Part shown: in pieces, positions 1 to 64,000 of the stretch
Position numbering within the stretch: position 1 is the first letter of the stretch
How the letters are laid out: every line of letters starts with the position of its first letter
DNA from: Myxococcota bacterium
GTDB lineage: Bacteria > Myxococcota_A > Polyangia > Polyangiales > Houyiibacteriaceae
NCBI GenBank assembly: GCA_028284955.1
Contig: JANQQS010000201.1
Span: 1-64,000 of the forward strand
Length of the DNA: 64,000 nt
Direction of reading: 5' to 3'
The notes under the pieces: model-generated
Database searches by the model: none
What the model saw: only the letters and a program-made list of their open reading frames with translations
What the model was told of the DNA's origin: nothing
Translations under genes and position numbers: made by a program

Positions 1-1
1 T

Positions 2-250
2 CATCGTAGAGATCCTGATGTTTGGGTTGAGGGTCACGCCCTGTCTTGGCCCTCAACCCGAACATCAGGAGCGGATGCAGATGCTGAATCTGACACCGAC
101 GCCGATGCAGAATCAGATGCCGAACCAGGTTCTGCGTCCGTATTTGCATCGGAATCGGAATCTCCCTCGGCGTCTGATTCTGAATCAGCGTCGGCGTCTG
201 CGTCGGTATCCGAGTCCACGTCAGATTCAGCGGGTCCGGCTCGGCTTTGA
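2..250 (+). CDS. possible C-terminal end of an acidic Asp/Ala/Ser-rich protein (partial)
   Basis: Frame 2 is open from the window edge to a TGA at 248-250. It reads a short ordinary stretch and then about 55 residues almost entirely of Asp, Ala, Glu and Ser. Such acidic linkers or tails are common in exported proteins of this lineage. The opposite strand also reads as an acidic Asp/Ser/Ala stretch (34-219), so the coding strand is not certain and the region may simply be a degenerate short repeat. No domain is recognisable and no function is proposed. Confidence 0.3.
   Translation, partial: HRRDPDVWVEGHALSWPSTRTSGADADAESDTDADAESDAEPGSASVFASESESPSASDSESASASASVSESTSDSAGPARL
14..69. repeat. 20-bp stem-loop (inverted repeat)
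   Basis: The arms 14-33 and 50-69 are complementary over 20 positions with only one G-T wobble, around a 16-nt loop. No T-run follows on either strand, so it is not a classical terminator. It may be a fold-back repeat or an RNA structure. It lies at the left edge, so its gene context is unknown. Confidence 0.7.
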
Positions 251-286
251 TGCTCGATTCGACCATCAACCCATCTGATCGCTGCT

Positions 287-423
287 GAGCAATGGTCAGT
301 ATGGCTGATCGAAATCCCTCAGAGGAAAGACATTCCGCGAACTACCCGGAAACCAGGTTACATGCCTCCTGGCGGAGGAGTTTGATTGATTGCAGCTCAA
401 GGTGCATCCCCATAGAGCAGTGG
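287..423. repeat. dispersed mosaic repeat, copy A
   Basis: The segment 287-383 matches 21270-21365 with scattered substitutions. The following segment 388-423 (containing GCTCAAGGTGCATCCC and TAGAGCAGTGG) matches 21232-21280. The two blocks occur in opposite order at the two loci, so this is a mosaic family rather than a simple duplication. No reading frame is conserved between copies. The core containing CCTCCTGGCGG also recurs, inverted, in the 35.7-35.9 kb array. Confidence 0.7.
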
Positions 424-538
424 AATTTTGGTCTGAGCGCGAGCGCCCCTACAGCGAGCGACTGAGGAAGGCTCCGAGCCTTTCGCAGGGAGCGAGCGCA
501 GCGGTAAGCCGCGATCAGGCCAAAAGGCCACTGCTCTA
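413..538. mobile_element. MITE-like element with 11-bp terminal inverted repeats
   Basis: TAGAGCAGTGG (413-423) and CCACTGCTCTA (528-538) form perfect 11-bp inverted termini around about 104 bp of non-coding DNA. That interior holds a further hairpin, AAGGCTC-C-GAGCCTT. The right end, from GATCAGG to CTCTAGC (513-540), recurs at 44094-44121 with two differences. The element encodes no transposase and shows no clear target duplication. The TAG stop of the neighbouring SRPBCC gene lies within the right terminus. Confidence 0.45.
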
Positions 539-1189
539 GCCGGCGTAGCGGGTGCGGCCGCGACCTTCCACGTACTTCTTCATCGTTCGCGGGATCTTCA
601 AAATCCATTCGTGAATGCGCGCGCCCACGACATTGCCGAGTACACCCGGTCCTACATCGACCATCACCCCGAACGACAACACTGATTTCCCGTTGCCGTA
701 CGCACGTACGCGCATGAACCCCCATCCTGCGCGGATGGAATGAGGATGGCGGTCGTCGAGCTGAAACATCATCACGCGGTCGCTTTCTTGGAACATCAAC
801 CGCAATCGATAGGACACGTCGACGGGTCCGTAGTGATGCCGGATGAACGCGAGCTTGGCGCTGGGTTGCCCGCCGATGACACGTGATTCGCTGACTTTGG
901 GCAACATATGCCGGTATCGGTAGACATCGAGTACGGCTCGCCACACCGCTTCGGCTGGCAAATCGATCACTTGCCAGCTTGCGCCGCCTAGGAGCTTGAG
1001 AGGGCCTCGTTTTTCTTTGGTGGGGCGCACCACCAGTTCGCCTTTGGAGAGCTTGCGTTTTTCCGCGGACGTGAGCGGCTTTCGGAGCATCGACATCTGA
1101 GCGCTCGCAGGCTCAGGCGAATAGAACACGCCGGAAAGAACAGCCGCGGCGATGGATATGCGAAGAAGGTATGTTCGGACGATTGTCAC
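536..1189 (-). CDS. exported SRPBCC (START/cyclase-like) domain protein
   Basis: The product is 217 aa and begins with a signal peptide of about 31 residues ending ASA-Q. The remainder fits the SRPBCC fold (polyketide cyclase/START-like): a motif resembling 'W..V.DVYRYRHMLP' near residues 85-100, alternating strands, and a long C-terminal helix ending 'ARIHEWILKIPRTMKKYV'. Such proteins bind hydrophobic ligands in a helix-grip cavity; the ligand here is unknown. The start is a GTG without a clear ribosome site, chosen because it gives an intact signal peptide. The gene lies 140 bp downstream of serB on the same strand. Its stop codon falls inside the right terminus of the repeat element at 413-538. 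Confidence 0.75.
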   Translation of the reverse strand: MTIVRTYLLRISIAAAVLSGVFYSPEPASAQMSMLRKPLTSAEKRKLSKGELVVRPTKEKRGPLKLLGGASWQVIDLPAEAVWRAVLDVYRYRHMLPKVSESRVIGGQPSAKLAFIRHHYGPVDVSYRLRLMFQESDRVMMFQLDDRHPHSIRAGWGFMRVRAYGNGKSVLSFGVMVDVGPGVLGNVVGARIHEWILKIPRTMKKYVEGRGRTRYAG

Positions 1190-1329
1190 AGCGTAGCGTA
1201 CCCGTCATCACCCCCCGCTCCGCGTGGCGCATGACTGCAGCGCAACAGCAGAGCGTTCGGCCTAAGGCTTTCAGCCTAGCAGCCTGGCGAGTTCGACGCC
1301 GGTACGACGAGACGATTCATTTTCGTACG

Positions 1330-2556
1330 CTACGCGGAGTTTTGGTGGTTGGATTCCAGCAATTCGCTGATATCTCGCGCGTTGAGACCGAGCAGGTACA
1401 GGATTCGGTCGAGCCCACCAGCGCTTACCGCTGTGTCGGCAGCCTTTTTTAGTTTTGGCTTTGCGTGGAATGCGATGCCAAGGCCAGCTCGCGTCAACAT
1501 CGCGAGATCGTTCGCGCCATCTCCTACCGCGATGGTTTGTTCGAGCGTGATACCCTCTCTCTGGGCGATTGTGTCAAGCAAATCAGCTTTTCGTTGTGGT
1601 GTGACGATCGGGTCTTCCAGTTCTCCGGTTAGCTTCCCGTCTCGCACCACAAGCTCGTTGGCGTAGGCGTAGTCAAGCTCCAGCTGGTCGCGCAAAGCAT
1701 TGGCGGCAAACGTGAAGCCACCGCTGATCACCCCTGTTTTGTATCCCAGAGTGTGGAGTACGTGCAGCATCTCGCGCGCCCCTTGGGTCACGGGAAGGTC
1801 TCGCGCCAGGCTCTGGACTTGCTCGTAGCTCATCCCCGAAAGCAAACCTACACGCGCGCGTAGGCTCTGCTCGAAATCGATATCGCCGGCCATGGCCTGC
1901 GCGGTAATCTTTGAAATCTCTTCCCCGACCCCATGGAGTCGCGCGAGCTCATCGATGACCTCGATCTGAATCAGTGTCGAATCCATGTCCATCACGACCA
2001 AACGCTTGCTTCGGCGCGTCAGCTTCTCCCGCTGGACCGCGATATCCACGTCGAGATCCGCGGTTGCGGTGAGCAGCGCGTTTCGTAGCGCGGTGGCTTG
2101 GGCAGCTCCGTTGGGGAGTGCGACGATCACTTCCACGGAGTCGAGTTGCTTCCCGCTCAGTCTCCGAATGCGATCGATGTTTGCGCCGTTCTGCGCCATC
2201 GTATCCGCGAGCACGGATAGCCCTCGTGAGTCCAGCCCATCGCCGATCGCGGTGACCACGTAGTAGCGGCTTGGCTGTTCGCGGTGCCCAATCGCGGCGA
2301 CAGGGTTGCTTTCGAACGCATGGAACTGAAGCTCCAGCCCCATTCGGTTGGCCGTGAACAGCAAATCTTTGAGAACCGGCTCTCCCGCGGATGGCGCAGG
2401 ATCGACGCCCACCAGCAAACATAGCGTGAGCTGGCGTTGCACGACGACTTGCTCGATGTCGAGCAACCGCGCGTGGTTGTCGGCGATGACTCGTGTCAGC
2501 GCCGATGTGATTCCCGGGGTATCCGGGCCGCTTACGGTGACGAGGACCTGCTGCAT
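1330..2556 (-). CDS. serB: phosphoserine phosphatase SerB with N-terminal ACT domains
   Basis: A cytoplasmic HAD-family enzyme of 408 aa catalysing the last step of serine synthesis, phosphoserine to serine plus phosphate. The C-terminal half shows the nucleophile motif DMDST (about residue 190), the SGGF motif and GDGANDLAML. The first ~170 residues look like two ACT-type regulatory domains ('VTVSGPDTPGITSALTRV' and 'VVTAIGDGLDSRGLSVL'), as in the long SerB form. This suggests amino-acid feedback, which is an inference. The start ATG is the first in frame. It is divergent from the GGCT gene across about 100 bp. Confidence 0.95.
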   Translation of the reverse strand: MQQVLVTVSGPDTPGITSALTRVIADNHARLLDIEQVVVQRQLTLCLLVGVDPAPSAGEPVLKDLLFTANRMGLELQFHAFESNPVAAIGHREQPSRYYVVTAIGDGLDSRGLSVLADTMAQNGANIDRIRRLSGKQLDSVEVIVALPNGAAQATALRNALLTATADLDVDIAVQREKLTRRSKRLVVMDMDSTLIQIEVIDELARLHGVGEEISKITAQAMAGDIDFEQSLRARVGLLSGMSYEQVQSLARDLPVTQGAREMLHVLHTLGYKTGVISGGFTFAANALRDQLELDYAYANELVVRDGKLTGELEDPIVTPQRKADLLDTIAQREGITLEQTIAVGDGANDLAMLTRAGLGIAFHAKPKLKKAADTAVSAGGLDRILYLLGLNARDISELLESNHQNSA

Positions 2557-2655
2557 GCGGCGCGCATATAGCAGGAAACAGCCCGTTCCGGAATGATGAG
2601 TGCGGAAATGCTGCGAAACGTGGGTCTTGTGTCACATTTCTCTCAGGGTGACGTG

Positions 2656-3621
2656 ATGCGGGGTGATGTGACGCGCGCAAAGTATTTCGCGTATGGGTCC
2701 AATCTCAACGCCGCGGATTTCGCACGCTGGTGCAACGAACGCGGGATATCGGTTGAGCTGAGATTCATTTCGACCGCGTGGCTTCCTGACCACGAACTGT
2801 CGTTCCACTACTTCTCGGTCGCTCGCGGCGGCGGGGCGCTCGATATACGTCCGAAGTTTGGGTCGAGTGTTGCGGGGGTGTTGTTTGAAGCGAACGACAG
2901 CGCTTGGGCGGCGCTCGACCGCAAGGAAGGTGCGACGTCGCCCACGAGTTCGGATCGCGCGAACCGAACGCGATACAAAAGAATCGACGCGGCCGTGCTG
3001 ACAGACGATGGAAGGGAATATAGCGCGCAGACCTACCGCGTCATCGAAAGTGCGCCCAAACATATTCCGCCGACGCAGGAGTATCTGGACATCGTAGACC
3101 AAGGGCTGCGCGGCTTTGGGTTGCCTACCAAGGCGTTGCACGAAGCAGCGGCCGACCGCTCGATATCTCCAGAGCCTCGTTCGATATTCGTCTACGGAAC
3201 GTTGATGCGCGGCGGGTCGGCGCACCTCATGGCGAGGAACCACGGCGTCATGCATGTGGAGAACGCGACGGTACGAGGCGAACTCTGGAGCTTGGGCCCG
3301 TACCCAGGCATGACGCTGACAGAGCCCTCTGCGTCGCTTGGCACTCGTTCTGCGGTTGCGGATGGCCCTGTAGTTCATGGAGAGCGACTCGAAGTTCGAG
3401 ACATCGGCGGTCTTCTCGCCAAACTCGACGAATACGAAGACTTCGCGGGCTATGGCGCTTCGGGCTCGCTCTATCGCCGGGCCTTGGTTCGGGCGGCGGG
3501 CTGTCTCAGCTGGGCATACGTCTACGTTGGTTCGCTTGAGGGAGCGGAACTAGTCCCGGGCGGACGGTTCCTCATCGAACCGTCCGCTACAGAATCATCC
3601 GCTGGCGAAAAGCGATCGTGA
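2656..3621 (+). CDS. tandem gamma-glutamylcyclotransferase-like protein
   Basis: Two GGCT/AIG2-type domains lie in one chain. The first begins 'YFAYGSNL' about ten residues from the chosen start and carries the acidic residue in 'LDRKEGA'. The second begins 'FVYGTLMRGG' in the middle of the protein and carries 'LDEYEDF'. Both YGS/YGT substrate loops and both candidate catalytic Glu residues are kept. Family members cleave gamma-glutamyl amines or dipeptides to 5-oxoproline; the actual substrate is unknown. ATG 2656 was chosen because CAGGG lies just upstream; an earlier start at 2593 would add 21 residues. Most GGCTs have one domain, so this is a fusion or internal duplication. Confidence 0.8.
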   Translation: MRGDVTRAKYFAYGSNLNAADFARWCNERGISVELRFISTAWLPDHELSFHYFSVARGGGALDIRPKFGSSVAGVLFEANDSAWAALDRKEGATSPTSSDRANRTRYKRIDAAVLTDDGREYSAQTYRVIESAPKHIPPTQEYLDIVDQGLRGFGLPTKALHEAAADRSISPEPRSIFVYGTLMRGGSAHLMARNHGVMHVENATVRGELWSLGPYPGMTLTEPSASLGTRSAVADGPVVHGERLEVRDIGGLLAKLDEYEDFAGYGASGSLYRRALVRAAGCLSWAYVYVGSLEGAELVPGGRFLIEPSATESSAGEKRS

Positions 3622-3660
3622 CCGGTCACCCGGTGTGCTGCGTGTAGCGTTCGACCTAGC

Positions 3661-5097
3661 TCACCGTTTGGATAGCACTACGTAGAACGAACCCTCCCGG
3701 CGCCGCAGCCGCAGCAATGCAGAGCCGTCGCTCAGGGCCTGCCGAACTTGGCGCGGAGTGCGCACCGAGTTTCGATCGGCTTCGACGATCACGTCGGCAG
3801 AACGAATTCCTGCTCGGTCTGCCGGCGATCCAGGAGCAACCTGAGCCACGAGCACGCCCTGCGTGCCCACCATGCCGAGCTGCTGAGCGATCTGCGGGGT
3901 GAGCGCTTGCAGCTGCATGCCGAAACGATTCGCAGGGGAGCCATTGGGCGCAGCGCCACCCGCCGCGCTCATTTGGCTCGGCCGTTCGCCTGTACGCAGC
4001 GTGAATGTTTTTTTGGTGCCGCGGCGCAGCACTTTGACTCGGACGTTTTGGCCCACGCGCTTTTGGATGACTTTGTTCAACAAGTCGCGACCTTCGCGAA
4101 TTTCTTCTCCATCTACGCTGGTCACGACATCGCCGGGTTTGAGGCCGGCTTTTGCGGCTGGTCCTCCGGGTACCACGCTCGCTACGAGCGCTCCCGATCG
4201 TCCTGCGGGCTGTCCCGTGCCCAGTTCCGCGGCGAGTTCGGGGGTGAGCTCTTGGAAACTGACGCCGATCCAGGCGCGTTTCACCTTGCCGGAATCGATG
4301 ATTTGATCGGCGACTCGCCGCGCCAAGTTCGCAGGAACCGCGAACCCGATGCCCGTGCCGCGACCGATGATCATCGTATTGATGCCGATGACCTTGCCGT
4401 CGAGGTTGACGAGCGGTCCACCAGAGTTGCCAGGATTGATGCTGGCGTCGGTTTGAATGTAATCCTCGATTTCGTTGGCGCCGAGCCCTCCGCGACCCAC
4501 TGCGCTCACCACGCCTGCGGTGACCGTGTAATCGAGCCCAAACGGCGAACCGATCGCCACCGACCACTCGCCGGGCCGGACCCGCCCGGAATCGGCGAAC
4601 GAACTGGCGGGAAGGCCGCGTGCGGTGATGCGAACCACCGCGAGGTCGGTCGCGGGATCGGTGCCGACAACCTTGCCGTCGAACCGACGACCGTCGCGCA
4701 GCACCACCTGGATGCGCGTGGCGTTCTGAACCACGTGATTGTTGGTCAGGACGTACCCATCGCGGCGGATGACGACGCCCGAGCCGTTGCCTTTGGCGAT
4801 CCCCGAGTCGGGCTGCCCACCGAAGAATGGAAAAGGAAAGGGCGCCGACCGGGTTCGGGTACGTGCCTCGACGCGAATGCTGACGACCGACGGCGATACT
4901 TGCTCCGCCACGCTTGCGAACGCGGTGCCGAGGTTGCGTGCGGTCGCGGTTTGTGCGCGCAGGTCGCCCGTTCTTCCGGACGAAGAACCTGCGGATTGCG
5001 CATGAGAGCTATTTGCGCAACCACTGAAAAATAACATTGAAATAAGAACAAATGACGCGTTGTGGAGGTTCGACGAGCTCGCACGTGGGTGTTTCAT
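3661..5097 (-). CDS. HtrA/DegP-type serine protease, lipoprotein-anchored
   Basis: A 478-aa envelope protease of the S1C (HtrA) family that degrades or refolds damaged exported proteins. The N-terminus is a lipoprotein signal with lipobox FSGC (Cys27), so it is membrane-anchored rather than soluble. The catalytic triad is visible as His in 'TNNHVVQN', Asp in 'ATDLAVVRI' and Ser in 'GNSGGPL'. Two PDZ domains follow, at about 285-375 and 395-475. It is divergent from groEL across 256 bp, which would suit shared stress control, but no heat-shock operator is recognisable. Confidence 0.95.
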   Translation of the reverse strand: MKHPRASSSNLHNASFVLISMLFFSGCANSSHAQSAGSSSGRTGDLRAQTATARNLGTAFASVAEQVSPSVVSIRVEARTRTRSAPFPFPFFGGQPDSGIAKGNGSGVVIRRDGYVLTNNHVVQNATRIQVVLRDGRRFDGKVVGTDPATDLAVVRITARGLPASSFADSGRVRPGEWSVAIGSPFGLDYTVTAGVVSAVGRGGLGANEIEDYIQTDASINPGNSGGPLVNLDGKVIGINTMIIGRGTGIGFAVPANLARRVADQIIDSGKVKRAWIGVSFQELTPELAAELGTGQPAGRSGALVASVVPGGPAAKAGLKPGDVVTSVDGEEIREGRDLLNKVIQKRVGQNVRVKVLRRGTKKTFTLRTGERPSQMSAAGGAAPNGSPANRFGMQLQALTPQIAQQLGMVGTQGVLVAQVAPGSPADRAGIRSADVIVEADRNSVRTPRQVRQALSDGSALLRLRRREGSFYVVLSKR

Positions 5098-5148
5098 GAA
5101 AGGGGCTCCTATGACGATCGGGCTGAATCCGCTCGGTGAAACGGTTCG

Positions 5149-5182
5149 CGCGCCCAGTCTATTCGCGCGCCCAGTCTATTCG
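5149..5182. repeat. 17-bp direct repeat, two copies
   Basis: The block CGCGCCCAGTCTATTCG is duplicated head to tail in the intergenic region between the divergent htrA-like gene and groEL. It is one of many short tandem repeats in the window. A regulatory role is possible but unsupported. Confidence 0.6.
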
Positions 5183-5353
5183 CCAAATCAATCCACGTCC
5201 GCCAAATCGACGGTGCCCCCCTTGCTCGAGCGGCGTGGCGTGATTAAACACGTGCCGCTGGGCGGTACGTATGGCCGACTCAGAACCACGCGCTCAAGGA
5301 ACCCGAATCGAATCGGGTCCCACAGCCTAAAGTAGAGAGGACGGAGAACGTTC

Positions 5354-7021
5354 ATGACTGCGAAACAAATCGTGTACGACGCCGCCGCCCAGCGGCGCAT
5401 TTTGGATGGTCTCGACGCGCTGGCGGACGCGGTGAAGGTGACCTTGGGACCCAAGGGCCGCAACGTGCTGCTCGAAAAGTCTTTTGGGGCGCCCCGCGTG
5501 ACCAAAGACGGCGTCACGGTGGCCAAGGAAATTGAGCTCCTGGACAAGTTCGAGAATATGGGCGCCCAGATGGTGCGCGAGGTTGCCAGCAAAACCAATG
5601 ACGTGGCGGGTGACGGAACCACCACCGCTACGGTGCTCGCGCAGTCGATTTATCGAGTGGGCGCCCGCATGGTGGCTGCAGGCCACAACCCGATGGAAAT
5701 CAAGCGCGGGATCGACGAAGCCGTTCAGGCGCTGGTGGCGTCTCTCGGCAAGCTCTCGAAGAAGATCAAGAGCGACGAAGAAATCGTTCAGGTTGGTGCG
5801 GTGAGCGCGAACAACAATCGCGAGGTGGGCGAAATGCTGGCCGAGGCGATGAAGAAGGTCGGCGAAGAAGGTGTGATCACCGTGGAGGAGGCAAAGGGCC
5901 TCGAATCCGAGCTCGACGTGGTGGACGGCATGCAGTTCGACCGCGGTTACCTCTCGCCTTACTTCGTGACCAACCAGGACAAGATGCAGGTCGAGTTGGA
6001 AGACGCCTTCATTCTGCTCAACGAGAAGAAGGTTTCCAACATGAAAGACCTGATTCCTATCCTCGAGGGAGTCGCGCGAGCACAAAAGCCGCTTTTGATC
6101 ATTTCCGAGGATGTCGAAGGCGAAGCGCTGGCGACGTTGGTGGTCAATAAGCTTCGGGGCACCCTCCAGGTGGCTGCGGTCAAAGCCCCGGGCTTCGGCG
6201 ACCGCCGCAAAGCGATGCTCTCAGACATCGCGACCCTCACGGGCGGCGAAGTGGCCAGCGAAGACCTGGGCATCAAGCTCGAAGGCATGGACCTCAAGTC
6301 CCTCGGCAAGGCCGCCCGCATCGTGATCGACAAGGACAACACCACCATTATCGGCGGTAAAGGTAAAGCGGCAGAGATCAAGGGCCGCTGCGAGACGATT
6401 CGTCGCGAAATCGAAAACACGTCCAGCGACTACGACCGAGAGAAGCTCCAAGAGCGGCTCGCGAAGTTGGCCGGCGGAGTCGCCGTGCTGAAGGTTGGCG
6501 CGCCGAGCGAAGTGGAAATGAAGGAGCGGAAAGACCTTGTCGAAGACGCCCTGAACGCGACTCGGGCTGCCGTGGAAGAAGGCGTGGTGCCTGGGGGCGG
6601 CGTGGCTTTGGTGCGCGCGGTCAAGGCGCTCAGCCAACTCGAGTCCACCGATGAACGCCAGGTGGGCATCGAGATTGTGCGCCGTGCGGTGGAAGGGCCG
6701 CTCCGGCAAATCGCCAAAAACGCGGGACATGAGCCGTCGGTTGTCGTCGACACGGTGAAGAAGGGCAAAGGCGCGTTCGGGTTCAATGCTCGCACCGAGG
6801 AATACGAAGACCTGCTCAAAGCCGGCGTCATCGACCCCACCAAGGTCGTGCGCAGCGCGCTTCAGAACGCCGCGTCAGTGGCAGGTTTGATGTTGACGAC
6901 GCGTGCCCTCATCGCCGAAGAACCGCAGAAGGAAGAACCTCCGGCCGCGCCCCCCGGCGGCGGCATGGGAGGTATGGGCGGCATGGGAGGTATGGGCGGC
7001 ATGGGAGGCATGGGCTTCTAA
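5354..7021 (+). CDS. groEL: chaperonin GroEL (60 kDa)
   Basis: A full-length 555-aa chaperonin subunit that forms the ATP-driven folding chamber with GroES. Diagnostic stretches are present: '[10 protein letters not shown]', the ATP-site '[12 protein letters not shown]', '[13 protein letters not shown]', and a C-terminal tail of repeated Gly-Gly-Met. GGACGGAG provides a ribosome site before the ATG. No groES lies upstream and no CIRCE-type inverted repeat (TTAGCACTC) is visible, so this is an isolated copy, possibly one of several groEL paralogues. The 3' end overlaps the convergent LysM-MepA gene by 4 bp. Confidence 0.98.
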
Positions 7022-8535
7022 GGCTCTCTCTCGTTTGCCCAGCGGCCTTCTTTCATCGGAAGGCCATGTGCTACGTGAACAGGCGGGGTGCTCCGAGAGA
7101 GCGTCTCGCCTGTTTTCGTTTCTGTTTCGACCGGTTTCGTTTCGGCCGGTTTCGTTTCAGTTGGGGCCATCGATGGAACGCGGGCGATTGGTAGACGGCT
7201 CGGAACGGCACTGTCATGCATGGTGTCTTTGCGACGAGCCCGTCGGGCCGCCCTTCGTGGATGGCGTCGCGGGTGACTGCGGTTGCGCGTTCGTCTTTGG
7301 GCCCATCGCGTGCGCCGGGTGGATTTCCGGCAAGACTCATCGGTAACCGGACAGACGAAGCGTACGTGCAGATGGTCGCGGTGATTGCGCACGTGGCGAA
7401 TAACCCCCTTTCGATGGCCGACCCCGCGGGGATACTGGAACCACTGCGCAAGCTGAGCTCGCGTGGCGCCTCGCGCGCGAGCGTGCTCGTAGAGAGCCTT
7501 TTGCAGTCGATAGTCGACAAAAATCGCCTCGGCCTGGCCGCTCTCGAGCCAATGTCGAAACAGTGTCCACTGCGCCTCCACGTCGATATCCGCGGACCGC
7601 GCGCGCTGCAGAGGACACCCAGTGGATCGATCGCAGCGCTTGCGAAAATACGTGATATCCGCGTCCCGACCGCTTTGATGGCTTCGATGGTCGCGCAATC
7701 GTCCGCCGCGTCGTCGGCTGAGGTCATGCACACGAACTCGCGCTGCCCGCGGATGCTTTCGGCGTACCGAATCGAACGCCTCGGCGAGCCAGGAAACCGT
7801 TTCTGCGGTGCCGTAGGCGCGATGAGGATCGCGGATCACGTAACCGGGATGTCTGGCGAGCCGCTTTCCGTCGACCAGCCGCCCGCGCTGCGGGCTTCCC
7901 ACCGACTCGGAATGACTTGGCGCGACCCGTGAATATACGGTCATGGTCTGTCCCGCTCGGAGGGTTGCCACGCGCGGATTCCAGCTTCGGAGGTCCGTCA
8001 CGCGAACGCGATGATTCGCGGCGATAGCTGAGAAACTATCCCCCTGACGCACTCGATAACGGATGACATAGCGGCGCCGCTTGCCGTGAGGAATACGGAG
8101 CGTCTGGCCGTGCCGAATTCGGTCGGGATCGACCGCGCCGTTCGCGGCGACGAGCGCGCGTACATCCAAAGAAAAGAGCCGCGCGATGCTGTGCAATGTG
8201 TCTCCGCGACGCACGGTGTAGTCGATTCCTGGTACCGAGGGGGCCGATGTAGTGGCTCGCGGTGCGGTCTTCCGAGTTTTGGATGTTCGCGCGTCCGTAC
8301 GCAGCTGTTGTCCTTCGCGGATCTGCTCGCCCGAGATATTGTTTCGTTCCATGAGCTCGACCACCGAGACGCCAAAACGCTTGGCGAGCCCAGAAAGCGT
8401 GTCGCCTCGGCGTACCGTGTACATCTCGTCGGCGTGGGCAGGAGTGGTCAGGCTGGCCAGGAGACAGCTGGCCAGGAGACAGCTGGCCAGGAGACAGAGC
8501 GCCGTGGCCGAAAAGCGACGTCGGGAAGAAGCCAT
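7018..8535 (-). CDS. LysM-repeat murein endopeptidase, MepA (M74) type
   Basis: An exported 505-aa protein with a signal peptide (residues 1-35), three LysM peptidoglycan-binding modules (about 38-82, 105-148 and 158-200, each starting 'YTVRRGDTL' or similar) and a C-terminal MepA/M74 metallopeptidase domain. The zinc-site pattern HxxHxxGxDxD is seen as '[15 protein letters not shown]', and a later 'HLHVRF' supplies further ligands. The family cleaves D-Ala-meso-DAP cross-links. The last ~100 residues are basic and then Pro/Thr/Glu-rich. The hydrophobic core of the signal peptide is made of a repeated LLASC unit encoded by 15-bp repeats at 8449-8497. Confidence 0.9.
8449..8497. repeat. 15-bp tandem repeat in a signal-peptide core
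   Basis: The unit CAGCTGGCCAGGAGA is repeated about three times and encodes LLASC units on the minus strand inside the signal peptide of the LysM-MepA gene. Because the unit is five codons, copy-number change would alter h-region length without a frameshift. Confidence 0.85.
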
Positions 8536-8715
8536 TGCCGTCCAGGTCTACGTTCAGACATCCGCTGTGGGCAAAAAAGCGACGAAATGATCTGCCTCCA
8601 CGGCGCAGAAAAACCTGCGAATTGTGGTGGCTTGAGTATGATGGCGCCCCAGGAAGAGCGCCCAGCCGGGGAATATGGGTTGGGCGTACGGGTTGGGAAC
8701 GAGGGTGGAGGGACC

Positions 8716-10527
8716 ATGATCCGAAGTCGCATCGGTCGGCCGGTTGTCGGCGTTTGTATGGTGGTAGCGGGGTTGAGCGTTGGCGGTCGGGCCGCTGCTC
8801 AGACGACGCTCAATCAGTATCGACCCGCCGAAACCGTGGCCGATGGGTTTGCCATCAGCCGGCCCAACGATGTCGGGCATCTTCGGTTCGGCGCCCAGCT
8901 CCAGTTTGATTACGCCAAGGACCCGCTTGTATTTGAATCCAGCGCGGGGGACGCCGATAGCGAGAACGCGGCGGTGGTGGGGCACCAGTTTGCGGGCCAC
9001 TTGGCTCTATCGCTGGGTGTGCTCGATCGCCTCGTGTTTTTTGCGGGCCTGCCCGTCAACCTCGTGATGGAAGGCGACGACGAAGCGGTGACCACCTTTG
9101 GCCAGCCCGAACCGGACGGGTTTTCGGTGGGCGACGCCTATTTGGGTTTTCGATTGCGTCTCTTTGGCGAAGAAGACGACGTATTCGCGCTTGGCTTTCA
9201 GGGGAGTTTGTTCGTTCCGCTCGCCGACGCGGCAGACCCCAACCAAATATTTGCCGGAGACGATAATGTCGTCGGGCTCACTGAGCTGCTCGCCGAGGTA
9301 CGCGCGGGCATTGTGCGTATTGGATTCAACGTCGGCGCGCGCATTCGCGAAGACGTCGAGTTTGGCAGCGTGGAGCTCGGGTCGGAGCTGACCTATGGGC
9401 TCGGGTTTACTTTCTCGATTGTGGACGAAACGCTCTTTGCGCTGGCCGAAATTTACGGCAGCAGCGCGTTCAACAATTTTGCTGGTCGCGAAGAGTCGCC
9501 GCTCGAGGCTATCGCGGGGATGAAATACCACCACCGGAGCGGGTTTACGGTGGGCGCGGCGGCAGGGCCCGGCCTTCAGCGCGGATTTGGCTCGCCCGAC
9601 GTGCGCGCAGTGGCGCTGCTTGGCTATTTGCAACCGGAAGACCCGGAACCAGAGCCGGTCGAGGAACCCAAAGACAGCGACGGCGATGGGCTACTCGACG
9701 ATCGGGACCGGTGCCCGCGAGAGCCCGAAGACGTCGACGAGTTTGAAGACCAAGACGGCTGCCCCGATCCAGATAACGATCAAGACGGCGTGCTCGACGT
9801 CAACGATGGCGCACCGCTCGAACCCGAGGACCGCGACGAGTTCCAGGATGAGGATGGTGTTCCCGATCCCGACAACGACGGTGACGGGGTAACCGACGAC
9901 ATGGACAACTGTCCGAACGAGGTGGGACCGGCGAGCAATCAAGGGTGTCCCGAGCCAGATCGCGACGGCGACGGAGTGCCCGATCGGGTGGACAACTGTC
10001 CCGACGAACCTGGGCCTAAAGAAAACCACGGCTGCGAGAAAGAACAGCTGGTGGTAATCGAACGCGACCGCTTGCAGATTCTCGACAAGGTCTACTTCCG
10101 AACCAACAGCGCCCGCATCCGTAGCCGGTCGTTTACGTTGCTCGACAACGTGGCGTCGGTCATCAACGCCCACCCGGAGATCGGAGTGGTTCAGGTGGAT
10201 GGCCATTCGGACGAGCGCGGGCGTCGGGCGTTCAATCTTCGCTTGAGCAAACGGCGCGCAGAAGCCGTGCGCAAGTACCTCATCAGCAAGGGCGGGGTAG
10301 AAGAGAAGCGCGTGCTTGCTGAAGGGTACGGGCCGGACCAGCCGATCGTGGCCGACGCGACCACCGCCGAGGATCACGCGAAGAATCGTCGCGTGGAGTT
10401 CAACATTGTTCCCAAACCAACCGTGGAACCGGCCGGTGCGACGCCAGAATCCCCGGCGGGCAACAATCCGGGGACAGAAGGCGATGCCGCGACAGGAAGC
10501 GGAGATGCCCCAGTGCCCGCCGAATAG
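8716..10527 (+). CDS. OmpA-family outer-membrane protein with thrombospondin type-3 repeats
   Basis: A 603-aa exported protein. A signal peptide ending 'GGRAAAQ' is followed by about 290 residues of beta-rich sequence, probably an outer-membrane barrel. Residues ~320-445 are Asp-rich TSP3 repeats (such as 'DSDGDGLLDD' and 'DRDGDGVPDR'), which bind calcium in the family. The OmpA C-terminal peptidoglycan-binding domain follows ('VYFRTNSARI', 'VDGHSDERG'), then a Pro/Gly/Ala tail. GGTGGAGGGACC before ATG 8716 is a good ribosome site, so this start is preferred over more distal in-frame starts that would overlap the divergent gene. Its role is tethering outer membrane to the wall. Confidence 0.92.
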   Translation: MIRSRIGRPVVGVCMVVAGLSVGGRAAAQTTLNQYRPAETVADGFAISRPNDVGHLRFGAQLQFDYAKDPLVFESSAGDADSENAAVVGHQFAGHLALSLGVLDRLVFFAGLPVNLVMEGDDEAVTTFGQPEPDGFSVGDAYLGFRLRLFGEEDDVFALGFQGSLFVPLADAADPNQIFAGDDNVVGLTELLAEVRAGIVRIGFNVGARIREDVEFGSVELGSELTYGLGFTFSIVDETLFALAEIYGSSAFNNFAGREESPLEAIAGMKYHHRSGFTVGAAAGPGLQRGFGSPDVRAVALLGYLQPEDPEPEPVEEPKDSDGDGLLDDRDRCPREPEDVDEFEDQDGCPDPDNDQDGVLDVNDGAPLEPEDRDEFQDEDGVPDPDNDGDGVTDDMDNCPNEVGPASNQGCPEPDRDGDGVPDRVDNCPDEPGPKENHGCEKEQLVVIERDRLQILDKVYFRTNSARIRSRSFTLLDNVASVINAHPEIGVVQVDGHSDERGRRAFNLRLSKRRAEAVRKYLISKGGVEEKRVLAEGYGPDQPIVADATTAEDHAKNRRVEFNIVPKPTVEPAGATPESPAGNNPGTEGDAATGSGDAPVPAE

Positions 10528-10529
10528 AC

Positions 10530-11366
10530 GTGTCTCCTTTCTCTAAATCGGGTGACAGCTCTGAGTCGGGGGCGCTCGAGCAGGCCTGCCGCATCGCGAA
10601 ACAAGCCGGAACGTTGGTCATGGAGGGCTATCGCTGTGGCGCAGCGGTGCGTCACAAGGGCGAGATCGATTTGGTCACCGAATACGACCTTCGGGCCGAA
10701 GATTTCATTCGCGAGCAGCTCGGCAAACTTTTTCCGCAGCACGTCGTGGTGGGCGAAGAGCGATCTGGCGATGAAGAGCGCTGCGAAGAGGGCTGGGTGT
10801 GGTTTGTGGATCCGATCGACGGCACCACCAACTTCGCCCATGGACATCCTTTTTTCTGTGTGTCGCTGGCGCTCTATCGGGTGGGTTCATCGCGCGGCGA
10901 ACCAGCCAACATCGAGCCGCACGTGGGGGTGATCGAAGCGCCAGCGCTCGGCGTCACGTGGCATGCAGCCCGCGGCCAGGGGGCGTTTCGCAATGAACAA
11001 CGCTGCGCGGTATCCGATTGCCAAGAACTTCGATCCGCATTGTGCGCCACAGGATTTCCCTATGACCGATGGACCAACCCGGACAACAACGTAAGCCGAT
11101 TGCAGTCATTTTTGATGCGGGCGCAGGGCATACGACGGTGTGGATCAGCCGCGCTCGACCTCGCATTAGTCGCCGATGGAACCTACGATATCTACTGGGA
11201 GCGCCGACTTCAACCGTGGGACATCGGAGCGGGGGCACTCTTGGTGATGGAAGCCGGCGGCCGGGTAAGCACCTTTGCGGGTGAACCGTTCGACCCAAGG
11301 AGCGGCGAGCTGCTCGCCACGAACGGCGCGGTGCACGATGCGGCTCGCGCTGTGCTCGCAGAGTGA
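10530..11366 (+). CDS. inositol monophosphatase family protein (SuhB/IMPase-like)
   Basis: The 278-aa product has the three metal-site signatures of the Li-sensitive phosphatase family: GEE in 'VVGEERSGDE', 'WFVDPIDGTTNFAHGHP' and 'WDIGAGALLVMEAGG'. Members hydrolyse inositol-1-phosphate or related sugar and nucleotide phosphates; which one is used here cannot be read from sequence. It starts with GTG only two bases after the OmpA gene stop, so the two are probably co-transcribed. Confidence 0.9.
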   Translation: MSPFSKSGDSSESGALEQACRIAKQAGTLVMEGYRCGAAVRHKGEIDLVTEYDLRAEDFIREQLGKLFPQHVVVGEERSGDEERCEEGWVWFVDPIDGTTNFAHGHPFFCVSLALYRVGSSRGEPANIEPHVGVIEAPALGVTWHAARGQGAFRNEQRCAVSDCQELRSALCATGFPYDRWTNPDNNVSRLQSFLMRAQGIRRCGSAALDLALVADGTYDIYWERRLQPWDIGAGALLVMEAGGRVSTFAGEPFDPRSGELLATNGAVHDAARAVLAE

Positions 11367-11421
11367 ACGTGCTGAGAGCTGCCACAGTACAAGCAAGCCG
11401 AGCCGATGGAGTCTTCAAGGG

Positions 11422-12183
11422 TCAGAATTTCGCGTTCCACAAGAGCAGAAACACCGTGCGCAGATTGTCGGCAAGATGGGCGTCGCGAATCTGAAGCGCG
11501 GAATGAGGCTCTTCCCGCGTACGCAGCATGATGATGTAGTCCGCGGCAACCCAGATCGTACTCGAAAATGCCGCGTCGAGAGGCAGCGTTTTGATCTCGC
11601 GCCGCGCTATAGCTCCTCGCAGACGCATCTCCGTTGGTGAGTCGTTCGAAAAGATCCGAGTGGCTTCATTCTCGTCTTGATCCTGCCAAAACTCATCGAG
11701 CCATTCTCGGTATTGCTCGACGAACGTGACGTCTTGATAGCCCCACCAGGTACGTTCGTGTTCTCGGCATTCTTTTCGCCAGCGGGGTCCGTATCCGCGA
11801 AGAAACGCGAGCACGGCGCTCCGACCTTCGAAAATCTGTAGCCGCGGAACCCTGAAGCCGCGGTTTCGAAATGACTGCTCGCTCAGTCGCGCCAACTCCT
11901 TCGCCGCGCGCTCTCGCTCTTCAAGATGCTGCCGTTCCTTGCGGATCGCGTCGAGTAGAGCAGAAGGCGGAAGCGCCACGTAGCGCGCTACCGGTCGGCT
12001 GTGGTCGAGATTGACCAAGCCTTTTTTGGTGAGTGCCTCGATTACGGAATAGGTCGTGGTGCGAGCAATGCCCGTCGCTCGACTGATCCACCCGGCGGTG
12101 GCCGATCCGATATCGGCGAGGGCCAAGTACACAGCGATTTCGTTGTTCGTAAATCCAAGCGTGTGGAGGTGCGATTCCAGCAT
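11422..12183 (-). CDS. TrmB-family transcriptional regulator
   Basis: The 253-aa protein starts with a TrmB-type winged helix ('LHTLGFTNNEIAVYLALADIG' region, then 'SRATGIARTTTYSVIEALTKKGLV'), a coiled-coil linker around residues 80-115 and a C-terminal region that may bind ligand or dimerise. TrmB proteins are common in Archaea and less so in bacteria, where they act as sugar- or metabolite-responsive repressors or activators. It is divergent from a haem-oxygenase-like gene, the probable target. An imperfect palindrome lies between them at 12202-12226. Confidence 0.8.
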   Translation of the reverse strand: MLESHLHTLGFTNNEIAVYLALADIGSATAGWISRATGIARTTTYSVIEALTKKGLVNLDHSRPVARYVALPPSALLDAIRKERQHLEERERAAKELARLSEQSFRNRGFRVPRLQIFEGRSAVLAFLRGYGPRWRKECREHERTWWGYQDVTFVEQYREWLDEFWQDQDENEATRIFSNDSPTEMRLRGAIARREIKTLPLDAAFSSTIWVAADYIIMLRTREEPHSALQIRDAHLADNLRTVFLLLWNAKF

Positions 12184-12201
12184 GCCGATCGATGTATCAG
12201 A

Positions 12202-12226
12202 TTTCGTCGTACTATCGTCGACAAAA
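12202..12226. promoter_or_regulatory. imperfect palindrome in the TrmB/HDO divergent region
   Basis: TTTCGTCG and CGACAAAA form half-sites (7 of 8 positions complementary) separated by 9 bp. They sit in AT-rich DNA between the two divergent starts. This position suits an operator for the TrmB-like regulator, but no binding motif is known for it. Confidence 0.3.
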
Positions 12227-12338
12227 TCGCCAAAAACAAGTCTAATAATTTGAAATGTTTATTCTTTTTCTATCGGCAATAGGCCGACGATTGCGCTTTG
12301 CAGTGGTAGTGCATCACCTCGAGTTCAGGAGGTTTAAG

Positions 12339-13073
12339 GTGAGCCAGCCAACGTTGGATGATGATCGCCAGGTACGTCGCCCAAGCTTTTCGAAGTTTGT
12401 CGCCGCGTGGGAACGCAGATACACAACGAGGTTCCGCCAGATCCCGATGTTTGCGCAGCCCACGCCGCAGTTCACGCGCGCTGGCCGCGCATGTTTCGCG
12501 CGACTGCTCTACCACGCGCGCGGTCATTTTCATGATTTCCTTTGGCATCTGGGAAACTCTGCGCCCGACGCAGCGAGCAAGAAGCTAATCCTTCATAACT
12601 ACGAAGAAGAACTCTGCGGAGAGCGTTCGCATGAGGAGCTATTTCGCATGTTTGCTCGCGCGGTTGGAGTCGACATCCGCGCGGAGATCGTGGAGAGAAA
12701 CTCGTACTTGCGTTTCTTGCGCGAGTTCAATCATGCGCATGTTCGATTTGTTTGCGAGCACGAATGGCCGACGTGCTTTGCCGCATTTGCAGCCTACGAG
12801 CGACTGGATAATGTGGACTATCCTTCGCTGCTCCGCCTCGTACGATCGTTCCCGATCAAGGAGGATGCGCGAACCTTTTTCGTCATCCATGCCGACGCCG
12901 CGCATTTTGATCACGCGAGGGAGATTGTGGAAGGCTTGTTTCGTAGAGCACCGCGCGAAGTGGAAAAGGGGTTTGCATTCATTGCCGACCATCAGCTCAA
13001 GATGTGGCGCCGCCTGAGCGACACGGTGCTTCAAGCCCCCGGTCATGTTTCGTTGAGCTCCGACATGGGCTGA
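12339..13073 (+). CDS. haem-oxygenase-like diiron (HDO / iron-containing redox) family protein
   Basis: The 244-aa all-helical protein resembles TenA/PqqC/CADD-fold 'iron-containing redox enzyme' proteins. Likely metal ligands lie in 'HNYEEELCGERSHEE' and 'VIHADAAHFDHAREI', the usual Glu-His ... Asp-x3-His pattern of HDO enzymes. Characterised members oxidise or cleave small amines, fatty acids or amino acids; the substrate here is unknown. GTG 12339 is chosen because AGGAGG lies seven bases upstream; the more distal ATG at 12255 would add 28 residues that look non-coding. It is divergent from the TrmB gene. Confidence 0.75.
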   Translation: MSQPTLDDDRQVRRPSFSKFVAAWERRYTTRFRQIPMFAQPTPQFTRAGRACFARLLYHARGHFHDFLWHLGNSAPDAASKKLILHNYEEELCGERSHEELFRMFARAVGVDIRAEIVERNSYLRFLREFNHAHVRFVCEHEWPTCFAAFAAYERLDNVDYPSLLRLVRSFPIKEDARTFFVIHADAAHFDHAREIVEGLFRRAPREVEKGFAFIADHQLKMWRRLSDTVLQAPGHVSLSSDMG

Positions 13074-13197
13074 GACAGAGGCGCGGCTGCTCGAAATTTC
13101 CCTTGTTTGACGGCTTGTTTGCAGAGTTCCCAGATCGTTTGTCGTGACACGTTGCACCGAGCGCGCGGTTCGCTAGAAAGCATTCCCGCGGGCCTTT

Positions 13198-14763
13198 ATG
13201 TCGGAGCGCAGAAGAGTTTTTGGTTTGGGGGCGGACGTGCTTGCGTCGCTTTGGCACGCAATGGGCGCCTTCGTGGCGGTTGGCTGCGTACTGGTTGGCC
13301 GCGTACTAGGTGGCTGCGTATTAGGGGGCGTAGCCGGGTGCTCCAATGCCGACGCGAAGTCTGAGCGGGTCGTCGATGTCGACGGCATTCGCGGCGCACA
13401 GGCGAGCGCTGCGAAGCGCGAGGAAGCGCTCCGCAAGAAGTTTCCCCGCATCGGTTTGGTGGAGGGTGTGCAGCTGGTGGTTCGGGCATCGCCGGATCCC
13501 AGCGCGCGCGCCCTTGGCTGGCTGCGCAACGGGGCGCGGGTTCGACTTGGCGATGAAAAGCGAAAGACGTCGACCTGTCGCTCGGGCTGGAGGACCGTCG
13601 CACCTCGTGGGTACGTTTGCGTGGGCCAAGGAATTCGAGTGCTCGAAGGTTCCGCAGCAAAAAAGTCATCCGCGGCTCAAGCGGCTCAGTTTCAGCCTCT
13701 TCCCTACGCCTACTATTTCGTCAAAGAGCCGATGGTTCCGCAATACCATCAGTTGCCATCTCGCGACGGTCAACGCGCGGCGCGTGCGTTCGCGAACGAA
13801 TACCTCTCCATTCTGGCGCACAGCGAGTCTCAGGCAGCACGGTTTCTGGCTGGAGAAATCCCGGGACAGACGAAGAAGCCGTCGGTGGTGAGTCGCTACC
13901 TGAACCGCGGGTTCTTTCTCGCAGGGACGGGCATCGAGGTGCGCTCACGCCGTCGATTCGTGCGTACGGTGACCGGAGCCTACGTAAAAGAAGCGCGACT
14001 CGAAAAGCGTAGCGGACCATCCTACCAAGGAATCGAGCTTGGCAAAGCTGACTCGGGCGAAACGGCGAAGCTGCCTATTGCGTTTGTTCTCCGCGCGGCG
14101 CGCTTGCGCAAAAAGCGAGAGCGCCCGGACGGAACCGTCGTGTGGTCCAAAGATCTCGAACGAGAGCCCTATCCTCGCCACACCGTTCTGAGCAACTGGC
14201 GCGGACGTGAGCGGTTTGGTGAGCGCATCATGCACGTATTGCAGGATGAGCCGCTTGCCTCGACAGAACCGCGCTATCTGCGCTCATGGTTTGTCGGCGT
14301 TGCGGAAGCGATCAAGCCGCCGTTTAAGATTGAAAAAGACGAACCTTGGGTCCACGTCGATATCAGCGAACAAACCCTCGTGCTCTATCGTGGCTCTACG
14401 CCTGTCTATGCCACGCTCGTGTCTACTGGGCTGCCGGGGCACGATACGCCAACCGGCACGTTTTCGATTCGGCGGAAGCTGATCAGCGCAACGATGGCCA
14501 ACCTCGGCCCCGATGCGGGAGACGACCGGTATCGGGTGGAGGATGTTCCGTGGACGCAATACTTCAAGAAGTCGTTCGCCGTTCACGGCGCGTTTTGGCA
14601 TAGCCGTTTCGGTTTGCAGCGATCCCACGGCTGCGTGAACGTATCGCCGGCGGATGCGCTTCGCGTGTTTGGCGAGACATGGCCCGAAGTGCCTCCTGGT
14701 TGGCATGGAGTGTCGACGGATCAAACAGGCTTTCGAACGAGCCGAGTGCACGTCACACGATAG
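13198..14763 (+). CDS. L,D-transpeptidase (YkuD) lipoprotein
   Basis: The 521-aa protein has a lipoprotein signal (lipobox VAGC, Cys48), an SH3-like segment after it, a central region of unknown fold and a C-terminal YkuD catalytic domain from about residue 380. The domain opens 'WVHVDISEQTLVLYRG' and holds the active-site pair 'HGAFW' and 'SHGCVN'. YkuD enzymes make DAP-DAP cross-links or attach proteins to peptidoglycan. The signal-peptide core contains 15-bp tandem repeats (13284-13329). ATG 13198 gives a long n-region; ATG 13261 is a plausible shorter start. Confidence 0.9.
   Translation: MSERRRVFGLGADVLASLWHAMGAFVAVGCVLVGRVLGGCVLGGVAGCSNADAKSERVVDVDGIRGAQASAAKREEALRKKFPRIGLVEGVQLVVRASPDPSARALGWLRNGARVRLGDEKRKTSTCRSGWRTVAPRGYVCVGQGIRVLEGSAAKKSSAAQAAQFQPLPYAYYFVKEPMVPQYHQLPSRDGQRAARAFANEYLSILAHSESQAARFLAGEIPGQTKKPSVVSRYLNRGFFLAGTGIEVRSRRRFVRTVTGAYVKEARLEKRSGPSYQGIELGKADSGETAKLPIAFVLRAARLRKKRERPDGTVVWSKDLEREPYPRHTVLSNWRGRERFGERIMHVLQDEPLASTEPRYLRSWFVGVAEAIKPPFKIEKDEPWVHVDISEQTLVLYRGSTPVYATLVSTGLPGHDTPTGTFSIRRKLISATMANLGPDAGDDRYRVEDVPWTQYFKKSFAVHGAFWHSRFGLQRSHGCVNVSPADALRVFGETWPEVPPGWHGVSTDQTGFRTSRVHVTR
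13284..13329. repeat. 15-bp tandem repeat in a signal-peptide core
   Basis: Three degenerate copies of a unit like GCGTACTGGTTGGCC encode CVLVG, RVLGG and CVLGG in the lipoprotein signal of the L,D-transpeptidase. The period is five codons, as in the LysM-MepA and glycine-rich lipoprotein genes. Confidence 0.75.
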
Positions 14764-14842
14764 AGGCGCATCACGCAGATAGACGTGTGAGAGGCAAAGT
14801 CGTGCATTGGCGATTCCGGCGCGTTTGCGATACACGCTCGGT

Positions 14843-15346
14843 ATGAGCGGTCGTCCCATTCGCCTCTGTTTCGTGTGCCTGGGCAACATTTGCCGGTCGC
14901 CAACCGCAGAATACATCATGCGCGAACTCGTCGCCCAAGCCGGGCTGGATCAATCCGTGACGGTCGACAGCGCCGGCACAGGAGATTGGCATGTGGGCGA
15001 TCCACCAGACCGCCGCACCGTAGAGGCGGCCCGCCGACGGGGTTTTCGAGTTGACGGGTCTGCCGCTCAATTTAGCACGGAACACTTCGCGCGATTCGAC
15101 TACGTGATCGCGATGGACCGGAGCAATCGCGACGCGCTTCAAGAGCTCGCTCCCGATGCTGCCGCACGCGACAAAATTAGTTTGTTGCTCAGCTGGTCGG
15201 ACAGCGGCGAAGCGGACGTGCCCGATCCCTACTTTGGCGGACCGTCCGGGTTTGAGCGAGTCATCGACCTCTGTGAACAGGCTTGTGCCTCGCTACTAAG
15301 CTCGTTGGTTCGCCAGCATCATCTGAGCGGTACGCCGGGCGCGTGA
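14843..15346 (+). CDS. low-molecular-weight protein-tyrosine-phosphatase family protein
   Basis: The 167-aa protein opens 'IRLCFVCLGNICRSPTAE', which holds the CX5R phosphatase loop with nucleophilic Cys. The general-acid Asp lies in the C-terminal 'VPDPYFGG'. ATG 14843 places the P-loop at the expected distance from the N-terminus; 14807 would add 12 residues. The stop is two bases before the fructosamine-kinase start, so the genes form an operon. In other bacteria this pairing is linked to protein deglycation, with the phosphatase acting on sugar-phosphate adducts rather than phosphotyrosine (family knowledge). Confidence 0.93.
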   Translation: MSGRPIRLCFVCLGNICRSPTAEYIMRELVAQAGLDQSVTVDSAGTGDWHVGDPPDRRTVEAARRRGFRVDGSAAQFSTEHFARFDYVIAMDRSNRDALQELAPDAAARDKISLLLSWSDSGEADVPDPYFGGPSGFERVIDLCEQACASLLSSLVRQHHLSGTPGA

Positions 15347-15348
15347 TC

Positions 15349-16230
15349 ATGCGTGCCGAGCAGATTTTGCCAGCTGTGTCGGCAGCCTTGTCCACGAAGC
15401 TAGACGCGTGGGCGCCGGTCCGGGGCGGCGACATATGTGATGCGGGAATGGTCACAAGCTCCGATGGAACGAAGTTCTTCGTCAAAACGCATCGCGACGT
15501 GCATGTCGGTTTTGATATGTTCGCGGCGGAGGCTGAGGGACTCGCATGGCTCGGAGAACCTGGCGTGCTCCGTGTGCCGAAGGTCCTCGCTGTTTCAGAT
15601 CGAGAACGCTCCACGGTTCCATTCTTGGTGCTGGAATGGATTGCACCAGGCTCTCCCGCTCGAGACTACGACGAAGCCTTGGGGAGAGGCTTGGCGCGGT
15701 TGCATCAGTCTGGGCCCGTGCGTTTTGGTTGGCCGCGCACGAATTTCATCGGTCCGCTTCCGCAGCGCAACGAGCTCGCAGACGACTGGGCCACGTTTTT
15801 TCGAACGTGTCGGCTCGAACCGCAAGTGCGCTGTGCCGTCGACAGCGGCGCCCTAAGTTCCAGCGTGGTCTGCCGGTTCGAACAGCTGTATGCGTGCCTT
15901 CCAGAATTGCTCGGCCCCTCCGAGGTACCAGCGAGACTGCATGGAGATCTGTGGTCGGGCAACGCGCACGTAGATGGGTGCGGGGCTCCATGTTTGATCG
16001 ATCCGGCGGTGTACGGTGGTCACCGAGAGGTCGATCTGGCGATGATGCGGCTATTTGGAGGATTCTCCGAGCGGGTATTCGATGCCTACCAAGACTTCGC
16101 TGCATTGTCGCCGGGCCACGCCGAGCGCGTGCCGCTGTATCAGCTGTATCCACTCTTGGTTCACGTGAATCTATTCGGCGGCTCGTATGTATCTTCCGTA
16201 AATCGCGTGCTGACCCGCTACGGTTGTTGA
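15349..16230 (+). CDS. fructosamine/ribulosamine kinase family protein
   Basis: The 293-aa kinase-fold protein matches the fructosamine-3-kinase family: 'KFFVKTH' (ATP Lys), 'FAAEAEGLAWL', 'LGRGLARLHQ', the substrate motif 'FGWPRTNFIG', the catalytic 'LHGDLWSGNAHVD' and 'LIDPAVYGGHREVDLAMM'. It phosphorylates sugar-amine (ketoamine) adducts on proteins so that they decay, which is a repair role. ATG 15349 follows the upstream phosphatase stop by two bases. It is the second gene of a probable two-gene deglycation operon. Confidence 0.9.
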   Translation: MRAEQILPAVSAALSTKLDAWAPVRGGDICDAGMVTSSDGTKFFVKTHRDVHVGFDMFAAEAEGLAWLGEPGVLRVPKVLAVSDRERSTVPFLVLEWIAPGSPARDYDEALGRGLARLHQSGPVRFGWPRTNFIGPLPQRNELADDWATFFRTCRLEPQVRCAVDSGALSSSVVCRFEQLYACLPELLGPSEVPARLHGDLWSGNAHVDGCGAPCLIDPAVYGGHREVDLAMMRLFGGFSERVFDAYQDFAALSPGHAERVPLYQLYPLLVHVNLFGGSYVSSVNRVLTRYGC

Positions 16231-16304
16231 GATCGTGACGGACAGTCATGCGATCGAACAACCGGCTATTGACCCCACACCGCGCTGCCCTAAAGCTCCG
16301 GTTC

Positions 16305-16673
16305 ATGCGGGCACTACTCATCGTCGACCACGGAAGCCGTCGAGCCGAATCAAACGACATGCTTCCTCAAATGGCTACGTTGGTTCAACAGCGGGTCGGG
16401 CCGAGCGTGCTTGTTGCGTGGGCGCATATGGAGCTGGCCCAACCGGACATCGCCCAGGTGTTTCGCCAGTGCGTCGACGCTGGGGCACGAGAAGTGGTCG
16501 TAGTCCCCTACATGTTGGGCCCCGGTAGACACGCCACAGAAGATATCCCTCGCCTTGCAGAAGCGGCCGCAAGCGATCACCCGGGCGTTCAACTAAGGGT
16601 GGCGCCGCCCCTCGGAATTCATCCTTTGCTCGCTGAACTGGTCGTGCATCGCGCCGGCTTCGACTCAGTTTGA
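16305..16673 (+). CDS. CbiX/SirB-type sirohydrochlorin chelatase family protein
   Basis: A small 122-aa single-domain class II chelatase. The metal-site His is in 'LLIVDHGSRR'. The helix 'GRHATEDIPRLA' and the closing 'APPLGIHPLLAELVV' match small CbiX/SirB proteins, which insert cobalt, iron or nickel into sirohydrochlorin or related tetrapyrroles. ATG 16305 fits the family's usual start; an earlier ATG at 16248 adds a non-conserved extension. Its end overlaps the convergent M61 gene by 9 bp. No other tetrapyrrole gene is nearby. Confidence 0.82.
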   Translation: MRALLIVDHGSRRAESNDMLPQMATLVQQRVGPSVLVAWAHMELAQPDIAQVFRQCVDAGAREVVVVPYMLGPGRHATEDIPRLAEAAASDHPGVQLRVAPPLGIHPLLAELVVHRAGFDSV

Positions 16674-18566
16674 TGGGGCGAGCCAAGATCGTAGATGTTC
16701 CTGCTGAACGAGAGTCGCTGCAGGACTGACTTGAAGTGTGTACTCGCGTTTCGGCTGTCGAGCGAGCTTCGCGGAGACCCGGCGTACGTGGCTGCGGCGC
16801 GAGACGAGCAGCGTCACCGTTTCGCCGGGAGGAAAGTAGGAGAGCTGCACCTCCCAATCTTCGGGGTCGGCTCGCTGATTTTCTACCGCGAGAATTTCAT
16901 CTCCGGCGCTGATTCCTGAACTGGCTGCCGGGGTGTTTGCGACGACTTCCCGTACGAGAAGGCGTCCCTGTTTCGAGTATGTCTTGATGCCCAGGTAGCC
17001 GGCCGGTGGATCATCATCATCGTCGTCGTGCTTGGGATCGACGAGTCGCAGCCCGTACCACTCCAGCGCGTCTGAGTAGTCGAGCTGGGTTGTGCCGTCT
17101 ACGGTATTGGCGAAGAACGTCGACAGGTTGCGCCCGGCGACTTGAGAAGCTAGTGCGCGAAATTCGTTCGATTGGAAGCCTTCGGCTCCCGAAAAACGCG
17201 CAAACGCCATGCGCATCACATGATCCAGCGATTTCGTTCCCCCGGTGGTTTTTCGAATCGCCGCGTCGAGCAGAAAGCCGACGATCGCGCCTTTGTGGTA
17301 GTAGCTGATGGTGCTGTTGTTGGTGTTTTCGTTTGGTCGATAGAATTTGATCCAGGCGTCGTACGATGCGTCGGCGAGCGACTGAGCGAGTCGACCGGGC
17401 GCGGATTCTACTGCTCTGATACGAGTGGAGAGCGTCGCTAGGAAGTCGTTGCGGTCGTACAAGCGCGCGCGTCGCATCAAGAGGTCTGCATAGTAGGAAG
17501 TGAGGCCTTCAGCGATCCAGAGATCGCGCGTATAGACTTCGCGTTCGTAGTCGAAAGGGCCCAGCGATTTTGGGCGAAGTCGCTTCACGTTCCATGTATG
17601 AAAAAACTCGTGAGCGACAAGCGAGAGCCACCGTTTGTAGCTAGCTCGCTTTTTTGTCGCCCATGGGTTCGCCAAGATCAACGTGGAGTTGAGGTGTTCG
17701 AGCCCGGTCGAGCGCTGTCGCCGGTTGAATTCGAGGACATTGAGAAAAACGTAGTCTTCGTACGGAACCGAATCCCAAAAATCGATCTGCGACTGCACAA
17801 TTTTTTGCACGTCCCGCGTCGCTTTTTGGTCGTCCCAAAGTCCGCGGCCTCCTGAGGTGGCGAGTCGATGCGGTACATCGTCTACCCGAAAATCTTGCAC
17901 CGAAGGGTTTCCGAGGACGATTGGGGAATCGACAAGAGTGTCGTAGTCGGGGGCCAAGTAATGATGAGGTGTTCGATCGGAGTGCAGTGGAAGGCCGCTC
18001 ACGCTCTGGGACCACGCTTTGGGCAATTCGATTAGGACGTCGTGAGCCCGATGCAGATGCCCCGCAACGGTGAGAAACGTGGGTGCTCCGTTGAGAAATG
18101 CGAAGTCAGAATCCACGAAGTTTCCGCGAGTAGAAAGATCGTGGGCGTAGATGCGATAGCGTACGACGACTGCGTCGGCGCTTTCCTCGACACGCCAGCG
18201 GTTCTTGCGTGTCTTTTCGAGCGTTCGAGGCTCTCCATCGAGCCCAAACGCAGCAATACGATCAATGTGGCGGCTGTATTCTCGAACAAGGTAGGAACCT
18301 GGAGTCCAGACCGCCATCGCCAGCTCGAGCGTCTCGCCTTGGGAGGCGGGAAAGATCGCCTCGACTTCAACATAGTGGCGTTGCCGCTCGGGAAACCGAA
18401 TTGTGTATTGGTTGATCTCAGGTTCTTGGGTTCGCGGTTTGACACGTACCTGTCGCTTCTCAGCCGGCACCGATTCGTTGGATTGAGGCTTGCGTGAGGG
18501 GGGACAGCCGATCACTAGGATCAGCGACGCGTGTATAAGAAGCCAGGCTGCTCGTGACCACTTCAT
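16665..18566 (-). CDS. M61-family (glycyl aminopeptidase-like) lipoprotein with PDZ domain
   Basis: The 633-aa envelope protein has a lipoprotein signal (lipobox VIGC, about Cys21), an M61 N-terminal beta domain ('MAVWTPGSYLVREYSRHI'), the zinc peptidase core with 'VAHEFFHTWNVKRLRP' (HExxH near residue 318) and downstream 'LWIAEGLTSYYADL' supplying the third ligand. A PDZ domain follows near 535-600. Members remove N-terminal Gly/Ala or act as broader peptidases. Its ATG overlaps the stop of the upstream membrane activator gene by 4 bp, indicating translational coupling. Confidence 0.92.
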   Translation of the reverse strand: MKWSRAAWLLIHASLILVIGCPPSRKPQSNESVPAEKRQVRVKPRTQEPEINQYTIRFPERQRHYVEVEAIFPASQGETLELAMAVWTPGSYLVREYSRHIDRIAAFGLDGEPRTLEKTRKNRWRVEESADAVVVRYRIYAHDLSTRGNFVDSDFAFLNGAPTFLTVAGHLHRAHDVLIELPKAWSQSVSGLPLHSDRTPHHYLAPDYDTLVDSPIVLGNPSVQDFRVDDVPHRLATSGGRGLWDDQKATRDVQKIVQSQIDFWDSVPYEDYVFLNVLEFNRRQRSTGLEHLNSTLILANPWATKKRASYKRWLSLVAHEFFHTWNVKRLRPKSLGPFDYEREVYTRDLWIAEGLTSYYADLLMRRARLYDRNDFLATLSTRIRAVESAPGRLAQSLADASYDAWIKFYRPNENTNNSTISYYHKGAIVGFLLDAAIRKTTGGTKSLDHVMRMAFARFSGAEGFQSNEFRALASQVAGRNLSTFFANTVDGTTQLDYSDALEWYGLRLVDPKHDDDDDDPPAGYLGIKTYSKQGRLLVREVVANTPAASSGISAGDEILAVENQRADPEDWEVQLSYFPPGETVTLLVSRRSHVRRVSAKLARQPKREYTLQVSPAATLVQQEHLRSWLAPSN

Positions 18567-21091
18567 GGGCGGAGACTGGACGACAGCGCGACCGATCTCT
18601 TGGAGATCTTGCTGCTATCGATTCCGTGGCGCTTGAGCTTGTCTAAAAATGTGGAGCGCTTGAGTCCCAACAGTCGCGCGGCTTCGCTTTTGTTGCCTCC
18701 TGCACGTCCCATCGCGCCTTCGAGCATTCGTTTTTCGAACGCTGCAAACGTACCCACATCACTGCCGTTGACGAGGTTCAAATCTGAAACCAGCGTCGGG
18801 AGATGCTTCGCTTGAATTTGACTGCCTTCGTTTCGTGACACTGAGTATTCGATGACTCGATTGAGTTCACCGATACCTTCTTCCCACGGATGGCTCAGCA
18901 ATACGTTCATCGCGGGCGCATCAATACCCATCGGTGGTCGCCCAAAACGGCGGCAAGCACGGTCGATCGCGAGAAGAATTAGCGACGGGATATCCTCACG
19001 GCGCGCGCTGAGGTTGGGCACGCGAATCTCCAGTCCGGTCAAATACTGATGCAATAGCCGGTCGAAGCGGCCGTGGTCGACCAAGGAAGAGAGGGGTACT
19101 CGTGAGGTCGCGATAAGTCGGGTGTCGGTTGCGTATGAGGAAGTCCCGTGCACGCAACGCGCCTGCCGGGTTGCGAGCGTTTCGCTCAATCGTTTTTGGG
19201 TCTCGAGAGGGAGAGCGGCGATGTCCACGAGCAGGAGCGAGCCACGTTCGGCATGACGTATCCATCCAAGATTTCCCGCTTGAGCACCGAACATGATTTC
19301 GTTTGCCGATTTTGTGGGGATTTGCGCGCAGTCGACTCGGATGAGAGGTCCTCCGGCTCGTCCGCTTTGCTCATGAGCTTTTCGTGCGAGCTCGTCGATG
19401 CATTCGGAATCCTGACTGGTGATCAGAATCGGCGCGTCGAGTGGTGCGGCGTAGGTGATTCGAGCGTTGACTGCTCTCATGGCGTCGCCATAGGCAATAC
19501 CCGAAGTGTCGCGAGAGCTCGCCGCGTGGATTGTGCAGGCACCACGGTTTTGTGATTGAACACGCCCGAGTTCTTCCTCCAAACTTTCGATCCGAGCGTC
19601 TGCACGATCTAGGTCACCCATTAGGAGGCCCACGCGTTGCTGGCTACGCAGCCGCGCGCTCATGAGAGACACGGGCACTGCCAGTTCAAGTCCGAGGGCA
19701 CGGAGCGCCTCGAGCTCCTCCAACGTGAGGGCAGCGCGGCGTCGCCCGAGCGGTACGACGACGGCGCCTTCGAGTTCCTGATGCAACAGAAGCGGTACGA
19801 CACAGAATGCGTTCAGTGCGCCTAGCTCCTCGACAAGCGGTCGCCAATGAGGCCGACGGACGACGTGTTCCTCAAGGGTCTTGCGTACAACAATCTCTCC
19901 CTGGTGTTTGCGCATATAATGAACCAGGGCGGGAGGAATCGCAGCCTTCCGCATATGCGCCTTCCCCGCAAGATCCAGACGGAGTTCCGTCGGTGGCTCG
20001 GCAACAAAAAGCAGAGGTTCGGCGTCGCTCTGATCGGTCGCCTGCCTAAGGGGAGAAAGTACGGCCTCGGCAAGTTCGGATAGCGACTCGGCGCGTCCAG
20101 TATATTTGCCTATGTCCACAGTGGCGTCGAGGAGTCGGCCTCCAAAAGGCGAAAGGAGTTTCTGCACAATGGGGTCGAGGCTCTTTCGTATCGCTTGAGC
20201 GAGAATCAAGAGGCATACGCAAAGCGCAACCGTCGGCCATGGACCGGAGGTCAAATGAGGGCCCAGCGTCGCGGCAAGGACAACGACGACGAGCAGAGAC
20301 AGAGAATACGAAACTGCGGCTCGCGCGGTGCGTCCGGCGTGGGGGCGGCGAGCCGGATCGATCATCGATACGTGCCCATACAGCCCGCCCACTGCGGACA
20401 GGACGACCATGCCTTGGTTCGGTGACCCATTCGGGCCGAGTCCCTCTGTCAACACGGAGAGTATGCCCCAGACTCCGAGCATGGCGCCGGGCACGAGTCC
20501 CATGACCGTCCAGGTATTGGACGCCAGAGACTCGGGAGTGCTGCCGAAACGCCGGCGGAGTAGGCGAACCGTAAGCGCCACGACGATGCTGCCGGCGAGC
20601 AGTAAGATCGGTGCCCGCTCGGCCCGACCGGGAACCACCACGGGAGTTCCGCTCAGCTCAAACACAGGAAGGCTCGCCATGATCCCCCAGATGCCGATCG
20701 CTGCCGCAAGTGGGTAAATCACCCATCGGGTGCGCCAGCGGTGGGCGATCGAATCAGGAATCGTGAACGCCAAATCGAGCGCGATTGCGGCCGCGCTTGC
20801 TGCGGCGAAATTCATGACAATCGGTGCGGTCAGTGCTGTGCCTGCTCGCGCTGTCATGCCGGCGAGACCAAGACCGCAAGCGAGCCCAAGCAAGCTCACC
20901 CGTCGAGCGCCAGGCACACCAAGATCGAGAAGGCGCCTGAGCGAAGACGGGGCGAGCGCGCAAAGCATCGACGCGACGGCCGCGACTGCAAACATCACCG
21001 ACAATGCGTCGGTTTGAGATGCGGCGTCTGCGAGCAGATAAAGCACCGCAGCGGGGCCAACGAGTGGCAGAATCCGAGACTTCGCAGACAT
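18563..21091 (-). CDS. membrane-bound sigma-54-activator-like protein with degenerate ATPase motifs
   Basis: The 842-aa protein has about eight hydrophobic segments in residues 1-310, a GAF-like region (about 330-490), a short coiled coil, an AAA+ domain resembling sigma-54 activators (about 545-770) and a Fis-type HTH ('NKSEAARLLGLKRSTFLDKLKRHGI' region). The expected Walker A GESGTGKE reads SQDSECIDE, GAFTGA reads GAQAGNLG, and the Walker B acidic pair is altered. It therefore probably cannot hydrolyse ATP or open sigma-54 promoters. It may act as a membrane-tethered DNA-binding sensor. It overlaps the M61 gene by 4 bp. Confidence 0.85.
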   Translation of the reverse strand: MSAKSRILPLVGPAAVLYLLADAASQTDALSVMFAVAAVASMLCALAPSSLRRLLDLGVPGARRVSLLGLACGLGLAGMTARAGTALTAPIVMNFAAASAAAIALDLAFTIPDSIAHRWRTRWVIYPLAAAIGIWGIMASLPVFELSGTPVVVPGRAERAPILLLAGSIVVALTVRLLRRRFGSTPESLASNTWTVMGLVPGAMLGVWGILSVLTEGLGPNGSPNQGMVVLSAVGGLYGHVSMIDPARRPHAGRTARAAVSYSLSLLVVVVLAATLGPHLTSGPWPTVALCVCLLILAQAIRKSLDPIVQKLLSPFGGRLLDATVDIGKYTGRAESLSELAEAVLSPLRQATDQSDAEPLLFVAEPPTELRLDLAGKAHMRKAAIPPALVHYMRKHQGEIVVRKTLEEHVVRRPHWRPLVEELGALNAFCVVPLLLHQELEGAVVVPLGRRRAALTLEELEALRALGLELAVPVSLMSARLRSQQRVGLLMGDLDRADARIESLEEELGRVQSQNRGACTIHAASSRDTSGIAYGDAMRAVNARITYAAPLDAPILITSQDSECIDELARKAHEQSGRAGGPLIRVDCAQIPTKSANEIMFGAQAGNLGWIRHAERGSLLLVDIAALPLETQKRLSETLATRQARCVHGTSSYATDTRLIATSRVPLSSLVDHGRFDRLLHQYLTGLEIRVPNLSARREDIPSLILLAIDRACRRFGRPPMGIDAPAMNVLLSHPWEEGIGELNRVIEYSVSRNEGSQIQAKHLPTLVSDLNLVNGSDVGTFAAFEKRMLEGAMGRAGGNKSEAARLLGLKRSTFLDKLKRHGIDSSKISKRSVALSSSLRP

Positions 21092-21590
21092 AGGGCGTAC
21101 CGCAGCCGAACCTGGCCGCGGCGCGTATCATTCAATTCGGGCCACCTATGAGCAAGTCGAATACCGTCATCTTCCCCTGCGGCGAGGTACGAGTCTAAGT
21201 CTCGTCTATGACAATGACCGAATTGGTTGATTACAGCTCAAGGTGCATCCCGTAGACTATTCTAGACTAGAGCAGTGGTCAGTATGGCTGATCGAATCTC
21301 TCAACAGGAAGACATCCCGCGAACTCCCCGGCAACCAGGTCACGTGCCTCCTGGCGGGGGAGTTTGGGTGAATGGCTGGGATCGTATCCCAGCCAGAGGG
21401 TCTGGGTGCCAGACCCTCAAAAAACACAGCTGGGTGAATCGGCGGGGTCGTACCCCGGCGAGAGGGTCTGAGTGTCAGACCCTCAAAAACACAGCTGGGT
21501 GAATGGCTGGGATCGTATCCCAGCCAGAGGGTCTGGGTGCCAGACCCTGAAACGACGGTCCAGCTTGGGTGAATTGACCTGGTCCTTGTC
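21092..21590. repeat. 499-bp intergenic region holding dispersed and structured repeats (locus B)
   Basis: This is the divergent gap between the membrane activator and ptsN. 21092-21227 shows nothing recognisable apart from possible promoter DNA. 21228-21365 holds mosaic repeat copy B, matching 287-423 in a different block order. 21366-21549 holds three tandem copies of a ~65-bp double-hairpin unit. A partial copy (GGGTGAATTGACCTGG) at about 21567-21582 precedes the ptsN start. No gene is supported here. Confidence 0.85.
21366..21549 (+). ncRNA. three tandem copies of a structured double-hairpin repeat
   Basis: Units begin at 21366, 21432 and 21497 with GGGTGAAT. Each has hairpin 1 (GGCTGGGAT-CGT-ATCCCAGCC) and hairpin 2 (GAGGGTCTGG-GTG-CCAGACCCTC). 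The first two units then end with an A-rich CAAAAA(A)CACAGCT; the third is followed by a different sequence (GAAACGACGG). In unit 2, hairpin 1 changes at three pairs with compensation (and one G/G mismatch), and hairpin 2 changes a G-C pair to A-T. Such paired changes indicate selection or replication of the fold. Whether it is transcribed, and from which strand, is not known. Confidence 0.5.
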
Positions 21591-22058
21591 ATGGGGTATG
21601 CGCCGGCCGTGCAGCTTGGCGACATTCTCGCGGTCGATCGGGTTACGACGTCGCTTGACGGTCGGGACAAGGAAGAGGTGCTGCGCGCGATGGCGGGGCT
21701 TTTTGCCAAAACCGAGCGGCATCTCGACGAAGAGGCCGTGTTTCGCGTCCTGTCCGAGCGCGAGGCGCTCGCGAGTACGGGCATTGGGAGCGGCGTTGCG
21801 ATTCCTCATGGGCGCATCGCGGGCATCGATCAGATGATTGCTGCGCTCGGGGTGCACAACGCTGGCGTGCCTTTCGACGCGGTAGACGGGAAGCCTGCAC
21901 ACATTTTCGTCGCCGTGTTGGCTCCCGATGAGCGTCCCGGCGACCATCTCCATGCGCTGGCGCAGATCAGTCGTTTGCTACGAAGCGAAACAACACGCCA
22001 GCGACTGGTCGACGCGCGCGACGCCGAGTCAGCGAGAGCGCTTGTCGCCGGAGCTTGA
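21591..22058 (+). CDS. ptsN: PTS EIIA-type (PtsN-like) regulatory protein
   Basis: The 155-aa protein matches the nitrogen/fructose EIIA fold, with the phosphorylated His in 'GSGVAIPHGRI' (about residue 69) and the family pattern 'EEAVFRVLSEREALASTGIG'. Without sugar-transport EIIB/C partners here it is likely a regulatory phosphocarrier, as PtsN usually is. HprK is encoded about 1 kb downstream, while HPr and EI are not in this window. Its 3' end overlaps the convergent hydrolase gene by 30 bp. The start ATG has only a weak ribosome site. Confidence 0.88.
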   Translation: MGYAPAVQLGDILAVDRVTTSLDGRDKEEVLRAMAGLFAKTERHLDEEAVFRVLSEREALASTGIGSGVAIPHGRIAGIDQMIAALGVHNAGVPFDAVDGKPAHIFVAVLAPDERPGDHLHALAQISRLLRSETTRQRLVDARDAESARALVAGA

Positions 22059-22925
22059 CGCGTCGCCAAGCGCGGCTCGAAGCACCGCGGCAAGCTCTTT
22101 GGTTGGAATCGCGCCATGCGAATGACGCGTCCGCGTCACGGTCAAACGGTGTTCACCACCCGAGGTTTTGCGCATCATGCGCGCAAGCCTGCGGTTTTGT
22201 CGGGCGGTAGCACCTCGACCGATGTGCAGCGACAGCAAACGGCGGTCGGGTTCTTCAGCGAGCCACCGTGCGAAGCGCTCGGTCCCTGAATACAACGCGT
22301 CAAAGAGCACTACGCGTTTAATTTTCGCGTTCAAACCGCCATGCTCGAGTATCGCCAACGCGGTCTCGAACCCGGCGCTATGCGCGACCAGGGTGATGGT
22401 TTGGATGCGGGAGAGCGACCATCGGGCCGGGCGAGCTTTTCGACCCGCCCGATGACGAAGCGGCCCGTTGATCAACGATCGAAGCTGCTCGCGCGCAAAC
22501 CCGTCGCGAGCAAACCGCCCCGCGTCGCCTGTGCGCTTTTTCCAAGCCAATTGCGGAATCAGCAATAGCGAATTGGTGTGAGCACGGGTGTGCTGCTCCA
22601 TCAGACCAAAGCCAAGCTTGCGAGAGTTCTCGCCGTCTCGGCAGCTCACCTGACCCGCAAACGCGATGCCGCGGGCGCATCCGTTCCATCCGTGTAGAAA
22701 GATGACCCAATGCGGAGGAAACGGATCGGCATGAGTCCCCGGATGATGCACGATCCAGGTCGGTGCACCCTTGCGGATCGGGTGCGACGGCGGAATATCG
22801 AGCGTTTCAACACTCCATCCCGCGGCTTGCCCAGGCGCGACGCGAGGGCAAACAAGACAAAGCAACCCTACTGCGCCGCACATCAGGCTACGACACATCA
22901 GCGTCCGGAATCGCATTCGATGCAC
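22029..22925 (-). CDS. exported alpha/beta-hydrolase-like protein
   Basis: The 298-aa product has a Cys-rich signal sequence (about residues 1-34, ending 'APGQAAG'). Next comes 'WVIFLHGWNG', typical of an alpha/beta-hydrolase oxyanion loop, and 'LVAHSAGFE', a nucleophile elbow with AHSAG in place of GHSxG. A late His in 'TRHSHGAI' could complete the triad. The substrate is unknown. The basic, Arg-rich middle is unusual. It shares 30 bp with the ptsN 3' end and is divergent from hprK. Confidence 0.65.
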   Translation of the reverse strand: MHRMRFRTLMCRSLMCGAVGLLCLVCPRVAPGQAAGWSVETLDIPPSHPIRKGAPTWIVHHPGTHADPFPPHWVIFLHGWNGCARGIAFAGQVSCRDGENSRKLGFGLMEQHTRAHTNSLLLIPQLAWKKRTGDAGRFARDGFAREQLRSLINGPLRHRAGRKARPARWSLSRIQTITLVAHSAGFETALAILEHGGLNAKIKRVVLFDALYSGTERFARWLAEEPDRRLLSLHIGRGATARQNRRLARMMRKTSGGEHRLTVTRTRHSHGAIPTKELAAVLRAALGDASSSGDKRSR

Positions 22926-22951
22926 TCACAATTCGTGCGTCAATCCCCGGC

Positions 22952-23046
22952 GAAAAGCAACCATCGACCCTAAAAGCAACCATCGACCCCGAAAGCGACC
23001 ATCGACCCTGAAAGCGACCATCGACCCTGAAAGCGACCATCGACCC
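22952..23046. repeat. 19-bp tandem repeat, five copies
   Basis: A unit like AAAGCGACCATCGACCCTG is repeated five times, the last three nearly identical, in the divergent gap between the hydrolase and hprK. A separate 15-bp duplication (GAAGTACGCTGGCCT) follows at about 23058-23087, up to the hprK start. There are no spacers, so it is not a CRISPR array. Confidence 0.85.
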
Positions 23047-23089
23047 AGTCGCGCTTCCGAAGTACGCTGGCCTGAAGTACGCTAGCCTG

Positions 23090-24088
23090 ATGCTTGAGCG
23101 CCCTTCCCAGTTCAGCGTGTCGCCCGGCGAACAAACCACCACCCGCGCTCTTCTCGACACTCCCGGCATCTCTAAGATCACGCAACTTCTCGCAGGATCG
23201 CAAGGTCTCGACCGGCCGATCGACCATCCTCGCATTCAAAAATCGGGCCTGGTGCTCGTCGGCCATACCGTCGGCATCGTGCCAACCCGAGTTCAGATTC
23301 TGGGCGAGACTGAGATCAGTTATCTGGAGTCTCTCGATCCGGAAACCCGATTCGAACGGTCCGAACGCTTCTGCGCAATGTCGCTCTCGCTGCTGATGGT
23401 CACTCGAGGCGTCGACCCGCCGGACGAACTATTGCGCGCAGCCCGCAAACACGACACTCCCCTCGTGGTCGCAGAGCATCGTTCGAGCCGCACCATCAGC
23501 ATGGTGCATCGCACACTCGACCACTTGCTTGCTCCCACCGAAACCAGACACGGCGTGCTGATCGATATCCACGGTATTGGAACCTTGCTGCAAGGACCAA
23601 GCGGCATTGGAAAAAGCGAATGCGCGCTTTTCCTCCTCGAACGCGGTCACCGCCTCGTGGCCGACGACCAGGTCGTACTCACTCGTCGCCCCTCAGGCGA
23701 CGTGCTCGGGGCCGCTCCCGCGCTGCTCCGGCATCATCTCGAAGTGCGGGGCATCGGGGTGATCAATGTTCGCGATCTATTTGGCGCGCCCGCGGTTCGC
23801 GATAACAAAGTCGTGCAGTTGGTGGTGGAGCTTTGCCCGCAAGACAACGACGAATCGTTCGACCGCCTGGGCCTCGACGATCTTAGCGTAAGTATCTTAG
23901 GACACTCGATCCCGCACCTACGAATCCCCGTTCAACCCGGCCGGAACATGGCCGTCATCCTCGAGGTAGCGGCGAGGAATCAGCTGATGAAGCAAGCCGG
24001 CCACCACGCCGCCAAAAACTTTGTCACTCGTTTCTCGCTTCCGTCGCAACCGCCAATCGGACTTGGACCAGAAGGCTCTGAATCATAG
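23090..24088 (+). CDS. hprK: HPr kinase/phosphorylase
   Basis: The 332-aa protein has an N-terminal HprK domain and a C-terminal kinase domain with Walker A 'GPSGIGKSE' (about residue 173) and the family signature 'HHLEVRGIGVINVRDLFG'. HprK phosphorylates and dephosphorylates a serine of HPr, linking carbon or energy state to regulation. With PtsN nearby it fits the regulatory, non-transport PTS branch seen in many proteobacteria. The ATG follows a pair of 15-bp direct repeats. Confidence 0.95.
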   Translation: MLERPSQFSVSPGEQTTTRALLDTPGISKITQLLAGSQGLDRPIDHPRIQKSGLVLVGHTVGIVPTRVQILGETEISYLESLDPETRFERSERFCAMSLSLLMVTRGVDPPDELLRAARKHDTPLVVAEHRSSRTISMVHRTLDHLLAPTETRHGVLIDIHGIGTLLQGPSGIGKSECALFLLERGHRLVADDQVVLTRRPSGDVLGAAPALLRHHLEVRGIGVINVRDLFGAPAVRDNKVVQLVVELCPQDNDESFDRLGLDDLSVSILGHSIPHLRIPVQPGRNMAVILEVAARNQLMKQAGHHAAKNFVTRFSLPSQPPIGLGPEGSES

Positions 24089-24139
24089 CGCAATCGAATT
24101 TATGCGAATTTTGCGCCATTCATGCTAAATTTGCGTCTC

Positions 24140-26206
24140 TCATACTGCTGAAGTCACCATCGGCGGAATCGGGCAGTCAAGCGCGAGACCAATCACGCGA
24201 AGCAGCTCGCCTTCCTCGACAGTAACTTTTCGATCCGCAAGCACGCTCACTGCGCATGCATCGAGAAGCTGAGCGCGAAACGTGGCTTTGGTATGGCGGA
24301 GACGATCGAGCGAATCGCTAAGCGCGGGCAGCAAATGCCGGGTCCACGGCAAAAGCGATAGTGTTCCCACCGCTTTGGGCAACCTGGCGTGCGCCGATGC
24401 AAACGCGCTCGCCGCCGCGCGAGCGTCGGCATGCCCGGCGTGAGCCACTGCAGAGAGCAATACTCTGATTTCCTCGCGCAATCGATCGTAGCTCCAGGAA
24501 CGGCTGCGTTTGGCGGTCTCGTTCACGCGGCCAAGCCGCCGCCGAAGAGTTTCCGCGAGCACGTACTCGAAAAGGTTGAGGTGGCTGTCTGCGTCCACCA
24601 GAACGCGTACGGTGTAGCTGAACGTCTGGTACTGCGATTCGGATAGCTCCCGCAATGCAGGAACCGAGAGCTCAACCAGCGGCATCCGCAATCGATCCGG
24701 AAGCCCAATGCCAAGCTTCGCCAGGCGTTCCGTCTCTCGTCGCAAAGGAGCCCCCGCTCGGGTTTCGATGTCGACCAGCTGGCGTTCGCGAATTTCAGCG
24801 TCGGCACTCAGGAGAAGCGCGTAGACCACCGCGCTCGCCGAAAAACTGCTTCGCGCCGCGTTCTCCAGCGGCGCAGGAAGCTGCTGCAATAGGTCGCTGG
24901 CCTGTCGCGCGCGCTGCGGGTCAACGTGGCCCACCGACGCAAGAACGGCCTGCGGTGCGATTTCGAACGTAGACGGCTCTGCGCGATTCGGTTGGGCAGA
25001 GCCAGACCGTGCGCTCGCGCCGGAGAGTGCGCTCGCGCCGGAGAGTGCGCTCGCGCCGGAGAGTGCGCTCGCGCCGACTCCTTCAAAAGCAGGAGCTGAC
25101 GCTGGCGCGGTTTCCGCTCGAAACTGAGGCTCCAGCCGCGCAATCCGTTTGGAAAGGGGGGGATGTGTCGCGAGGAGTCCCCAAAACCCTCGTTGAACCG
25201 CGTCCTGAAAAAACAGATGGCTCGCTTCTTCAGCCTGCGGCGCGTCGAGCTGTCCTCCGCGGTCGTATCCGCCAATCTTCTTGAGCGCCCCGGCGATACC
25301 CACCGGGTTACGGGTAAACTGCACTGCGGAAGCATCTGCCAGGTATTCCCGCTGCCGACTCACCGCAGCCTTAATCCATTTTCCAAACAGACTGCCGAGC
25401 GACCCCACCAAAACCAGCGCTCCGCCCGCCAACATCAGCGCCAAACGCGCTTGACCGGACGATGAGCGGCGGCCTCCGGCGAGCCCACCATAGAGCGCAG
25501 CGCGCCAAACGATGCGACCAAAGAGCGCAACACAGAGAATGCCAAACACCACGCTCATCAGCTTCAGGTTGAGACGCATATCGCCATGCAAGATGTGGCT
25601 AAATTCATGCGCAACAACGCCCTGAAGCTCGTCGCGATTGAGCTGCTCGAGCGCGCCGCGGGTCACCGCGACAACGGCATCATCCAAATCAAAACCTGCC
25701 GCAAACGCGTTGATGCCTTCTTCGGGAAGCACGTACGTCTGCGGCACGGGAACTCCCGAAGCGATAGCCATCTCTTCCACCACGTTGACGAAACGCTGCT
25801 CGAGAGGATCATCGCTGCCAAGGTTCACCAGCTGGCCTCCGAGCATCTCGGCAACGGCTCGCCCTCCCTTGCGGAGCGACCAGCGGCGCCAAAGCACCGC
25901 GACGATCACCGAAGCGGCCGTACCCCCCAAACACGCGAGCAGCAATCGCGGTTGCTTCAAACACATGCGCCAGTCCATGGTCGCGAGATGGTCGGTAAGC
26001 TGGCGAGGAACCGCACGGTAGGCGGAGCCCGCGACATCGAAAGCGTCGGCGTACGCGCCGGCTTCCGTGTATCCCAACGCGCAAAACAAAAAGGCCATGA
26101 TCACGTAGACCCCAAGGCCTGTGCCCAAAACCGCCGGCACCATGAGCGCAACAAGCCAGCGACTGCGCGATCGCGCGGCGTCTTGCTGCTCGAAAAAGTT
26201 GTTCAA
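24140..26206 (-). CDS. M48-family membrane metallopeptidase with TerB-like C-terminus
   Basis: The 688-aa protein has N-terminal membrane segments (about 17-50 and 85-105), the M48 zinc site 'VVAHEFSHILHGD' (about residue 200) followed by more hydrophobic segments, and the third-ligand region 'REYLADASAVQFTR'. A Ser/Ala linker of repeated GASALS units follows near 380-400. The last ~270 residues are helical and end like a TerB domain ('DRKVTVEEGELLRVIGLALDCPIPP'). It is encoded 24 bp downstream of lemA, a pairing that is common and suggests a shared envelope quality-control role. Confidence 0.9.
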   Translation of the reverse strand: MNNFFEQQDAARSRSRWLVALMVPAVLGTGLGVYVIMAFLFCALGYTEAGAYADAFDVAGSAYRAVPRQLTDHLATMDWRMCLKQPRLLLACLGGTAASVIVAVLWRRWSLRKGGRAVAEMLGGQLVNLGSDDPLEQRFVNVVEEMAIASGVPVPQTYVLPEEGINAFAAGFDLDDAVVAVTRGALEQLNRDELQGVVAHEFSHILHGDMRLNLKLMSVVFGILCVALFGRIVWRAALYGGLAGGRRSSSGQARLALMLAGGALVLVGSLGSLFGKWIKAAVSRQREYLADASAVQFTRNPVGIAGALKKIGGYDRGGQLDAPQAEEASHLFFQDAVQRGFWGLLATHPPLSKRIARLEPQFRAETAPASAPAFEGVGASALSGASALSGASALSGASARSGSAQPNRAEPSTFEIAPQAVLASVGHVDPQRARQASDLLQQLPAPLENAARSSFSASAVVYALLLSADAEIRERQLVDIETRAGAPLRRETERLAKLGIGLPDRLRMPLVELSVPALRELSESQYQTFSYTVRVLVDADSHLNLFEYVLAETLRRRLGRVNETAKRSRSWSYDRLREEIRVLLSAVAHAGHADARAAASAFASAHARLPKAVGTLSLLPWTRHLLPALSDSLDRLRHTKATFRAQLLDACAVSVLADRKVTVEEGELLRVIGLALDCPIPPMVTSAV
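25009..25077. repeat. 18-bp in-frame tandem repeat (GASALS linker)
   Basis: About four copies of GTGCGCTCGCGCCGGAGA lie inside the M48 gene and encode GASALS on the minus strand. The period is six codons, so copy-number change would lengthen or shorten the linker without a frameshift. Confidence 0.9.
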
Positions 26207-26230
26207 GGCCGAACCTTCTTCAAGTCGGGC

Positions 26231-26827
26231 TTAGGAAAACGAAACTTGAGGAGCTTGCCGCTCTTCCGGCGCTTCGATGCTCTCTAGCAGGCCGGCATCG
26301 GAAAATCCCATCGCGCCCGCGAGCATGATGGCAGGGAACTTTTGGCGCGTGGTGTTGTAGGAGGTGACCGCATCGTTGTACGCCTGCCGCGCAAACGCGA
26401 CCCGATTTTCGGTGGACGTCAGTTCCTCCGATAGCTCCGACATCTGCTGATTGGCTTTGAGGTCTGGATAGGCTTCGCTGAGCGCAAACAGTCGACCAAG
26501 CGACGCTGTCAGCGCTCCCTCGGCACCGGCAAGGGCCATCATCGCGGACGGGTCGCCGGGGTTGTCGTGCGCCGAACCTGCCGCCGAGACCGCGCGATTG
26601 CGCGCCGTGATCACAGCTTCAAGCGTCTCCTTCTCGTGCTGCATATACCCCTTTGCAGTTTCGACGAGGTTGGGAATGAGATCGTGTCGACGCTTCAGCT
26701 GCACGTCGATCTGCGCAAACGCGTTCTTGTATCGATTGCGGCCGCCGACCAAGCCATTGTAGATACCCACGCCAAACATAGTCACGAGCAGCACCAAACC
26801 CACGGTCACGATGAGGGCGATCAACAT
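26231..26827 (-). CDS. LemA family membrane protein
   Basis: The 198-aa protein begins with one transmembrane helix ('MLIALIVTVGLVLLVTMFG') and then shows the LemA coiled-helix core ('YKNAFAQIDVQLKRRHDLIPNL', 'YMQHEKETLEAV'). ATG 26827 is preferred because AAGGAGAG lies just upstream and the helix then starts at residue 1; the longer in-frame extension has no merit. LemA proteins have a periplasmic helical domain of unclear function and usually accompany M48/HtpX peptidases, as here. Confidence 0.92.
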   Translation of the reverse strand: MLIALIVTVGLVLLVTMFGVGIYNGLVGGRNRYKNAFAQIDVQLKRRHDLIPNLVETAKGYMQHEKETLEAVITARNRAVSAAGSAHDNPGDPSAMMALAGAEGALTASLGRLFALSEAYPDLKANQQMSELSEELTSTENRVAFARQAYNDAVTSYNTTRQKFPAIMLAGAMGFSDAGLLESIEAPEERQAPQVSFS

Positions 26828-26918
26828 TCCAGCTCTCCTTGCGAATGTACAGACAACGCGCGGACCATACCTTCTTGTTTGAGGAATTTCACGGATACCG
26901 GGCTTTTTGAGTACTGTG

Positions 26919-27476
26919 ATGTCTGTGAAGCTCGTGGCTTGGCAGTGGCTCGCGGGGATGTGTGGCGTGGTTGCGGCGACGCATGTTGTGTCGGGGTGGT
27001 TGCGCACGCAGATTCGTCGGGTTCACGTGCTTCGTCGGAGCCGGCGCGCCCTCGCGGGGGAATACGCGGCCCAAGGCTTGCTTCAGAATCACGGATATAC
27101 CCTGGTGCAGAGCCAAGCGACGCATCGCTGGCATCTCGAGCTCGATGGCCAACCCGTTCCCATCGACCTTCGCGCCGACTATATTGTCCGGCGAGGGGCC
27201 CGTACCTTGGTGGCCGAGGTCAAGACTGGCGCGGTCGCGCCAAACATCACTCATGCCCCAACGCGTCGGCAACTGCTCGAATACATGCTTGCCTTCGATG
27301 TTGATGGGGTGTTGCTGGTCAACGTTGAGGATGGCGCGGTGCAAGAAGTTTGTTTGCCCCAAGGTCGTACTGCGCTCTCCCAGCCACCGCACGGAAGATT
27401 CGGTCGCTGGGAACTCGCGGCAGGGATACTCGTCGGCGCCGCGGTCGCGTCTCTGTACTGGCTAGGGATTCACTAG
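26919..27476 (+). CDS. membrane-anchored protein with PD-(D/E)XK nuclease-like core
   Basis: The 185-aa protein has an N-terminal hydrophobic segment and a C-terminal one ('AAGILVGAAVASLYW'). Between them is a stretch fitting the PD-(D/E)XK nuclease fold: Asp in 'IDLRADYIVRRG', the 'LVAEVKTG' (E-x-K) strand, and Gln in 'TRRQLLEYM' on the following helix. The motif order is as expected for an active nuclease, but two membrane segments are unusual for one. The precise family is not recognised. It is divergent from lemA, and its 3' end overlaps a convergent lipoprotein gene by 15 bp. Confidence 0.6.
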   Translation: MSVKLVAWQWLAGMCGVVAATHVVSGWLRTQIRRVHVLRRSRRALAGEYAAQGLLQNHGYTLVQSQATHRWHLELDGQPVPIDLRADYIVRRGARTLVAEVKTGAVAPNITHAPTRRQLLEYMLAFDVDGVLLVNVEDGAVQEVCLPQGRTALSQPPHGRFGRWELAAGILVGAAVASLYWLGIH

Positions 27477-28322
27477 GCCCGCGTCGAGGAACTCTGCTCG
27501 AGAGGCGCCCGGCTTGAGCCCAGAAGAAAACACTGCGCGCGCTGCGGCCATGTCGAGCGCACTGAGGCCGTCTGGAATCATGCCCGAGAACGAGCCAGGC
27601 CCACCAGCCATCAACGATTTATCGTTACCGCCGACGAGCATCTGATCCACGTGGCACATGCCCATGATGCCGTGGCCGACAAGGTCGTGAACAAACGCAT
27701 CGGCCGGTTGAATCTCTTCCTTGAGGACGACGCGTGCCGACTCGATGACAGTAAATTGCGCATCGGTGAATTCAAAGAGAACGCAGCCGCGTTCGAGCGG
27801 GCAACCTGCATCAACGGGGTTCGGATGGTCGGTGGCGGTCGCTTGTCCGGGTGTGGGAATCGGATCGTCCTCGCTCGTGGTTCGCACCGTGGTAGTGATG
27901 GCCCCGAGGGTCGCCTGCTCCACCGAACGAAGCGCGGCTTGGACCAGCTGCACGGTATCGACCCCGTCCCCGCCTTTGTCCAATGTGCGGGAAAGGACCA
28001 CGTCGACGCGGGTCCCTCGAGGATACGACGCCCAGCGCCCCGGGTTGGTGACGCAAGCGGTGAAGCCATCGCGAGGAACAAGCGGCCCAGTTCCGAGAAA
28101 GACCGCTTCGATATAGTCTTTGGTGAACTCATCGAGTTCGGTGGATACAGAACCAGGTGCCGAGCGCTCCATTGATTCACCCATAGGGGTGGGATGACTG
28201 CTGCGAGCATCACCCGCGATATCATCACTGGCGATACCGTTGCGGTCGTTCTCCGGAGAATCGCTCGTCTGGCCACACGCCACGAACACGATCCCGCTCA
28301 GAAGCCCCCAAACCCGGAACAT
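27462..28322 (-). CDS. lipoprotein with metzincin-like zinc motif
   Basis: The 286-aa product has a lipoprotein signal (lipobox FVAC, Cys16), an acidic linker, and a domain with 'FVHDLVGHGIMGMCHVD' near residue 217. This resembles HExxHxxGxxH but with one extra residue between the first two His and one before the Gly, and with no Glu. A later 'SLMAGG' could be a Met-turn. It may be a divergent or inactive metzincin protease. No closer family is recognised. Confidence 0.6.
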   Translation of the reverse strand: MFRVWGLLSGIVFVACGQTSDSPENDRNGIASDDIAGDARSSHPTPMGESMERSAPGSVSTELDEFTKDYIEAVFLGTGPLVPRDGFTACVTNPGRWASYPRGTRVDVVLSRTLDKGGDGVDTVQLVQAALRSVEQATLGAITTTVRTTSEDDPIPTPGQATATDHPNPVDAGCPLERGCVLFEFTDAQFTVIESARVVLKEEIQPADAFVHDLVGHGIMGMCHVDQMLVGGNDKSLMAGGPGSFSGMIPDGLSALDMAAARAVFSSGLKPGASRAEFLDAGLVNP

Positions 28323-28519
28323 GCGTTTCGCCCTCCGACGCCGTTTCTACCCAGGTCTCCACCGGCATTTCCATCGCCGGTACTGCGCGCAGAGGCCAGC
28401 ACCATGCGCCAGCGAAACTTATCTGGCAATAGTTTGTTGCCAATTGGATTTGTGTGTTGTTCCGCACCCCCCAAACCATTCATGTTTTGGCTCTACCAGA
28501 CCCACCCTGAAAGACGACG

Positions 28520-28852
28520 TCAGCCTCTCTGAGGAGAAGGATCGGCACGCCAGCGATGAATGCGGCGCGGCCAGCGGGCTCCTGAGTTTTTCCAGCCATT
28601 CCACTGTTGCCGGAGAAGGGGTGATACCGCTTTGGCGAGCCACGATGGAGGAACGCCGCCGTCCCGCCAAGCGTCGATGTGTATCTCGCCCGTGTTCAAG
28701 TCCATCGACACACGCGTGCAAAATGTGCTGTCCGCAGTGGTGAGCGTGACTTCGTAGGCGATGCTTTGATTCGCATCGTCTGGGGCTCCGTCTTCACAAA
28801 GCTCGAATAGAATCCGGCCACCGGTTCTCGGTTGCTCGTCCACGATGCTCAT
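28520..28852 (-). CDS. small hypothetical protein
   Basis: A 110-aa protein without signal or membrane segment. The first 75 residues alternate strand-like segments ('GRILFELCEDG', 'SIAYEVTLTTADSTFCTRVSMDLNTGEIHIDAW') and the C-terminus is rich in Trp and Arg. Its ATG lies 11 bases after the stop of the large YkuD gene on the same strand, so it is probably co-transcribed and perhaps linked in function. No family is recognised. Confidence 0.55.
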   Translation of the reverse strand: MSIVDEQPRTGGRILFELCEDGAPDDANQSIAYEVTLTTADSTFCTRVSMDLNTGEIHIDAWRDGGVPPSWLAKAVSPLLRQQWNGWKNSGARWPRRIHRWRADPSPQRG

Positions 28853-28863
28853 CGGTGACGACG

Positions 28864-31257
28864 TTAGCGGCGCCCGCGGAGGGGAGTTCGTCGTCCCGGC
28901 GCGGCTACCCGCGGAGCAGTCCGTCTGGGGGTCGCGTTTGAACTGGGGACGGGCGGTGGCGGGGACGGGTTCGTTCGAGGAAACGCGTTGCTTGGAGCGC
29001 GCGTCCCCGGGAAGGCTGGATTCGGGGATCCGCTAGGAAACGGGCTGGGGACGCCAGGGGGGCCAAACGGCACGCCTCCATCCAGCACACCGCCATCGGG
29101 AACCGGCCATGTGGTGGGGGTGATGTTGCCGAACCGATCGACTTTCACGGGGCCTCCGTCCGGTACAACGTACACGCCCGCGTCGGCCTGATACTTCGGG
29201 ATAGGCCAGGTCACCGGGGACTTCCGGCGACCCCGAACGCGTCCTTCGAGCACATTCACCGGGACCTGGCGCTCGAGCTGAAATACGTAGCCGCCTTCGT
29301 CGATTTGCATCTCGTAGGTATGCTCTTCGTATTCGACGAAGCGGCGGTATTTCAGTTGTTGCTGGCCGACTCGTTTGTGCGGTCGATGGGCCAGCACAAA
29401 CGACATCAGTCGAACTGCAATATGGTTGTGCAATCGATGACACCCGTGCGAATGACGGCGCATGATGCTCATGTAGTCCACCGAGCCGTGGGTGCGAATC
29501 CCTTCGTCGCCGCCGAGGTGCACGGTTCCATCCGAGCCTTTGACGTATTTGAGATGGTACGCCGCAACGAGTCCGTAGGCGGACGCATAGCTCGGCCCTG
29601 TCTCGTGATAGTTGACCTTGTACTTCTTCTTGCCGGTTTTTCCGGGAACGCGATTCAACAGGCTACGCGGCGGCGTTGATTCCGGCGGCAGCCACACTGG
29701 CGACGCCACAATCTGATGCCATACCCGTGGTCCGGTGGGTGAGTCTTTGTATTTCCACATGATGGAGCCATCGACGTTGTCGCTCCGCCATCCACCGATC
29801 GTCGTCCCGAACCGGGCGAGAGGAATCTTCTGATCGCGATACTTCGTAAACACCGTCAAGCGAGGTCGACGGCTCACGGGCTGGGGGCGTTCGTTGCCCT
29901 CTTCATCAAACGGAAACTCATACCAAACATCGCCGCGATTCACGGCCACGCTGAGCTCCATGTCGCCGCTGTAATACTCAGGCAGCTTGGGTCGTTTGAT
30001 CGCCACGAAACGGTGTTCGCCTCGCTTTAGTTCCCCTAGGCTATCAAGCCATCGTCCGGTAGATTCGGTCGTGCTGAGACCAAACGCGCGAATCACCTCG
30101 CGACGCAGCTTCTCTTCTAGATTGGGAATCGGATGCGGCTTTCCGTCTGCGCCAACGAACGTTCGAGGCTGGTCATCTTTTCCTTTGGAGGTGCTCCCGT
30201 CTTCGATCACGCCGGCTGCGTGCATGGCCCGCTCCGTCAAGATGCGAATCACCGATTCGCGCTCAAGCTCGATAGGCGTCAACCGAAGTTTGGCGAGGGT
30301 GTCTTTTCCGATGAATCCCCACCCGTACACGCGATGTCGTCTCTCAAACTCCGCCAGCGCCTCGTGGGTGACCCAGCCCATGGCGTCGCGAATATAGTTG
30401 TTGCGATCGCGGTAGAATCCTTCGCATGTGAGGCGTGCCTGGGTCGCGCGAATCGCTTTCACCTTCGGCAGCCATTTGCGATAATCGCGCACGCGGACGC
30501 GGTCACGATCGGAAAGCGCCTCGAGCGCCGCGAGCTGTTCAAAGTCTTCGAGGTTATGCCGCTGTTGCAGTTCGCGCACCTTGCGCTCCAGCACGGCGAA
30601 GTTTCGAGCATTCCGGCGCGCCAGGTCGTTGCCGCGATACACGACAAACCCTTCGAACTCGTTGAGCGATTGATAATCGAGCGTCCCTGCGCACGCCAAA
30701 CCAAGAGTGCTCTTGAAGCGGCTTCGGAGCACCGAAAGGGTCGGCAAGATTCCGTAGAGCTCCAGATACTTGTCGCGTTCGGCGCGCGCGCCGTGATGAT
30801 TCTTGGGAAACTCTTCGCGAGCGAGCGCAAGGTACGTGTTGCGGTAGGTGTTGGGGACAGCCTCTTCTTGCTCGTTGCCTCGCTCCGTAAAAATGTACGG
30901 CGTCCACGCTTCGCCAAGATCGAGCAGCACGTATCCAGACTCAGCCGCGGTCGCCGCATCCACATCCTTTTGCTTTTTGCCGTTGACCCAGAGGGGGACC
31001 GGCCGATGCATCGGGGGCGGCCGACTATCCACGCGTTCGTCCGTTTTCGACGGCGTCGCCGAAGGAGGCCCCGCATCCGCAGGGCGCTTTTTCTCCCCGC
31101 AAGCAACCAGCGCGACCATCACACCGCAGAGCAGCCAGGCTGGACATCGAAACGACTGTTCAATCAAAAAAGCCCAATAATGACGTGTGTTTTTCAAGGT
31201 TCTCCAGCAAAACGTTGGGCAAATCGCGCCCACAAGCAAGTTTCGAACATCAGCCAA
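28864..31257 (-). CDS. large YkuD-type L,D-transpeptidase lipoprotein
   Basis: Up to 797 aa. A hydrophobic stretch ends in lipobox LVAC (Cys53 from the most distal start), and the true start may lie nearer to it. The middle shows two segments like peptidoglycan-binding repeats ('LRSRFKSTLGLACAGTLD', 'EFERRHRVYGWGFIGKDTLAKL'). A YkuD domain then carries 'GIRTHGSVDY' and 'RRHSHGCHRLHN', the His and Cys of the active site. The last ~90 residues are Pro/Gly/Arg-rich. It probably forms or edits DAP-DAP cross-links, as does the smaller paralogue at 13.2 kb. The same-strand small gene downstream starts after 11 bases. Confidence 0.88.
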   Translation of the reverse strand: MADVRNLLVGAICPTFCWRTLKNTRHYWAFLIEQSFRCPAWLLCGVMVALVACGEKKRPADAGPPSATPSKTDERVDSRPPPMHRPVPLWVNGKKQKDVDAATAAESGYVLLDLGEAWTPYIFTERGNEQEEAVPNTYRNTYLALAREEFPKNHHGARAERDKYLELYGILPTLSVLRSRFKSTLGLACAGTLDYQSLNEFEGFVVYRGNDLARRNARNFAVLERKVRELQQRHNLEDFEQLAALEALSDRDRVRVRDYRKWLPKVKAIRATQARLTCEGFYRDRNNYIRDAMGWVTHEALAEFERRHRVYGWGFIGKDTLAKLRLTPIELERESVIRILTERAMHAAGVIEDGSTSKGKDDQPRTFVGADGKPHPIPNLEEKLRREVIRAFGLSTTESTGRWLDSLGELKRGEHRFVAIKRPKLPEYYSGDMELSVAVNRGDVWYEFPFDEEGNERPQPVSRRPRLTVFTKYRDQKIPLARFGTTIGGWRSDNVDGSIMWKYKDSPTGPRVWHQIVASPVWLPPESTPPRSLLNRVPGKTGKKKYKVNYHETGPSYASAYGLVAAYHLKYVKGSDGTVHLGGDEGIRTHGSVDYMSIMRRHSHGCHRLHNHIAVRLMSFVLAHRPHKRVGQQQLKYRRFVEYEEHTYEMQIDEGGYVFQLERQVPVNVLEGRVRGRRKSPVTWPIPKYQADAGVYVVPDGGPVKVDRFGNITPTTWPVPDGGVLDGGVPFGPPGVPSPFPSGSPNPAFPGTRAPSNAFPRTNPSPPPPVPSSNATPRRTAPRVAAPGRRTPLRGRR

Positions 31258-31352
31258 ACTTTTTCAGCATATTTCGCGCCATCTAAAAAACGCGGGGAAA
31301 TCGCGCCGCGAGGTCGCTAGGAGCCGGCGGGGCGTGTCTCATCGTACACACC

Positions 31353-31393
31353 GCTGTGTTCCTCGGGGAAAGCGCTGTGTTCCCTGGGAAAGC
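31353..31393. promoter_or_regulatory. tandem 20-bp operator-like repeats upstream of the DASS transporter
   Basis: Two near-identical direct repeats, GCTGTGTTCCTCGGGGAAAGC (31353-31373) and its one-base-shorter relative (31374-31393), each contain a small palindrome (TTCC...GGAA). They lie about 40-80 bp before the transporter start, where an operator would be expected. No regulator is recognisable. Confidence 0.4.
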
Positions 31394-31431
31394 AGAACGT
31401 GTTTTGAAAGGAGCGTGATAAAGGTCGACCG

Positions 31432-32901
31432 GTGAACGCGAATAACGCCCCTGGCCGCACCCGGAGACTCGTGGGGCTCCTCATCACGATGCCCATCGCG
31501 GCAGGGTTGTGGTTTGCGCCGTTGCCCCTAGCCCCCGATGCGCAGCGTTTGCTTGCCGTATTCGGCGGAGTCATCGCTCTCTGGGTCAGCGAAGCGATTC
31601 CGATTGGCGCGACCGCGATGCTGATCGCGCCGTTGATGGTCGTCGCGGGAATTACCAGCGCCAAAACAGCCTTCGCGCCCTACGCCGACCCCCTGCTCTT
31701 TCTGTTTATCGGGGGGTTCATGATCGCCGAAGCGATGAAACGGCACGGATTGGATCGTCGCATCGCCAACCTATTGCTGCGCAGCCCCTGGGTGCACGGA
31801 GCGCCGCGTCGCGTACGCGCGGCCTTCATGCTCACCGCCATGATCTTGTCCATGTGGATAAGCAATACCGCCACCACCGCCATTTTGGTGCCCATCTTGC
31901 TCGGTGCGACAGCCGGCAACGGGAACGGAACGCGCAGCCACGGAAAGGAACGCGGAGGAGACGGTGACGACCACGCCGTCACTGGCAGCTTGCTGGCCAT
32001 CGCCTACGCTTGCTCGCTGGGCGGCACTGGAACGCTTATCGGAAGCCCGCCCAACTTGATCGCCGCGCGCTTCTTGAACGAACACGGTTTCGAATTTGGT
32101 TTTGTTCGCTGGATGATGATCGGCGTGCCCACGTCGTTGCTTTTGGTGATTGCCGCAGGCGCGGTGCTCGAACGTTGGGCGCCACCTCATTCCGCGACCG
32201 AAGCGATTGCGTCGGGCCGCCAAACCTGGACCCAGGGCGAACTTGTGACAGCGCTATCGTTTGGCTTGGCCGTGCTTGGCTGGTCGATACCCGGCATTTT
32301 GAAAGCTGCAGAAGTGCCTGGCGGCGCAGAGCTATCCAAAGCGCTGCCTGGTGGCGTCGTGGCGGTGCTCGCGGCTTCGGTGTTGTTTTTCTTCCGCGAT
32401 GATTCGCCGAACGCCGAACCCGTGCTTCCGTGGCGCGACGCCATGCGCATCGACTGGGGCATTATTCTTCTGTTCGGGGGCGGCATCTCGCTTGGAAAGC
32501 AAATGTTCGATACCGGGCTTGCGGCGAGCCTCAGCCGCGGTTTTGTGGAGTTCACAGGCGTTCAAGATCTGTGGGCCCTGACCGCCATTGTCACCGTGTT
32601 CACGATCTTCTTTACCGAAGTATGCTCCAACACTGCGTCGTCCAATATGCTGGTTCCGCTCGTGATCGCGATCGCCAATGAGCTCGGCGTATCGCCACTG
32701 CCGCCAACCCTCGCCGTAGGCTTGGCGGCGAGCTGCGCGTTTATGCTGCCCATTGCCACCGCACCCAACGCTATCGTCTACGGCACGGGCCGAATCAAGC
32801 TGCCCGATATGATGCGGGTCGGGCTTGTCATGAACCTGGTGAGCGCAGCAGTAATTTTTGCCGCGCTGCGCGTGTTCAGCGAGCTCTACGGCTGGAGCTA
32901 G
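31432..32901 (+). CDS. DASS/SLC13-family anion (dicarboxylate) transporter
   Basis: The 489-aa inner-membrane protein has about 12 hydrophobic segments and both SNT repeats of the family ('MWISNTATTAIL' and 'VCSNTASSNML'), with 'GGTGTLIGSPPNLI' and 'IATAPNAIVYGTG' hairpins. Members import di- or tricarboxylates or sulfate with sodium; the actual ion is not predictable. A charged, Gly-rich insertion near residues 163-182 is unusual. The start is GTG 31432. It is divergent from the YkuD gene, with operator-like repeats in the gap and a stem-loop just after the stop. Confidence 0.92.
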   Translation: MNANNAPGRTRRLVGLLITMPIAAGLWFAPLPLAPDAQRLLAVFGGVIALWVSEAIPIGATAMLIAPLMVVAGITSAKTAFAPYADPLLFLFIGGFMIAEAMKRHGLDRRIANLLLRSPWVHGAPRRVRAAFMLTAMILSMWISNTATTAILVPILLGATAGNGNGTRSHGKERGGDGDDHAVTGSLLAIAYACSLGGTGTLIGSPPNLIAARFLNEHGFEFGFVRWMMIGVPTSLLLVIAAGAVLERWAPPHSATEAIASGRQTWTQGELVTALSFGLAVLGWSIPGILKAAEVPGGAELSKALPGGVVAVLAASVLFFFRDDSPNAEPVLPWRDAMRIDWGIILLFGGGISLGKQMFDTGLAASLSRGFVEFTGVQDLWALTAIVTVFTIFFTEVCSNTASSNMLVPLVIAIANELGVSPLPPTLAVGLAASCAFMLPIATAPNAIVYGTGRIKLPDMMRVGLVMNLVSAAVIFAALRVFSELYGWS

Positions 32902-32927
32902 CCCGGATATTTCACAAGATCCGGGCT
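32900..32927 (+). terminator. stem-loop after the DASS transporter
   Basis: AGCCCGGAT (32900-32908) and ATCCGGGCT (32919-32927) form a perfect 9-bp stem with a 10-nt loop that begins inside the stop codon. No long T-run follows, so it may be a weak or Rho-assisted terminator, or mRNA 3'-end protection. Confidence 0.5.
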
Positions 32928-33024
32928 TGCGCAAAATCCGGACAGATGTGTCGAGAAGTTGGGTCTCGCGGGAATCGAACCCGATCCTAGGGAGCACGTT
33001 TTTCTCGAGCCAGAAGGTTTCCGC

Positions 33025-35340
33025 ATGCCCGGCATTCCTGAAACGTTTGATCCAACGCCCCCCATCGAGCTGCATCATCGCCGCACTCCTCAAAAGGATG
33101 CACCAATCAGTGATCCGCCCGCCGGAACTCCACCCAAATCGGGTCCGCCCCCTCTGGGTCCGCCTCGGCTGGGTCCACCACGATTGGGTCTACGCAGCGC
33201 CAATGCTTCGGGAATCACCGAAACTGTGGTCGGCGTTCTCCATCGACGTGCCTTGCGCCAATACGGTGAACATGTCCGGCAGTACATCGCGCTCCGGCAA
33301 GGAGACCTGGTCGCCGCCGAACCTATGATGGGAAGGCTTCGCGCCATCCTCACCAGCATTTCCGCCCAAGATCTCACCCGACCTCCGGGGTTGCGGGCGC
33401 GGGTGTACCGCGAAGCTCGCTTACTCGTTCAAGAGTTCGACCCGCGGGACGGATCAAAACGGGTGGATCTCCCGTGGGAATCCTCGATCGAACACGATCC
33501 CGTGGCCCTCTGGGCGCTGAGGACCGAAGTCCTGCCTGAAGACGCTGAGCTTCTCGAGTTGCGGCACGCTCGAGATCTCACGCCCTCGGAAATCGCATTC
33601 GTGCTCGATGCGCCAGTTGAGGATGTGCTCGACCGATTGCGCGCGTCGACCGAGCGGGTCCGCGAGCTGCTCGCGCGCCATGGCGCCCATGTTCCGAACC
33701 TTCGTCGCCTGTTGATGAGCGCATACACCCTCAAATCGACGCACACCATCGAGCTCAGCGGCGATTCGCTGGACGAATATTGGGAACCGCTGCCTCCCGG
33801 CACGGTCATCGGGGAACGCTACGCTATCGAATCCCGCGTAGGCACTGGCTCGTTCGGCGATGTGTATCGGGCGAGCGACACGAGCGTTCCCGGTCATGTA
33901 GTGGCGCTCAAGTTGCTTCATCAACCTTCGCTTTCTCCCGCGGCGCAAGAGCACGCGTTGCGCGAAGTACGTTTGATTGCATCAGTGTTCCATCCTTCGG
34001 TGGTGCAGTTCAAAGACCATGGCTGGCACGAGCAGCGCTTGTGGTTCGTCATGCCCTGGTACGAAGGGGAAAGTCTCGAAGCACGGCTCACACGAAAACC
34101 GCTCAGCCGACCCGAAGCGCAAAAGATTTTTTCTGCGCTGGCGAGTGGACTGAGCGCGATGCACGCAGCAGGCATTCGTCACCAAGACATCAAACCCGAC
34201 AATATCTTGCTTACCCGATTGCCCGGCGCGGGAAGCGGCGATGTCTTGCCGGTGTTGATCGACCTCGGCGTCGCCGCCAAAGAAGCCGAACTTGTCGTCG
34301 CGGGAACGCCCACGTATTTTGCACCTGAAGTCGCAAGCCAGTTTTGGGCGAGCGATGAGCCCCCCGCAGTCACCGCCAAAGCAGATATCTTCTCGCTAGC
34401 CCTCGCGCTGCGCAATGCGCTCGAGCCGAGCACTCAAGAAGAAGGGCCGACGGGCCCGGTGGAGACGTTTATCGAGCACCGCGCGCGATCGACTCCCCCG
34501 CTTCCGACGTCTCCCGAACTGAAATTCTTGCTCCCTGATTTCAAGCGCTGGCTGCATAGTGACCCGGACATGCGCCCCGGCGCCGCATCGTTTCGCGCCG
34601 AGCTCGAAGTGTTGACGCGACCCGAACGCAGGCGAGCTCGCCGCCGGGGGATTCTGCGGTGGCTGGTTCCCATCGGGATTGCCGTAATGTTTGTGTTCGC
34701 TTCGGTTGGGTACGTGTTTCACCACGAGATGCAGGTCCAGGAACGCAAGACCGCGCGCCTGGCCAGCACGTCGCAAAACCTGCGTACCGACTTGCGGAGA
34801 TCTCAGCAAACGCGCCGCAAGGTCGAGGCCGCCGCGGCCGACGCGCGACGCCGCTATCAGAGCAGCCAGATGACCCGTCAGCAGCTCGAAAAAGAGCTCG
34901 TCGAGCACGAGACTCAGCTCACACTCGCGCGTGGCAGCATCGGCGAGCTGCGTTCCAAACAGCGCCGCATGGCGAGCGATGCGCGGGTCGTTCGCAAGGA
35001 ACTCGGCAAAGCGGAAGCAGCAAGGCTACGGCTCGCGATGGAAAACGAACAAAAGCAGGAAGAACTCTCGCGAGCAAAGCAAACCGCCGAAGAAGCGCGA
35101 GGCCAGGCGAGCAATCTCGAATCCACCGTGGCCGCGCTCCAAGCACAGCTCAACGCGGAGCGGGCCAAATCTGAAACTCTCGACAACGAAGTGGCGAGCG
35201 CGGTCCGTGCGCGCGCCCAGGCAGAATCAGAGCTTCGGCGCCTGCGCGGAGGAGCCAGCGACCCGTCAGACCAACCGCTCGACGAGCTTCCCCAACCCTC
35301 AGACGTGGAGTCGGGCACCGCGGAAACGCAAACGCCCTAA
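33025..35340 (+). CDS. Ser/Thr protein kinase with sigma-region-4-like N-terminal domain, TM helix and coiled coil
   Basis: The 771-aa protein has a Pro-rich start, then a helical domain (about 85-220) whose end 'ELRHARDLTPSEIAFVLDAPVEDVLD' reads like a sigma-70 region-4 HTH. A kinase domain follows with GTGSFGDVY (272), 'ALKLL', 'HQDIKPDN' (386) and DLG in place of DFG (413). After one TM helix (about 542-565) comes a long coiled coil of about 170 residues, presumably periplasmic. ATG 33025 has GAAGG upstream; a TTG at 32959 is also open. It probably senses envelope state and signals inward. Confidence 0.88.
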   Translation: MPGIPETFDPTPPIELHHRRTPQKDAPISDPPAGTPPKSGPPPLGPPRLGPPRLGLRSANASGITETVVGVLHRRALRQYGEHVRQYIALRQGDLVAAEPMMGRLRAILTSISAQDLTRPPGLRARVYREARLLVQEFDPRDGSKRVDLPWESSIEHDPVALWALRTEVLPEDAELLELRHARDLTPSEIAFVLDAPVEDVLDRLRASTERVRELLARHGAHVPNLRRLLMSAYTLKSTHTIELSGDSLDEYWEPLPPGTVIGERYAIESRVGTGSFGDVYRASDTSVPGHVVALKLLHQPSLSPAAQEHALREVRLIASVFHPSVVQFKDHGWHEQRLWFVMPWYEGESLEARLTRKPLSRPEAQKIFSALASGLSAMHAAGIRHQDIKPDNILLTRLPGAGSGDVLPVLIDLGVAAKEAELVVAGTPTYFAPEVASQFWASDEPPAVTAKADIFSLALALRNALEPSTQEEGPTGPVETFIEHRARSTPPLPTSPELKFLLPDFKRWLHSDPDMRPGAASFRAELEVLTRPERRRARRRGILRWLVPIGIAVMFVFASVGYVFHHEMQVQERKTARLASTSQNLRTDLRRSQQTRRKVEAAAADARRRYQSSQMTRQQLEKELVEHETQLTLARGSIGELRSKQRRMASDARVVRKELGKAEAARLRLAMENEQKQEELSRAKQTAEEARGQASNLESTVAALQAQLNAERAKSETLDNEVASAVRARAQAESELRRLRGGASDPSDQPLDELPQPSDVESGTAETQTP

Positions 35341-35426
35341 CGAGGAGCGTTATCGTGTACCCTAACAGGTCACTGCGCGCGCTCGGTTCATCAGGCCGAC
35401 GCGCGACCAGGAGCCCGGGGGACGCT

Positions 35427-35603
35427 ATGCCGATCTGCAAAATGTGTGACGATGAAGTGGATGAACTCGAATCGGTAAAAATCCATGGCAAGCGAATGAA
35501 GCTCTGCGAAGACTGCGCTGACCGCGCGCGCGAAGAAGCGGAAATCGCTGAGATGAGTGAATCGGTGGTCCAAGACATGATGGGCTTCAAAGGCCGACGC
35601 TGA
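35427..35603 (+). CDS. small zinc-ribbon-like protein
   Basis: A 58-aa protein with two CxxC pairs ('CKMCDDEVDEL' and 'LCEDCADRA'), a classic treble-clef/zinc-ribbon spacing, followed by an acidic helix and a 'GFKGRR' tail. ATG 35427 follows GGGGGAC. It lies 86 bp after the kinase stop on the same strand and may be co-transcribed. The function is unknown; such small zinc proteins often bind nucleic acid or a protein partner. Confidence 0.7.
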   Translation: MPICKMCDDEVDELESVKIHGKRMKLCEDCADRAREEAEIAEMSESVVQDMMGFKGRR

Positions 35604-36086
35604 TTATTTTAGGGTCTGGCACCCAGACCCTGTGTTTTTTGAGGGTCTGGCACCCAGACCCTCTGGCTGGGATACGACCCCAGCCATTCACCCAAGCTCC
35701 CCCGCCAGGAAACACGTGACATGGTTTGCGTGGCGTGTACTGCTGGGGCCCCGTCGCATAGCGATGGGGCGGACGCGACAGCGGCCGGAGTTGGGAGGGG
35801 GACCCGGGCGGGTCGTACCCGCACGGGGGAGGGTTTGCTTCAAACCCTCCAGAAAACACAGCTCCCCCGCCAGGAACCACGTGACCTGGTTGCGTGGCGT
35901 GTAGTGCTGGGGCCCCGTCGCGTAGCGATGGGGCGGACGCGACAGCGGCCGGAGTTGGGAGGGGGACCCGGGCGGATCGTACCCGCACGGGGGAGGGTTT
36001 GCTTCAAACCCTCCGAACAACACAGTCGGGAGAGGGACCCGGGCGGGTCGTACCCGCACGGGGGAGGGTTTGCTTCAAACCCTCCA
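35604..36086. repeat. structured-repeat array, locus C
   Basis: This non-coding stretch holds three kinds of repeat. At 35610-35695 there is a minus-strand copy of the locus B double-hairpin unit, with an extra hairpin 2. At 35696-35850 and 35861-36014 two almost identical ~155-bp direct repeats (period 165 bp) each include the CCTGGCGGGGG core, a CCCC/GGGG hairpin and a double hairpin. At about 36030-36086 there is a third double hairpin. In these, hairpin 2 is GGAGGGTTTG-CTT-CAAACCCTCC, the same 10-bp stem and 3-nt loop as locus B with different bases. Reading frames through it are not conserved. Confidence 0.85.
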
Positions 36087-36111
36087 GACAACGTTGTCGG
36101 TCGAGACCGAC
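36087..36111. promoter_or_regulatory. two overlapping palindromes upstream of the TA-like operon
   Basis: GACAACGTTGTC (36087-36098) is a perfect 12-bp palindrome. It overlaps GTCGGTC-GA-GACCGAC (36096-36111), a perfect 7-bp inverted repeat. They sit 19-43 bp before the first gene of the coupled pair, where an autoregulatory operator of a toxin-antitoxin operon would be expected. Confidence 0.5.
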
Positions 36112-36129
36112 GGCTGGTAGAGTTTGAAG

Positions 36130-36465
36130 GTGGGTAGCCAAGAGCTTGCGGAACGAAGGAGCCTTGCGTTTCACCGCGAAATCGCGGAACGGCTTCGCAA
36201 GGATGCATCGGTCCTGCAGAATGCAAGGAATCGCGTCGACGATTGGCGGCGAGAATCAAGTGTGCACGCACACTATGTGGACCAGTGGTCTCGAGTGCTT
36301 AGTCTTCCCATCCACGATATCTGCAACGTGCTCATTGATCCTCGACAAACTGCGTTGCGACAAGTCAGCCCCTTCGCAGGCGTGCTGAGCGCACGTGACC
36401 GATGGGCGATCTGGCGCCGGGTGCCCACTGAGATCCAGCCTCATTCAGCGAATGACGCCTCGTGA
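36130..36465 (+). CDS. putative antitoxin-like partner of a nucleotidyltransferase
   Basis: A small helical protein of about 111 aa with a region rich in Arg, Trp and His and a C-terminal 'ALRQVSPFAGVLSARDRWAIWR'. Similar small proteins ending in this 'RQxSPFAGVL..R.RW' pattern are, to my recollection, found directly upstream of nucleotidyltransferase genes in many genomes. The stop overlaps the next start by 4 bp (GTGA), showing coupling. The start may be GTG 36130 or TTG 36124. It may be the antitoxin or specificity partner; no activity is known. Confidence 0.6.
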   Translation: MGSQELAERRSLAFHREIAERLRKDASVLQNARNRVDDWRRESSVHAHYVDQWSRVLSLPIHDICNVLIDPRQTALRQVSPFAGVLSARDRWAIWRRVPTEIQPHSANDAS

Positions 36466-36998
36466 CACGCGCTCAACTAGAGCACCTTATCCGGGCCTCC
36501 GCAGATATCGCAAACGACGACGAGATCATCGTGATCGGGAGCCAGGCTATCCTCGCGGAATTTCCCAACGCGCCCGCGGACTTGCTCGTATCGGTCGAAG
36601 CCGATGTCTACCCCAAGAATGAACCGGAACGCGCCGACCTCATTGATGGCAGCATCGGGGAGCTCTCTCCTTTTCACGATACCTACGGGTACTACGCGCA
36701 GGGCGTCGGGGAGACCACCGCGGTCCTTCCGGCAGGGTGGCAAGATCGGCTCGTGCCTATTCGAAACCAAAATACTCGTGGAGCCACTGGCTGGTGTTTG
36801 GAGGCGCACGACTTGGTCATCTCCAAATGTGTCGCCGGTCGCGAAAAAGACCGGCGCTTTTGCGCGACTGCGATCCGGCACGGCCTCGTGAACGCGCGCA
36901 CGCTCGAGGACCGCCTGCAGACCACGCCGATCGACGACGACAGACTGCGCGTCGCAGTAACCGAGCGACTACGCGCATGGGCTCACGTCGAAAGCTGA
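36462..36998 (+). CDS. DUF6036/AbiEii-like nucleotidyltransferase, putative toxin
   Basis: The 178-aa product has 'IIVIGSQAILAEF', the G-S motif of minimal nucleotidyltransferases, followed by acidic 'VSVEADVYP' where the metal-binding Asp/Glu pair is expected, and a helical C-terminus with 'LEAHDLVISKCVAGREKDRRFCATAI'. This fits the DUF6036/AbiEii-type family, whose relatives act as toxins in type IV-like or phage-defence modules. It is coupled by a 4-bp overlap to the small gene upstream. Toxicity is inferred from family and layout only. Confidence 0.7.
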   Translation: MTRAQLEHLIRASADIANDDEIIVIGSQAILAEFPNAPADLLVSVEADVYPKNEPERADLIDGSIGELSPFHDTYGYYAQGVGETTAVLPAGWQDRLVPIRNQNTRGATGWCLEAHDLVISKCVAGREKDRRFCATAIRHGLVNARTLEDRLQTTPIDDDRLRVAVTERLRAWAHVES

Positions 36999-37017
36999 CG
37001 TGAACCGAGACGCACGA

Positions 37018-37707
37018 TCAGCTGGAGCGCGATGCTTTTTCGGCGTGTCCTGATTGGCCGAAGCGGTTTGCCAAGCGATCTTCTACATCGCTCAAGGTTA
37101 GGCCCCGGGCGAGTAGGCCTACGAGCATATGGTAAAGGACATCGCCGGCTTCCGAGGCAACGCGGTCGTCGGTTTCACTAAGTAGCGCATCGACTAGCTC
37201 TCCCGCCTCTTCGCGAATCTTGGCGCCGATCTTTTCTGGGCCGCCGTCGAGGAGCGACTTTGTGTAGCTTTTTGAACCGGAGGCGTCGCGACGCCGCTCG
37301 AGGGTTTCGAAAAGTCGGACCAAGGTTGGTGCGGCGCGGGGCAGAAGTTCCTCGTCCGATGGGTCAACGAGCTCGGCGCCCTGCAGTAGACGAAAAAAAC
37401 ATGATTCACGCCCGGTGTGGCATGTGGGGCCTTGAGGGTCGCTCATATAAAGCAAGCAGTCACAGTCGCAGTCCGTCCATACCTCGTGCACGCGAATCGT
37501 GTTTCCGCTCGTTTCGCCTTTCTGCCACAAGCTTTGTCGCGATCGACTCCAAAAATGAGCGAGGCCGGTCGCCAACGTGCGTTCCAGGGCCAGTTCGTTC
37601 GCGTACGCGACCATGCGAACCTCGCCCCCATGACGGCTCTGAACCACCACCGGAAGCAAGCCCGATGAATCCCACTGGAGCTGATCTTTCCAATGCTCGT
37701 TGCTCAC
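37018..37707 (-). CDS. hisIE: bifunctional phosphoribosyl-AMP cyclohydrolase / phosphoribosyl-ATP pyrophosphatase
   Basis: A 229-aa cytoplasmic enzyme for histidine steps 2 and 3. The N-terminal HisI domain shows 'MVAYANELALERTL', 'FWSRSRQSLWQKGETSGN' and the metal site 'DCDCDCLLYM' with 'GPTCHTG'. The C-terminal HisE domain shows 'SYTKSLLDGGPEKIGAKI' and 'REEAGELVDALL'. No other his gene is nearby. The two-domain fusion is common in bacteria. Confidence 0.96.
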   Translation of the reverse strand: MSNEHWKDQLQWDSSGLLPVVVQSRHGGEVRMVAYANELALERTLATGLAHFWSRSRQSLWQKGETSGNTIRVHEVWTDCDCDCLLYMSDPQGPTCHTGRESCFFRLLQGAELVDPSDEELLPRAAPTLVRLFETLERRRDASGSKSYTKSLLDGGPEKIGAKIREEAGELVDALLSETDDRVASEAGDVLYHMLVGLLARGLTLSDVEDRLANRFGQSGHAEKASRSS

Positions 37708-37944
37708 TCGCTGCCTCCCTGCCGATCGACAAACTCGGGCCTACGCGAGCGCACCGTCTGCGGCAAGCCCCCGGCGAGCGACCAAACGTCATTAAAATTG
37801 GGTTTTTGTCGAAATCGCGGAACTTTTGGGGCCACGCCGAACACCAACCGATCGACCCCCAAACGAGACGGGCCGAGTCGCCGCGGGCGAGGTCGCCAGC
37901 GAGTTGACCAAATTCGCCAGACTCGCGTATCGTCTCGAGTCGTC

Positions 37945-38388
37945 ATGGAGATCTTCTTGCGTACACCTCGATTTCTTCGCGCAATATGCGCCGCCGCCAC
38001 GCTGACTACGGCTGCCGGAGCGCTCGCTACAGGCTGCGACAAGGCGGGCGGCGACGTGCAAATCAACAGCATCGACCCCACGTCAGGCGCGCTTCAGGGC
38101 GAGCAGCCAGTCCGCGTGGAAGGGAAAAACTTCCGCACCGATATCGGCTACACCGTCTACTTTGGCAACCAGCGGGCCAACCAAGTGACCATCTTGGATG
38201 ACAAAACTCTGCTCGTGGTCTCCCCCTCGGCCGACGCTGCCGGCCCCGTGGACATCACCATTCGTGCCGACGATGGTGCCGCATTTCGCATCGCCAAAGC
38301 CTTCAAATACGAAGACATGGCGGGAAACGTGGTCGAGCAGTTTGGCGCGGCGCCCAAAAAGGGAAAAAAAGGCAACCTCGCCTACTAG
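37945..38388 (+). CDS. IPT/TIG-domain lipoprotein
   Basis: A 147-aa envelope protein with a lipoprotein signal (lipobox ATGC, about Cys30) and one IPT/TIG immunoglobulin-like domain: 'INSIDPTSGALQGEQPVRVEGKNF', then 'VYFGNQRANQVTILDDKTLLVVSPS' and 'VDITIRADDGAAFRIAKAFKYE'. Such domains usually mediate binding at the surface or in the periplasm. The C-terminus is Lys-rich. ATG 37945 gives a clean signal; more distal in-frame starts run into hisIE upstream DNA. Confidence 0.85.
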   Translation: MEIFLRTPRFLRAICAAATLTTAAGALATGCDKAGGDVQINSIDPTSGALQGEQPVRVEGKNFRTDIGYTVYFGNQRANQVTILDDKTLLVVSPSADAAGPVDITIRADDGAAFRIAKAFKYEDMAGNVVEQFGAAPKKGKKGNLAY

Positions 38389-38424
38389 CCTCCACAAAAC
38401 CGAAGGCATACGATTCCATTCGTT

Positions 38425-39480
38425 TTGCAGTCGGAGCTCCCAGATTGGCTGATCGGCGTGATGCTGCTTCTCGGCGCCGCCGTGGGCAGCATCGCGGCGC
38501 TTCGTGTGTTCTGGCTACTCGCCGAGCGCACCGCGAGGAAAACCAACGCCTCTTTTGATGGCGTATTGATCCGCAAACTCCGTAGCCCGCTCAGCGCGGC
38601 GATTCCATTGTTTTGCGTTCGAGCGGTCATACCGCTCACCGATTTCAAACCGAACATTCGCGGGACGCTCGAGCACGCGCTTCATGTGTTGCTCATCGGA
38701 GCATGCGCGTGGCTTGTGTTGCGCGCGTTGCAAATCGCAGAAGTCGTTCTGGCGAAAAAGCTCAGCATCGACGCGGCGGACAACCTGCGGGCCCGTCGCG
38801 TGCAGACGCAAGTTCGTGGCCTGCGCAACATCCTTTCATTTCTCATCGGGCTCTTGGCTCTCGCATTCATGCTGATGACGTTTTCGGCCGTCCGCGAGCT
38901 TGGCGTGAGCCTATTGGCCTCGGCCGGTGTCGCAGGAATCGTGGTGGGCTTCGCCGCGCAGAAAAGCATCGCCACGCTGCTCGCAGGAATTCAAGTCGCG
39001 ATTGCCCAACCGATTCGCGTGGACGACGTGGTGGTCGTGGAGGGCGAGTGGGGCCGCATCGAGGAAATTACGCTGACCTATGTCGTCATTCGTCTTTGGG
39101 ACCTACGTCGACTCGTGGTGCCGATTCAATATTTCCTCGAAAACCCGTTCCAAAACTGGACTCGCTCTTCAGCCGAAATCATCGGCACCGTGTTTCTGCA
39201 CATCGACTACCGAGCGCCCATAGACCGCATTCGCGAAGAGCTGGAGCGAGTGGCTGGCGCATCAAAGCTCTGGGATAGGAAAGTATGCGTCCTGCAGGTC
39301 ACCGCGACGAACTCGCAAAGCGTCGAACTCAGAGCTCTCGTCAGCGCAGCCGATAGCGCTGCCGCGTGGGACCTTCGCTGTGAAGTGCGCGAACACCTGC
39401 TCGCGTTTCTCCAGCGCGAATGCCCCGATTCCTTACCCAGAGTTCGAGCCGAACTCAAACAGCCAGAAACGGCGGCGTAG
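38425..39480 (+). CDS. MscS-family mechanosensitive channel
   Basis: The 351-aa inner-membrane protein has about four hydrophobic segments, the pore-lining helix 'SLLASAGVAGIVVGFAAQKSIATLLAG' region and the cytoplasmic beta domain 'IRVDDVVVVEGEWGRIEEITLTYVVIRLWD'. MscS channels release solutes on hypo-osmotic shock. The start is TTG 38425 or ATG 38461. It lies 36 bases after the TIG lipoprotein gene and may be in the same transcript. Confidence 0.93.
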   Translation: MQSELPDWLIGVMLLLGAAVGSIAALRVFWLLAERTARKTNASFDGVLIRKLRSPLSAAIPLFCVRAVIPLTDFKPNIRGTLEHALHVLLIGACAWLVLRALQIAEVVLAKKLSIDAADNLRARRVQTQVRGLRNILSFLIGLLALAFMLMTFSAVRELGVSLLASAGVAGIVVGFAAQKSIATLLAGIQVAIAQPIRVDDVVVVEGEWGRIEEITLTYVVIRLWDLRRLVVPIQYFLENPFQNWTRSSAEIIGTVFLHIDYRAPIDRIREELERVAGASKLWDRKVCVLQVTATNSQSVELRALVSAADSAAAWDLRCEVREHLLAFLQRECPDSLPRVRAELKQPETAA

Positions 39481-39490
39481 ATTTCGCGCG

Positions 39491-40534
39491 CTAGCGTCGG
39501 CGCGCCAACTTCTGCTGCCTCCGCGAAAGCCAGCGTGCCGGGTTCTGACGGCGCCCCAAATCTGCGTTGACTTTCATTTGCTGCAGAGGAGTCATGGGCA
39601 CATTTCGATAAGAAGAATGACGCAGTTGATATTTGTCGTCCCGCGGCGCATCGCGCACCCGTCGATGCGTGTCGACCACGTCGATGCCCAATTGTTCGGC
39701 GACGCTTCTCTGGCGGCGATTCAGAGCAAAGATGCGGTCAGCCGCTCGCTCAGTGCGCGCGCGCCGCAAAATCGAACGAAACGAAACGCGGCGAGGGTCG
39801 TACTGAAGCTCCACGATTTCACGCCCTGCCAGATGCGCCGGGCGGGTGGACGCGACGCCTTCGATTGCCCCGAGAGCGACTTCCCCGGACCAGAAGCAAT
39901 ACATCGACAGACGCGCGGTTTCGAGACGACTCTTCTTGAACGCTTCTTCTTCGATAAGCAGCTTGAGAAACCCTGGCACCGAACGCTGATGATTCTTGAG
40001 TGCCTGCTCGATTCGTTGAGCCGTCGCGCGCACGGTGTAGTCGCCATCAAGCCGAGGGGTAAGCGGGCGTTCGGTGCCTGGATCGAGAATACGCACCACC
40101 GGATTGTTCCATGCGGGTTCGCGAAAACGCCTGAGCACCCGCGTGTCGTCCGCGGTCGGACCGGCGTTGTTCTTGATCCACACTGGCACCGTTTCTTCTT
40201 CCAGCGCATCCACGATCAGCGGATGCGTGAGCACGGTCGACCCATAGTGGCGCACCGTAGAGCATCCAGGCACTTCGTCGAAGAGCACGAAAAGAGGCTT
40301 GCCTTGCTTTATCGCTTCGCGCCGCGCAGCATCGTAGCCCCGGCGCCAGCGCACCAGACCAAGCTCCGGATGAGGCCTTCGTTCTCCGGTACGTTCGTCG
40401 TCAGCGGCTGACCGCGCAGGCTCTTGCATGAGCCAAGCGAGTGCGCCCGCAAACAATACCCCCACGCCAAGAAGAGTGGTCATCTTCATCCGCTTTTGCC
40501 CAGCAGGAGAGCGTCGCCTGAGAAGTTTCGTCAC
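39491..40534 (-). CDS. membrane-anchored thioredoxin-like protein with MsrA-like domain
   Basis: The 347-aa product has a basic N-terminus and signal anchor ('MKMTTLLGVGVLFAGALAW'), then a thioredoxin-like domain with 'FVLFDEVPGCSTVRHYG', where families with this VPG motif often carry selenocysteine; here it is Cys. The second half resembles peptide-methionine-sulfoxide reductase A: 'SMYCFWSGEVALGAIEGV' holds the CFWxxE catalytic pattern and 'REIVELQYDPRRVSFRSIL' matches the next strand. It is probably a periplasmic redox or repair protein. Both the pairing and the retained Cys are notable. It is convergent with mscS. Confidence 0.7.
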   Translation of the reverse strand: MTKLLRRRSPAGQKRMKMTTLLGVGVLFAGALAWLMQEPARSAADDERTGERRPHPELGLVRWRRGYDAARREAIKQGKPLFVLFDEVPGCSTVRHYGSTVLTHPLIVDALEEETVPVWIKNNAGPTADDTRVLRRFREPAWNNPVVRILDPGTERPLTPRLDGDYTVRATAQRIEQALKNHQRSVPGFLKLLIEEEAFKKSRLETARLSMYCFWSGEVALGAIEGVASTRPAHLAGREIVELQYDPRRVSFRSILRRARTERAADRIFALNRRQRSVAEQLGIDVVDTHRRVRDAPRDDKYQLRHSSYRNVPMTPLQQMKVNADLGRRQNPARWLSRRQQKLARRR

Positions 40535-40772
40535 GCGTCAGAGTATGTCGAGCAGGCACCTATGGTTTCATGATGGTTCCTGATCGCACTCGTTCACGTC
40601 GTGAATGTTCAAACATGCTCTGCTGATTTTTTGAGTAACCAAAACGTTCATCATGGTTCTCATGTTTGTTTGATTTCGCACGTAACTCGCATCGTTGATT
40701 CGCGTATTCAGATTTGTGCGCCACTGGATGATGAGATCACAGTTGGTTTCAAAGAAAGAATGGTGAATCAAA

Positions 40773-42056
40773 ATGACTTATCGATACTTGGCAGTGTGTT
40801 CTTTGTTGGCGATGGTTTCTGCATGCGGAGACGATGATCCTAGTTCAGCAACAGACGCCGCAGACTCCGGCACAGAATCGGAATCTGCTGTAGACGACGC
40901 GGATCGCGATGAGCTCATGGCAGAAGCTCAAGTACTTCTCGAATCCGTAGCCGAACGTTCCGGGGTCTCGCCTGGAACGCTCGCCGGGACCGACGATCCG
41001 AATCGTTTTACCGAAGAAGAAAACGTATTTCTTCCCAGCACGGTCGCGGTAGCCAATCTCGACGACACCTCCCGCGCAGAAGCAACGCTCCCGGTGTATG
41101 AAGGCGTTCGCCCGAACGGAGACGCGGCGCTGTACGTGCTTACCGAAGCTGCGGATTTCGAGGTAGCGCGATTCATGGGGCTCAACTACTCGCCGCGCAT
41201 GCGGTTCGGTGCGGGCACCGCGGGCGCGATGAACGTCACGATCGACGATGACGGCCGAATGGTGTTCCCGGGCGACGTAGACTTCAGCCCCGAGCGCAAC
41301 ATCGAACCGGGGAACCCTGATAACCCCGATGAAGCGTTCCCGCCCAATATGGACACCATTCAAGCGGGCGCGGTTGGCGATGCGGAATGGTCGTCGCTCG
41401 TGGTCACGCCGGCCGGCAACGTCTTCAACGTGCAGCAAGTGAGAAACAGCACGGGCGACCACGATCGAGTGGTGCGGTTCGACGAAGATGACTTGACGGC
41501 AACGCAGGTCACGCTGCAGCTCCTCGACGGCTTTCAGGGCGGCGAACAGTTTTACTACCACCTCGTCACGGATGCTTCAGACGTCGTGCCGGCCGCGTTA
41601 GAGCTTGGCGTGTACACGCCTCGATTGGCCAACTTGCCAGCCTTCGGAAGCACCCGGGTAGATTCGGAATCGGCATTGCTCGGCTTTTCTCCCAACGTCA
41701 ACGGCATCGCGACGGGACCCGAGCAGCAGGGTTTGAACACCACGATTGTGTCCGACCAGGAAATCGATATTCCTATTGACCCGATCAACGTCTTTCCTTT
41801 GGACCCCGCGAACGACCAAGAAGACAACAACAACTACTCGCCGATGTGGGACGCACATCTTTCGATGTGGACCGCGGATGCAATCGAACAAAATCTTCGC
41901 AGACGGATTACCAGCTTCGGAGATTTGCAGACCCTTGTAGATGAAGGTTTGATCACCAGCTTCGCCGCGGACGGTCCCAGCGATGGATTCGTGGCAGGGC
42001 TGAACTCCGCAGAAGCCATCATCAACTGCCCCGTCATCGCGCAGCCTAGATTCTAG
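40773..42056 (+). CDS. secreted lipoprotein of unknown function
   Basis: A 427-aa product with lipoprotein signal (lipobox VSAC, Cys18), an acidic Asp/Ser linker, and a strand-rich body with acidic stretches ('NPDNPDEAFPPNMD', 'DPANDQEDNNN'). No enzyme motif or known domain is recognisable. It lies after a 238-bp AT-rich region that seems to serve both it and the divergent thioredoxin/MsrA-like gene, and it ends at a strong terminator, so it is probably transcribed alone. Confidence 0.75.
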   Translation: MTYRYLAVCSLLAMVSACGDDDPSSATDAADSGTESESAVDDADRDELMAEAQVLLESVAERSGVSPGTLAGTDDPNRFTEEENVFLPSTVAVANLDDTSRAEATLPVYEGVRPNGDAALYVLTEAADFEVARFMGLNYSPRMRFGAGTAGAMNVTIDDDGRMVFPGDVDFSPERNIEPGNPDNPDEAFPPNMDTIQAGAVGDAEWSSLVVTPAGNVFNVQQVRNSTGDHDRVVRFDEDDLTATQVTLQLLDGFQGGEQFYYHLVTDASDVVPAALELGVYTPRLANLPAFGSTRVDSESALLGFSPNVNGIATGPEQQGLNTTIVSDQEIDIPIDPINVFPLDPANDQEDNNNYSPMWDAHLSMWTADAIEQNLRRRITSFGDLQTLVDEGLITSFAADGPSDGFVAGLNSAEAIINCPVIAQPRF

Positions 42057-42108
42057 GGCTCGCACCGAGAAGGGTTTCATTCCATACGCTCCAAACCGGA
42101 GCAGCTAC

Positions 42109-42143
42109 AAACGGCGCCGCGCACCCACACGCGGCGCCGTTTT
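42109..42143 (+). terminator. Rho-independent terminator
   Basis: AAACGGCGCCGCG (42109-42121) pairs with CGCGGCGCCGTTT (from 42130) in a stem of about 13 bp with an 8-nt loop, followed by TTTC TTT. This is the clearest intrinsic terminator in the window, 53 bases after the stop of the secreted lipoprotein gene. Confidence 0.85.
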
Positions 42144-42171
42144 CTTTGACTACCCAATCCTCGAAGCAACG

Positions 42172-42432
42172 ATGCCCATTGAGTTCCTACTTTTCTCCGC
42201 GCAGTTCGACGCAGTCACTTCGCTCGAATATGGCGAAGCGGTGAAGCGACAGCTGGAACAGCTGGGCGTAGAGCGCGCCCACCACGTTGTATATGAACAC
42301 GGCAGCCATGTAGTGGCCTTCGGCCCTCCGAGTCGAGATTCAGTTCACGCGACAGTTACTGCTGCGGCTTTTTACGACGACGGACGCACGGAATTCGTCC
42401 CGAACCTCGAGACTTCAGAATACGTGCGGTGA
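42172..42432 (+). pseudogene. C-terminal remnant of an alpha/beta-hydrolase (TAP-like C-terminal domain)
   Basis: An 86-codon frame reads 'LLFSAQFDAVTSLEYGEAVKRQL' and 'VVYEHGSHVVA', the C-terminal part of tripeptidyl-aminopeptidase-type alpha/beta hydrolases, including the Asp and His of the triad (D in SAQFDAVT, H in EHGSH). The nucleophile elbow and the rest of the hydrolase are absent, and the sequence upstream is a terminator. It is likely a decayed or transferred gene end. Expression as a stand-alone small protein is not excluded. Confidence 0.6.
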
Positions 42433-42543
42433 GCGTCCGATCGTAGAGTGTCGGAGCAAGATTGATCGCTCACCAGAACGCCGCTTGCCGCATCTCGGGC
42501 CCAGCCGCAGGCTTTGACCGTGACCGACGCACCACCCGCTGAG

Positions 42544-44034
42544 TCAGTCTTCGCGCGAACTACGATTCTTCTTTTGGCGAGTTCCGCTGCGCATCGCCAG
42601 CGCGGAAACTGCTGCGCCGCCGACAAGCGCCCCCGTGCTCACGTTCGAACGTTCGGACATCCCCGGAGTTGAACAGCCGCAGTCTCCATCCGCGTCCATT
42701 GCGACGGCTCCCGCATCTGATGCGCTTCGTGTTTGGGCATCACCAGCATCATCTTGCAGAACCCCGCCATCCGACGGGACGACCGGTGCAGGCTGAGGAA
42801 AAGGCCCCTGAATCACGAACGTCACGCCATCGCTTTGGGCGTTCACGAACAATGCGTCCCCGCGAGGAGAGAAACACACCCCTGCGAACTCGCTATCGCT
42901 CTGCGCGTTTCTTGCGAAGTTGTAGATCTGTCCGTCGCCGTCCAGTCCTCGAATGAACACGTTGTCGCTCGGGTCTTCGGCCATGACAATATCCCCCCAC
43001 GGTGCCACCACGATGTTGTCTGGTGAATCGAGGATCGATGTGTTGGGGGATTCTCCTACGATCTCGAGAGTACTTTCGGTTGGATCGAGAAGAAAAATTT
43101 GACCCCGATCCACCGGCCCGCCCCGCGTTGTGCAAACGAACACACGGGTTCCATCAAAGTCGATTCCCTCGCCGCGACGAAAGACGGCCGCGCCCATGTC
43201 CTGAGCATCGTCCCGGAGGGAATCGTCTGGAGAGCTCGGATCATCGAGCGGCACCCAATCGATATCCCACTGGCTGCCCCGCGATTCGTCACCAAGCTCG
43301 ACTCGGGCGCGCCCGACGACTCGCAAAGCAAACAGTTGTCCATCGCCGAACGGGTCGGATGGGCTATCCGGCACAAAGCGGTAGAGGCAACCGTCGCTCC
43401 GATCCTCAGTTAGGTATGCGATTCCCGTGTCTTGGTCGTACGCCACAGCTTCGTGATTAAAACGTCCGTAGCCATCGATACGTTGCGGCATCGTCACACG
43501 GGACGCGGTTGCCGGACAACGAAAGACAAATCCATGGCCTCGGGTCGTGTCTTCCTCACAAGATAGCCAAGCATCTGGCGTCCGACCTCCAGCGCAGTTC
43601 CGCGCCGTGCCGTGCAGAACGAGATTGCTGGATACAACCGAGTAGTCCGATGGGTCAACGACCACTCGAGTGACTCCACCTTGGAATCTGTCCTCTGGAC
43701 GATATGTTTCCGGAAATGGGCCCGGCCCACTCCCGCTGTCGTTCTCATGATTCCGCATCAACGCAATCATGCCGTCGGGCAGCTCGATCGCGGCCATTCC
43801 GTCATGACGGGGAGGAACTGCGATCCCGTCGCTCATCCGGTCGCCCTCTCGATCGAGAATCCGATAGGTAAAGCCCGCAGGCAGGTCCAAAATGCCTTCC
43901 GGGTCACGAACCAGAGGGCCGAACGGCATGACTTGCGCGTTCGCGCTGCGCGAAAGAATCGCGGCAAGCGGCAAAGAAGCTGCCCCCGCGAACACAGAAC
44001 TCTTCAAGAAACCACGGCGGGTACATCGACTCAC
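42544..44034 (-). CDS. PhoX-like (DUF839) secreted protein with Tat signal and MYXO-CTERM-like tail
   Basis: The 496-aa product opens with a Tat signal ('CTRRGFLKSSVFAGAAS') and continues as a DUF839/PhoX-type beta-propeller with 'LMRNHENDSGSG', 'WLSCEEDTTRGHGFVF', 'GRFNHEAVAYDQDTGIAYLTED' and 'CTTRGGPVDRGQIF'. Family members are calcium- and iron-dependent phosphatases. The C-terminus has an acidic linker, 'DGDCGCSTPG', a hydrophobic helix and a basic end, like the MYXO-CTERM sorting signal. GTG 44034 is chosen because it gives a normal Tat signal and avoids the upstream gene; earlier starts overlap it. Confidence 0.85.
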   Translation of the reverse strand: MSRCTRRGFLKSSVFAGAASLPLAAILSRSANAQVMPFGPLVRDPEGILDLPAGFTYRILDREGDRMSDGIAVPPRHDGMAAIELPDGMIALMRNHENDSGSGPGPFPETYRPEDRFQGGVTRVVVDPSDYSVVSSNLVLHGTARNCAGGRTPDAWLSCEEDTTRGHGFVFRCPATASRVTMPQRIDGYGRFNHEAVAYDQDTGIAYLTEDRSDGCLYRFVPDSPSDPFGDGQLFALRVVGRARVELGDESRGSQWDIDWVPLDDPSSPDDSLRDDAQDMGAAVFRRGEGIDFDGTRVFVCTTRGGPVDRGQIFLLDPTESTLEIVGESPNTSILDSPDNIVVAPWGDIVMAEDPSDNVFIRGLDGDGQIYNFARNAQSDSEFAGVCFSPRGDALFVNAQSDGVTFVIQGPFPQPAPVVPSDGGVLQDDAGDAQTRSASDAGAVAMDADGDCGCSTPGMSERSNVSTGALVGGAAVSALAMRSGTRQKKNRSSRED

Positions 44035-44093
44035 ATGAACCAGTTTATCATTTATTTGCGCGAACGACGGCACCAAAGACCGCAGCACCGCCA

Positions 44094-44121
44094 GATCAGG
44101 CCAAAAGGCCGCCGCTCTAGC
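44094..44121. repeat. right-end copy of the MITE-like element (locus D)
   Basis: 28 bases match 513-540 with two differences (GATCAGGCCAAAAGGCC core, then CTCTAGC). The left terminus seen at 413-423 is absent. The TAG stop codon of the tandem CAP gene lies inside it, just as the SRPBCC gene's stop lies in the other copy. Confidence 0.8.
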
Positions 44122-45787
44122 GAGGCCAGCCGAGCATGACAACCACCGCGATACTATTCGGAGGCGCATCAGGGCGGCTGCCTTGGGCCACGCCGATGCC
44201 CACGTAGCGCACCGCAGGGTCAAAGGTGGGCTCGAGTTTCGCAGCTTCGCGCAGATTGCCGACCACCGTCATCAAGCCTCCAATGCGCTTGTAGGCGATC
44301 GCGAAACGACGCATCTGAAAACTTGCCGCGTCCACTGCGTCTTGTTGCGACAAATCTTTGTTGGCAAAGTAATCGGTAGCGGCTTTGGAGGCGGCTTTCG
44401 TGAGATTCTTGTCTGCTTCGAGCGGACGCGCTCCTCTGGCTTCTCGGCCTGCGTTGATCATTTCGAGCAGTTCCTCAGGCGCCGCATCGACGTCGATCTC
44501 TGAAATCATGCGTACGAAGACTTCGGTGGCCACGTAGGCGGTTCGATTGGATTCTCGCTCGCCGACCACCCCGATGCCGAGATGAGTCACATCGGGGTTG
44601 AGCACGTTGGCGCGATGACCCGGGCTTTCAAGCAAACCTTCGTGAATCTCGCGGGCGCTATAGCCGCGGCCAATATTTTCGAGCACCAAACCGGTTCGAA
44701 TGCCGGACCGCGCCACCCGCTCAGCCGCGCCCCCCGTGGTGGGCGAGTTGTGGCCGATGAACCCGCTGTCGACCATGTCCTGACTATGCAGTCGCGCAAC
44801 ATCGGCGAGACGATCGTCATGGGTCAAGGGGAGTAAGTTGGCCTGGGTTCGGGTTTCGTTGAGCAAACGAATTAGATCGTCGCGAACGGTGGACGCCCGA
44901 AACCCGCCTTCATCTGTTTTTCGAGATTTCACGACCACCTGCTGCGGCGCTTCGACCCCGACAAAGAGAGGAAAGTTTGCCAGCACGGCGTCGCCACGGG
45001 GGCCTTTCGCGAGTAGCTCCACTCGATGCACGCCCGTTTTCTGAAACGGCATGCGCACCTGAAACGCGGGCCCCGTGCCAGCCGGAGTACGTTCCACCGT
45101 TCCATCCGGCTGCGCGATCGCCAGTGTCGGATTTCGGTAATCGTCTGAAAGGCGCCCCTGCAGCTCGACACGATCGCTCAACGCAACTTTGCGCGGAATC
45201 GGCTCGAGCTCGACGTGTCGCGCAGTCAGCATCACCACCGCAATGGACAACCCATCACGTTGCACAACTGCCACTCCGTATCGGTTGTAGAGCTGTCGCT
45301 CCAAGAACTCGACCACACTATCACGAATACCGTTGGTCAACGCATTGGCGTCAGGGTTGCCCAGAATCAGGAGGTGGGGGACGGGCTCTACGAGACCGAG
45401 ATGACGAGAAAAAAATTCGAGCACTTCATGCGGCGGCGGGGTCGCTCCTTCGCCGAGCTCCCGCGCCGTCCATTCGGCCAGCTGGTCGAGCCGGCCATCT
45501 CCTTCAAGGGCTACTTCTTTGAGCGTAGCGGCGGCCAGAATGCCCTTCTCTACCGCAGCTTTGCCGGATCTTGCGTCCGCGCCAAGCTCGCGTCCCGAAC
45601 GGCTCGTGAGGCGAGTGCTGTATTCGTGAGCGGCTTCCCCCGGTGCCAACACGGTCCGCACATCAGGCTCGGTGGGGGCGGGCTTAGCTCCGCCACACGC
45701 TGTCCATAGCGATGCCACTACGAGCGCAAACGAAGCGGCGAACACTCTATATCGATTTCGGCGGCCCAATCTAAGCTCAGTACTCAT
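44117..45787 (-). CDS. CAP (SCP/PR-1)-domain lipoprotein with a second, degenerate CAP-like domain
   Basis: A 556-aa protein with a lipoprotein signal (lipobox WTAC), an N-terminal helical and then strand-rich region, and a CAP domain near 300-430: 'LNETRTQANLLPLTHDDRLADVARLHSQ', 'FIGHNSPTTGG', 'ENIGRGYS' and 'SPGHRANVLNPDVTHLGIGV'. The CAP His/Glu cavity residues are present. A second CAP-like start, 'LLEMINAGREARGARPLEADKNL', follows but lacks the His and Glu residues. ATG 45787 has GGAG seven bases upstream. The stop is inside repeat copy D. Confidence 0.82.
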   Translation of the reverse strand: MSTELRLGRRNRYRVFAASFALVVASLWTACGGAKPAPTEPDVRTVLAPGEAAHEYSTRLTSRSGRELGADARSGKAAVEKGILAAATLKEVALEGDGRLDQLAEWTARELGEGATPPPHEVLEFFSRHLGLVEPVPHLLILGNPDANALTNGIRDSVVEFLERQLYNRYGVAVVQRDGLSIAVVMLTARHVELEPIPRKVALSDRVELQGRLSDDYRNPTLAIAQPDGTVERTPAGTGPAFQVRMPFQKTGVHRVELLAKGPRGDAVLANFPLFVGVEAPQQVVVKSRKTDEGGFRASTVRDDLIRLLNETRTQANLLPLTHDDRLADVARLHSQDMVDSGFIGHNSPTTGGAAERVARSGIRTGLVLENIGRGYSAREIHEGLLESPGHRANVLNPDVTHLGIGVVGERESNRTAYVATEVFVRMISEIDVDAAPEELLEMINAGREARGARPLEADKNLTKAASKAATDYFANKDLSQQDAVDAASFQMRRFAIAYKRIGGLMTVVGNLREAAKLEPTFDPAVRYVGIGVAQGSRPDAPPNSIAVVVMLGWPR

Positions 45788-45839
45788 TCGGTTCTCCACT
45801 CACTGGTGCCCTTGCAGTGTACGAAAAATCCATGGAGCG

Positions 45840-47480
45840 CTAACGGGTCCACGGATCAAGTATCTCCGGAGTTGTATTGCGCAACCTAGGGCTGGAAGGA
45901 CGACGTTCGCGCGGAGCCGTAGGTGTGGGCTGGGTAGACGAGTTCGAAGGGTTTCGCGAAGTCACCGGCGATCGTCGCTCGCTCCGAACCTCGCTCCGGA
46001 CGTCGTCGCGTTGTGGTTTGAGTTGAACTTGAATCATGTTCTCGCTGCGAAAAGAAAGCGTGATCGATTCCGGCTTATAGCCTGTCCGGCGTAGTTCGAC
46101 GACCGCTTCCTCGCCTTGATGGGGTTTGGGAAGGCGCAGCGGCGTTTGCCCGATAATATCTCCGTCGATCAAAACCATCGCAGTGTCCGGCTCGCTGCGA
46201 ATCTGGACCAGCGAGCCCGTGACTTCGTCTTCCGCTTGAGCATCGCGGAGTCGCGACAAAGTTTTTTCTCCTGCCCCCTCCGAAGCTGCTGCGCTCAACT
46301 GCGGCGGCCGCGTCGCGCCCTGACTCTTTGACGCCGAGGGAGAGGTCGAAGGTGATTGTACGAGCGCGAAGAACCCGCCGGCAATAGCCCCAAACGCCAG
46401 CAAAACCACCAATCCGGCGATCCACAGGGTCTTTTTCGAAGGTGGGCGAGCCACCAACGCGCGAAGGCTCATACTACCGCCGGACCGGCGCGGCGCGGGC
46501 ATCGGCATCGGCGAAATCGATTGCCCCATCCCGATCCGCTCGAGATCGAAACCGAGCTCTTCCATGTTCGGATACCGGTCCGCAGGGCGTTTGGCCAGCG
46601 CCCGCAGAACGACCGGCTCGAGGGTCGCGACCTCCGTATCGCCCGGCAAGCGCTCGGTGGGCGGAATGGGCGCCTCGAACATATGCTGGGTGAGCACTCC
46701 CATAAACGTCTCGGCCTGAAACGGTACGCTCCCCGTGCACATCTCGTAGATCATGATGCCAAGCGCGTAGACGTCCGTTCGCGCATCCACCGGATGGCCC
46801 GCCGATTGTTCCGGCGACATGTAGTGCGGAGTGCCAAACACCATGCCCGTCTTGGTGAGGGTACTGCCGGTGCCATGAACTTTCGCGACGCCGAAATCGA
46901 GCACCTTGACCGAACTGTCCTCCCCGCTAGATGGCACGATGAATACGTTATCGGGCTTCAAATCGCGATGAATGATGCCTCGGGCGTGTGCCGCACCGAG
47001 CGCAGATGCAATCTGCGACGCAACCTTTACCGTATCTTCAAGCGAAAGCGCGCCTCGCTTGAGCCGTTCGGTGAGGGTCTCGCCGTCGAGGCGTTCCATG
47101 ACGATGTACGGGTCGCCTCCCGGAATCGAGCCAAAGTCATGAATTTTGATGATGTTGGGATGACCAATAGACGACGCCGCTTGAGCCTCTTGCCGAAAGC
47201 GATGAACAATCGTCTCATCGACCGCCGCTTTGCTGCGCAGCACTTTGAGCGCCATCGGCTTGCCGAGCACGATATGCGTGGCCCCGTACACTACGCCCAT
47301 GCCTCCCTGACCAAGGCGCGATTCGATCCGGTATCGCCCGTCCACAACATGGCCAACAAGCTCCGGGGTTCCATCTTCTGAATCGGGAAGCTTGACCGTC
47401 TCCGCGCCATCATGAGGACAAAAACGTATCTCCGACTCGAAACGAGCGCCGCATACCGGACAGTAGCGAGACGCCGTCAT
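45840..47480 (-). CDS. Ser/Thr protein kinase with zinc-ribbon N-terminus and PEGA domain
   Basis: The 546-aa protein starts with a short zinc-finger ('YCPVCGARFESEIRFCPHDG'), then a canonical Hanks-type kinase: GQGGMGVVYG, 'ALKVL', 'HRDLKPDN', 'LDFGVAK', 'GTPHYMSPEQ'. After a TM helix near 350-375 comes a Ser-rich linker and a PEGA domain ('EPDTAMVLIDGDIIGQTPLRLPK') that would lie in the periplasm. All catalytic residues are present. It is probably an envelope-sensing regulator. Confidence 0.95.
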   Translation of the reverse strand: MTASRYCPVCGARFESEIRFCPHDGAETVKLPDSEDGTPELVGHVVDGRYRIESRLGQGGMGVVYGATHIVLGKPMALKVLRSKAAVDETIVHRFRQEAQAASSIGHPNIIKIHDFGSIPGGDPYIVMERLDGETLTERLKRGALSLEDTVKVASQIASALGAAHARGIIHRDLKPDNVFIVPSSGEDSSVKVLDFGVAKVHGTGSTLTKTGMVFGTPHYMSPEQSAGHPVDARTDVYALGIMIYEMCTGSVPFQAETFMGVLTQHMFEAPIPPTERLPGDTEVATLEPVVLRALAKRPADRYPNMEELGFDLERIGMGQSISPMPMPAPRRSGGSMSLRALVARPPSKKTLWIAGLVVLLAFGAIAGGFFALVQSPSTSPSASKSQGATRPPQLSAAASEGAGEKTLSRLRDAQAEDEVTGSLVQIRSEPDTAMVLIDGDIIGQTPLRLPKPHQGEEAVVELRRTGYKPESITLSFRSENMIQVQLKPQRDDVRSEVRSERRSPVTSRNPSNSSTQPTPTAPRERRPSSPRLRNTTPEILDPWTR

Positions 47481-47558
47481 CGTCTACTCTGACCTTTCAT
47501 CCTGCACTCTGGCCTTCATGGTCTGTTCCGGCCCCCATGGTCCATCCCGCCCCATGGT

Positions 47559-47801
47559 CTATTCCGGCAGAGCGTCTGGGGCTGCGTCCGCGACCGCGAC
47601 GTTGCCGCCGTCACCTGCCATCACGCCCGCCGACGCGTCGTTCTCAGCGTTCGTGTCGAAACAAACCCCGGCTCGACACGCGAGGGGGCGGATGCACTCA
47701 GAGTCTCGAGTGCACGGCTGCCCGGCACGCTTTTCTGCGTCGTCCACCCCGCACGCAAGAGCCAACGCCAACGGGGCGATTGAAAGCCATCTCCGCACCA
47801 C
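47559..47801 (-). CDS. small Cys-rich lipoprotein
   Basis: An 80-aa product beginning at GTG 47801 or 47798, with a short lipoprotein signal (lipobox ALAC) and a Cys motif 'CTRDSECIRPLACRAGVC', a pattern frequent in myxobacterial exported proteins, followed by an Asn/Asp/Ala-rich tail. GAGG lies upstream of the start. The function is unknown. It is upstream of the kinase gene on the same strand with a 78-bp gap, and divergent from the VIT-vWA gene. Confidence 0.6.
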   Translation of the reverse strand: MVRRWLSIAPLALALACGVDDAEKRAGQPCTRDSECIRPLACRAGVCFDTNAENDASAGVMAGDGGNVAVADAAPDALPE

Positions 47802-47866
47802 AACCTCGTACCTCAAATGCTTAGCAAGGGTCAAAGGAGTGTTCCCATGGTAAGGAGTATAGGGTG

Positions 47867-50098
47867 ATGTTGCGAGTTCGGTGTGCGGCGACGGCCATCG
47901 CGCTTCTAAGCGCCGGCGCATGGCCGCAGGCTTCCCGCAGCCAAGATCGCTCTGCACGTCCCCAGCCCCAGCGGCAACCGAGCAACCCGACCAAATCGGT
48001 GTTGCCGGAAACCAACGAATCGTCGGCAGACCCCATCGGCACAGGGGGCATCCAATCACTGACGATCGGCGCACATTCGAGCGATTCCGCTCCCTCCGGC
48101 TCGTCGGCAGGGCCCGATTCTCGAAGGAGGCCCGCGTCGCGGCTGGCGCGAGCCGTTCCTGTTCGCGATGCGCCTGCCTCCGATATTCCCATACGCCACG
48201 GGAGCGCGCTGCAAGCGATCGCCCCGGTCCGCGAAACCGCGCATGACATCGTGGTCCGTTTGGAACATGGGTTAGCCCACATCACAGCCACGCTTACGTT
48301 TGAAAGCCGTACCGAACGCCCCGCGGAAATCCTGTATCGACTGCCCGTACCCGAACCAGCCTCTCTCGCGAGTCTGCGTGTGTGCGCAAACAACATCTGC
48401 CGCGACGTACAAACACAATCCGAGCCAGCCTACGAACGCGCTCTTTCCGAGCGCTCGTCCAAAGCTGTCGCTTCGCCCTTCGGTTTTGCAGCCGTCGTCC
48501 GTCCCGAACACCATCACGCAGGTGGCCGAAGCCAAAGCAAACGCGCTCCTGTAGTGCGCATACGTGCCGCGCCCGTCTCTCGCGCGCGCACACTCAAACT
48601 GACGGCCCGCTATGTCGTTCCAGCTCCCGTGCACGGAGGAATCGTTCGCGTCGGCATCCTCCCTCGCGGAATGGACCCACGGGCCGCGCAAGCAACCGTG
48701 CGCGTGGTTGCCCCCACACTGTTGGCGTCGGCCGCCGACGGCGAGCTGCTTGATGACCGACCTATCTCGCTTGACCCATGGGAAGGCACCGAAATCACCG
48801 CGCGCCTCCCTACTGGCGCGCCGCGCCGAGCTGCCGCTGAACGTTTTCGTTGCGGCAGCCAAACCTGCGCTCGCGCCTGGGTGGCGGCTCCTCCGCGCCG
48901 TCTCAAGCCGGCCCATATCATTCTGCTACTCGACGTCTCACCGTCCATGGAAGGCCCTGCGCGCCATCGCGCACAAGCTGCGGCTGCGGGCTTGCTGGCG
49001 ATCGCGCCCAAGGGTTCGACTGTGCAAGCGCTTACCTTTGCGGCGGCGGCAAAACCGATCGCCTCGGAGCCAACCCCGCCCGATCACATCCGCCTCGATG
49101 CGCTGGCCAAGCGATCCGAATCGCTCGGCTCGGCGACGCGGTTCGAAGCGGCGTGGAACCTCGCTTCGCCCTGGGCCCGTCGCCGCGCTTCGCAGCTCGT
49201 GTGGATCGGAGACGGGGGGTTTACGCAAAGCCACGCGTCCCGCATAGCTTTCGCCGAAGCGCGCGAAGCGCAGATTCCCGTGCACATCGTCAATGTCTCC
49301 GATCGCAAAACCACGCCCGCGCTACGCGATCGAGCCGCGCGCTCGGGCGGTGTCGTCATCGATGCCCCAAACGAAGCAGAGCGGGCGCATCGCGACTCCG
49401 GAGGCCCGCTCGCCGAGCGCCTCTCTCTACTGTTTTCTCCCGTGGTCGCGCGATCGGTGCACGTGTCATCGAGAGGTCGAAGGATCGATCTGGGCGCGCT
49501 CCGTGCCGGGGAGCAGAAAGAATGGCGCGGAGCGAATACCGGACGCGTGTCGCTGAGCGTGGCCCGGCGGAGCTATCACGCCAGAATGCGAACTGGCGAG
49601 CGAGCCGTCGATTTGAGCGCGCATGATTCGACCGCGAGGAGCCTCGCGAAGGCTCAAGCGCCGTACGGAGCCGGCCAGGGCGTTCCCAAGGAAACGGTTC
49701 GCTCGATGCTTCATCATCGCATCGTGCCTGCCGCACGAGATTGCTTTCGCCGGGATCGAGCCGGGCGCAGCGACTACCAAGTGCGCGCAGAATATCGGCT
49801 GCGCATGGCGGATCGCGAGGTTTCAAGGGTTGAGGTGCACGGCGATCTCAAGCCGCCGCTGCGGCAATGTTTGCTTCGCGCGGTGGATGGCCTTCATGTC
49901 CCGAGGTTTGCCGGACAAATCGATGTCACGTACCCGCTTCGCACCGAGGCACATCCGCCGCCGCCCCGAATCGAGCTTGTGCCAGGCATCGCTCGCGCAG
50001 TGGACGAGGTATTCGGCGACGAACCCAACGTTCCGTCTCGTGCTTCCACGCAGAACGCTGATGCACCCCCGAAGAGCGAGATGCCTCGCCCGCAGTAG
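47867..50098 (+). CDS. exported VIT-vWA protein with AgmX-like C-terminus
   Basis: The 743-aa product has a signal peptide, a Ser/Pro/Arg linker, a VIT-type N-terminal domain ('VRLEHGLAHITATLTFESRTERPAEILYRLP'-type strand pattern), a vWA domain with the metal-site start 'LLLDVSPSMEG' (DxSxS), and a C-terminal region 'IVPAARDCFRRDR...YRLRMADREVSRVEVHG' like the AgmX/PglI or TonB-like tail. Such proteins are surface or periplasmic and bind partners via vWA. ATG 47867 has AAGGAG nine bases upstream. Confidence 0.85.
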   Translation: MLRVRCAATAIALLSAGAWPQASRSQDRSARPQPQRQPSNPTKSVLPETNESSADPIGTGGIQSLTIGAHSSDSAPSGSSAGPDSRRRPASRLARAVPVRDAPASDIPIRHGSALQAIAPVRETAHDIVVRLEHGLAHITATLTFESRTERPAEILYRLPVPEPASLASLRVCANNICRDVQTQSEPAYERALSERSSKAVASPFGFAAVVRPEHHHAGGRSQSKRAPVVRIRAAPVSRARTLKLTARYVVPAPVHGGIVRVGILPRGMDPRAAQATVRVVAPTLLASAADGELLDDRPISLDPWEGTEITARLPTGAPRRAAAERFRCGSQTCARAWVAAPPRRLKPAHIILLLDVSPSMEGPARHRAQAAAAGLLAIAPKGSTVQALTFAAAAKPIASEPTPPDHIRLDALAKRSESLGSATRFEAAWNLASPWARRRASQLVWIGDGGFTQSHASRIAFAEAREAQIPVHIVNVSDRKTTPALRDRAARSGGVVIDAPNEAERAHRDSGGPLAERLSLLFSPVVARSVHVSSRGRRIDLGALRAGEQKEWRGANTGRVSLSVARRSYHARMRTGERAVDLSAHDSTARSLAKAQAPYGAGQGVPKETVRSMLHHRIVPAARDCFRRDRAGRSDYQVRAEYRLRMADREVSRVEVHGDLKPPLRQCLLRAVDGLHVPRFAGQIDVTYPLRTEAHPPPPRIELVPGIARAVDEVFGDEPNVPSRASTQNADAPPKSEMPRPQ

Positions 50099-50136
50099 AA
50101 CCAACCCGCAACAGCGGGGTTTTTCCGAGCACATAG

Positions 50137-51423
50137 ATGTTTTCGAGCTACGCTTGCCGCGTGGACATCCGCATGCTCATCATCGAGGTGGCGGAAAAGC
50201 TCGGCCTAATTGCGACGGCCGCGTTGGTGTCGGTGCTTGTCCCTCCCCTGCGCAATCGCCTACTCGGAATGGGCGGACGTCCGCGCGACCGACTCATGGC
50301 GTTCCTGTTTGGCATGTGCCTCGCCATGTGGGGTTCCAAAATGGGCGTGTCGTGGCTCGGTCATCACGTGCACGTCAGCGCCATCGGCGTGCTCATTGCC
50401 GCCATCCTCGGAGGCAGCCGAGCGGGCGTGCTCACTGGGCTCGGCAGCGGTTTGTTCTATGTCTTTCGCGTCGACGATTCTCTAGGGCTGGTGGGCATCG
50501 TGTTCAGCGTCACCGAAGGCGCCATCGCCGGCGCCCTCGTCGACCGAGCGCCTCGATTGTTTCAAGGGTGGCGCGCACTGTGGGTCACCCTGGCCCTGCA
50601 GCTCGCCAAGTTTGGCGCCGTCGGCGTAGCGCTGATGGCGTTCTCACCCGAACACGCGTTTTTCGCGGCATGGCCCGCACACTTGGTCCAGGCTTTGGGA
50701 AACGCCTTCGGCGTCGCGCTCTTTGTGGTGGTCGCGCGCGTCGTGCTCGCGCGCGAAGAAGCCGCCGTCGCCCTGGTGCAAGCAAGAGCCGCGGCAGACC
50801 AGCTTGCTCTCGAGGCACTCCGGCGGCGTCTTGAACCTCATTTTTTGTTTAACGCGCTGAACGCATTGCGGGCCACCATTCGAACCAACCCAAGCCGGGC
50901 GCGCGACTTGGTGTCCCACTTGGCAGACCTCTATCGATATTTGCTCACCCACCCCCACGACGCGCCCCTCGAAAGCGAAGTGGACCACGCGCTATCGTAT
51001 CTCGCCATCGAGCAAGCGCGCCTTGGAGAGGGTCGCTTGAGCTACGAGCGCCGCATTTCGGCGGATGTCGCCCACCTTCGCGTGCCTGCGCTGCTGCTTC
51101 AACCACTCGTCGAAAACGCCGTCAAACACGGAATCGCGGCCCACGATGGTCGAGGCCAAGTGGAGCTCTCGGCAAAGCAAGACGCGGGCGAATTGCGCAT
51201 CGAGGTTCGCAACCAGAGCGAAGGTTCACATCTCGGACCGGTTACGCGAGGCGCCGGGATCGCAGTCACCACGCTGCGCCAACATCTGATGCAGCGTTTC
51301 GAAGGCCGAGCCAGCCTCGAGCTTGTCCCAGTGGAACGCGGCATGAACGTCACGGTGCGGCTTCCCTGTGACATGCTGCTCACCCATCCCGTCAGTCTCG
51401 CTCCGCGAGTGGATGCCGCATGA
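50137..51423 (+). CDS. LytS-type sensor histidine kinase
   Basis: The 428-aa inner-membrane protein has about six hydrophobic segments resembling the 5TM-LYT sensor ('IGVLIAAILGGSRAGVLTGLGSGLFY'-type stretch), then a His-kinase domain with 'LEPHFLFNALNALRA' (phosphorylated His) and an ATPase part with 'LLLQPLVENAVKHGI'. LytS proteins sense membrane or metabolite state and control wall hydrolysis. The stop overlaps the response regulator start by 4 bp. Confidence 0.92.
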   Translation: MFSSYACRVDIRMLIIEVAEKLGLIATAALVSVLVPPLRNRLLGMGGRPRDRLMAFLFGMCLAMWGSKMGVSWLGHHVHVSAIGVLIAAILGGSRAGVLTGLGSGLFYVFRVDDSLGLVGIVFSVTEGAIAGALVDRAPRLFQGWRALWVTLALQLAKFGAVGVALMAFSPEHAFFAAWPAHLVQALGNAFGVALFVVVARVVLAREEAAVALVQARAAADQLALEALRRRLEPHFLFNALNALRATIRTNPSRARDLVSHLADLYRYLLTHPHDAPLESEVDHALSYLAIEQARLGEGRLSYERRISADVAHLRVPALLLQPLVENAVKHGIAAHDGRGQVELSAKQDAGELRIEVRNQSEGSHLGPVTRGAGIAVTTLRQHLMQRFEGRASLELVPVERGMNVTVRLPCDMLLTHPVSLAPRVDAA

Positions 51424-52157
51424 GCGAGCAAGTGCTCAAGGCCATCGTGGTCGACGATGAACCGCTCGCGCGAGATGAGTTAATGTTTCTCCTCAATGAA
51501 TGCGGGGGAGTCGACGTGGTGGGTCAGGGCGCGAACGCTGCCGCAGCCCTCGAGCTCTGCGGGACGAAGACGCCGCATATTGCCTTCGTCGACTTGCGGA
51601 TGCCCGGTCCGGACGGAATCGCGCTCGCCGACGCGATCCGTGCGCGACATCCCGAGGTTCGCGTGGTGATGGTGTCGGCCCATGACGACGCCGCGATTCG
51701 CGCCTTCGACGCTCAAGTTCTCGATTATCTGCTCAAACCGGTACGCCTCGAACGCCTGCGAGACACCCTGGAGCGCGTTCGTGCGGCGATGCCTGACGAA
51801 AACACATCCGCCGAACCGCTCGACCGCATCGCGGTGCGGCGCAAGGGAGCATACGTTGTTATCGACATGAACAGCGTCGTCTATTTCGAGGTTCGGGACG
51901 AACTGGTCTGGGCCGTCACCCAAGATGACCGCTATGCGATCGACCTTACGCTCGCCGCCCTCACCAAACGCGTTTCCGAAGACGTTTTTTTCCGGTCCCA
52001 TCGTGGCGTCATTGTGCGCATCGCCCGCATTCGCTCCATCGAGCCCACCGGCGGAAGCACCTACGAACTGGTGCTCGACCACCCCGATTCGCCGCGGGTG
52101 CCCCTCGCTCGAGAACGGGTTCGTCAGCTTCGCGCGAAAATCCCGTTCGCGGGGTAG
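51420..52157 (+). CDS. LytR/AlgR-type response regulator (LytTR)
   Basis: The 245-aa protein has a receiver domain with 'VVDDEPLARDE', the phosphorylated Asp in 'FVDLRMPGPDGI' and 'LDYLLKPVR', followed by a LytTR DNA-binding domain ('IDMNSVVYFEVRDELV', 'FFRSHRGVIVRIARI'). Together with the coupled kinase it forms a two-component system. The target genes are unknown; envelope genes in this window are plausible. Confidence 0.95.
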   Translation: MSEQVLKAIVVDDEPLARDELMFLLNECGGVDVVGQGANAAAALELCGTKTPHIAFVDLRMPGPDGIALADAIRARHPEVRVVMVSAHDDAAIRAFDAQVLDYLLKPVRLERLRDTLERVRAAMPDENTSAEPLDRIAVRRKGAYVVIDMNSVVYFEVRDELVWAVTQDDRYAIDLTLAALTKRVSEDVFFRSHRGVIVRIARIRSIEPTGGSTYELVLDHPDSPRVPLARERVRQLRAKIPFAG

Positions 52158-52279
52158 TTCTCCGCCGCTCTCGCCGGAAACGAAGAAGCACTCGCGCTTG
52201 ACGCCGATGGGGGGGACCTCCATACTCCGCCGTCCAATCGACCGAACAAGAAGAAACATTCACCAAGGCATCGTCTACC

Positions 52280-52549
52280 ATGGCCTTAAATCCTGCTCGC
52301 AAGACCGAAATTATCAATAGTTTTCAGACACATAAGAACGATAGCGGCTCGCCGGAGGTGCAGATCGCGCTGCTCAGCGAACGAATCTCCTACCTCACGT
52401 CGCACTTTCACACCCATAAGAAAGACCACCACAGCCGTCGTGGATTGCTCAAGCTGGTGAGTCGACGTCGTCGTCTACTTGATTACGTGCGTTCTCGCGA
52501 TGTTGAGCGCTATCGTAAAATCATCGAGGCTCTGGGCATCCGCAAGTAG
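52280..52549 (+). CDS. rpsO: 30S ribosomal protein S15
   Basis: An 89-aa protein of normal length with the family pattern '[15 protein letters not shown]', '[13 protein letters not shown]' and '[25 protein letters not shown]'. It binds 16S rRNA early in 30S assembly. It lies 226 bp upstream of pnp, the classical rpsO-pnp order. A weak AAGG ribosome site precedes the ATG. Confidence 0.98.
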
Positions 52550-52639
52550 CCTCCGGCGAGGTTCACTCGCCATCAAACCAATTACTTACTGCGTTTCCTT
52601 CGCGCCGTCTGAGCTGTTTCGGGGAAGTTCGCTCTTCGC

Positions 52640-52674
52640 TTCCATGGGTTCACGAACCTCGGGGACCCATGGAA
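52640..52674 (+). promoter_or_regulatory. stem-loop in the rpsO-pnp leader
   Basis: TTCCATGGGTTC (52640-52651) pairs with GGACCCATGGAA (52663-52674), a 12-bp stem with one G-U pair and an 11-nt loop. It lies about 100 bases before the pnp ATG. In enterobacteria a leader stem-loop cut by RNase III mediates PNPase autocontrol; the same could apply here, but that is inference. Confidence 0.6.
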
Positions 52675-52775
52675 TCGGGGATCGAGCCCCTCTCAGAGCA
52701 AGCGACACGCGAGAAGGAGCGCCCCAACACAGTCGCGGTCACAGAACACCCGCGGCTGAGGAGAAATAGATCCCA

Positions 52776-55139
52776 ATGATTGTTCGTGAATCAGCTCGCA
52801 TCGGCGACAAAACGATAACCCTAGAAACCGGGCGCATCGCCAAGCAGGCGGGAGGCTCCGTCCTCGTCACCTGCGGTGAAACAGTTGTTCTGGTGACCGT
52901 CTGCGGCTCGCCCGAAGCGCGGCCGGGCCAGAACTTCCTTCCGCTCACCGTCGACTATGTCGAGAAAACGTACGCCGCGGGCAAAATCCCGGGCGGCTTT
53001 TTCAAGCGCGAAGGTCGGCTTCGCGACCTTGAAGTATTGACCTCAAGGCTCATCGACCGGCCCTGTCGGCCGCTCTTTCCCGAAGGCTACAAAAACGAAA
53101 TCCAAGTCATCGCCACGGTGATGTCCGCCGACCAAGAAAACCAGTCGGACATTCTCGCGCTGACCGGCGCATCCGCCGCGCTGAGCATTAGCCCGATTCC
53201 TTGGGACGGGCCGATCGCCGGAGTCCGCGTGGGGCGCGTCAACGGCCAATGGGTCGCCAACCCCACCTTCGCCGAGCAAAAAGAAAGCGAATGCGAAATC
53301 GTCATGGCCGCCTCGAAAGACGCCATTGTGATGGTGGAAGGCGAAGCCGACGAGATGACCGAGCCCGACATGATCGAGGCGCTCAAGTTTGGACATCAAT
53401 CCGTACAAGAAGTGATTTCGCTGATCGAGCGAATGCAAGAGGCGGTCGGCAAGACCAAGTGGTCCTTCGAGTCGCCCGTGCGCGACGAGAACATCGATGC
53501 GCGCGTCTCTTCGGTCGCGCTCTCGCAGATCAAAGAAGCCTGCAATATCAAGGACAAGCACCCTCGATACGACCGGTTCAAGAGCGTCAAAAAGCAGACT
53601 GTAGATGCTCTGGAAACCGAGTTCCCAGAGGCGATCGAAGACGTCAAGGAAGCCTACGAAGACCTGCGTTACCACACCATGCGGCGGCAGGTTCTAAAGG
53701 AACATACGCGAGTCGATGGGCGCGACTTCAAGACCGTGCGCCCCATCAACATCGAAGTCGGCGTGTTGCCTCGGGTGCATGGCTCCGCGCTCTTCACCCG
53801 TGGAGAAACGCAAGCCATCGTCACGACCACGCTTGGCACCACGGCTGACGAACAGAAAATCGACGGCCTCACCGAAGAATATTGGAAGCGCTTTCTGCTG
53901 CACTACAATTTCCCGCCCTACTCGGTGGGGGAGACCAAGTTTCTTCGCGGACCGGGACGACGCGAAGTGGGCCACGGCAACCTCGCCGAACGCGCCCTCC
54001 AAGGCCTCGTGCCCAACAAAGACGACTTCCCTTACACCGTGCGCGTCGTCTCGGAAATCACCGAATCGAACGGCTCATCGTCGATGGCCAGCGTGTGCGG
54101 GGGCAGCTTGTCGCTCATGGACGCCGGCGTTCCGGTCGAATCGCCCTGCGCAGGCGTAGCCATGGGCTTGATCAAAGAAGGCGACGACTACGCCGTGCTC
54201 ACCGACATTCTGGGCGACGAAGATCACCTCGGCGACATGGACTTCAAAGTCTGCGGAACCCGCAAAGGCATCACCGCGATCCAGATGGACATCAAAATCA
54301 GAGGCCTGAGCGAATCGATCATGAGCGAAGCGCTGGATCAGGCCAAAGAGGCGCGCTTCCACATCCTAGAAAAAATGCAGGAAGTCATGGCGCAGGCGCG
54401 TCCCGAGCTTTCCAAGCACGCCCCACGCATCAGCACGATGAAGGTCAAACCGGACCAAATCCGGCTGGTTATCGGCCCCGGGGGCAAAATGATCAAAGCC
54501 ATCGTCGACCAGACCGGCGCGAAAATCGATGTCGATGACGACGGCACGGTATCGATCGCGTCTGCAGACGCAGCCGCCGTCAACAAAGCGATGGAGATCA
54601 TTCGCAGCCTCACCACGGAACCCGAGGTTGGCCAAAAATACCAAGGCATCGTCCGACGCATCGAACGCTATGGCGCCTTCTTGGAAATCGCCCCCGGCAA
54701 AGACGGCTTGTTGCACGTCACGGACATGGCTTGGGAGTTCGTGGAGGACGTCGAAGACGTGATGAAGCTCGGAGACGAGGTCGAGGTCATGGTGAGCGCC
54801 ATCGATCGCGAAGGACGTATTCGCTTGTCTCGAAAGGATTTGCTCGAGAAACCAGAGGGCTACGTTGAGCCCGAAGGTGGCGGCAATCGAGGCGGCGGCG
54901 GACCAGGCGGCGGGCGACGCCGTGAAGGGCGCGAGGAGCGACGCGGCCGAGGACGCGATGATCGCGGTCGCGGAGATGGACGCGGGGACCGAGCCAGCCG
55001 AGACGGAGGCGGACGCGATGGAGAGTCTGGAGACCGTCCGCGCCGTCGACGCCGCCGGCGTTCAGAGCGCGACGGCGACCGCCCCGCGGCTCAGGCCTCG
55101 GCGCCACAAGCGGAGTCCAGCGACAAACCATCGCTGTAA
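52776..55139 (+). CDS. pnp: polyribonucleotide nucleotidyltransferase (PNPase)
   Basis: The 787-aa enzyme degrades RNA phosphorolytically from the 3' end. It has two RNase PH-type domains ('FFKREGRL', 'TSRLIDRPCRPLF', 'GRREVGHGNLAERAL', 'SNGSSSMASVCGGSLSLMDAG'), a KH domain with GPGGK ('IRLVIGPGGKMIKAI') and an S1 domain ('KYQGIVRRIERYGAFLEI'). A C-terminal tail of about 85 residues is very rich in Arg and Gly and longer than in E. coli PNPase; it may bind RNA or a partner. The stop directly abuts the dut start. Confidence 0.98.
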   Translation: MIVRESARIGDKTITLETGRIAKQAGGSVLVTCGETVVLVTVCGSPEARPGQNFLPLTVDYVEKTYAAGKIPGGFFKREGRLRDLEVLTSRLIDRPCRPLFPEGYKNEIQVIATVMSADQENQSDILALTGASAALSISPIPWDGPIAGVRVGRVNGQWVANPTFAEQKESECEIVMAASKDAIVMVEGEADEMTEPDMIEALKFGHQSVQEVISLIERMQEAVGKTKWSFESPVRDENIDARVSSVALSQIKEACNIKDKHPRYDRFKSVKKQTVDALETEFPEAIEDVKEAYEDLRYHTMRRQVLKEHTRVDGRDFKTVRPINIEVGVLPRVHGSALFTRGETQAIVTTTLGTTADEQKIDGLTEEYWKRFLLHYNFPPYSVGETKFLRGPGRREVGHGNLAERALQGLVPNKDDFPYTVRVVSEITESNGSSSMASVCGGSLSLMDAGVPVESPCAGVAMGLIKEGDDYAVLTDILGDEDHLGDMDFKVCGTRKGITAIQMDIKIRGLSESIMSEALDQAKEARFHILEKMQEVMAQARPELSKHAPRISTMKVKPDQIRLVIGPGGKMIKAIVDQTGAKIDVDDDGTVSIASADAAAVNKAMEIIRSLTTEPEVGQKYQGIVRRIERYGAFLEIAPGKDGLLHVTDMAWEFVEDVEDVMKLGDEVEVMVSAIDREGRIRLSRKDLLEKPEGYVEPEGGGNRGGGGPGGGRRREGREERRGRGRDDRGRGDGRGDRASRDGGGRDGESGDRPRRRRRRRSERDGDRPAAQASAPQAESSDKPSL

Positions 55140-55634
55140 ATGCAGTCGATTCGCTATTGTCTCTTGCGGCCCGGCGCGGTGGCTCCTGCGTACGCCACGG
55201 CCGGGGCCGCAGGGATGGATCTGCGGGCAGCGATAGACCAGCCCGTGACCCTGCGCGGTTCGGGGGGTACCGCGACGATCCCGACAGGAATAGCGATTGC
55301 GCTGCCTGAGGGTTTCGAAGGCCAAGTACGGCCCCGCTCCGGGCTCGCCGCGAAGCACGCCGTCACTGTGCTGAACAGCCCGGGGACCATCGACTGCGAC
55401 TATCGAGGTGAGATCAAAGTGTTGCTCATCAATCACGGGCCAGACGCCTTCGCGGTGGCATCCGGCGACCGCATCGCGCAGCTGGTGGTGGCCCCCGTAT
55501 CCCGCGCTTCGCTCCGCCGGGTATCGACTGCCGACGAGCTCGGGAACACTGCCCGGGGGGATGGCGGGTTTGGAAGCACGGGAGGTTTCGGAAGTACCGG
55601 CAGCGCTCGAAGGGAGCCGACGCGCTCGTCGTGA
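55140..55634 (+). CDS. dut: dUTP diphosphatase
   Basis: The 164-aa enzyme hydrolyses dUTP to dUMP, lowering uracil in DNA. The trimeric dUTPase motifs are present: '[10 protein letters not shown]', '[22 protein letters not shown]', '[13 protein letters not shown]', 'GDRIAQLVV' and the closing Gly-rich '[16 protein letters not shown]'. The ATG starts on the base after the pnp stop, so translation is likely coupled. Confidence 0.97.
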
Positions 55635-55683
55635 TCGTCTGTCTGGTTTTGGCTTCGTGAGCTGGCTTCCCCTAGTCTCCTAA

Positions 55684-55755
55684 GGAATGGTGTCTCCGAA
55701 GGGATGGTGTCTCCGAAGGGATGGTGTCTTCGAGAAGCAACGGTGTCCTCGAGAG
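55684..55755. repeat. 17-bp tandem repeat
   Basis: Degenerate copies of GATGGTGTCTCCGAAGG (about four) fill the gap between dut and the next gene. They have no open frame of interest and no spacers. Confidence 0.75.
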
Positions 55756-55790
55756 GCGACGGTCTTGGGGGGTGATGGTCTCCGGTGGTG

Positions 55791-56891
55791 ATGTCTAAAG
55801 CAGTGATCGGAGTCGTTCGACGGTCAACGTTCGCGTTCATCGGCGTCTGCGGGCTCTGCATCTGCGGATTCGTAGGCTCCGCAGGCTGCGGGCGAAGCGA
55901 TTCCGAACGCTCGGAACCAGAGCTCGCCGATCGAGCATCGAACCTGCAACCGGCTTCGCAGGGGCCGGACGCAACCGAGAAGCCGCCGCACGCCGCCGAT
56001 GGTTCGTCCACCGGCATGCCCCGCTGGGAGCCACGATGCGTCGTGCCCGCAGTTCCCATCGCTCGTCCCAACGCGTGCGCGCGAAACGAAGAATATCCGC
56101 GATGCAAGTGGCGCATGCCGAACCCCGCGTCGGTCGCCGACGGATCGCTATTCACGCGGTGGCGCAATACGGTCGTCGAACACTGGTGGGGCCGACCGAC
56201 CCTCGTCGGCGTCGTACTCGCCACAGCAAGCGCATTTCGCAAGCGAGAGCCTGACCAACCACTCGTCGTAGGCGACCTCGACGCCCCCGGTCCGCGGCAC
56301 CAAACCCACAAAAGTGGAGTCGACGTAGACCTTTATCTGCCTGGGGCCATGCTCAAGGAAAATGTCGGCGGTGGCCGATACGAAGAAAACTATGGGCGCA
56401 ATTCAAGCACAGAAGACGCAATTTTGAAACAAAGGGTTCTCATCCTCGCCCAAACCCTGGCTCGCTGCACGGACGGTCAACTCAGAATTTATTACAATGA
56501 CGAAACCGTCCGCGCCTCGTTTCTCGAATGGTTTGCCGAGGAAGGGTATCAATCTCCTTTCGGCGATCCGATGCAGACGCACAACGAACTGCACGATTTC
56601 CATTTTCACGTGACGATCGGCGAAGCGCTCGAACCCTTGAAACGCGCGCCACCACCACAACCGGACCCGATCGCAGCGATACCGAAACCCCCGGCCCCCA
56701 CTACGCCCGCGCTCATGAGTCGCTCCGCGCGCGCATTGTCCTCTGATGCATCCATCGAAGACGCCTCCTCCAGCGCCCGTTCCTCTGATGCGGTCGTCGC
56801 AACAGCGGAAGATTCAGCTGTGGAACCGGAGACTGTCGGAGACGACGCACCGACCCCAAACCCCGCTCTTGACCCGCCCGCGGCACCATGA
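55791..56891 (+). CDS. MepA-like (M74) murein endopeptidase lipoprotein
   Basis: The 366-aa product has a lipoprotein signal (lipobox SAGC), an acidic linker and a domain with 'RHQTHKSGVDVDLYLP', the HxxHxxGxDxD zinc pattern of penicillin-insensitive murein endopeptidases, plus 'HDFHFHVTI' as later ligands. The C-terminal ~90 residues are Pro/Ala/Ser-rich. It is a second M74-type enzyme in the window, without LysM modules, so likely with a different location. GTG 55785 and 55788 are alternative starts. Confidence 0.85.
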   Translation: MSKAVIGVVRRSTFAFIGVCGLCICGFVGSAGCGRSDSERSEPELADRASNLQPASQGPDATEKPPHAADGSSTGMPRWEPRCVVPAVPIARPNACARNEEYPRCKWRMPNPASVADGSLFTRWRNTVVEHWWGRPTLVGVVLATASAFRKREPDQPLVVGDLDAPGPRHQTHKSGVDVDLYLPGAMLKENVGGGRYEENYGRNSSTEDAILKQRVLILAQTLARCTDGQLRIYYNDETVRASFLEWFAEEGYQSPFGDPMQTHNELHDFHFHVTIGEALEPLKRAPPPQPDPIAAIPKPPAPTTPALMSRSARALSSDASIEDASSSARSSDAVVATAEDSAVEPETVGDDAPTPNPALDPPAAP

Positions 56892-56907
56892 AAGGCTGCC
56901 GCGGCGT

Positions 56908-57984
56908 ATGATTGATTCGCCCCGCCGAACCGCGTTTGTGTCGTTGGCAAAGGTATCCTCAGCGGTCGGCGCCTGCGCGCTGTTGTCGGTCGCGCTCCAG
57001 CCGATGGTCACGCGAAACGTGGAGGCCCAAAAGCTGCCCACGAAGAAATCTTCGCCTGCTTCGGACAAGGCCCGGCGCGCGAAAGTCTACGCGAAAATTG
57101 GGGCGAAACGAATCACCGTAGGCGACATCGAAGACGCGATCGCCACCCAGTCCCCGGTGGCCCGCATTCGCTTGCGCGACCCGGAGAAGCTCAAGGAGTT
57201 CGCCCAGGATATGGTGCAGTTCGAGCTACTCGCGAACGCGGCTGCGAAGCAAGGCTACCAAACCAACCCTGCGGTTCAGCGGGCCGTCGGCAAAAATACG
57301 GTGCAGCAGCTACTCCGCAAACGATTCGACGAGCGACTCACGCCCGAATCGATTCCCGATGCTGACGTGAAGGCGTACTACGACGCGCATCGCTCGGAGT
57401 ATTCCCGCCCTGAGCTGGTTCGCGCGAGCCATATTCTGGTAGCGAACGAGAAGGACGCGCGAGATATCATACGAAAAGCGCGCGGGGGCGACGCGGCGAC
57501 GTTCCGAAACTTGGCGCGTCAACGTAGCGTAGATACCGAAACCAAATTAAGGGGCGGAGATCTGCGCTATTTCGCCGAAGACGGCCGCCCCCCCGGAAGC
57601 CGCGATGCGCCAGTGGACGAAGCGCTCGTCAAAGCCGCGTTCAAACTTCGTACGGTGGGGCAAGTCGCTCCTCGCCCGGTCGCGGTGGGAGACAACTACA
57701 GCATCGTCAAACTCACCGGACGGCGTCCCGCCCAGGAGCAGACGCAGGAGCAAGCCGCGCAGGCGATTCGGCTGCGGCTGTGGCGCGAGCGTCGTCAAAC
57801 AGGCGTCGAAGACTTGGTGGCCTCGCTTCGGAAAAGCCTTCGCCCGAAAGTCCATCCCGACCGACTGAAGCCCATCCAGCTCGACCCGGCTCCCGCGCGG
57901 CCTGACCTTCCGCCTGGCGACCCGAACAGCATCCGCGCCTCCAAAGCGCAGCAATTTCGGGCGAAACAGCCGAAATCACAATAA
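56908..57984 (+). CDS. periplasmic PpiC/SurA-type peptidyl-prolyl isomerase
   Basis: A 358-aa exported protein with an N-terminal hydrophobic signal, a helical SurA-like N-domain ('KIGAKRITVGDIEDAI') and a parvulin domain around 165-265: 'RASHILVANEKDARDI', 'FRNLARQRSVDTETKLRGGDLRYF' and 'PVAVGDNYSIVKLTGRRP'. Members help fold outer-membrane proteins. The start ATG 56908 is preferred over earlier frame starts, which overlap the preceding gene. The C-terminus is Pro/Lys-rich. Confidence 0.9.
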   Translation: MIDSPRRTAFVSLAKVSSAVGACALLSVALQPMVTRNVEAQKLPTKKSSPASDKARRAKVYAKIGAKRITVGDIEDAIATQSPVARIRLRDPEKLKEFAQDMVQFELLANAAAKQGYQTNPAVQRAVGKNTVQQLLRKRFDERLTPESIPDADVKAYYDAHRSEYSRPELVRASHILVANEKDARDIIRKARGGDAATFRNLARQRSVDTETKLRGGDLRYFAEDGRPPGSRDAPVDEALVKAAFKLRTVGQVAPRPVAVGDNYSIVKLTGRRPAQEQTQEQAAQAIRLRLWRERRQTGVEDLVASLRKSLRPKVHPDRLKPIQLDPAPARPDLPPGDPNSIRASKAQQFRAKQPKSQ

Positions 57985-58035
57985 GACTGGGGACCATTGA
58001 CCCCATCCTCTTCTCAGAGTTAGAATATCCTACAG

Positions 58036-59487
58036 ATGTCAGATTCTTCGTTTCCGGAAGCGCCCTCCCCGACCAAAATCACCTACATCGACGGTCGGCC
58101 GGCCACCATCACATTACGCCGATGCCGTCTCGAACTGGCCGGCGAAGACGGGAAAATTGAAACCCACGTATTCGACCGCGACAACTTCACGGTCGGCGCC
58201 ACCGACGACAACGACCTCGTGGTCGACGACGAAACGGTGAGCCGCAACCACTGCCGCATCTTCCTCGAAGGCGACCAGTATTTGGTCCGGGATCTGGGAT
58301 CCACGAATGGCACCTTCGTAAACCGAGTCCGCGTTCGGGAAGCCTGGCTCAAGCCCGATTGCACGCTCGCGCTTGGCAAGAGCGAGCTCCGCTTTGCCCC
58401 CGTCGACGAAAAGCTACGCATTATCCCGTCGGACAAACAGCGATTCGGCGAGATGATCGGCCGCAACGCGAAGATGCGGGAGATCTACGCGATTCTCGAC
58501 AAGATCGCGCCCACCGACGCGACCGTCGTCGTCGAGGGCGAAACCGGCACCGGCAAAGAGGTGGTCGCACGGACCATTCACCAACAGTCGAGCCGCGCAG
58601 GAGGCGCGTTTATCGTGTTCGACTGCGGCGCGGTGCCCGAAAACCTGATCGAGAGCGAACTCTTCGGCCACGAAAAAGGCGCATTCACTGGCGCGCTGAC
58701 CACGCGTCAAGGCGTCTTCGAAATGGCGAACGGCGGAACGGTGTTTCTCGACGAGCTGGGGGAACTCGCCCTCGACCTCCAACCCAAGCTGCTGCGCGTG
58801 CTCGAGCAGCGCGAGGTAAAGCGCGTGGGCGGAAGCCGCGCCATCAAGGTCGACGTTCGGGTGGTTGCCGCGACCAACCGTCATTTGGAGGAAGAGGTTC
58901 GCGCGGGAAGGTTTCGCGAAGACCTATTCTACCGGCTCAGCGTGGTGCGCTTGGTGCTTCCGCCACTGCGAAAACGAAAAGAAGATGTGGCGCTGCTCGT
59001 CAAACACTTCTTGCGCACAGGAAACTTCAATCGATCGCGAAACGGCGGCCGCAACGTGGGTCAAGTATCGCGCGGCGCGATGGACCGGCTGATGGAATAC
59101 GACTGGCCCGGCAACGTGCGCGAGCTCCACAACGTCATCGAGCGCGCCGTGAGCTTCGCCGAAACCGACACCATCGAAGTGCGCGATTTACCGGAGCACA
59201 TCGGTGTTTCGCGTCAGATTCTGCAGCGCGAGGACACCAACGTAGAAGCGCGCGCGGCAGCGGCCGAATCATCACCGGCCGGAGACGGCAGCGCGCCTTC
59301 CGCGGATGTGGAAGGAACCTTCAAAGATGCCAAGGAGCGATGGGTCGCCTCGTTCGAGCGCGACTACATCGAGCAACTGCTCCGCCGCAACGGCAACAAT
59401 ATCTCCCACGCCGCACGCGAAGCGGACATCGACAGGAAGTATTTCCGAAAGTTGATGAAGAAATACGGAATCGCGGCGCAAGGTTAG
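58036..59487 (+). CDS. FHA-domain sigma-54-dependent transcriptional activator
   Basis: The 483-aa protein has an N-terminal FHA domain (phosphothreonine reader: '[33 protein letters not shown]'-type core), a complete AAA+ domain with Walker A '[10 protein letters not shown]', sigma-54 contact loop GAFTGA and '[13 protein letters not shown]', and a Fis-type HTH ('[20 protein letters not shown]'). All motifs lost in the 18.6-21.1 kb protein are intact here. FHA-activators are typically switched by Ser/Thr kinases, of which two are in this window. Confidence 0.97.
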
Positions 59488-59504
59488 CGGCCTCGATCTC
59501 CACC

Positions 59505-59576
59505 TAGCGGTCCCTCGAGCTAGCGATCCCTCCAGCTGGCGATCCCTCCAGCTGGCGATCCCTCCAGCTGGCGGTC
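59505..59576. repeat. 16-bp tandem repeat at the 3' end of a gene
   Basis: Four copies of a unit like TGGCGATCCCTCCAGC, plus a partial fifth, begin 18 bases after the FHA-activator stop and extend into the last codons of the minus-strand Cys-rich protein gene, adding 'RQLEGSPAGGIASWRD' to its C-terminus. Confidence 0.85.
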
Positions 59577-60116
59577 TAGGCCGAGCAGCTCTTCCGGGCA
59601 TTCGCGGGCACCTTCGTTCGCCATCGAATTGTGCTCGTCTGTTTCGGAGGACGACCGATCGCGACACCCTTGGCACGCCATGCAGTTGAATAGGTCACCG
59701 GTCGCATCACAAGAAACGCAGGCCGCCAGACATTCGCGTTCGCTCACCGCTCGTGTTTGCGGGCCCCATTGCCAATGGGTGGGGCTCGAGGCGCCGGGCG
59801 CATACGTCGCGATGCCGACGAGCGACGCGTTCGCTGCGCGCACAAATACGCGCGTGGGCTCGTTCGGCGAAGAACCTTCGTGCACGGTCGCCGTCGCCAG
59901 GCATCGGTTCGCTTTCGAAAGAAGCTCGACGCGCGGTGTGGCACCATCGAGCACGCGAAAAGCGTGGACCCCCGCGCTGAGCAACGGCGACTGGCTCGAA
60001 ATCAAGCGAACGCTCGACGCTCGAGCGTCAGCATCGGAAGCGTGACCCAGCTCGGTGACCTGAAAGTATGTCGGGACTGTCAGCAGCGCGAGAACCCCTA
60101 GAGCAACGCTTCGCAT
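59520..60116 (-). CDS. exported Cys-rich protein of unknown function
   Basis: A 198-aa product with an N-terminal hydrophobic segment ('MRSVALGVLALLTVPTYF'), a strand-rich middle ('SAGVHAFRVLDGATPRVELL', 'TRVFVRAANASLVGIATY') and a Cys cluster 'CLAACVSCDATGDLFNCMACQGC'. The Cys spacing could bind metal or form disulfides. The last ~20 residues are encoded by the 16-bp tandem repeat, so the true C-terminus may vary. GGAAAGG precedes the ATG. Confidence 0.65.
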   Translation of the reverse strand: MRSVALGVLALLTVPTYFQVTELGHASDADARASSVRLISSQSPLLSAGVHAFRVLDGATPRVELLSKANRCLATATVHEGSSPNEPTRVFVRAANASLVGIATYAPGASSPTHWQWGPQTRAVSERECLAACVSCDATGDLFNCMACQGCRDRSSSETDEHNSMANEGARECPEELLGLDRQLEGSPAGGIASWRDR

Positions 60117-60401
60117 CGTGAATCCTTTCCGCGGTCTTCGTATGACCGTCGTCCGCTCGTCGAATACGACTTCGATTCCTCCGCTGTGCAGAGCCCGTGC
60201 CCGGGCGACCGACCATCGCTAACGTTGAAATCACAGACTTTTCAGCGACCGAACCTCGAACCACTCGGGCCCTGGCCAGGCATGCGCGGAGTCGTTCATG
60301 CAGTCTCGGTTGAGCAACGTGCGCCGCCACGATGTCGCATTTGGCCGCGCCGCAACCGTCGACCAACCCAACACGTGGCTACGATTCGACTGAAAAATTT
60401 G
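60117..60401. other. divergent intergenic region
   Basis: About 285 bp between the divergent Cys-rich protein gene and the glycine-rich lipoprotein gene, next to the 20-bp palindrome. Promoters for both genes are expected here, but no consensus, hairpin or open frame worth calling is seen. Confidence 0.5.
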
Positions 60402-60421
60402 GCATCATGAACTCATGATGC
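60402..60421. promoter_or_regulatory. 20-bp palindrome covering a start codon
   Basis: GCATCATGA-AC-TCATGATGC is a perfect 9-bp inverted repeat with a 2-bp centre. The tandem ATG ATG start of the glycine-rich lipoprotein (60415, 60418) lies within the right arm. As RNA it could hide the start; as DNA it could be an operator. If translation starts later (GTG 60469), the site is upstream instead. Confidence 0.5.
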
Positions 60422-61860
60422 GAGGTGTGGGGGGTCTTCGGCTTCGGGGTCCAGGCCGCGGGGTTATTGTGCGTTGTCCAATCGTCGCCGCACTGTCTAT
60501 CACCGCTCTGGCTACCGTCACTCTGCCTACCACCGCGCTGGCCATCACCGCGCTGGCCATCACCTCGCTGGGCACAGGTTGCCGCTCAGGCTTGGAGGTC
60601 GTGGGCGATTCGGACAGCGATTCGGGCACGGAGGCGGATGGCGGGCAAACGGGCGACGCGGGCAACGGCGCAATCCTCGGGGTAACCAAGTTCGGCTCGG
60701 GGCGCGACGGAGATTTTGTTCAGCCCGCTTCGGGGATGGTCCCGGTGAACGACTACTTTGTTCTGCAAAGCCTCAATGCAGACGGCACGGCACTCGAAGT
60801 GATCGACAAAGATGCGCGCAACGTAGAAGCATCGGATCTCGTCATGATCTGGCAAACCCAACAAGCCGCGCCCACGGATCCTTCTCCACTGGGCGCGCAA
60901 ACAACGTTGATGGCGAACGACTTGTCCGCCGGCGCGTGGGAACTCGCGCGCGTTGTCTCAACGTCTGAAAGCGCCCCCGGGATACGTTCGCTCGAGCTCG
61001 CTGAGCCAATAGAAGGCTCGTACGACGCCGAGCACACCCAAGTCATCAGGGTGCCTGAATTTCGATCTCTGACCGTCCCCAACGGCGGCCGCATCATCAC
61101 GCAGCCGTGGGACGGACAAACCGGCGGAATCGTCGCGTTCTTGGTGGCTGGCGAGCTGCGGGTTGACGGGGACATCAGCGCCAACACCCAAGGTTTCCGC
61201 GGCGGAGCGGCGCCATCCAACCACACCGAATCTGGAGACTGCACTGCTCTCGACGCTCCGCCGCCTGAAGGTACACCGCGGGGCGAGGGCATATTCGCGG
61301 ATGCCTATGGTCCAACCCACACCGGTCGCGGCAACATGGCCCATGGCGGCGGCGGCGTGAACTGCCGGGGCGGAGGCGGCGGCGGAAGCAACGGCGGAAG
61401 CGGCGGCAACGGAGGAGGGAGCAACGCAGGCCTCGGTGGCGCACAACTCAGCGAACAAGATACCGCCGCGCGCATCTTCCTCGGGGGCGGCGCAGGCGCG
61501 GGCACTCGCGGAGGCGGCGGAGCCGGGGGCGGCGCGCTGTTCTTCCGAGCCGACACCCTGCTCGGAAACGGCACGCTCAGAGTGCTGGGCGACAACGGGA
61601 AACCCGACGCCGCTGGCGGCGGAGGAGGCGGAACCATCCGCGGCGTGATCGGCACCGTGACCTCTTGCCCGACATTCCTCGCGCGCGGCGGCGAAGGGCA
61701 TTCGGCCTCGTCCGACCGACGAGGCGGCGGAGGCGGCGGAGGCCTCGTTCATCTCGAATCCGACGAAGGCCGCTGCGCCGCGGCCATCGAAGGCGGCTCC
61801 GGAAATGGTGCGGATAGCGGAAGCGACGGCGTCGCCCTCGGCGCGGCGTTCACGCTTTGA
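60415..61860 (+). CDS. glycine-rich secreted lipoprotein
   Basis: Up to 481 aa. A long N-terminus ends in repeated ITALA units and lipobox GTGC, followed by an acidic Asp/Ser linker, a strand-rich domain ('VPVNDYFVLQSLNADGTALEVIDKD') and a C-terminal ~200 residues with long runs of Gly, Ala, Asn and Ser, probably a glycine-rich fibre-like or binding surface. No enzyme motif is visible. The start may be ATG 60415 or a later GTG (60469). A 15-bp repeat builds its signal core. Its 3' end faces tandem repeats and a convergent gene. Confidence 0.75.
   Translation: MMRGVGGLRLRGPGRGVIVRCPIVAALSITALATVTLPTTALAITALAITSLGTGCRSGLEVVGDSDSDSGTEADGGQTGDAGNGAILGVTKFGSGRDGDFVQPASGMVPVNDYFVLQSLNADGTALEVIDKDARNVEASDLVMIWQTQQAAPTDPSPLGAQTTLMANDLSAGAWELARVVSTSESAPGIRSLELAEPIEGSYDAEHTQVIRVPEFRSLTVPNGGRIITQPWDGQTGGIVAFLVAGELRVDGDISANTQGFRGGAAPSNHTESGDCTALDAPPPEGTPRGEGIFADAYGPTHTGRGNMAHGGGGVNCRGGGGGGSNGGSGGNGGGSNAGLGGAQLSEQDTAARIFLGGGAGAGTRGGGGAGGGALFFRADTLLGNGTLRVLGDNGKPDAAGGGGGGTIRGVIGTVTSCPTFLARGGEGHSASSDRRGGGGGGGLVHLESDEGRCAAAIEGGSGNGADSGSDGVALGAAFTL
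60500..60570. repeat. 15-bp tandem repeat in a signal-peptide core
   Basis: Copies of ACCGCGCTGGCCATC encode the TALAI/ITALA units of the glycine-rich lipoprotein signal. The same five-codon period occurs in two other exported proteins here. Confidence 0.85.
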
Positions 61861-61877
61861 GTCACAAAGCCGAGGCC

Positions 61878-61941
61878 CAGCAGAGCAGCGAACCAGCAGA
61901 GCAGCGAACCAGCAGAGCAGCGAACCAGCAGAGCAGCGAAC
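61878..61941. repeat. 16-bp tandem repeat, four copies
   Basis: Four copies of CAGCAGAGCAGCGAAC lie between two convergent genes. The last base of the fourth copy is the first base of the minus-strand gene's stop triplet (61941-61943). There are no spacers. Confidence 0.9.
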
Positions 61942-63986
61942 TACATGGTGTCTTCGAGCGTCGCCGCCGGATCAAAATCGCGCGTCTCAGCGAGGCGGAA
62001 GCTCTGCCCGCCGTCGAGACTTCGGTAGAGAAACGGCCCCTCGGGCTGTATGCCGTCGTACGCGCACCGAATCAGCCCCGGAGCGCCGCTTGGATCCGGC
62101 CCGAACGCGGTGTCCTCGAAGCAATCTTGTCGAGTCACGGGCATGTCGGGATGGAGCCGCTGATACTCTAACGCTTCGGCATTCGTGAGCTGAGAAGGAC
62201 GATAGTACGATTGAACCCACAGACGGCCAAGCCGGTCGGTTTGCAGCTTGTTATAGAAAATCGCGTAGCGATTCCGATTGGGATCGACGATGACCGAGTG
62301 CGGCAGCCGCTGGCGGGTTCCTGGCTCGAAAAACGTGTCGAAACCGCGATTCGACCGGTCGTTTCGGAACCGAAGATAAACCAAGCGATACACTGCAAGC
62401 CGCGCATCGGCGCGCCGAGGGTCGGGAATCTCGTCTGGCGAGTCGATGGAGCGAGCGACGATGTGCACATTCCCGCGCTCATCCGCCACCATCGAAGGAT
62501 AGGTATAGGTGCCGCGACCGACTCCCGTGCTTCGCTGAACCAACACGGGCTCTTCAAAGACCAATCGCTCGGGGAGTGGCTCGCGGCTGCGGGCATAGGA
62601 TAGGTCGGTGTTGTGCCCCGAGATCACCAAATGAATGAAGCCGTCGCTCGATAACGCAAGAGCAGGTTGGTCGTGATCGTCAAACCCCGGAAACTCGTCG
62701 GTCGGAGGATAGGGTTTCGTCGGGCTCAAAAGGAGCGGCGCATGGCCAATCGACTCGTCTTGAACCACGAAACGGCGCTCCGCAACATCAAACGTGGCCA
62801 GGTCAAACCTCGTCGCCGAATACGCGCAGCTCGTTTCCACTGGCGGATCCCCATGGGTCCACGTGCGCACAATAGGCTCGACATGGGTGGTCGGATACAC
62901 GATGTGGATCATCGAGGAAAAAGGCACCGACACGGCAACCCGCGGTGCGCCCGCGTGCATGTTGCCGACGATCGAGTGACGAGAAACCACAAAAGGCCGC
63001 CCCTCTTCGTGAAACACAGGCCGAACGTCGTCGCCCTGTTTTTCAAAAGGAACCAGCAAGAGAGGGTTGGAATCCGGAATCGCCAACTCGGGAATCGGCG
63101 CCCCGAGGGCCCCTGAAGAGCAAGGATCGATCGTCCGAGCCGGCGGAACGCGACACGGACTCGTGCCCGACAGGCATGCCGGAATCGTGTGGATCAACAC
63201 CGCGGGCGGCCGATCGAGCAGCCTCGCCGATGTGGAGTGCTCGAGGCGGGCAAAGAGAAAGCTCGGATGAACGCCCAAGGGGTGCACCTTCCATGACTGC
63301 CCCCCAGTCGTCGACACCAACACCAGAATGTCGCCGATATCCTCGGATCGATTGCCTTGAACAATCGTGTAGAGGTTGCAATCACGATCGATCGCCACGC
63401 GCTCGTCCATGTTGAACCCCGAGCCAAAGAACTTGTCGGTCTCAAACAGCGCGGAAGGCTGATGCTCGGGCCGCGCGTCGCGCACCCACGCGCGAACGAT
63501 GGGCTTGAGGTCAAAGCGCTCCCACTCCCCCCGATTGTTCAACACTTGGAGATTGAGCGATGCATCGCGCAGCACGGGGCGCGCGTTGGCGCCGCTCGCC
63601 ACTGCGGCTGGCGCGAACGAAAGCTTCGGCCCCGCGATCCGGCGTTCGCCCAAGAACGGGCGCGGATAGACGAAGGGCGCGTCGCGAACATTGGTTTCGT
63701 ATTCCGCAGGAGGCATCGCGTGGCGCAACGAAAACAGTGTCCAATCTTTTCGGTCTTCCGACCGCCGACAAATCAAGCTGGGAAGCCGCGCGTGAGATGG
63801 CATCTGGTACGCACCGTCCGAAAGCCTCTCGACCTCGCCGGACACCAGAGTTCGCTCCCCCGCGACGCTCGACGACGCGTCGGGCCCGTCCATCGACCGC
63901 AAAGACGCGATCGATCCGGTGCGACACCCGAAGCTCACCACCACCAGAACGCACCCGCAACACCAGCGAAAAACCACACGCCGCAC
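61941..63986 (-). CDS. secreted lipoprotein with BNR/Asp-box repeats (BNR-4-like)
   Basis: A 681-aa product with lipoprotein signal (lipobox SFGC), starting at GTG 63986 near the window edge. Asp-box-like turns occur ('STTGGQSWKV' and 'RSLDGGQSFRLA'), along with 'GFDDHDQPALALSSDGFIHLVISGHN', which resembles BNR-4-type beta-propeller proteins. This suggests a sialidase-like fold binding glycans or acting as a surface propeller; catalytic residues of true sialidases are not identified. The protein appears complete. Confidence 0.75.
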   Translation of the reverse strand: MRRVVFRWCCGCVLVVVSFGCRTGSIASLRSMDGPDASSSVAGERTLVSGEVERLSDGAYQMPSHARLPSLICRRSEDRKDWTLFSLRHAMPPAEYETNVRDAPFVYPRPFLGERRIAGPKLSFAPAAVASGANARPVLRDASLNLQVLNNRGEWERFDLKPIVRAWVRDARPEHQPSALFETDKFFGSGFNMDERVAIDRDCNLYTIVQGNRSEDIGDILVLVSTTGGQSWKVHPLGVHPSFLFARLEHSTSARLLDRPPAVLIHTIPACLSGTSPCRVPPARTIDPCSSGALGAPIPELAIPDSNPLLLVPFEKQGDDVRPVFHEEGRPFVVSRHSIVGNMHAGAPRVAVSVPFSSMIHIVYPTTHVEPIVRTWTHGDPPVETSCAYSATRFDLATFDVAERRFVVQDESIGHAPLLLSPTKPYPPTDEFPGFDDHDQPALALSSDGFIHLVISGHNTDLSYARSREPLPERLVFEEPVLVQRSTGVGRGTYTYPSMVADERGNVHIVARSIDSPDEIPDPRRADARLAVYRLVYLRFRNDRSNRGFDTFFEPGTRQRLPHSVIVDPNRNRYAIFYNKLQTDRLGRLWVQSYYRPSQLTNAEALEYQRLHPDMPVTRQDCFEDTAFGPDPSGAPGLIRCAYDGIQPEGPFLYRSLDGGQSFRLAETRDFDPAATLEDTM

Positions 63987-64000
63987 GCTACGCAGAGTTT

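Follow-up and report, generated by a model that had tools for sequence, protein, structure and literature searches.

A Dispersed, Probably REP/REPIN-Like Double-Hairpin Repeat with a Conserved Fold in Myxococcota

The double-hairpin units described here are probably palindromic repeats of a REP/REPIN-like kind, a non-autonomous family which would spread as a folded single strand. This reading, drawn from sequence comparison, is favored with some reserve because the repeat is dispersed and high in copy number, forms both tandem arrays and outward-facing inverted composites, differs in its occupancy of orthologous sites, keeps its fold across genera, and carries a tail that lies at stop codons. 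A REP/BIME-like family was one of several options raised in the initial annotation, and among these it is the one with the best fit. Such a family would extend REP-like biology to Myxococcota, with stems that are rewritten pair by pair while the plan of head, tail and hairpins stays fixed. It would also provide a natural data set for what the enzyme of a mobile palindrome recognizes.

Architecture of the Repeat Unit

The window, which is the whole stretch of 64,000 nucleotides analyzed, belongs to an assembly of 6.07 Mb in 223 contigs and holds the repeat in a tandem array and at a second site at 35.6–36.1 kb (Table 1). Two sub-types, T1 and T2, are distinguished. Each of the three T1 units of the array consists of GGGTGAAT, hairpin 1 (9-bp stem, loop CGT), a single A as spacer, and hairpin 2 (10-bp stem, loop GTG); the units follow one another at a spacing of 66 and 65 nt, and units 1 and 2 continue into CAAAAA(A)CACAGCT. 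The units, their triloops and the A-rich runs are thus all present in the sequence, as the initial annotation had described them. The comparison of unit 1 with unit 2 also confirms the base changes it had listed. Hairpin 1 differs by three double changes (A-T to G-C, T-A to C-G and G-C to C-G) and by one further pair, in which C-G becomes G.G, and hairpin 2 differs by one compensated pair, G-C to A-T. Folding of the window units with DNA parameters gives z = −7.2 to −7.6, with 0 of 200 shuffles folding equally well, and folding as RNA gives z = −5.1 to −6.0.

Table 1. Repeat units and associated features in the window
Feature	Position	Strand	Evidence or remark
Truncated MITE-like carrier copy without double hairpin	287–392	+	
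End CTAGAGCAGTGGTCAG of longer MITE-like carrier	21267–21282	+	sequence
Palindromic module 5′ of the units, GAACTCCCC...CACGTG...GGGGGAGTT	21321–21364	+	sequence, flank profiles
Unit 1, sub-type T1	21366–21418	+	sequence; R1 model 83.6 bits; fold
Unit 1, GGGTGAAT; hairpin 1, loop CGT; spacer A	21374–21382/21386–21394 (hairpin 1)		
Unit 1, hairpin 2, loop GTG	21396–21405/21409–21418		
A-rich tail of unit 1, AAAAAACACAGC	21419–21430	+	sequence
Unit 2, sub-type T1	21432–21484	+	sequence, R1 model, fold
A-rich tail of unit 2	21485–21495	+	sequence
Unit 3, sub-type T1	21497–21549	+	sequence, R1 model, fold
Solitary hairpin 2	35611–35631	−	7 nt past stop codon TGA (35601–35603)
T1 unit, one end of outward-facing inverted composite	35641–35693	−	R1 model
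Composite core, further hairpin modules (GGGGCCCCGTCGC..., CGGCCG...)	35694–35801		
T2 unit, opposite end of composite	35802–35849	+	R2 model 75.3 bits
T2 unit, second copy	35966–36013	+	R2 model
T2 unit, third copy	36037–36084	+	R2 model

The units share a general plan: GGGTGAAK, then hairpin 1, a spacer of 1 nt, hairpin 2 (GAGGG...CCCT) and an A-rich tail. The profiles of three genera each show, on the 3′ side of hairpin 2, 9–12 A-rich nucleotides, after which the A-richness stops. A closing stem between the left flank and the tail, an idea that came from GCTGCTT/AAGCAGC in one array of locus L226, was not borne out when single copies were inspected by eye. On the other side of the unit, the 3′ arm GGCGGGGGAGYTY of the upstream palindromic module stands immediately 5′ of GGGTGAA in most copies of this genome and also in another genus, g9.

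The initial annotation had placed related copies at the second site. They prove to be one T1 unit, an extra hairpin 2 and three T2 units. The solitary hairpin 2 lies beside the full T1 unit and appears to be a partial duplication of one hairpin. Among the loci fetched from this genome, 35 outward-facing inverted T1/T2 pairs were found, 29 of them with a core of 114–118 nt; the inverted units at regular spacing that characterize BIMEs and REPINs are therefore present. The gaps between tandem T1 units are mostly 13–16 or 27–28 nt, and the window array is of the 13–16 kind.

Distribution within and between Genomes

A strict sequence pattern finds 219 copies in the 6.07-Mb genome, and the reversed-pattern control finds 0. 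The T1 covariance model matches all 150 scored candidates. BLAST gives 55 matches among its scored candidates with the region of the tandem array as query and 62 with the 35.6–36.1 kb region. Many copies coincide with contig ends of the assembly, which is expected because repeats of this kind interrupt assembly. About 100 loci were fetched, and they yielded 116 distinct T1 units and 55 distinct T2 units; only one of the 117 T1 copies examined lies inside a called gene. The repeat is thus a short imperfect palindrome, extragenic and present in more than 100 copies in this genome, as in the definition of REPs, while other genomes hold at most 37 copies.

Rfam covariance models gave 0 matches in the window and none, up to E = 1, on the units of the loci L183, L184, L193, L204, L225 and L226; the plasmid and phage collections likewise gave no match to the repeat. 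No description of it was found in Rfam or in the open-licence literature, and within these sources the initial statement that this is not a described element holds.

Among 58 genomes, this one included, the R1 model finds matches in three others, all of the same family: R4_Bin_MAXBIN__061_1 (G002), Deltaproteobacteria bacterium HCUG1432-5 (G008) and Myxococcales bacterium UBA1660 (G015). The last two are species of one genus, g9. A sample of 379 genomes of the phylum adds one more with matches, G035, from another family of the same order, and a scan of species genomes adds Sandaracinaceae bacterium MED-G138, Zod_Metabat.937, Zod_Metabat.807 and Myxococcota MAG-130. Several other Myxococcota hold up to 37 copies, and most sampled genomes, including most of the family, have no match; the copy numbers outside this genome and the taxonomic range are lower bounds, as the pattern was tuned on the first copies seen. 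Most of the genomes with the repeat are metagenome assemblies. The search of this genome and of Myxococcota proposed at the outset, carried out with the covariance model and the sequence pattern, has thus returned more than 200 further copies here and matches in other genera.

In all these genomes GGGTGAAK, the foot GAGGG...CCCT and the order of the parts are constant, and hairpin 1 is rewritten. It reads CGAGGAGGC-CTA-GCCGACGAG in g9, CGCC-GAA-GGCG in G002 and GCCGTCGGGG-TCT-CCCCGACGGC in Zod_Metabat.937.

Occupancy differs between the two species of g9. Copy L082 of G008 occupies a junction between genes, and the corresponding junction of G015 has no unit; the tandem pair L081 of G015 is missing from the counterpart site of G008. 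The unoccupied sites carry other, diverged intergenic sequence in which neither clean insertion ends nor a target duplication is visible, and for these differences loss is as possible as gain.

Beyond the phylum, single matches of one copy per genome occur in Marinobacter, Hydromonas and an acidobacterium. They may be convergent; about 30 chance matches to the pattern are estimated for the whole collection. The single copies of Marinobacter similis (L193, 3052–3091), M. persicus (L204) and Hydromonas duriensis (L183, 4685–4729) follow the same plan of AAATACCTGCGGGGTGAAT, hairpin 1 and AGAGGGGCTGGCGAAGCCCCT, and these Marinobacter and Hydromonas copies resemble each other beyond the search pattern. 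The M. similis copy stands about 16 nt past the stop codon of an opposite-strand ORF.

Covariation and Conservation of the Fold

In 87 distinct T1 sequences the pairs of hairpin 1 are nearly all standard, though several positions carry two to four types of pair. For covariation, T1 and T2 were aligned separately. Among 28 distinct T1 sequences, both partners have changed in seven pairs. The alignment has a covariation score of 0.207, compared to 0.102 in shuffled alignments (0 of 500 reaching the real value) and 0.019–0.063 when the partner is slid. The T2 score is 0.229 versus 0.095 in shuffles. Covariation therefore remains strong with more copies aligned. The exception is the seventh pair of hairpin 1, which is most often G.A.

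A further comparison exchanges hairpin-1 arms among units that have the same length. The real arms pair better in 2000 of 2000 shuffles in each of four sets, from this genome, G002, g9 and Zod_Metabat.937; the copies of MAG-130 were too few for this. The search pattern leaves the pairing of hairpin 1 free, so arm pairing across genera constitutes an independent test. Hairpin 2 of the pattern-found copies is partly constrained by the pattern, and its free inner pairs co-vary (GGTCTG/CAGACC, GGTTTG/CAAACC, GGGTTG/CAACCC, GGGCTG/CAGCCC). The initial suggestion that paired changes reflect a selected fold is supported by the further copies, including those of genera in which unrelated hairpin-1 letters still pair, and selection would thus keep the fold while the letters change.

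The correction of quasi-palindromes is a known mutational process. Selection would not be needed if the palindromes corrected themselves by template switching, or if gene conversion between copies altered both arms together. Alleles do recur among the copies, and at the site L146/L149, which is occupied in both G008 and G015, the two units are three compensatory double changes apart, paired changes that could have come from exchange of alleles with other copies. Such an origin of the compensatory changes is nevertheless highly improbable. The G.A that recurs in the lower half of hairpin 1 persists in several genera, where self-correction should remove it, and the constant triloops, the 1-nt spacer and GGGTGAA would be left unexplained.

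Strand Asymmetry of the Hairpins

The mismatches of hairpin 1 are distributed unequally between the strands. Read on the GGGTGAA strand, the distinct stems of three genera contain 34 G.A or A.G and one T.C or C.T mismatch, a count that comes from related alleles and may go back to five or six independent events. Stable G.A pairs can occur in folded nucleic acid, both DNA and RNA, and on the opposite strand they would be T.C. Neutral change would produce about equal numbers of the two, so the GGGTGAA strand is probably the one recognized when folded. This strand is antisense to the abutting gene. The predicted RNA energy is stronger on the plus strand in 111 of 116 units of this genome and in 17 of 19 units of g9, but in only 9 of 30 units of G002. 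As an indication from sequence, the strand bias favors recognition of one DNA strand in folded form, or of an antisense RNA, over an element of the mRNA.

Among the units of g9 and MAG-130 (e.g., L082 1500–1552 and L177), those of g9 carry tandem G.A/A.G mismatches in hairpin 1, within CGAGGAGGC/GCCGACGAG. In the units of G035 (L173) there is an irregular zone with AA opposite GC, which are the letters of the E. coli REP bulge (PMC8266576). The TnpA-REP enzymes bind folded single-stranded REPs in a strand-specific way, and in the REPs of E. coli a conserved mismatch is required (PMC8266576).

Position at Gene Ends

The position of the units was read against gene boundaries from the simple codon-usage gene caller of this analysis, with a proximity cut-off of 60 nt. 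The hairpin-2 side lies within this distance of a called boundary in 50 of 117 T1 copies, of which 49 face a stop codon and one a start codon, with a median distance of 12 nt. The single start-facing case is the window array, in which unit 3 is turned toward the start codon of a PtsN-like gene (ORF 21591–22058). The T2 units stand at four stops versus no starts. In G002, the hairpin-2 side is found at 20 stops versus two starts, with a median of 10 nt. The GGGTGAA side is within 60 nt of a gene boundary in 0 copies of this genome or G002. The intergenic gaps of the same loci in this genome have 128 stop and 108 start boundaries, so the make-up of the gaps does not account for the excess of stops. 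About ten copies have the stop codon read within the element, at its edge. For g9 the caller gave two stops versus nine starts, and these counts were left out after they had been seen, since the g9 calls, with their many overlapping ORFs, are distrusted; several of the loci were hand-read as stops.

This arrangement raises the possibility that the units act in cis as RNA elements at mRNA 3′ ends, where they would block 3′–5′ exonucleases, slow ribosomes or mark the end of the transcript. The stop bias, the short median distances and the fixed orientation of the units are in favor of it, and PMC12306157, citing earlier work, states that E. coli REPs less than 16 nt from a stop codon can lower translation. 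Such a role is unlikely. The G.A mismatches are carried by the antisense strand of the gene, the array of the window is turned toward a start codon, and the L082 copy lies between an apparent sdhC stop and sdhA start, in an apparent operon (names read off the translated ends). Inverted composites and tandem arrays, the occupancy differences between sister species and the lack of units in most genomes of the bacterial family also speak against it. An mRNA 3′-end structure had been one of the initially proposed options; its position, with most copies directly past stops, agrees with this proposal, whereas the antisense G.A strand does not. The options of a leader or a conventional non-coding RNA find no support. 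An intrinsic terminator was rejected as a candidate: the A-rich tail is on one strand and ATTCACCC on the other, and no U-run stands 3′ of the hairpins in the gene sense.

Under the preferred REP/REPIN-like reading, a putative strand-specific DNA-processing enzyme would recognize the folded GGGTGAA strand by its hairpins and G.A irregularities, cut beside it and spread the repeat. Copies would persist chiefly at places where an insertion does no harm, shortly beyond the ends of genes, and in the orientation in which the T-rich antisense tail offers stop codons. The pairing would be kept because copies that do not fold would stop spreading. Taken alone, the selective removal of misplaced copies leaves the 49:1 orientation bias unexplained; an RNA function could explain it. 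The bias toward stop codons is stronger than expected from harmlessness alone, and a gene-end role of REP-like repeats becomes testable.

Relation to MITE-Like Carriers

Some units are part of a longer, MITE-like carrier. About 40 matches to its 5′ part are found, and carrier copies other than that of the window array have the inverted end CTGACCACTGCTCTAG 3′ of hairpin 2. In G035 and MED-G138 the double hairpin lies inside near-identical, CTAG-bounded elements of 185 bp with several hairpins (e.g., L173 1425–1609 and L233 1425–1609), which likely spread recently. The double hairpins could accordingly be passive modules of ordinary MITEs, in which a DDE transposase would mobilize the CTAG-bounded carriers, with the double hairpin as cargo or as a subterminal binding site, both in the CTAGAGCAGTGGTCAG...CTGACCACTGCTCTAG carriers of this genome and in the 185-bp elements of Sandaracinaceae. 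The inverted ends around some copies, the matches to the carrier and the near-identical 185-bp elements agree with this view. It is improbable, as many T1 units at the loci read stand in other contexts, the inspected copies of G002 and g9 have no CTAG ends, and it is the double hairpin, not the carrier, that several genera have in common. Of the features of MITEs, inverted ends occur on some carriers only, the flanks are diverged, and neither a partner transposase nor another autonomous partner was found.

Another short repeat, CAGCTCAAGGTGCATCCC..., occurs at 382–410 and about 21228–21256 of the window. It adjoins GAGCAGTGGAATTTTGGTCTGAGC at several loci and represents a second dispersed family nested with the double-hairpin family.

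Comparison with Known Repeat Families

Cyanobacterial small dispersed repeats are very small nested palindromes that are reported to show compensatory changes. The REP/BIME elements of enterobacteria and pseudomonads (PMC2817692, PMC8266576) resemble the family in being short imperfect extragenic palindromes whose copies number in the hundreds, in forming mosaics from inverted units, in the mismatches that mark one strand and in the many copies soon past stops. The present units differ in having two adjacent hairpins each, GGGTGAAK in place of GTAG, an A-rich tail, a near-absolute orientation to stop codons and no linked RAYT. REPINs (PMC3116915) are likewise repeated composites of two inverted palindromic units and a spacer, like the T1/T2 pairs with their core of 114–118 nt, but a T1/T2 composite has a double hairpin at either end, and these belong to sub-types that have diverged. 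The repeats tagged with GTAG or CGTC are also palindromes, and their REP ends give stop codons to neighboring ORFs in some cases (PMC3733652, whose text has no mention of Sorangium, Haliangium or Anaeromyxobacter). Here neither tag is present in the left and right flank profiles, and all genera have GGGTGAAK as their constant foot.

Double hairpins are known from other families as well. EFA-1 and Pae-1 are bacterial stem-loop repeats with a predicted double hairpin, likened here by description (PMC2267715, a text in which Myxococcota are not mentioned). The double-hairpin elements of fungal mitochondria and the hairpin elements of sponge mitochondria, likened by description only and as far as the available text of PMC2800124 presents them, show tandem insertion and complementary substitutions, but they belong to organelle DNA and have no constant 5′ motif or A-rich tail.

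Alternatively, the repeat may form a class of its own among small mobile elements. It would be a strand-specific double hairpin, with GGGTGAAK as a constant head and a 3′ tail rich in A, which a non-RAYT enzyme inserts at stops in one orientation. This is rather unlikely. If true, the signal transmitted would lie in the fold rather than in the sequence, and if spread possibly went via an RNA copy, the repeat would be a bacterial SINE-like element.

The search for a REP-type partner gives one Y1/RAYT-like gene in this genome (L075 1432–2340, contig C158; NF047646 73.6 bits, cut-off 80), with no units beside it. G002 has no Y1_Tnp match despite its 30 copies, and 33 of 58 relatives have Y1_Tnp, irrespective of whether they carry the repeat. 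A link to RAYT was rejected on these grounds, the sole RAYT-like gene being without units and the distribution of Y1_Tnp independent of the repeat. The likeness to REPs in the folded strand with its mismatches and in the stop codons at element edges supports a REP-like way of working. Because there is no GTAG/CGTC tag and no linked RAYT, the family is not filed as REP and is called REP/REPIN-like, with a new architecture. A hairpin-like sequence, GGTGGCTGGCACC, lies about 250 nt downstream of the RAYT-like gene.
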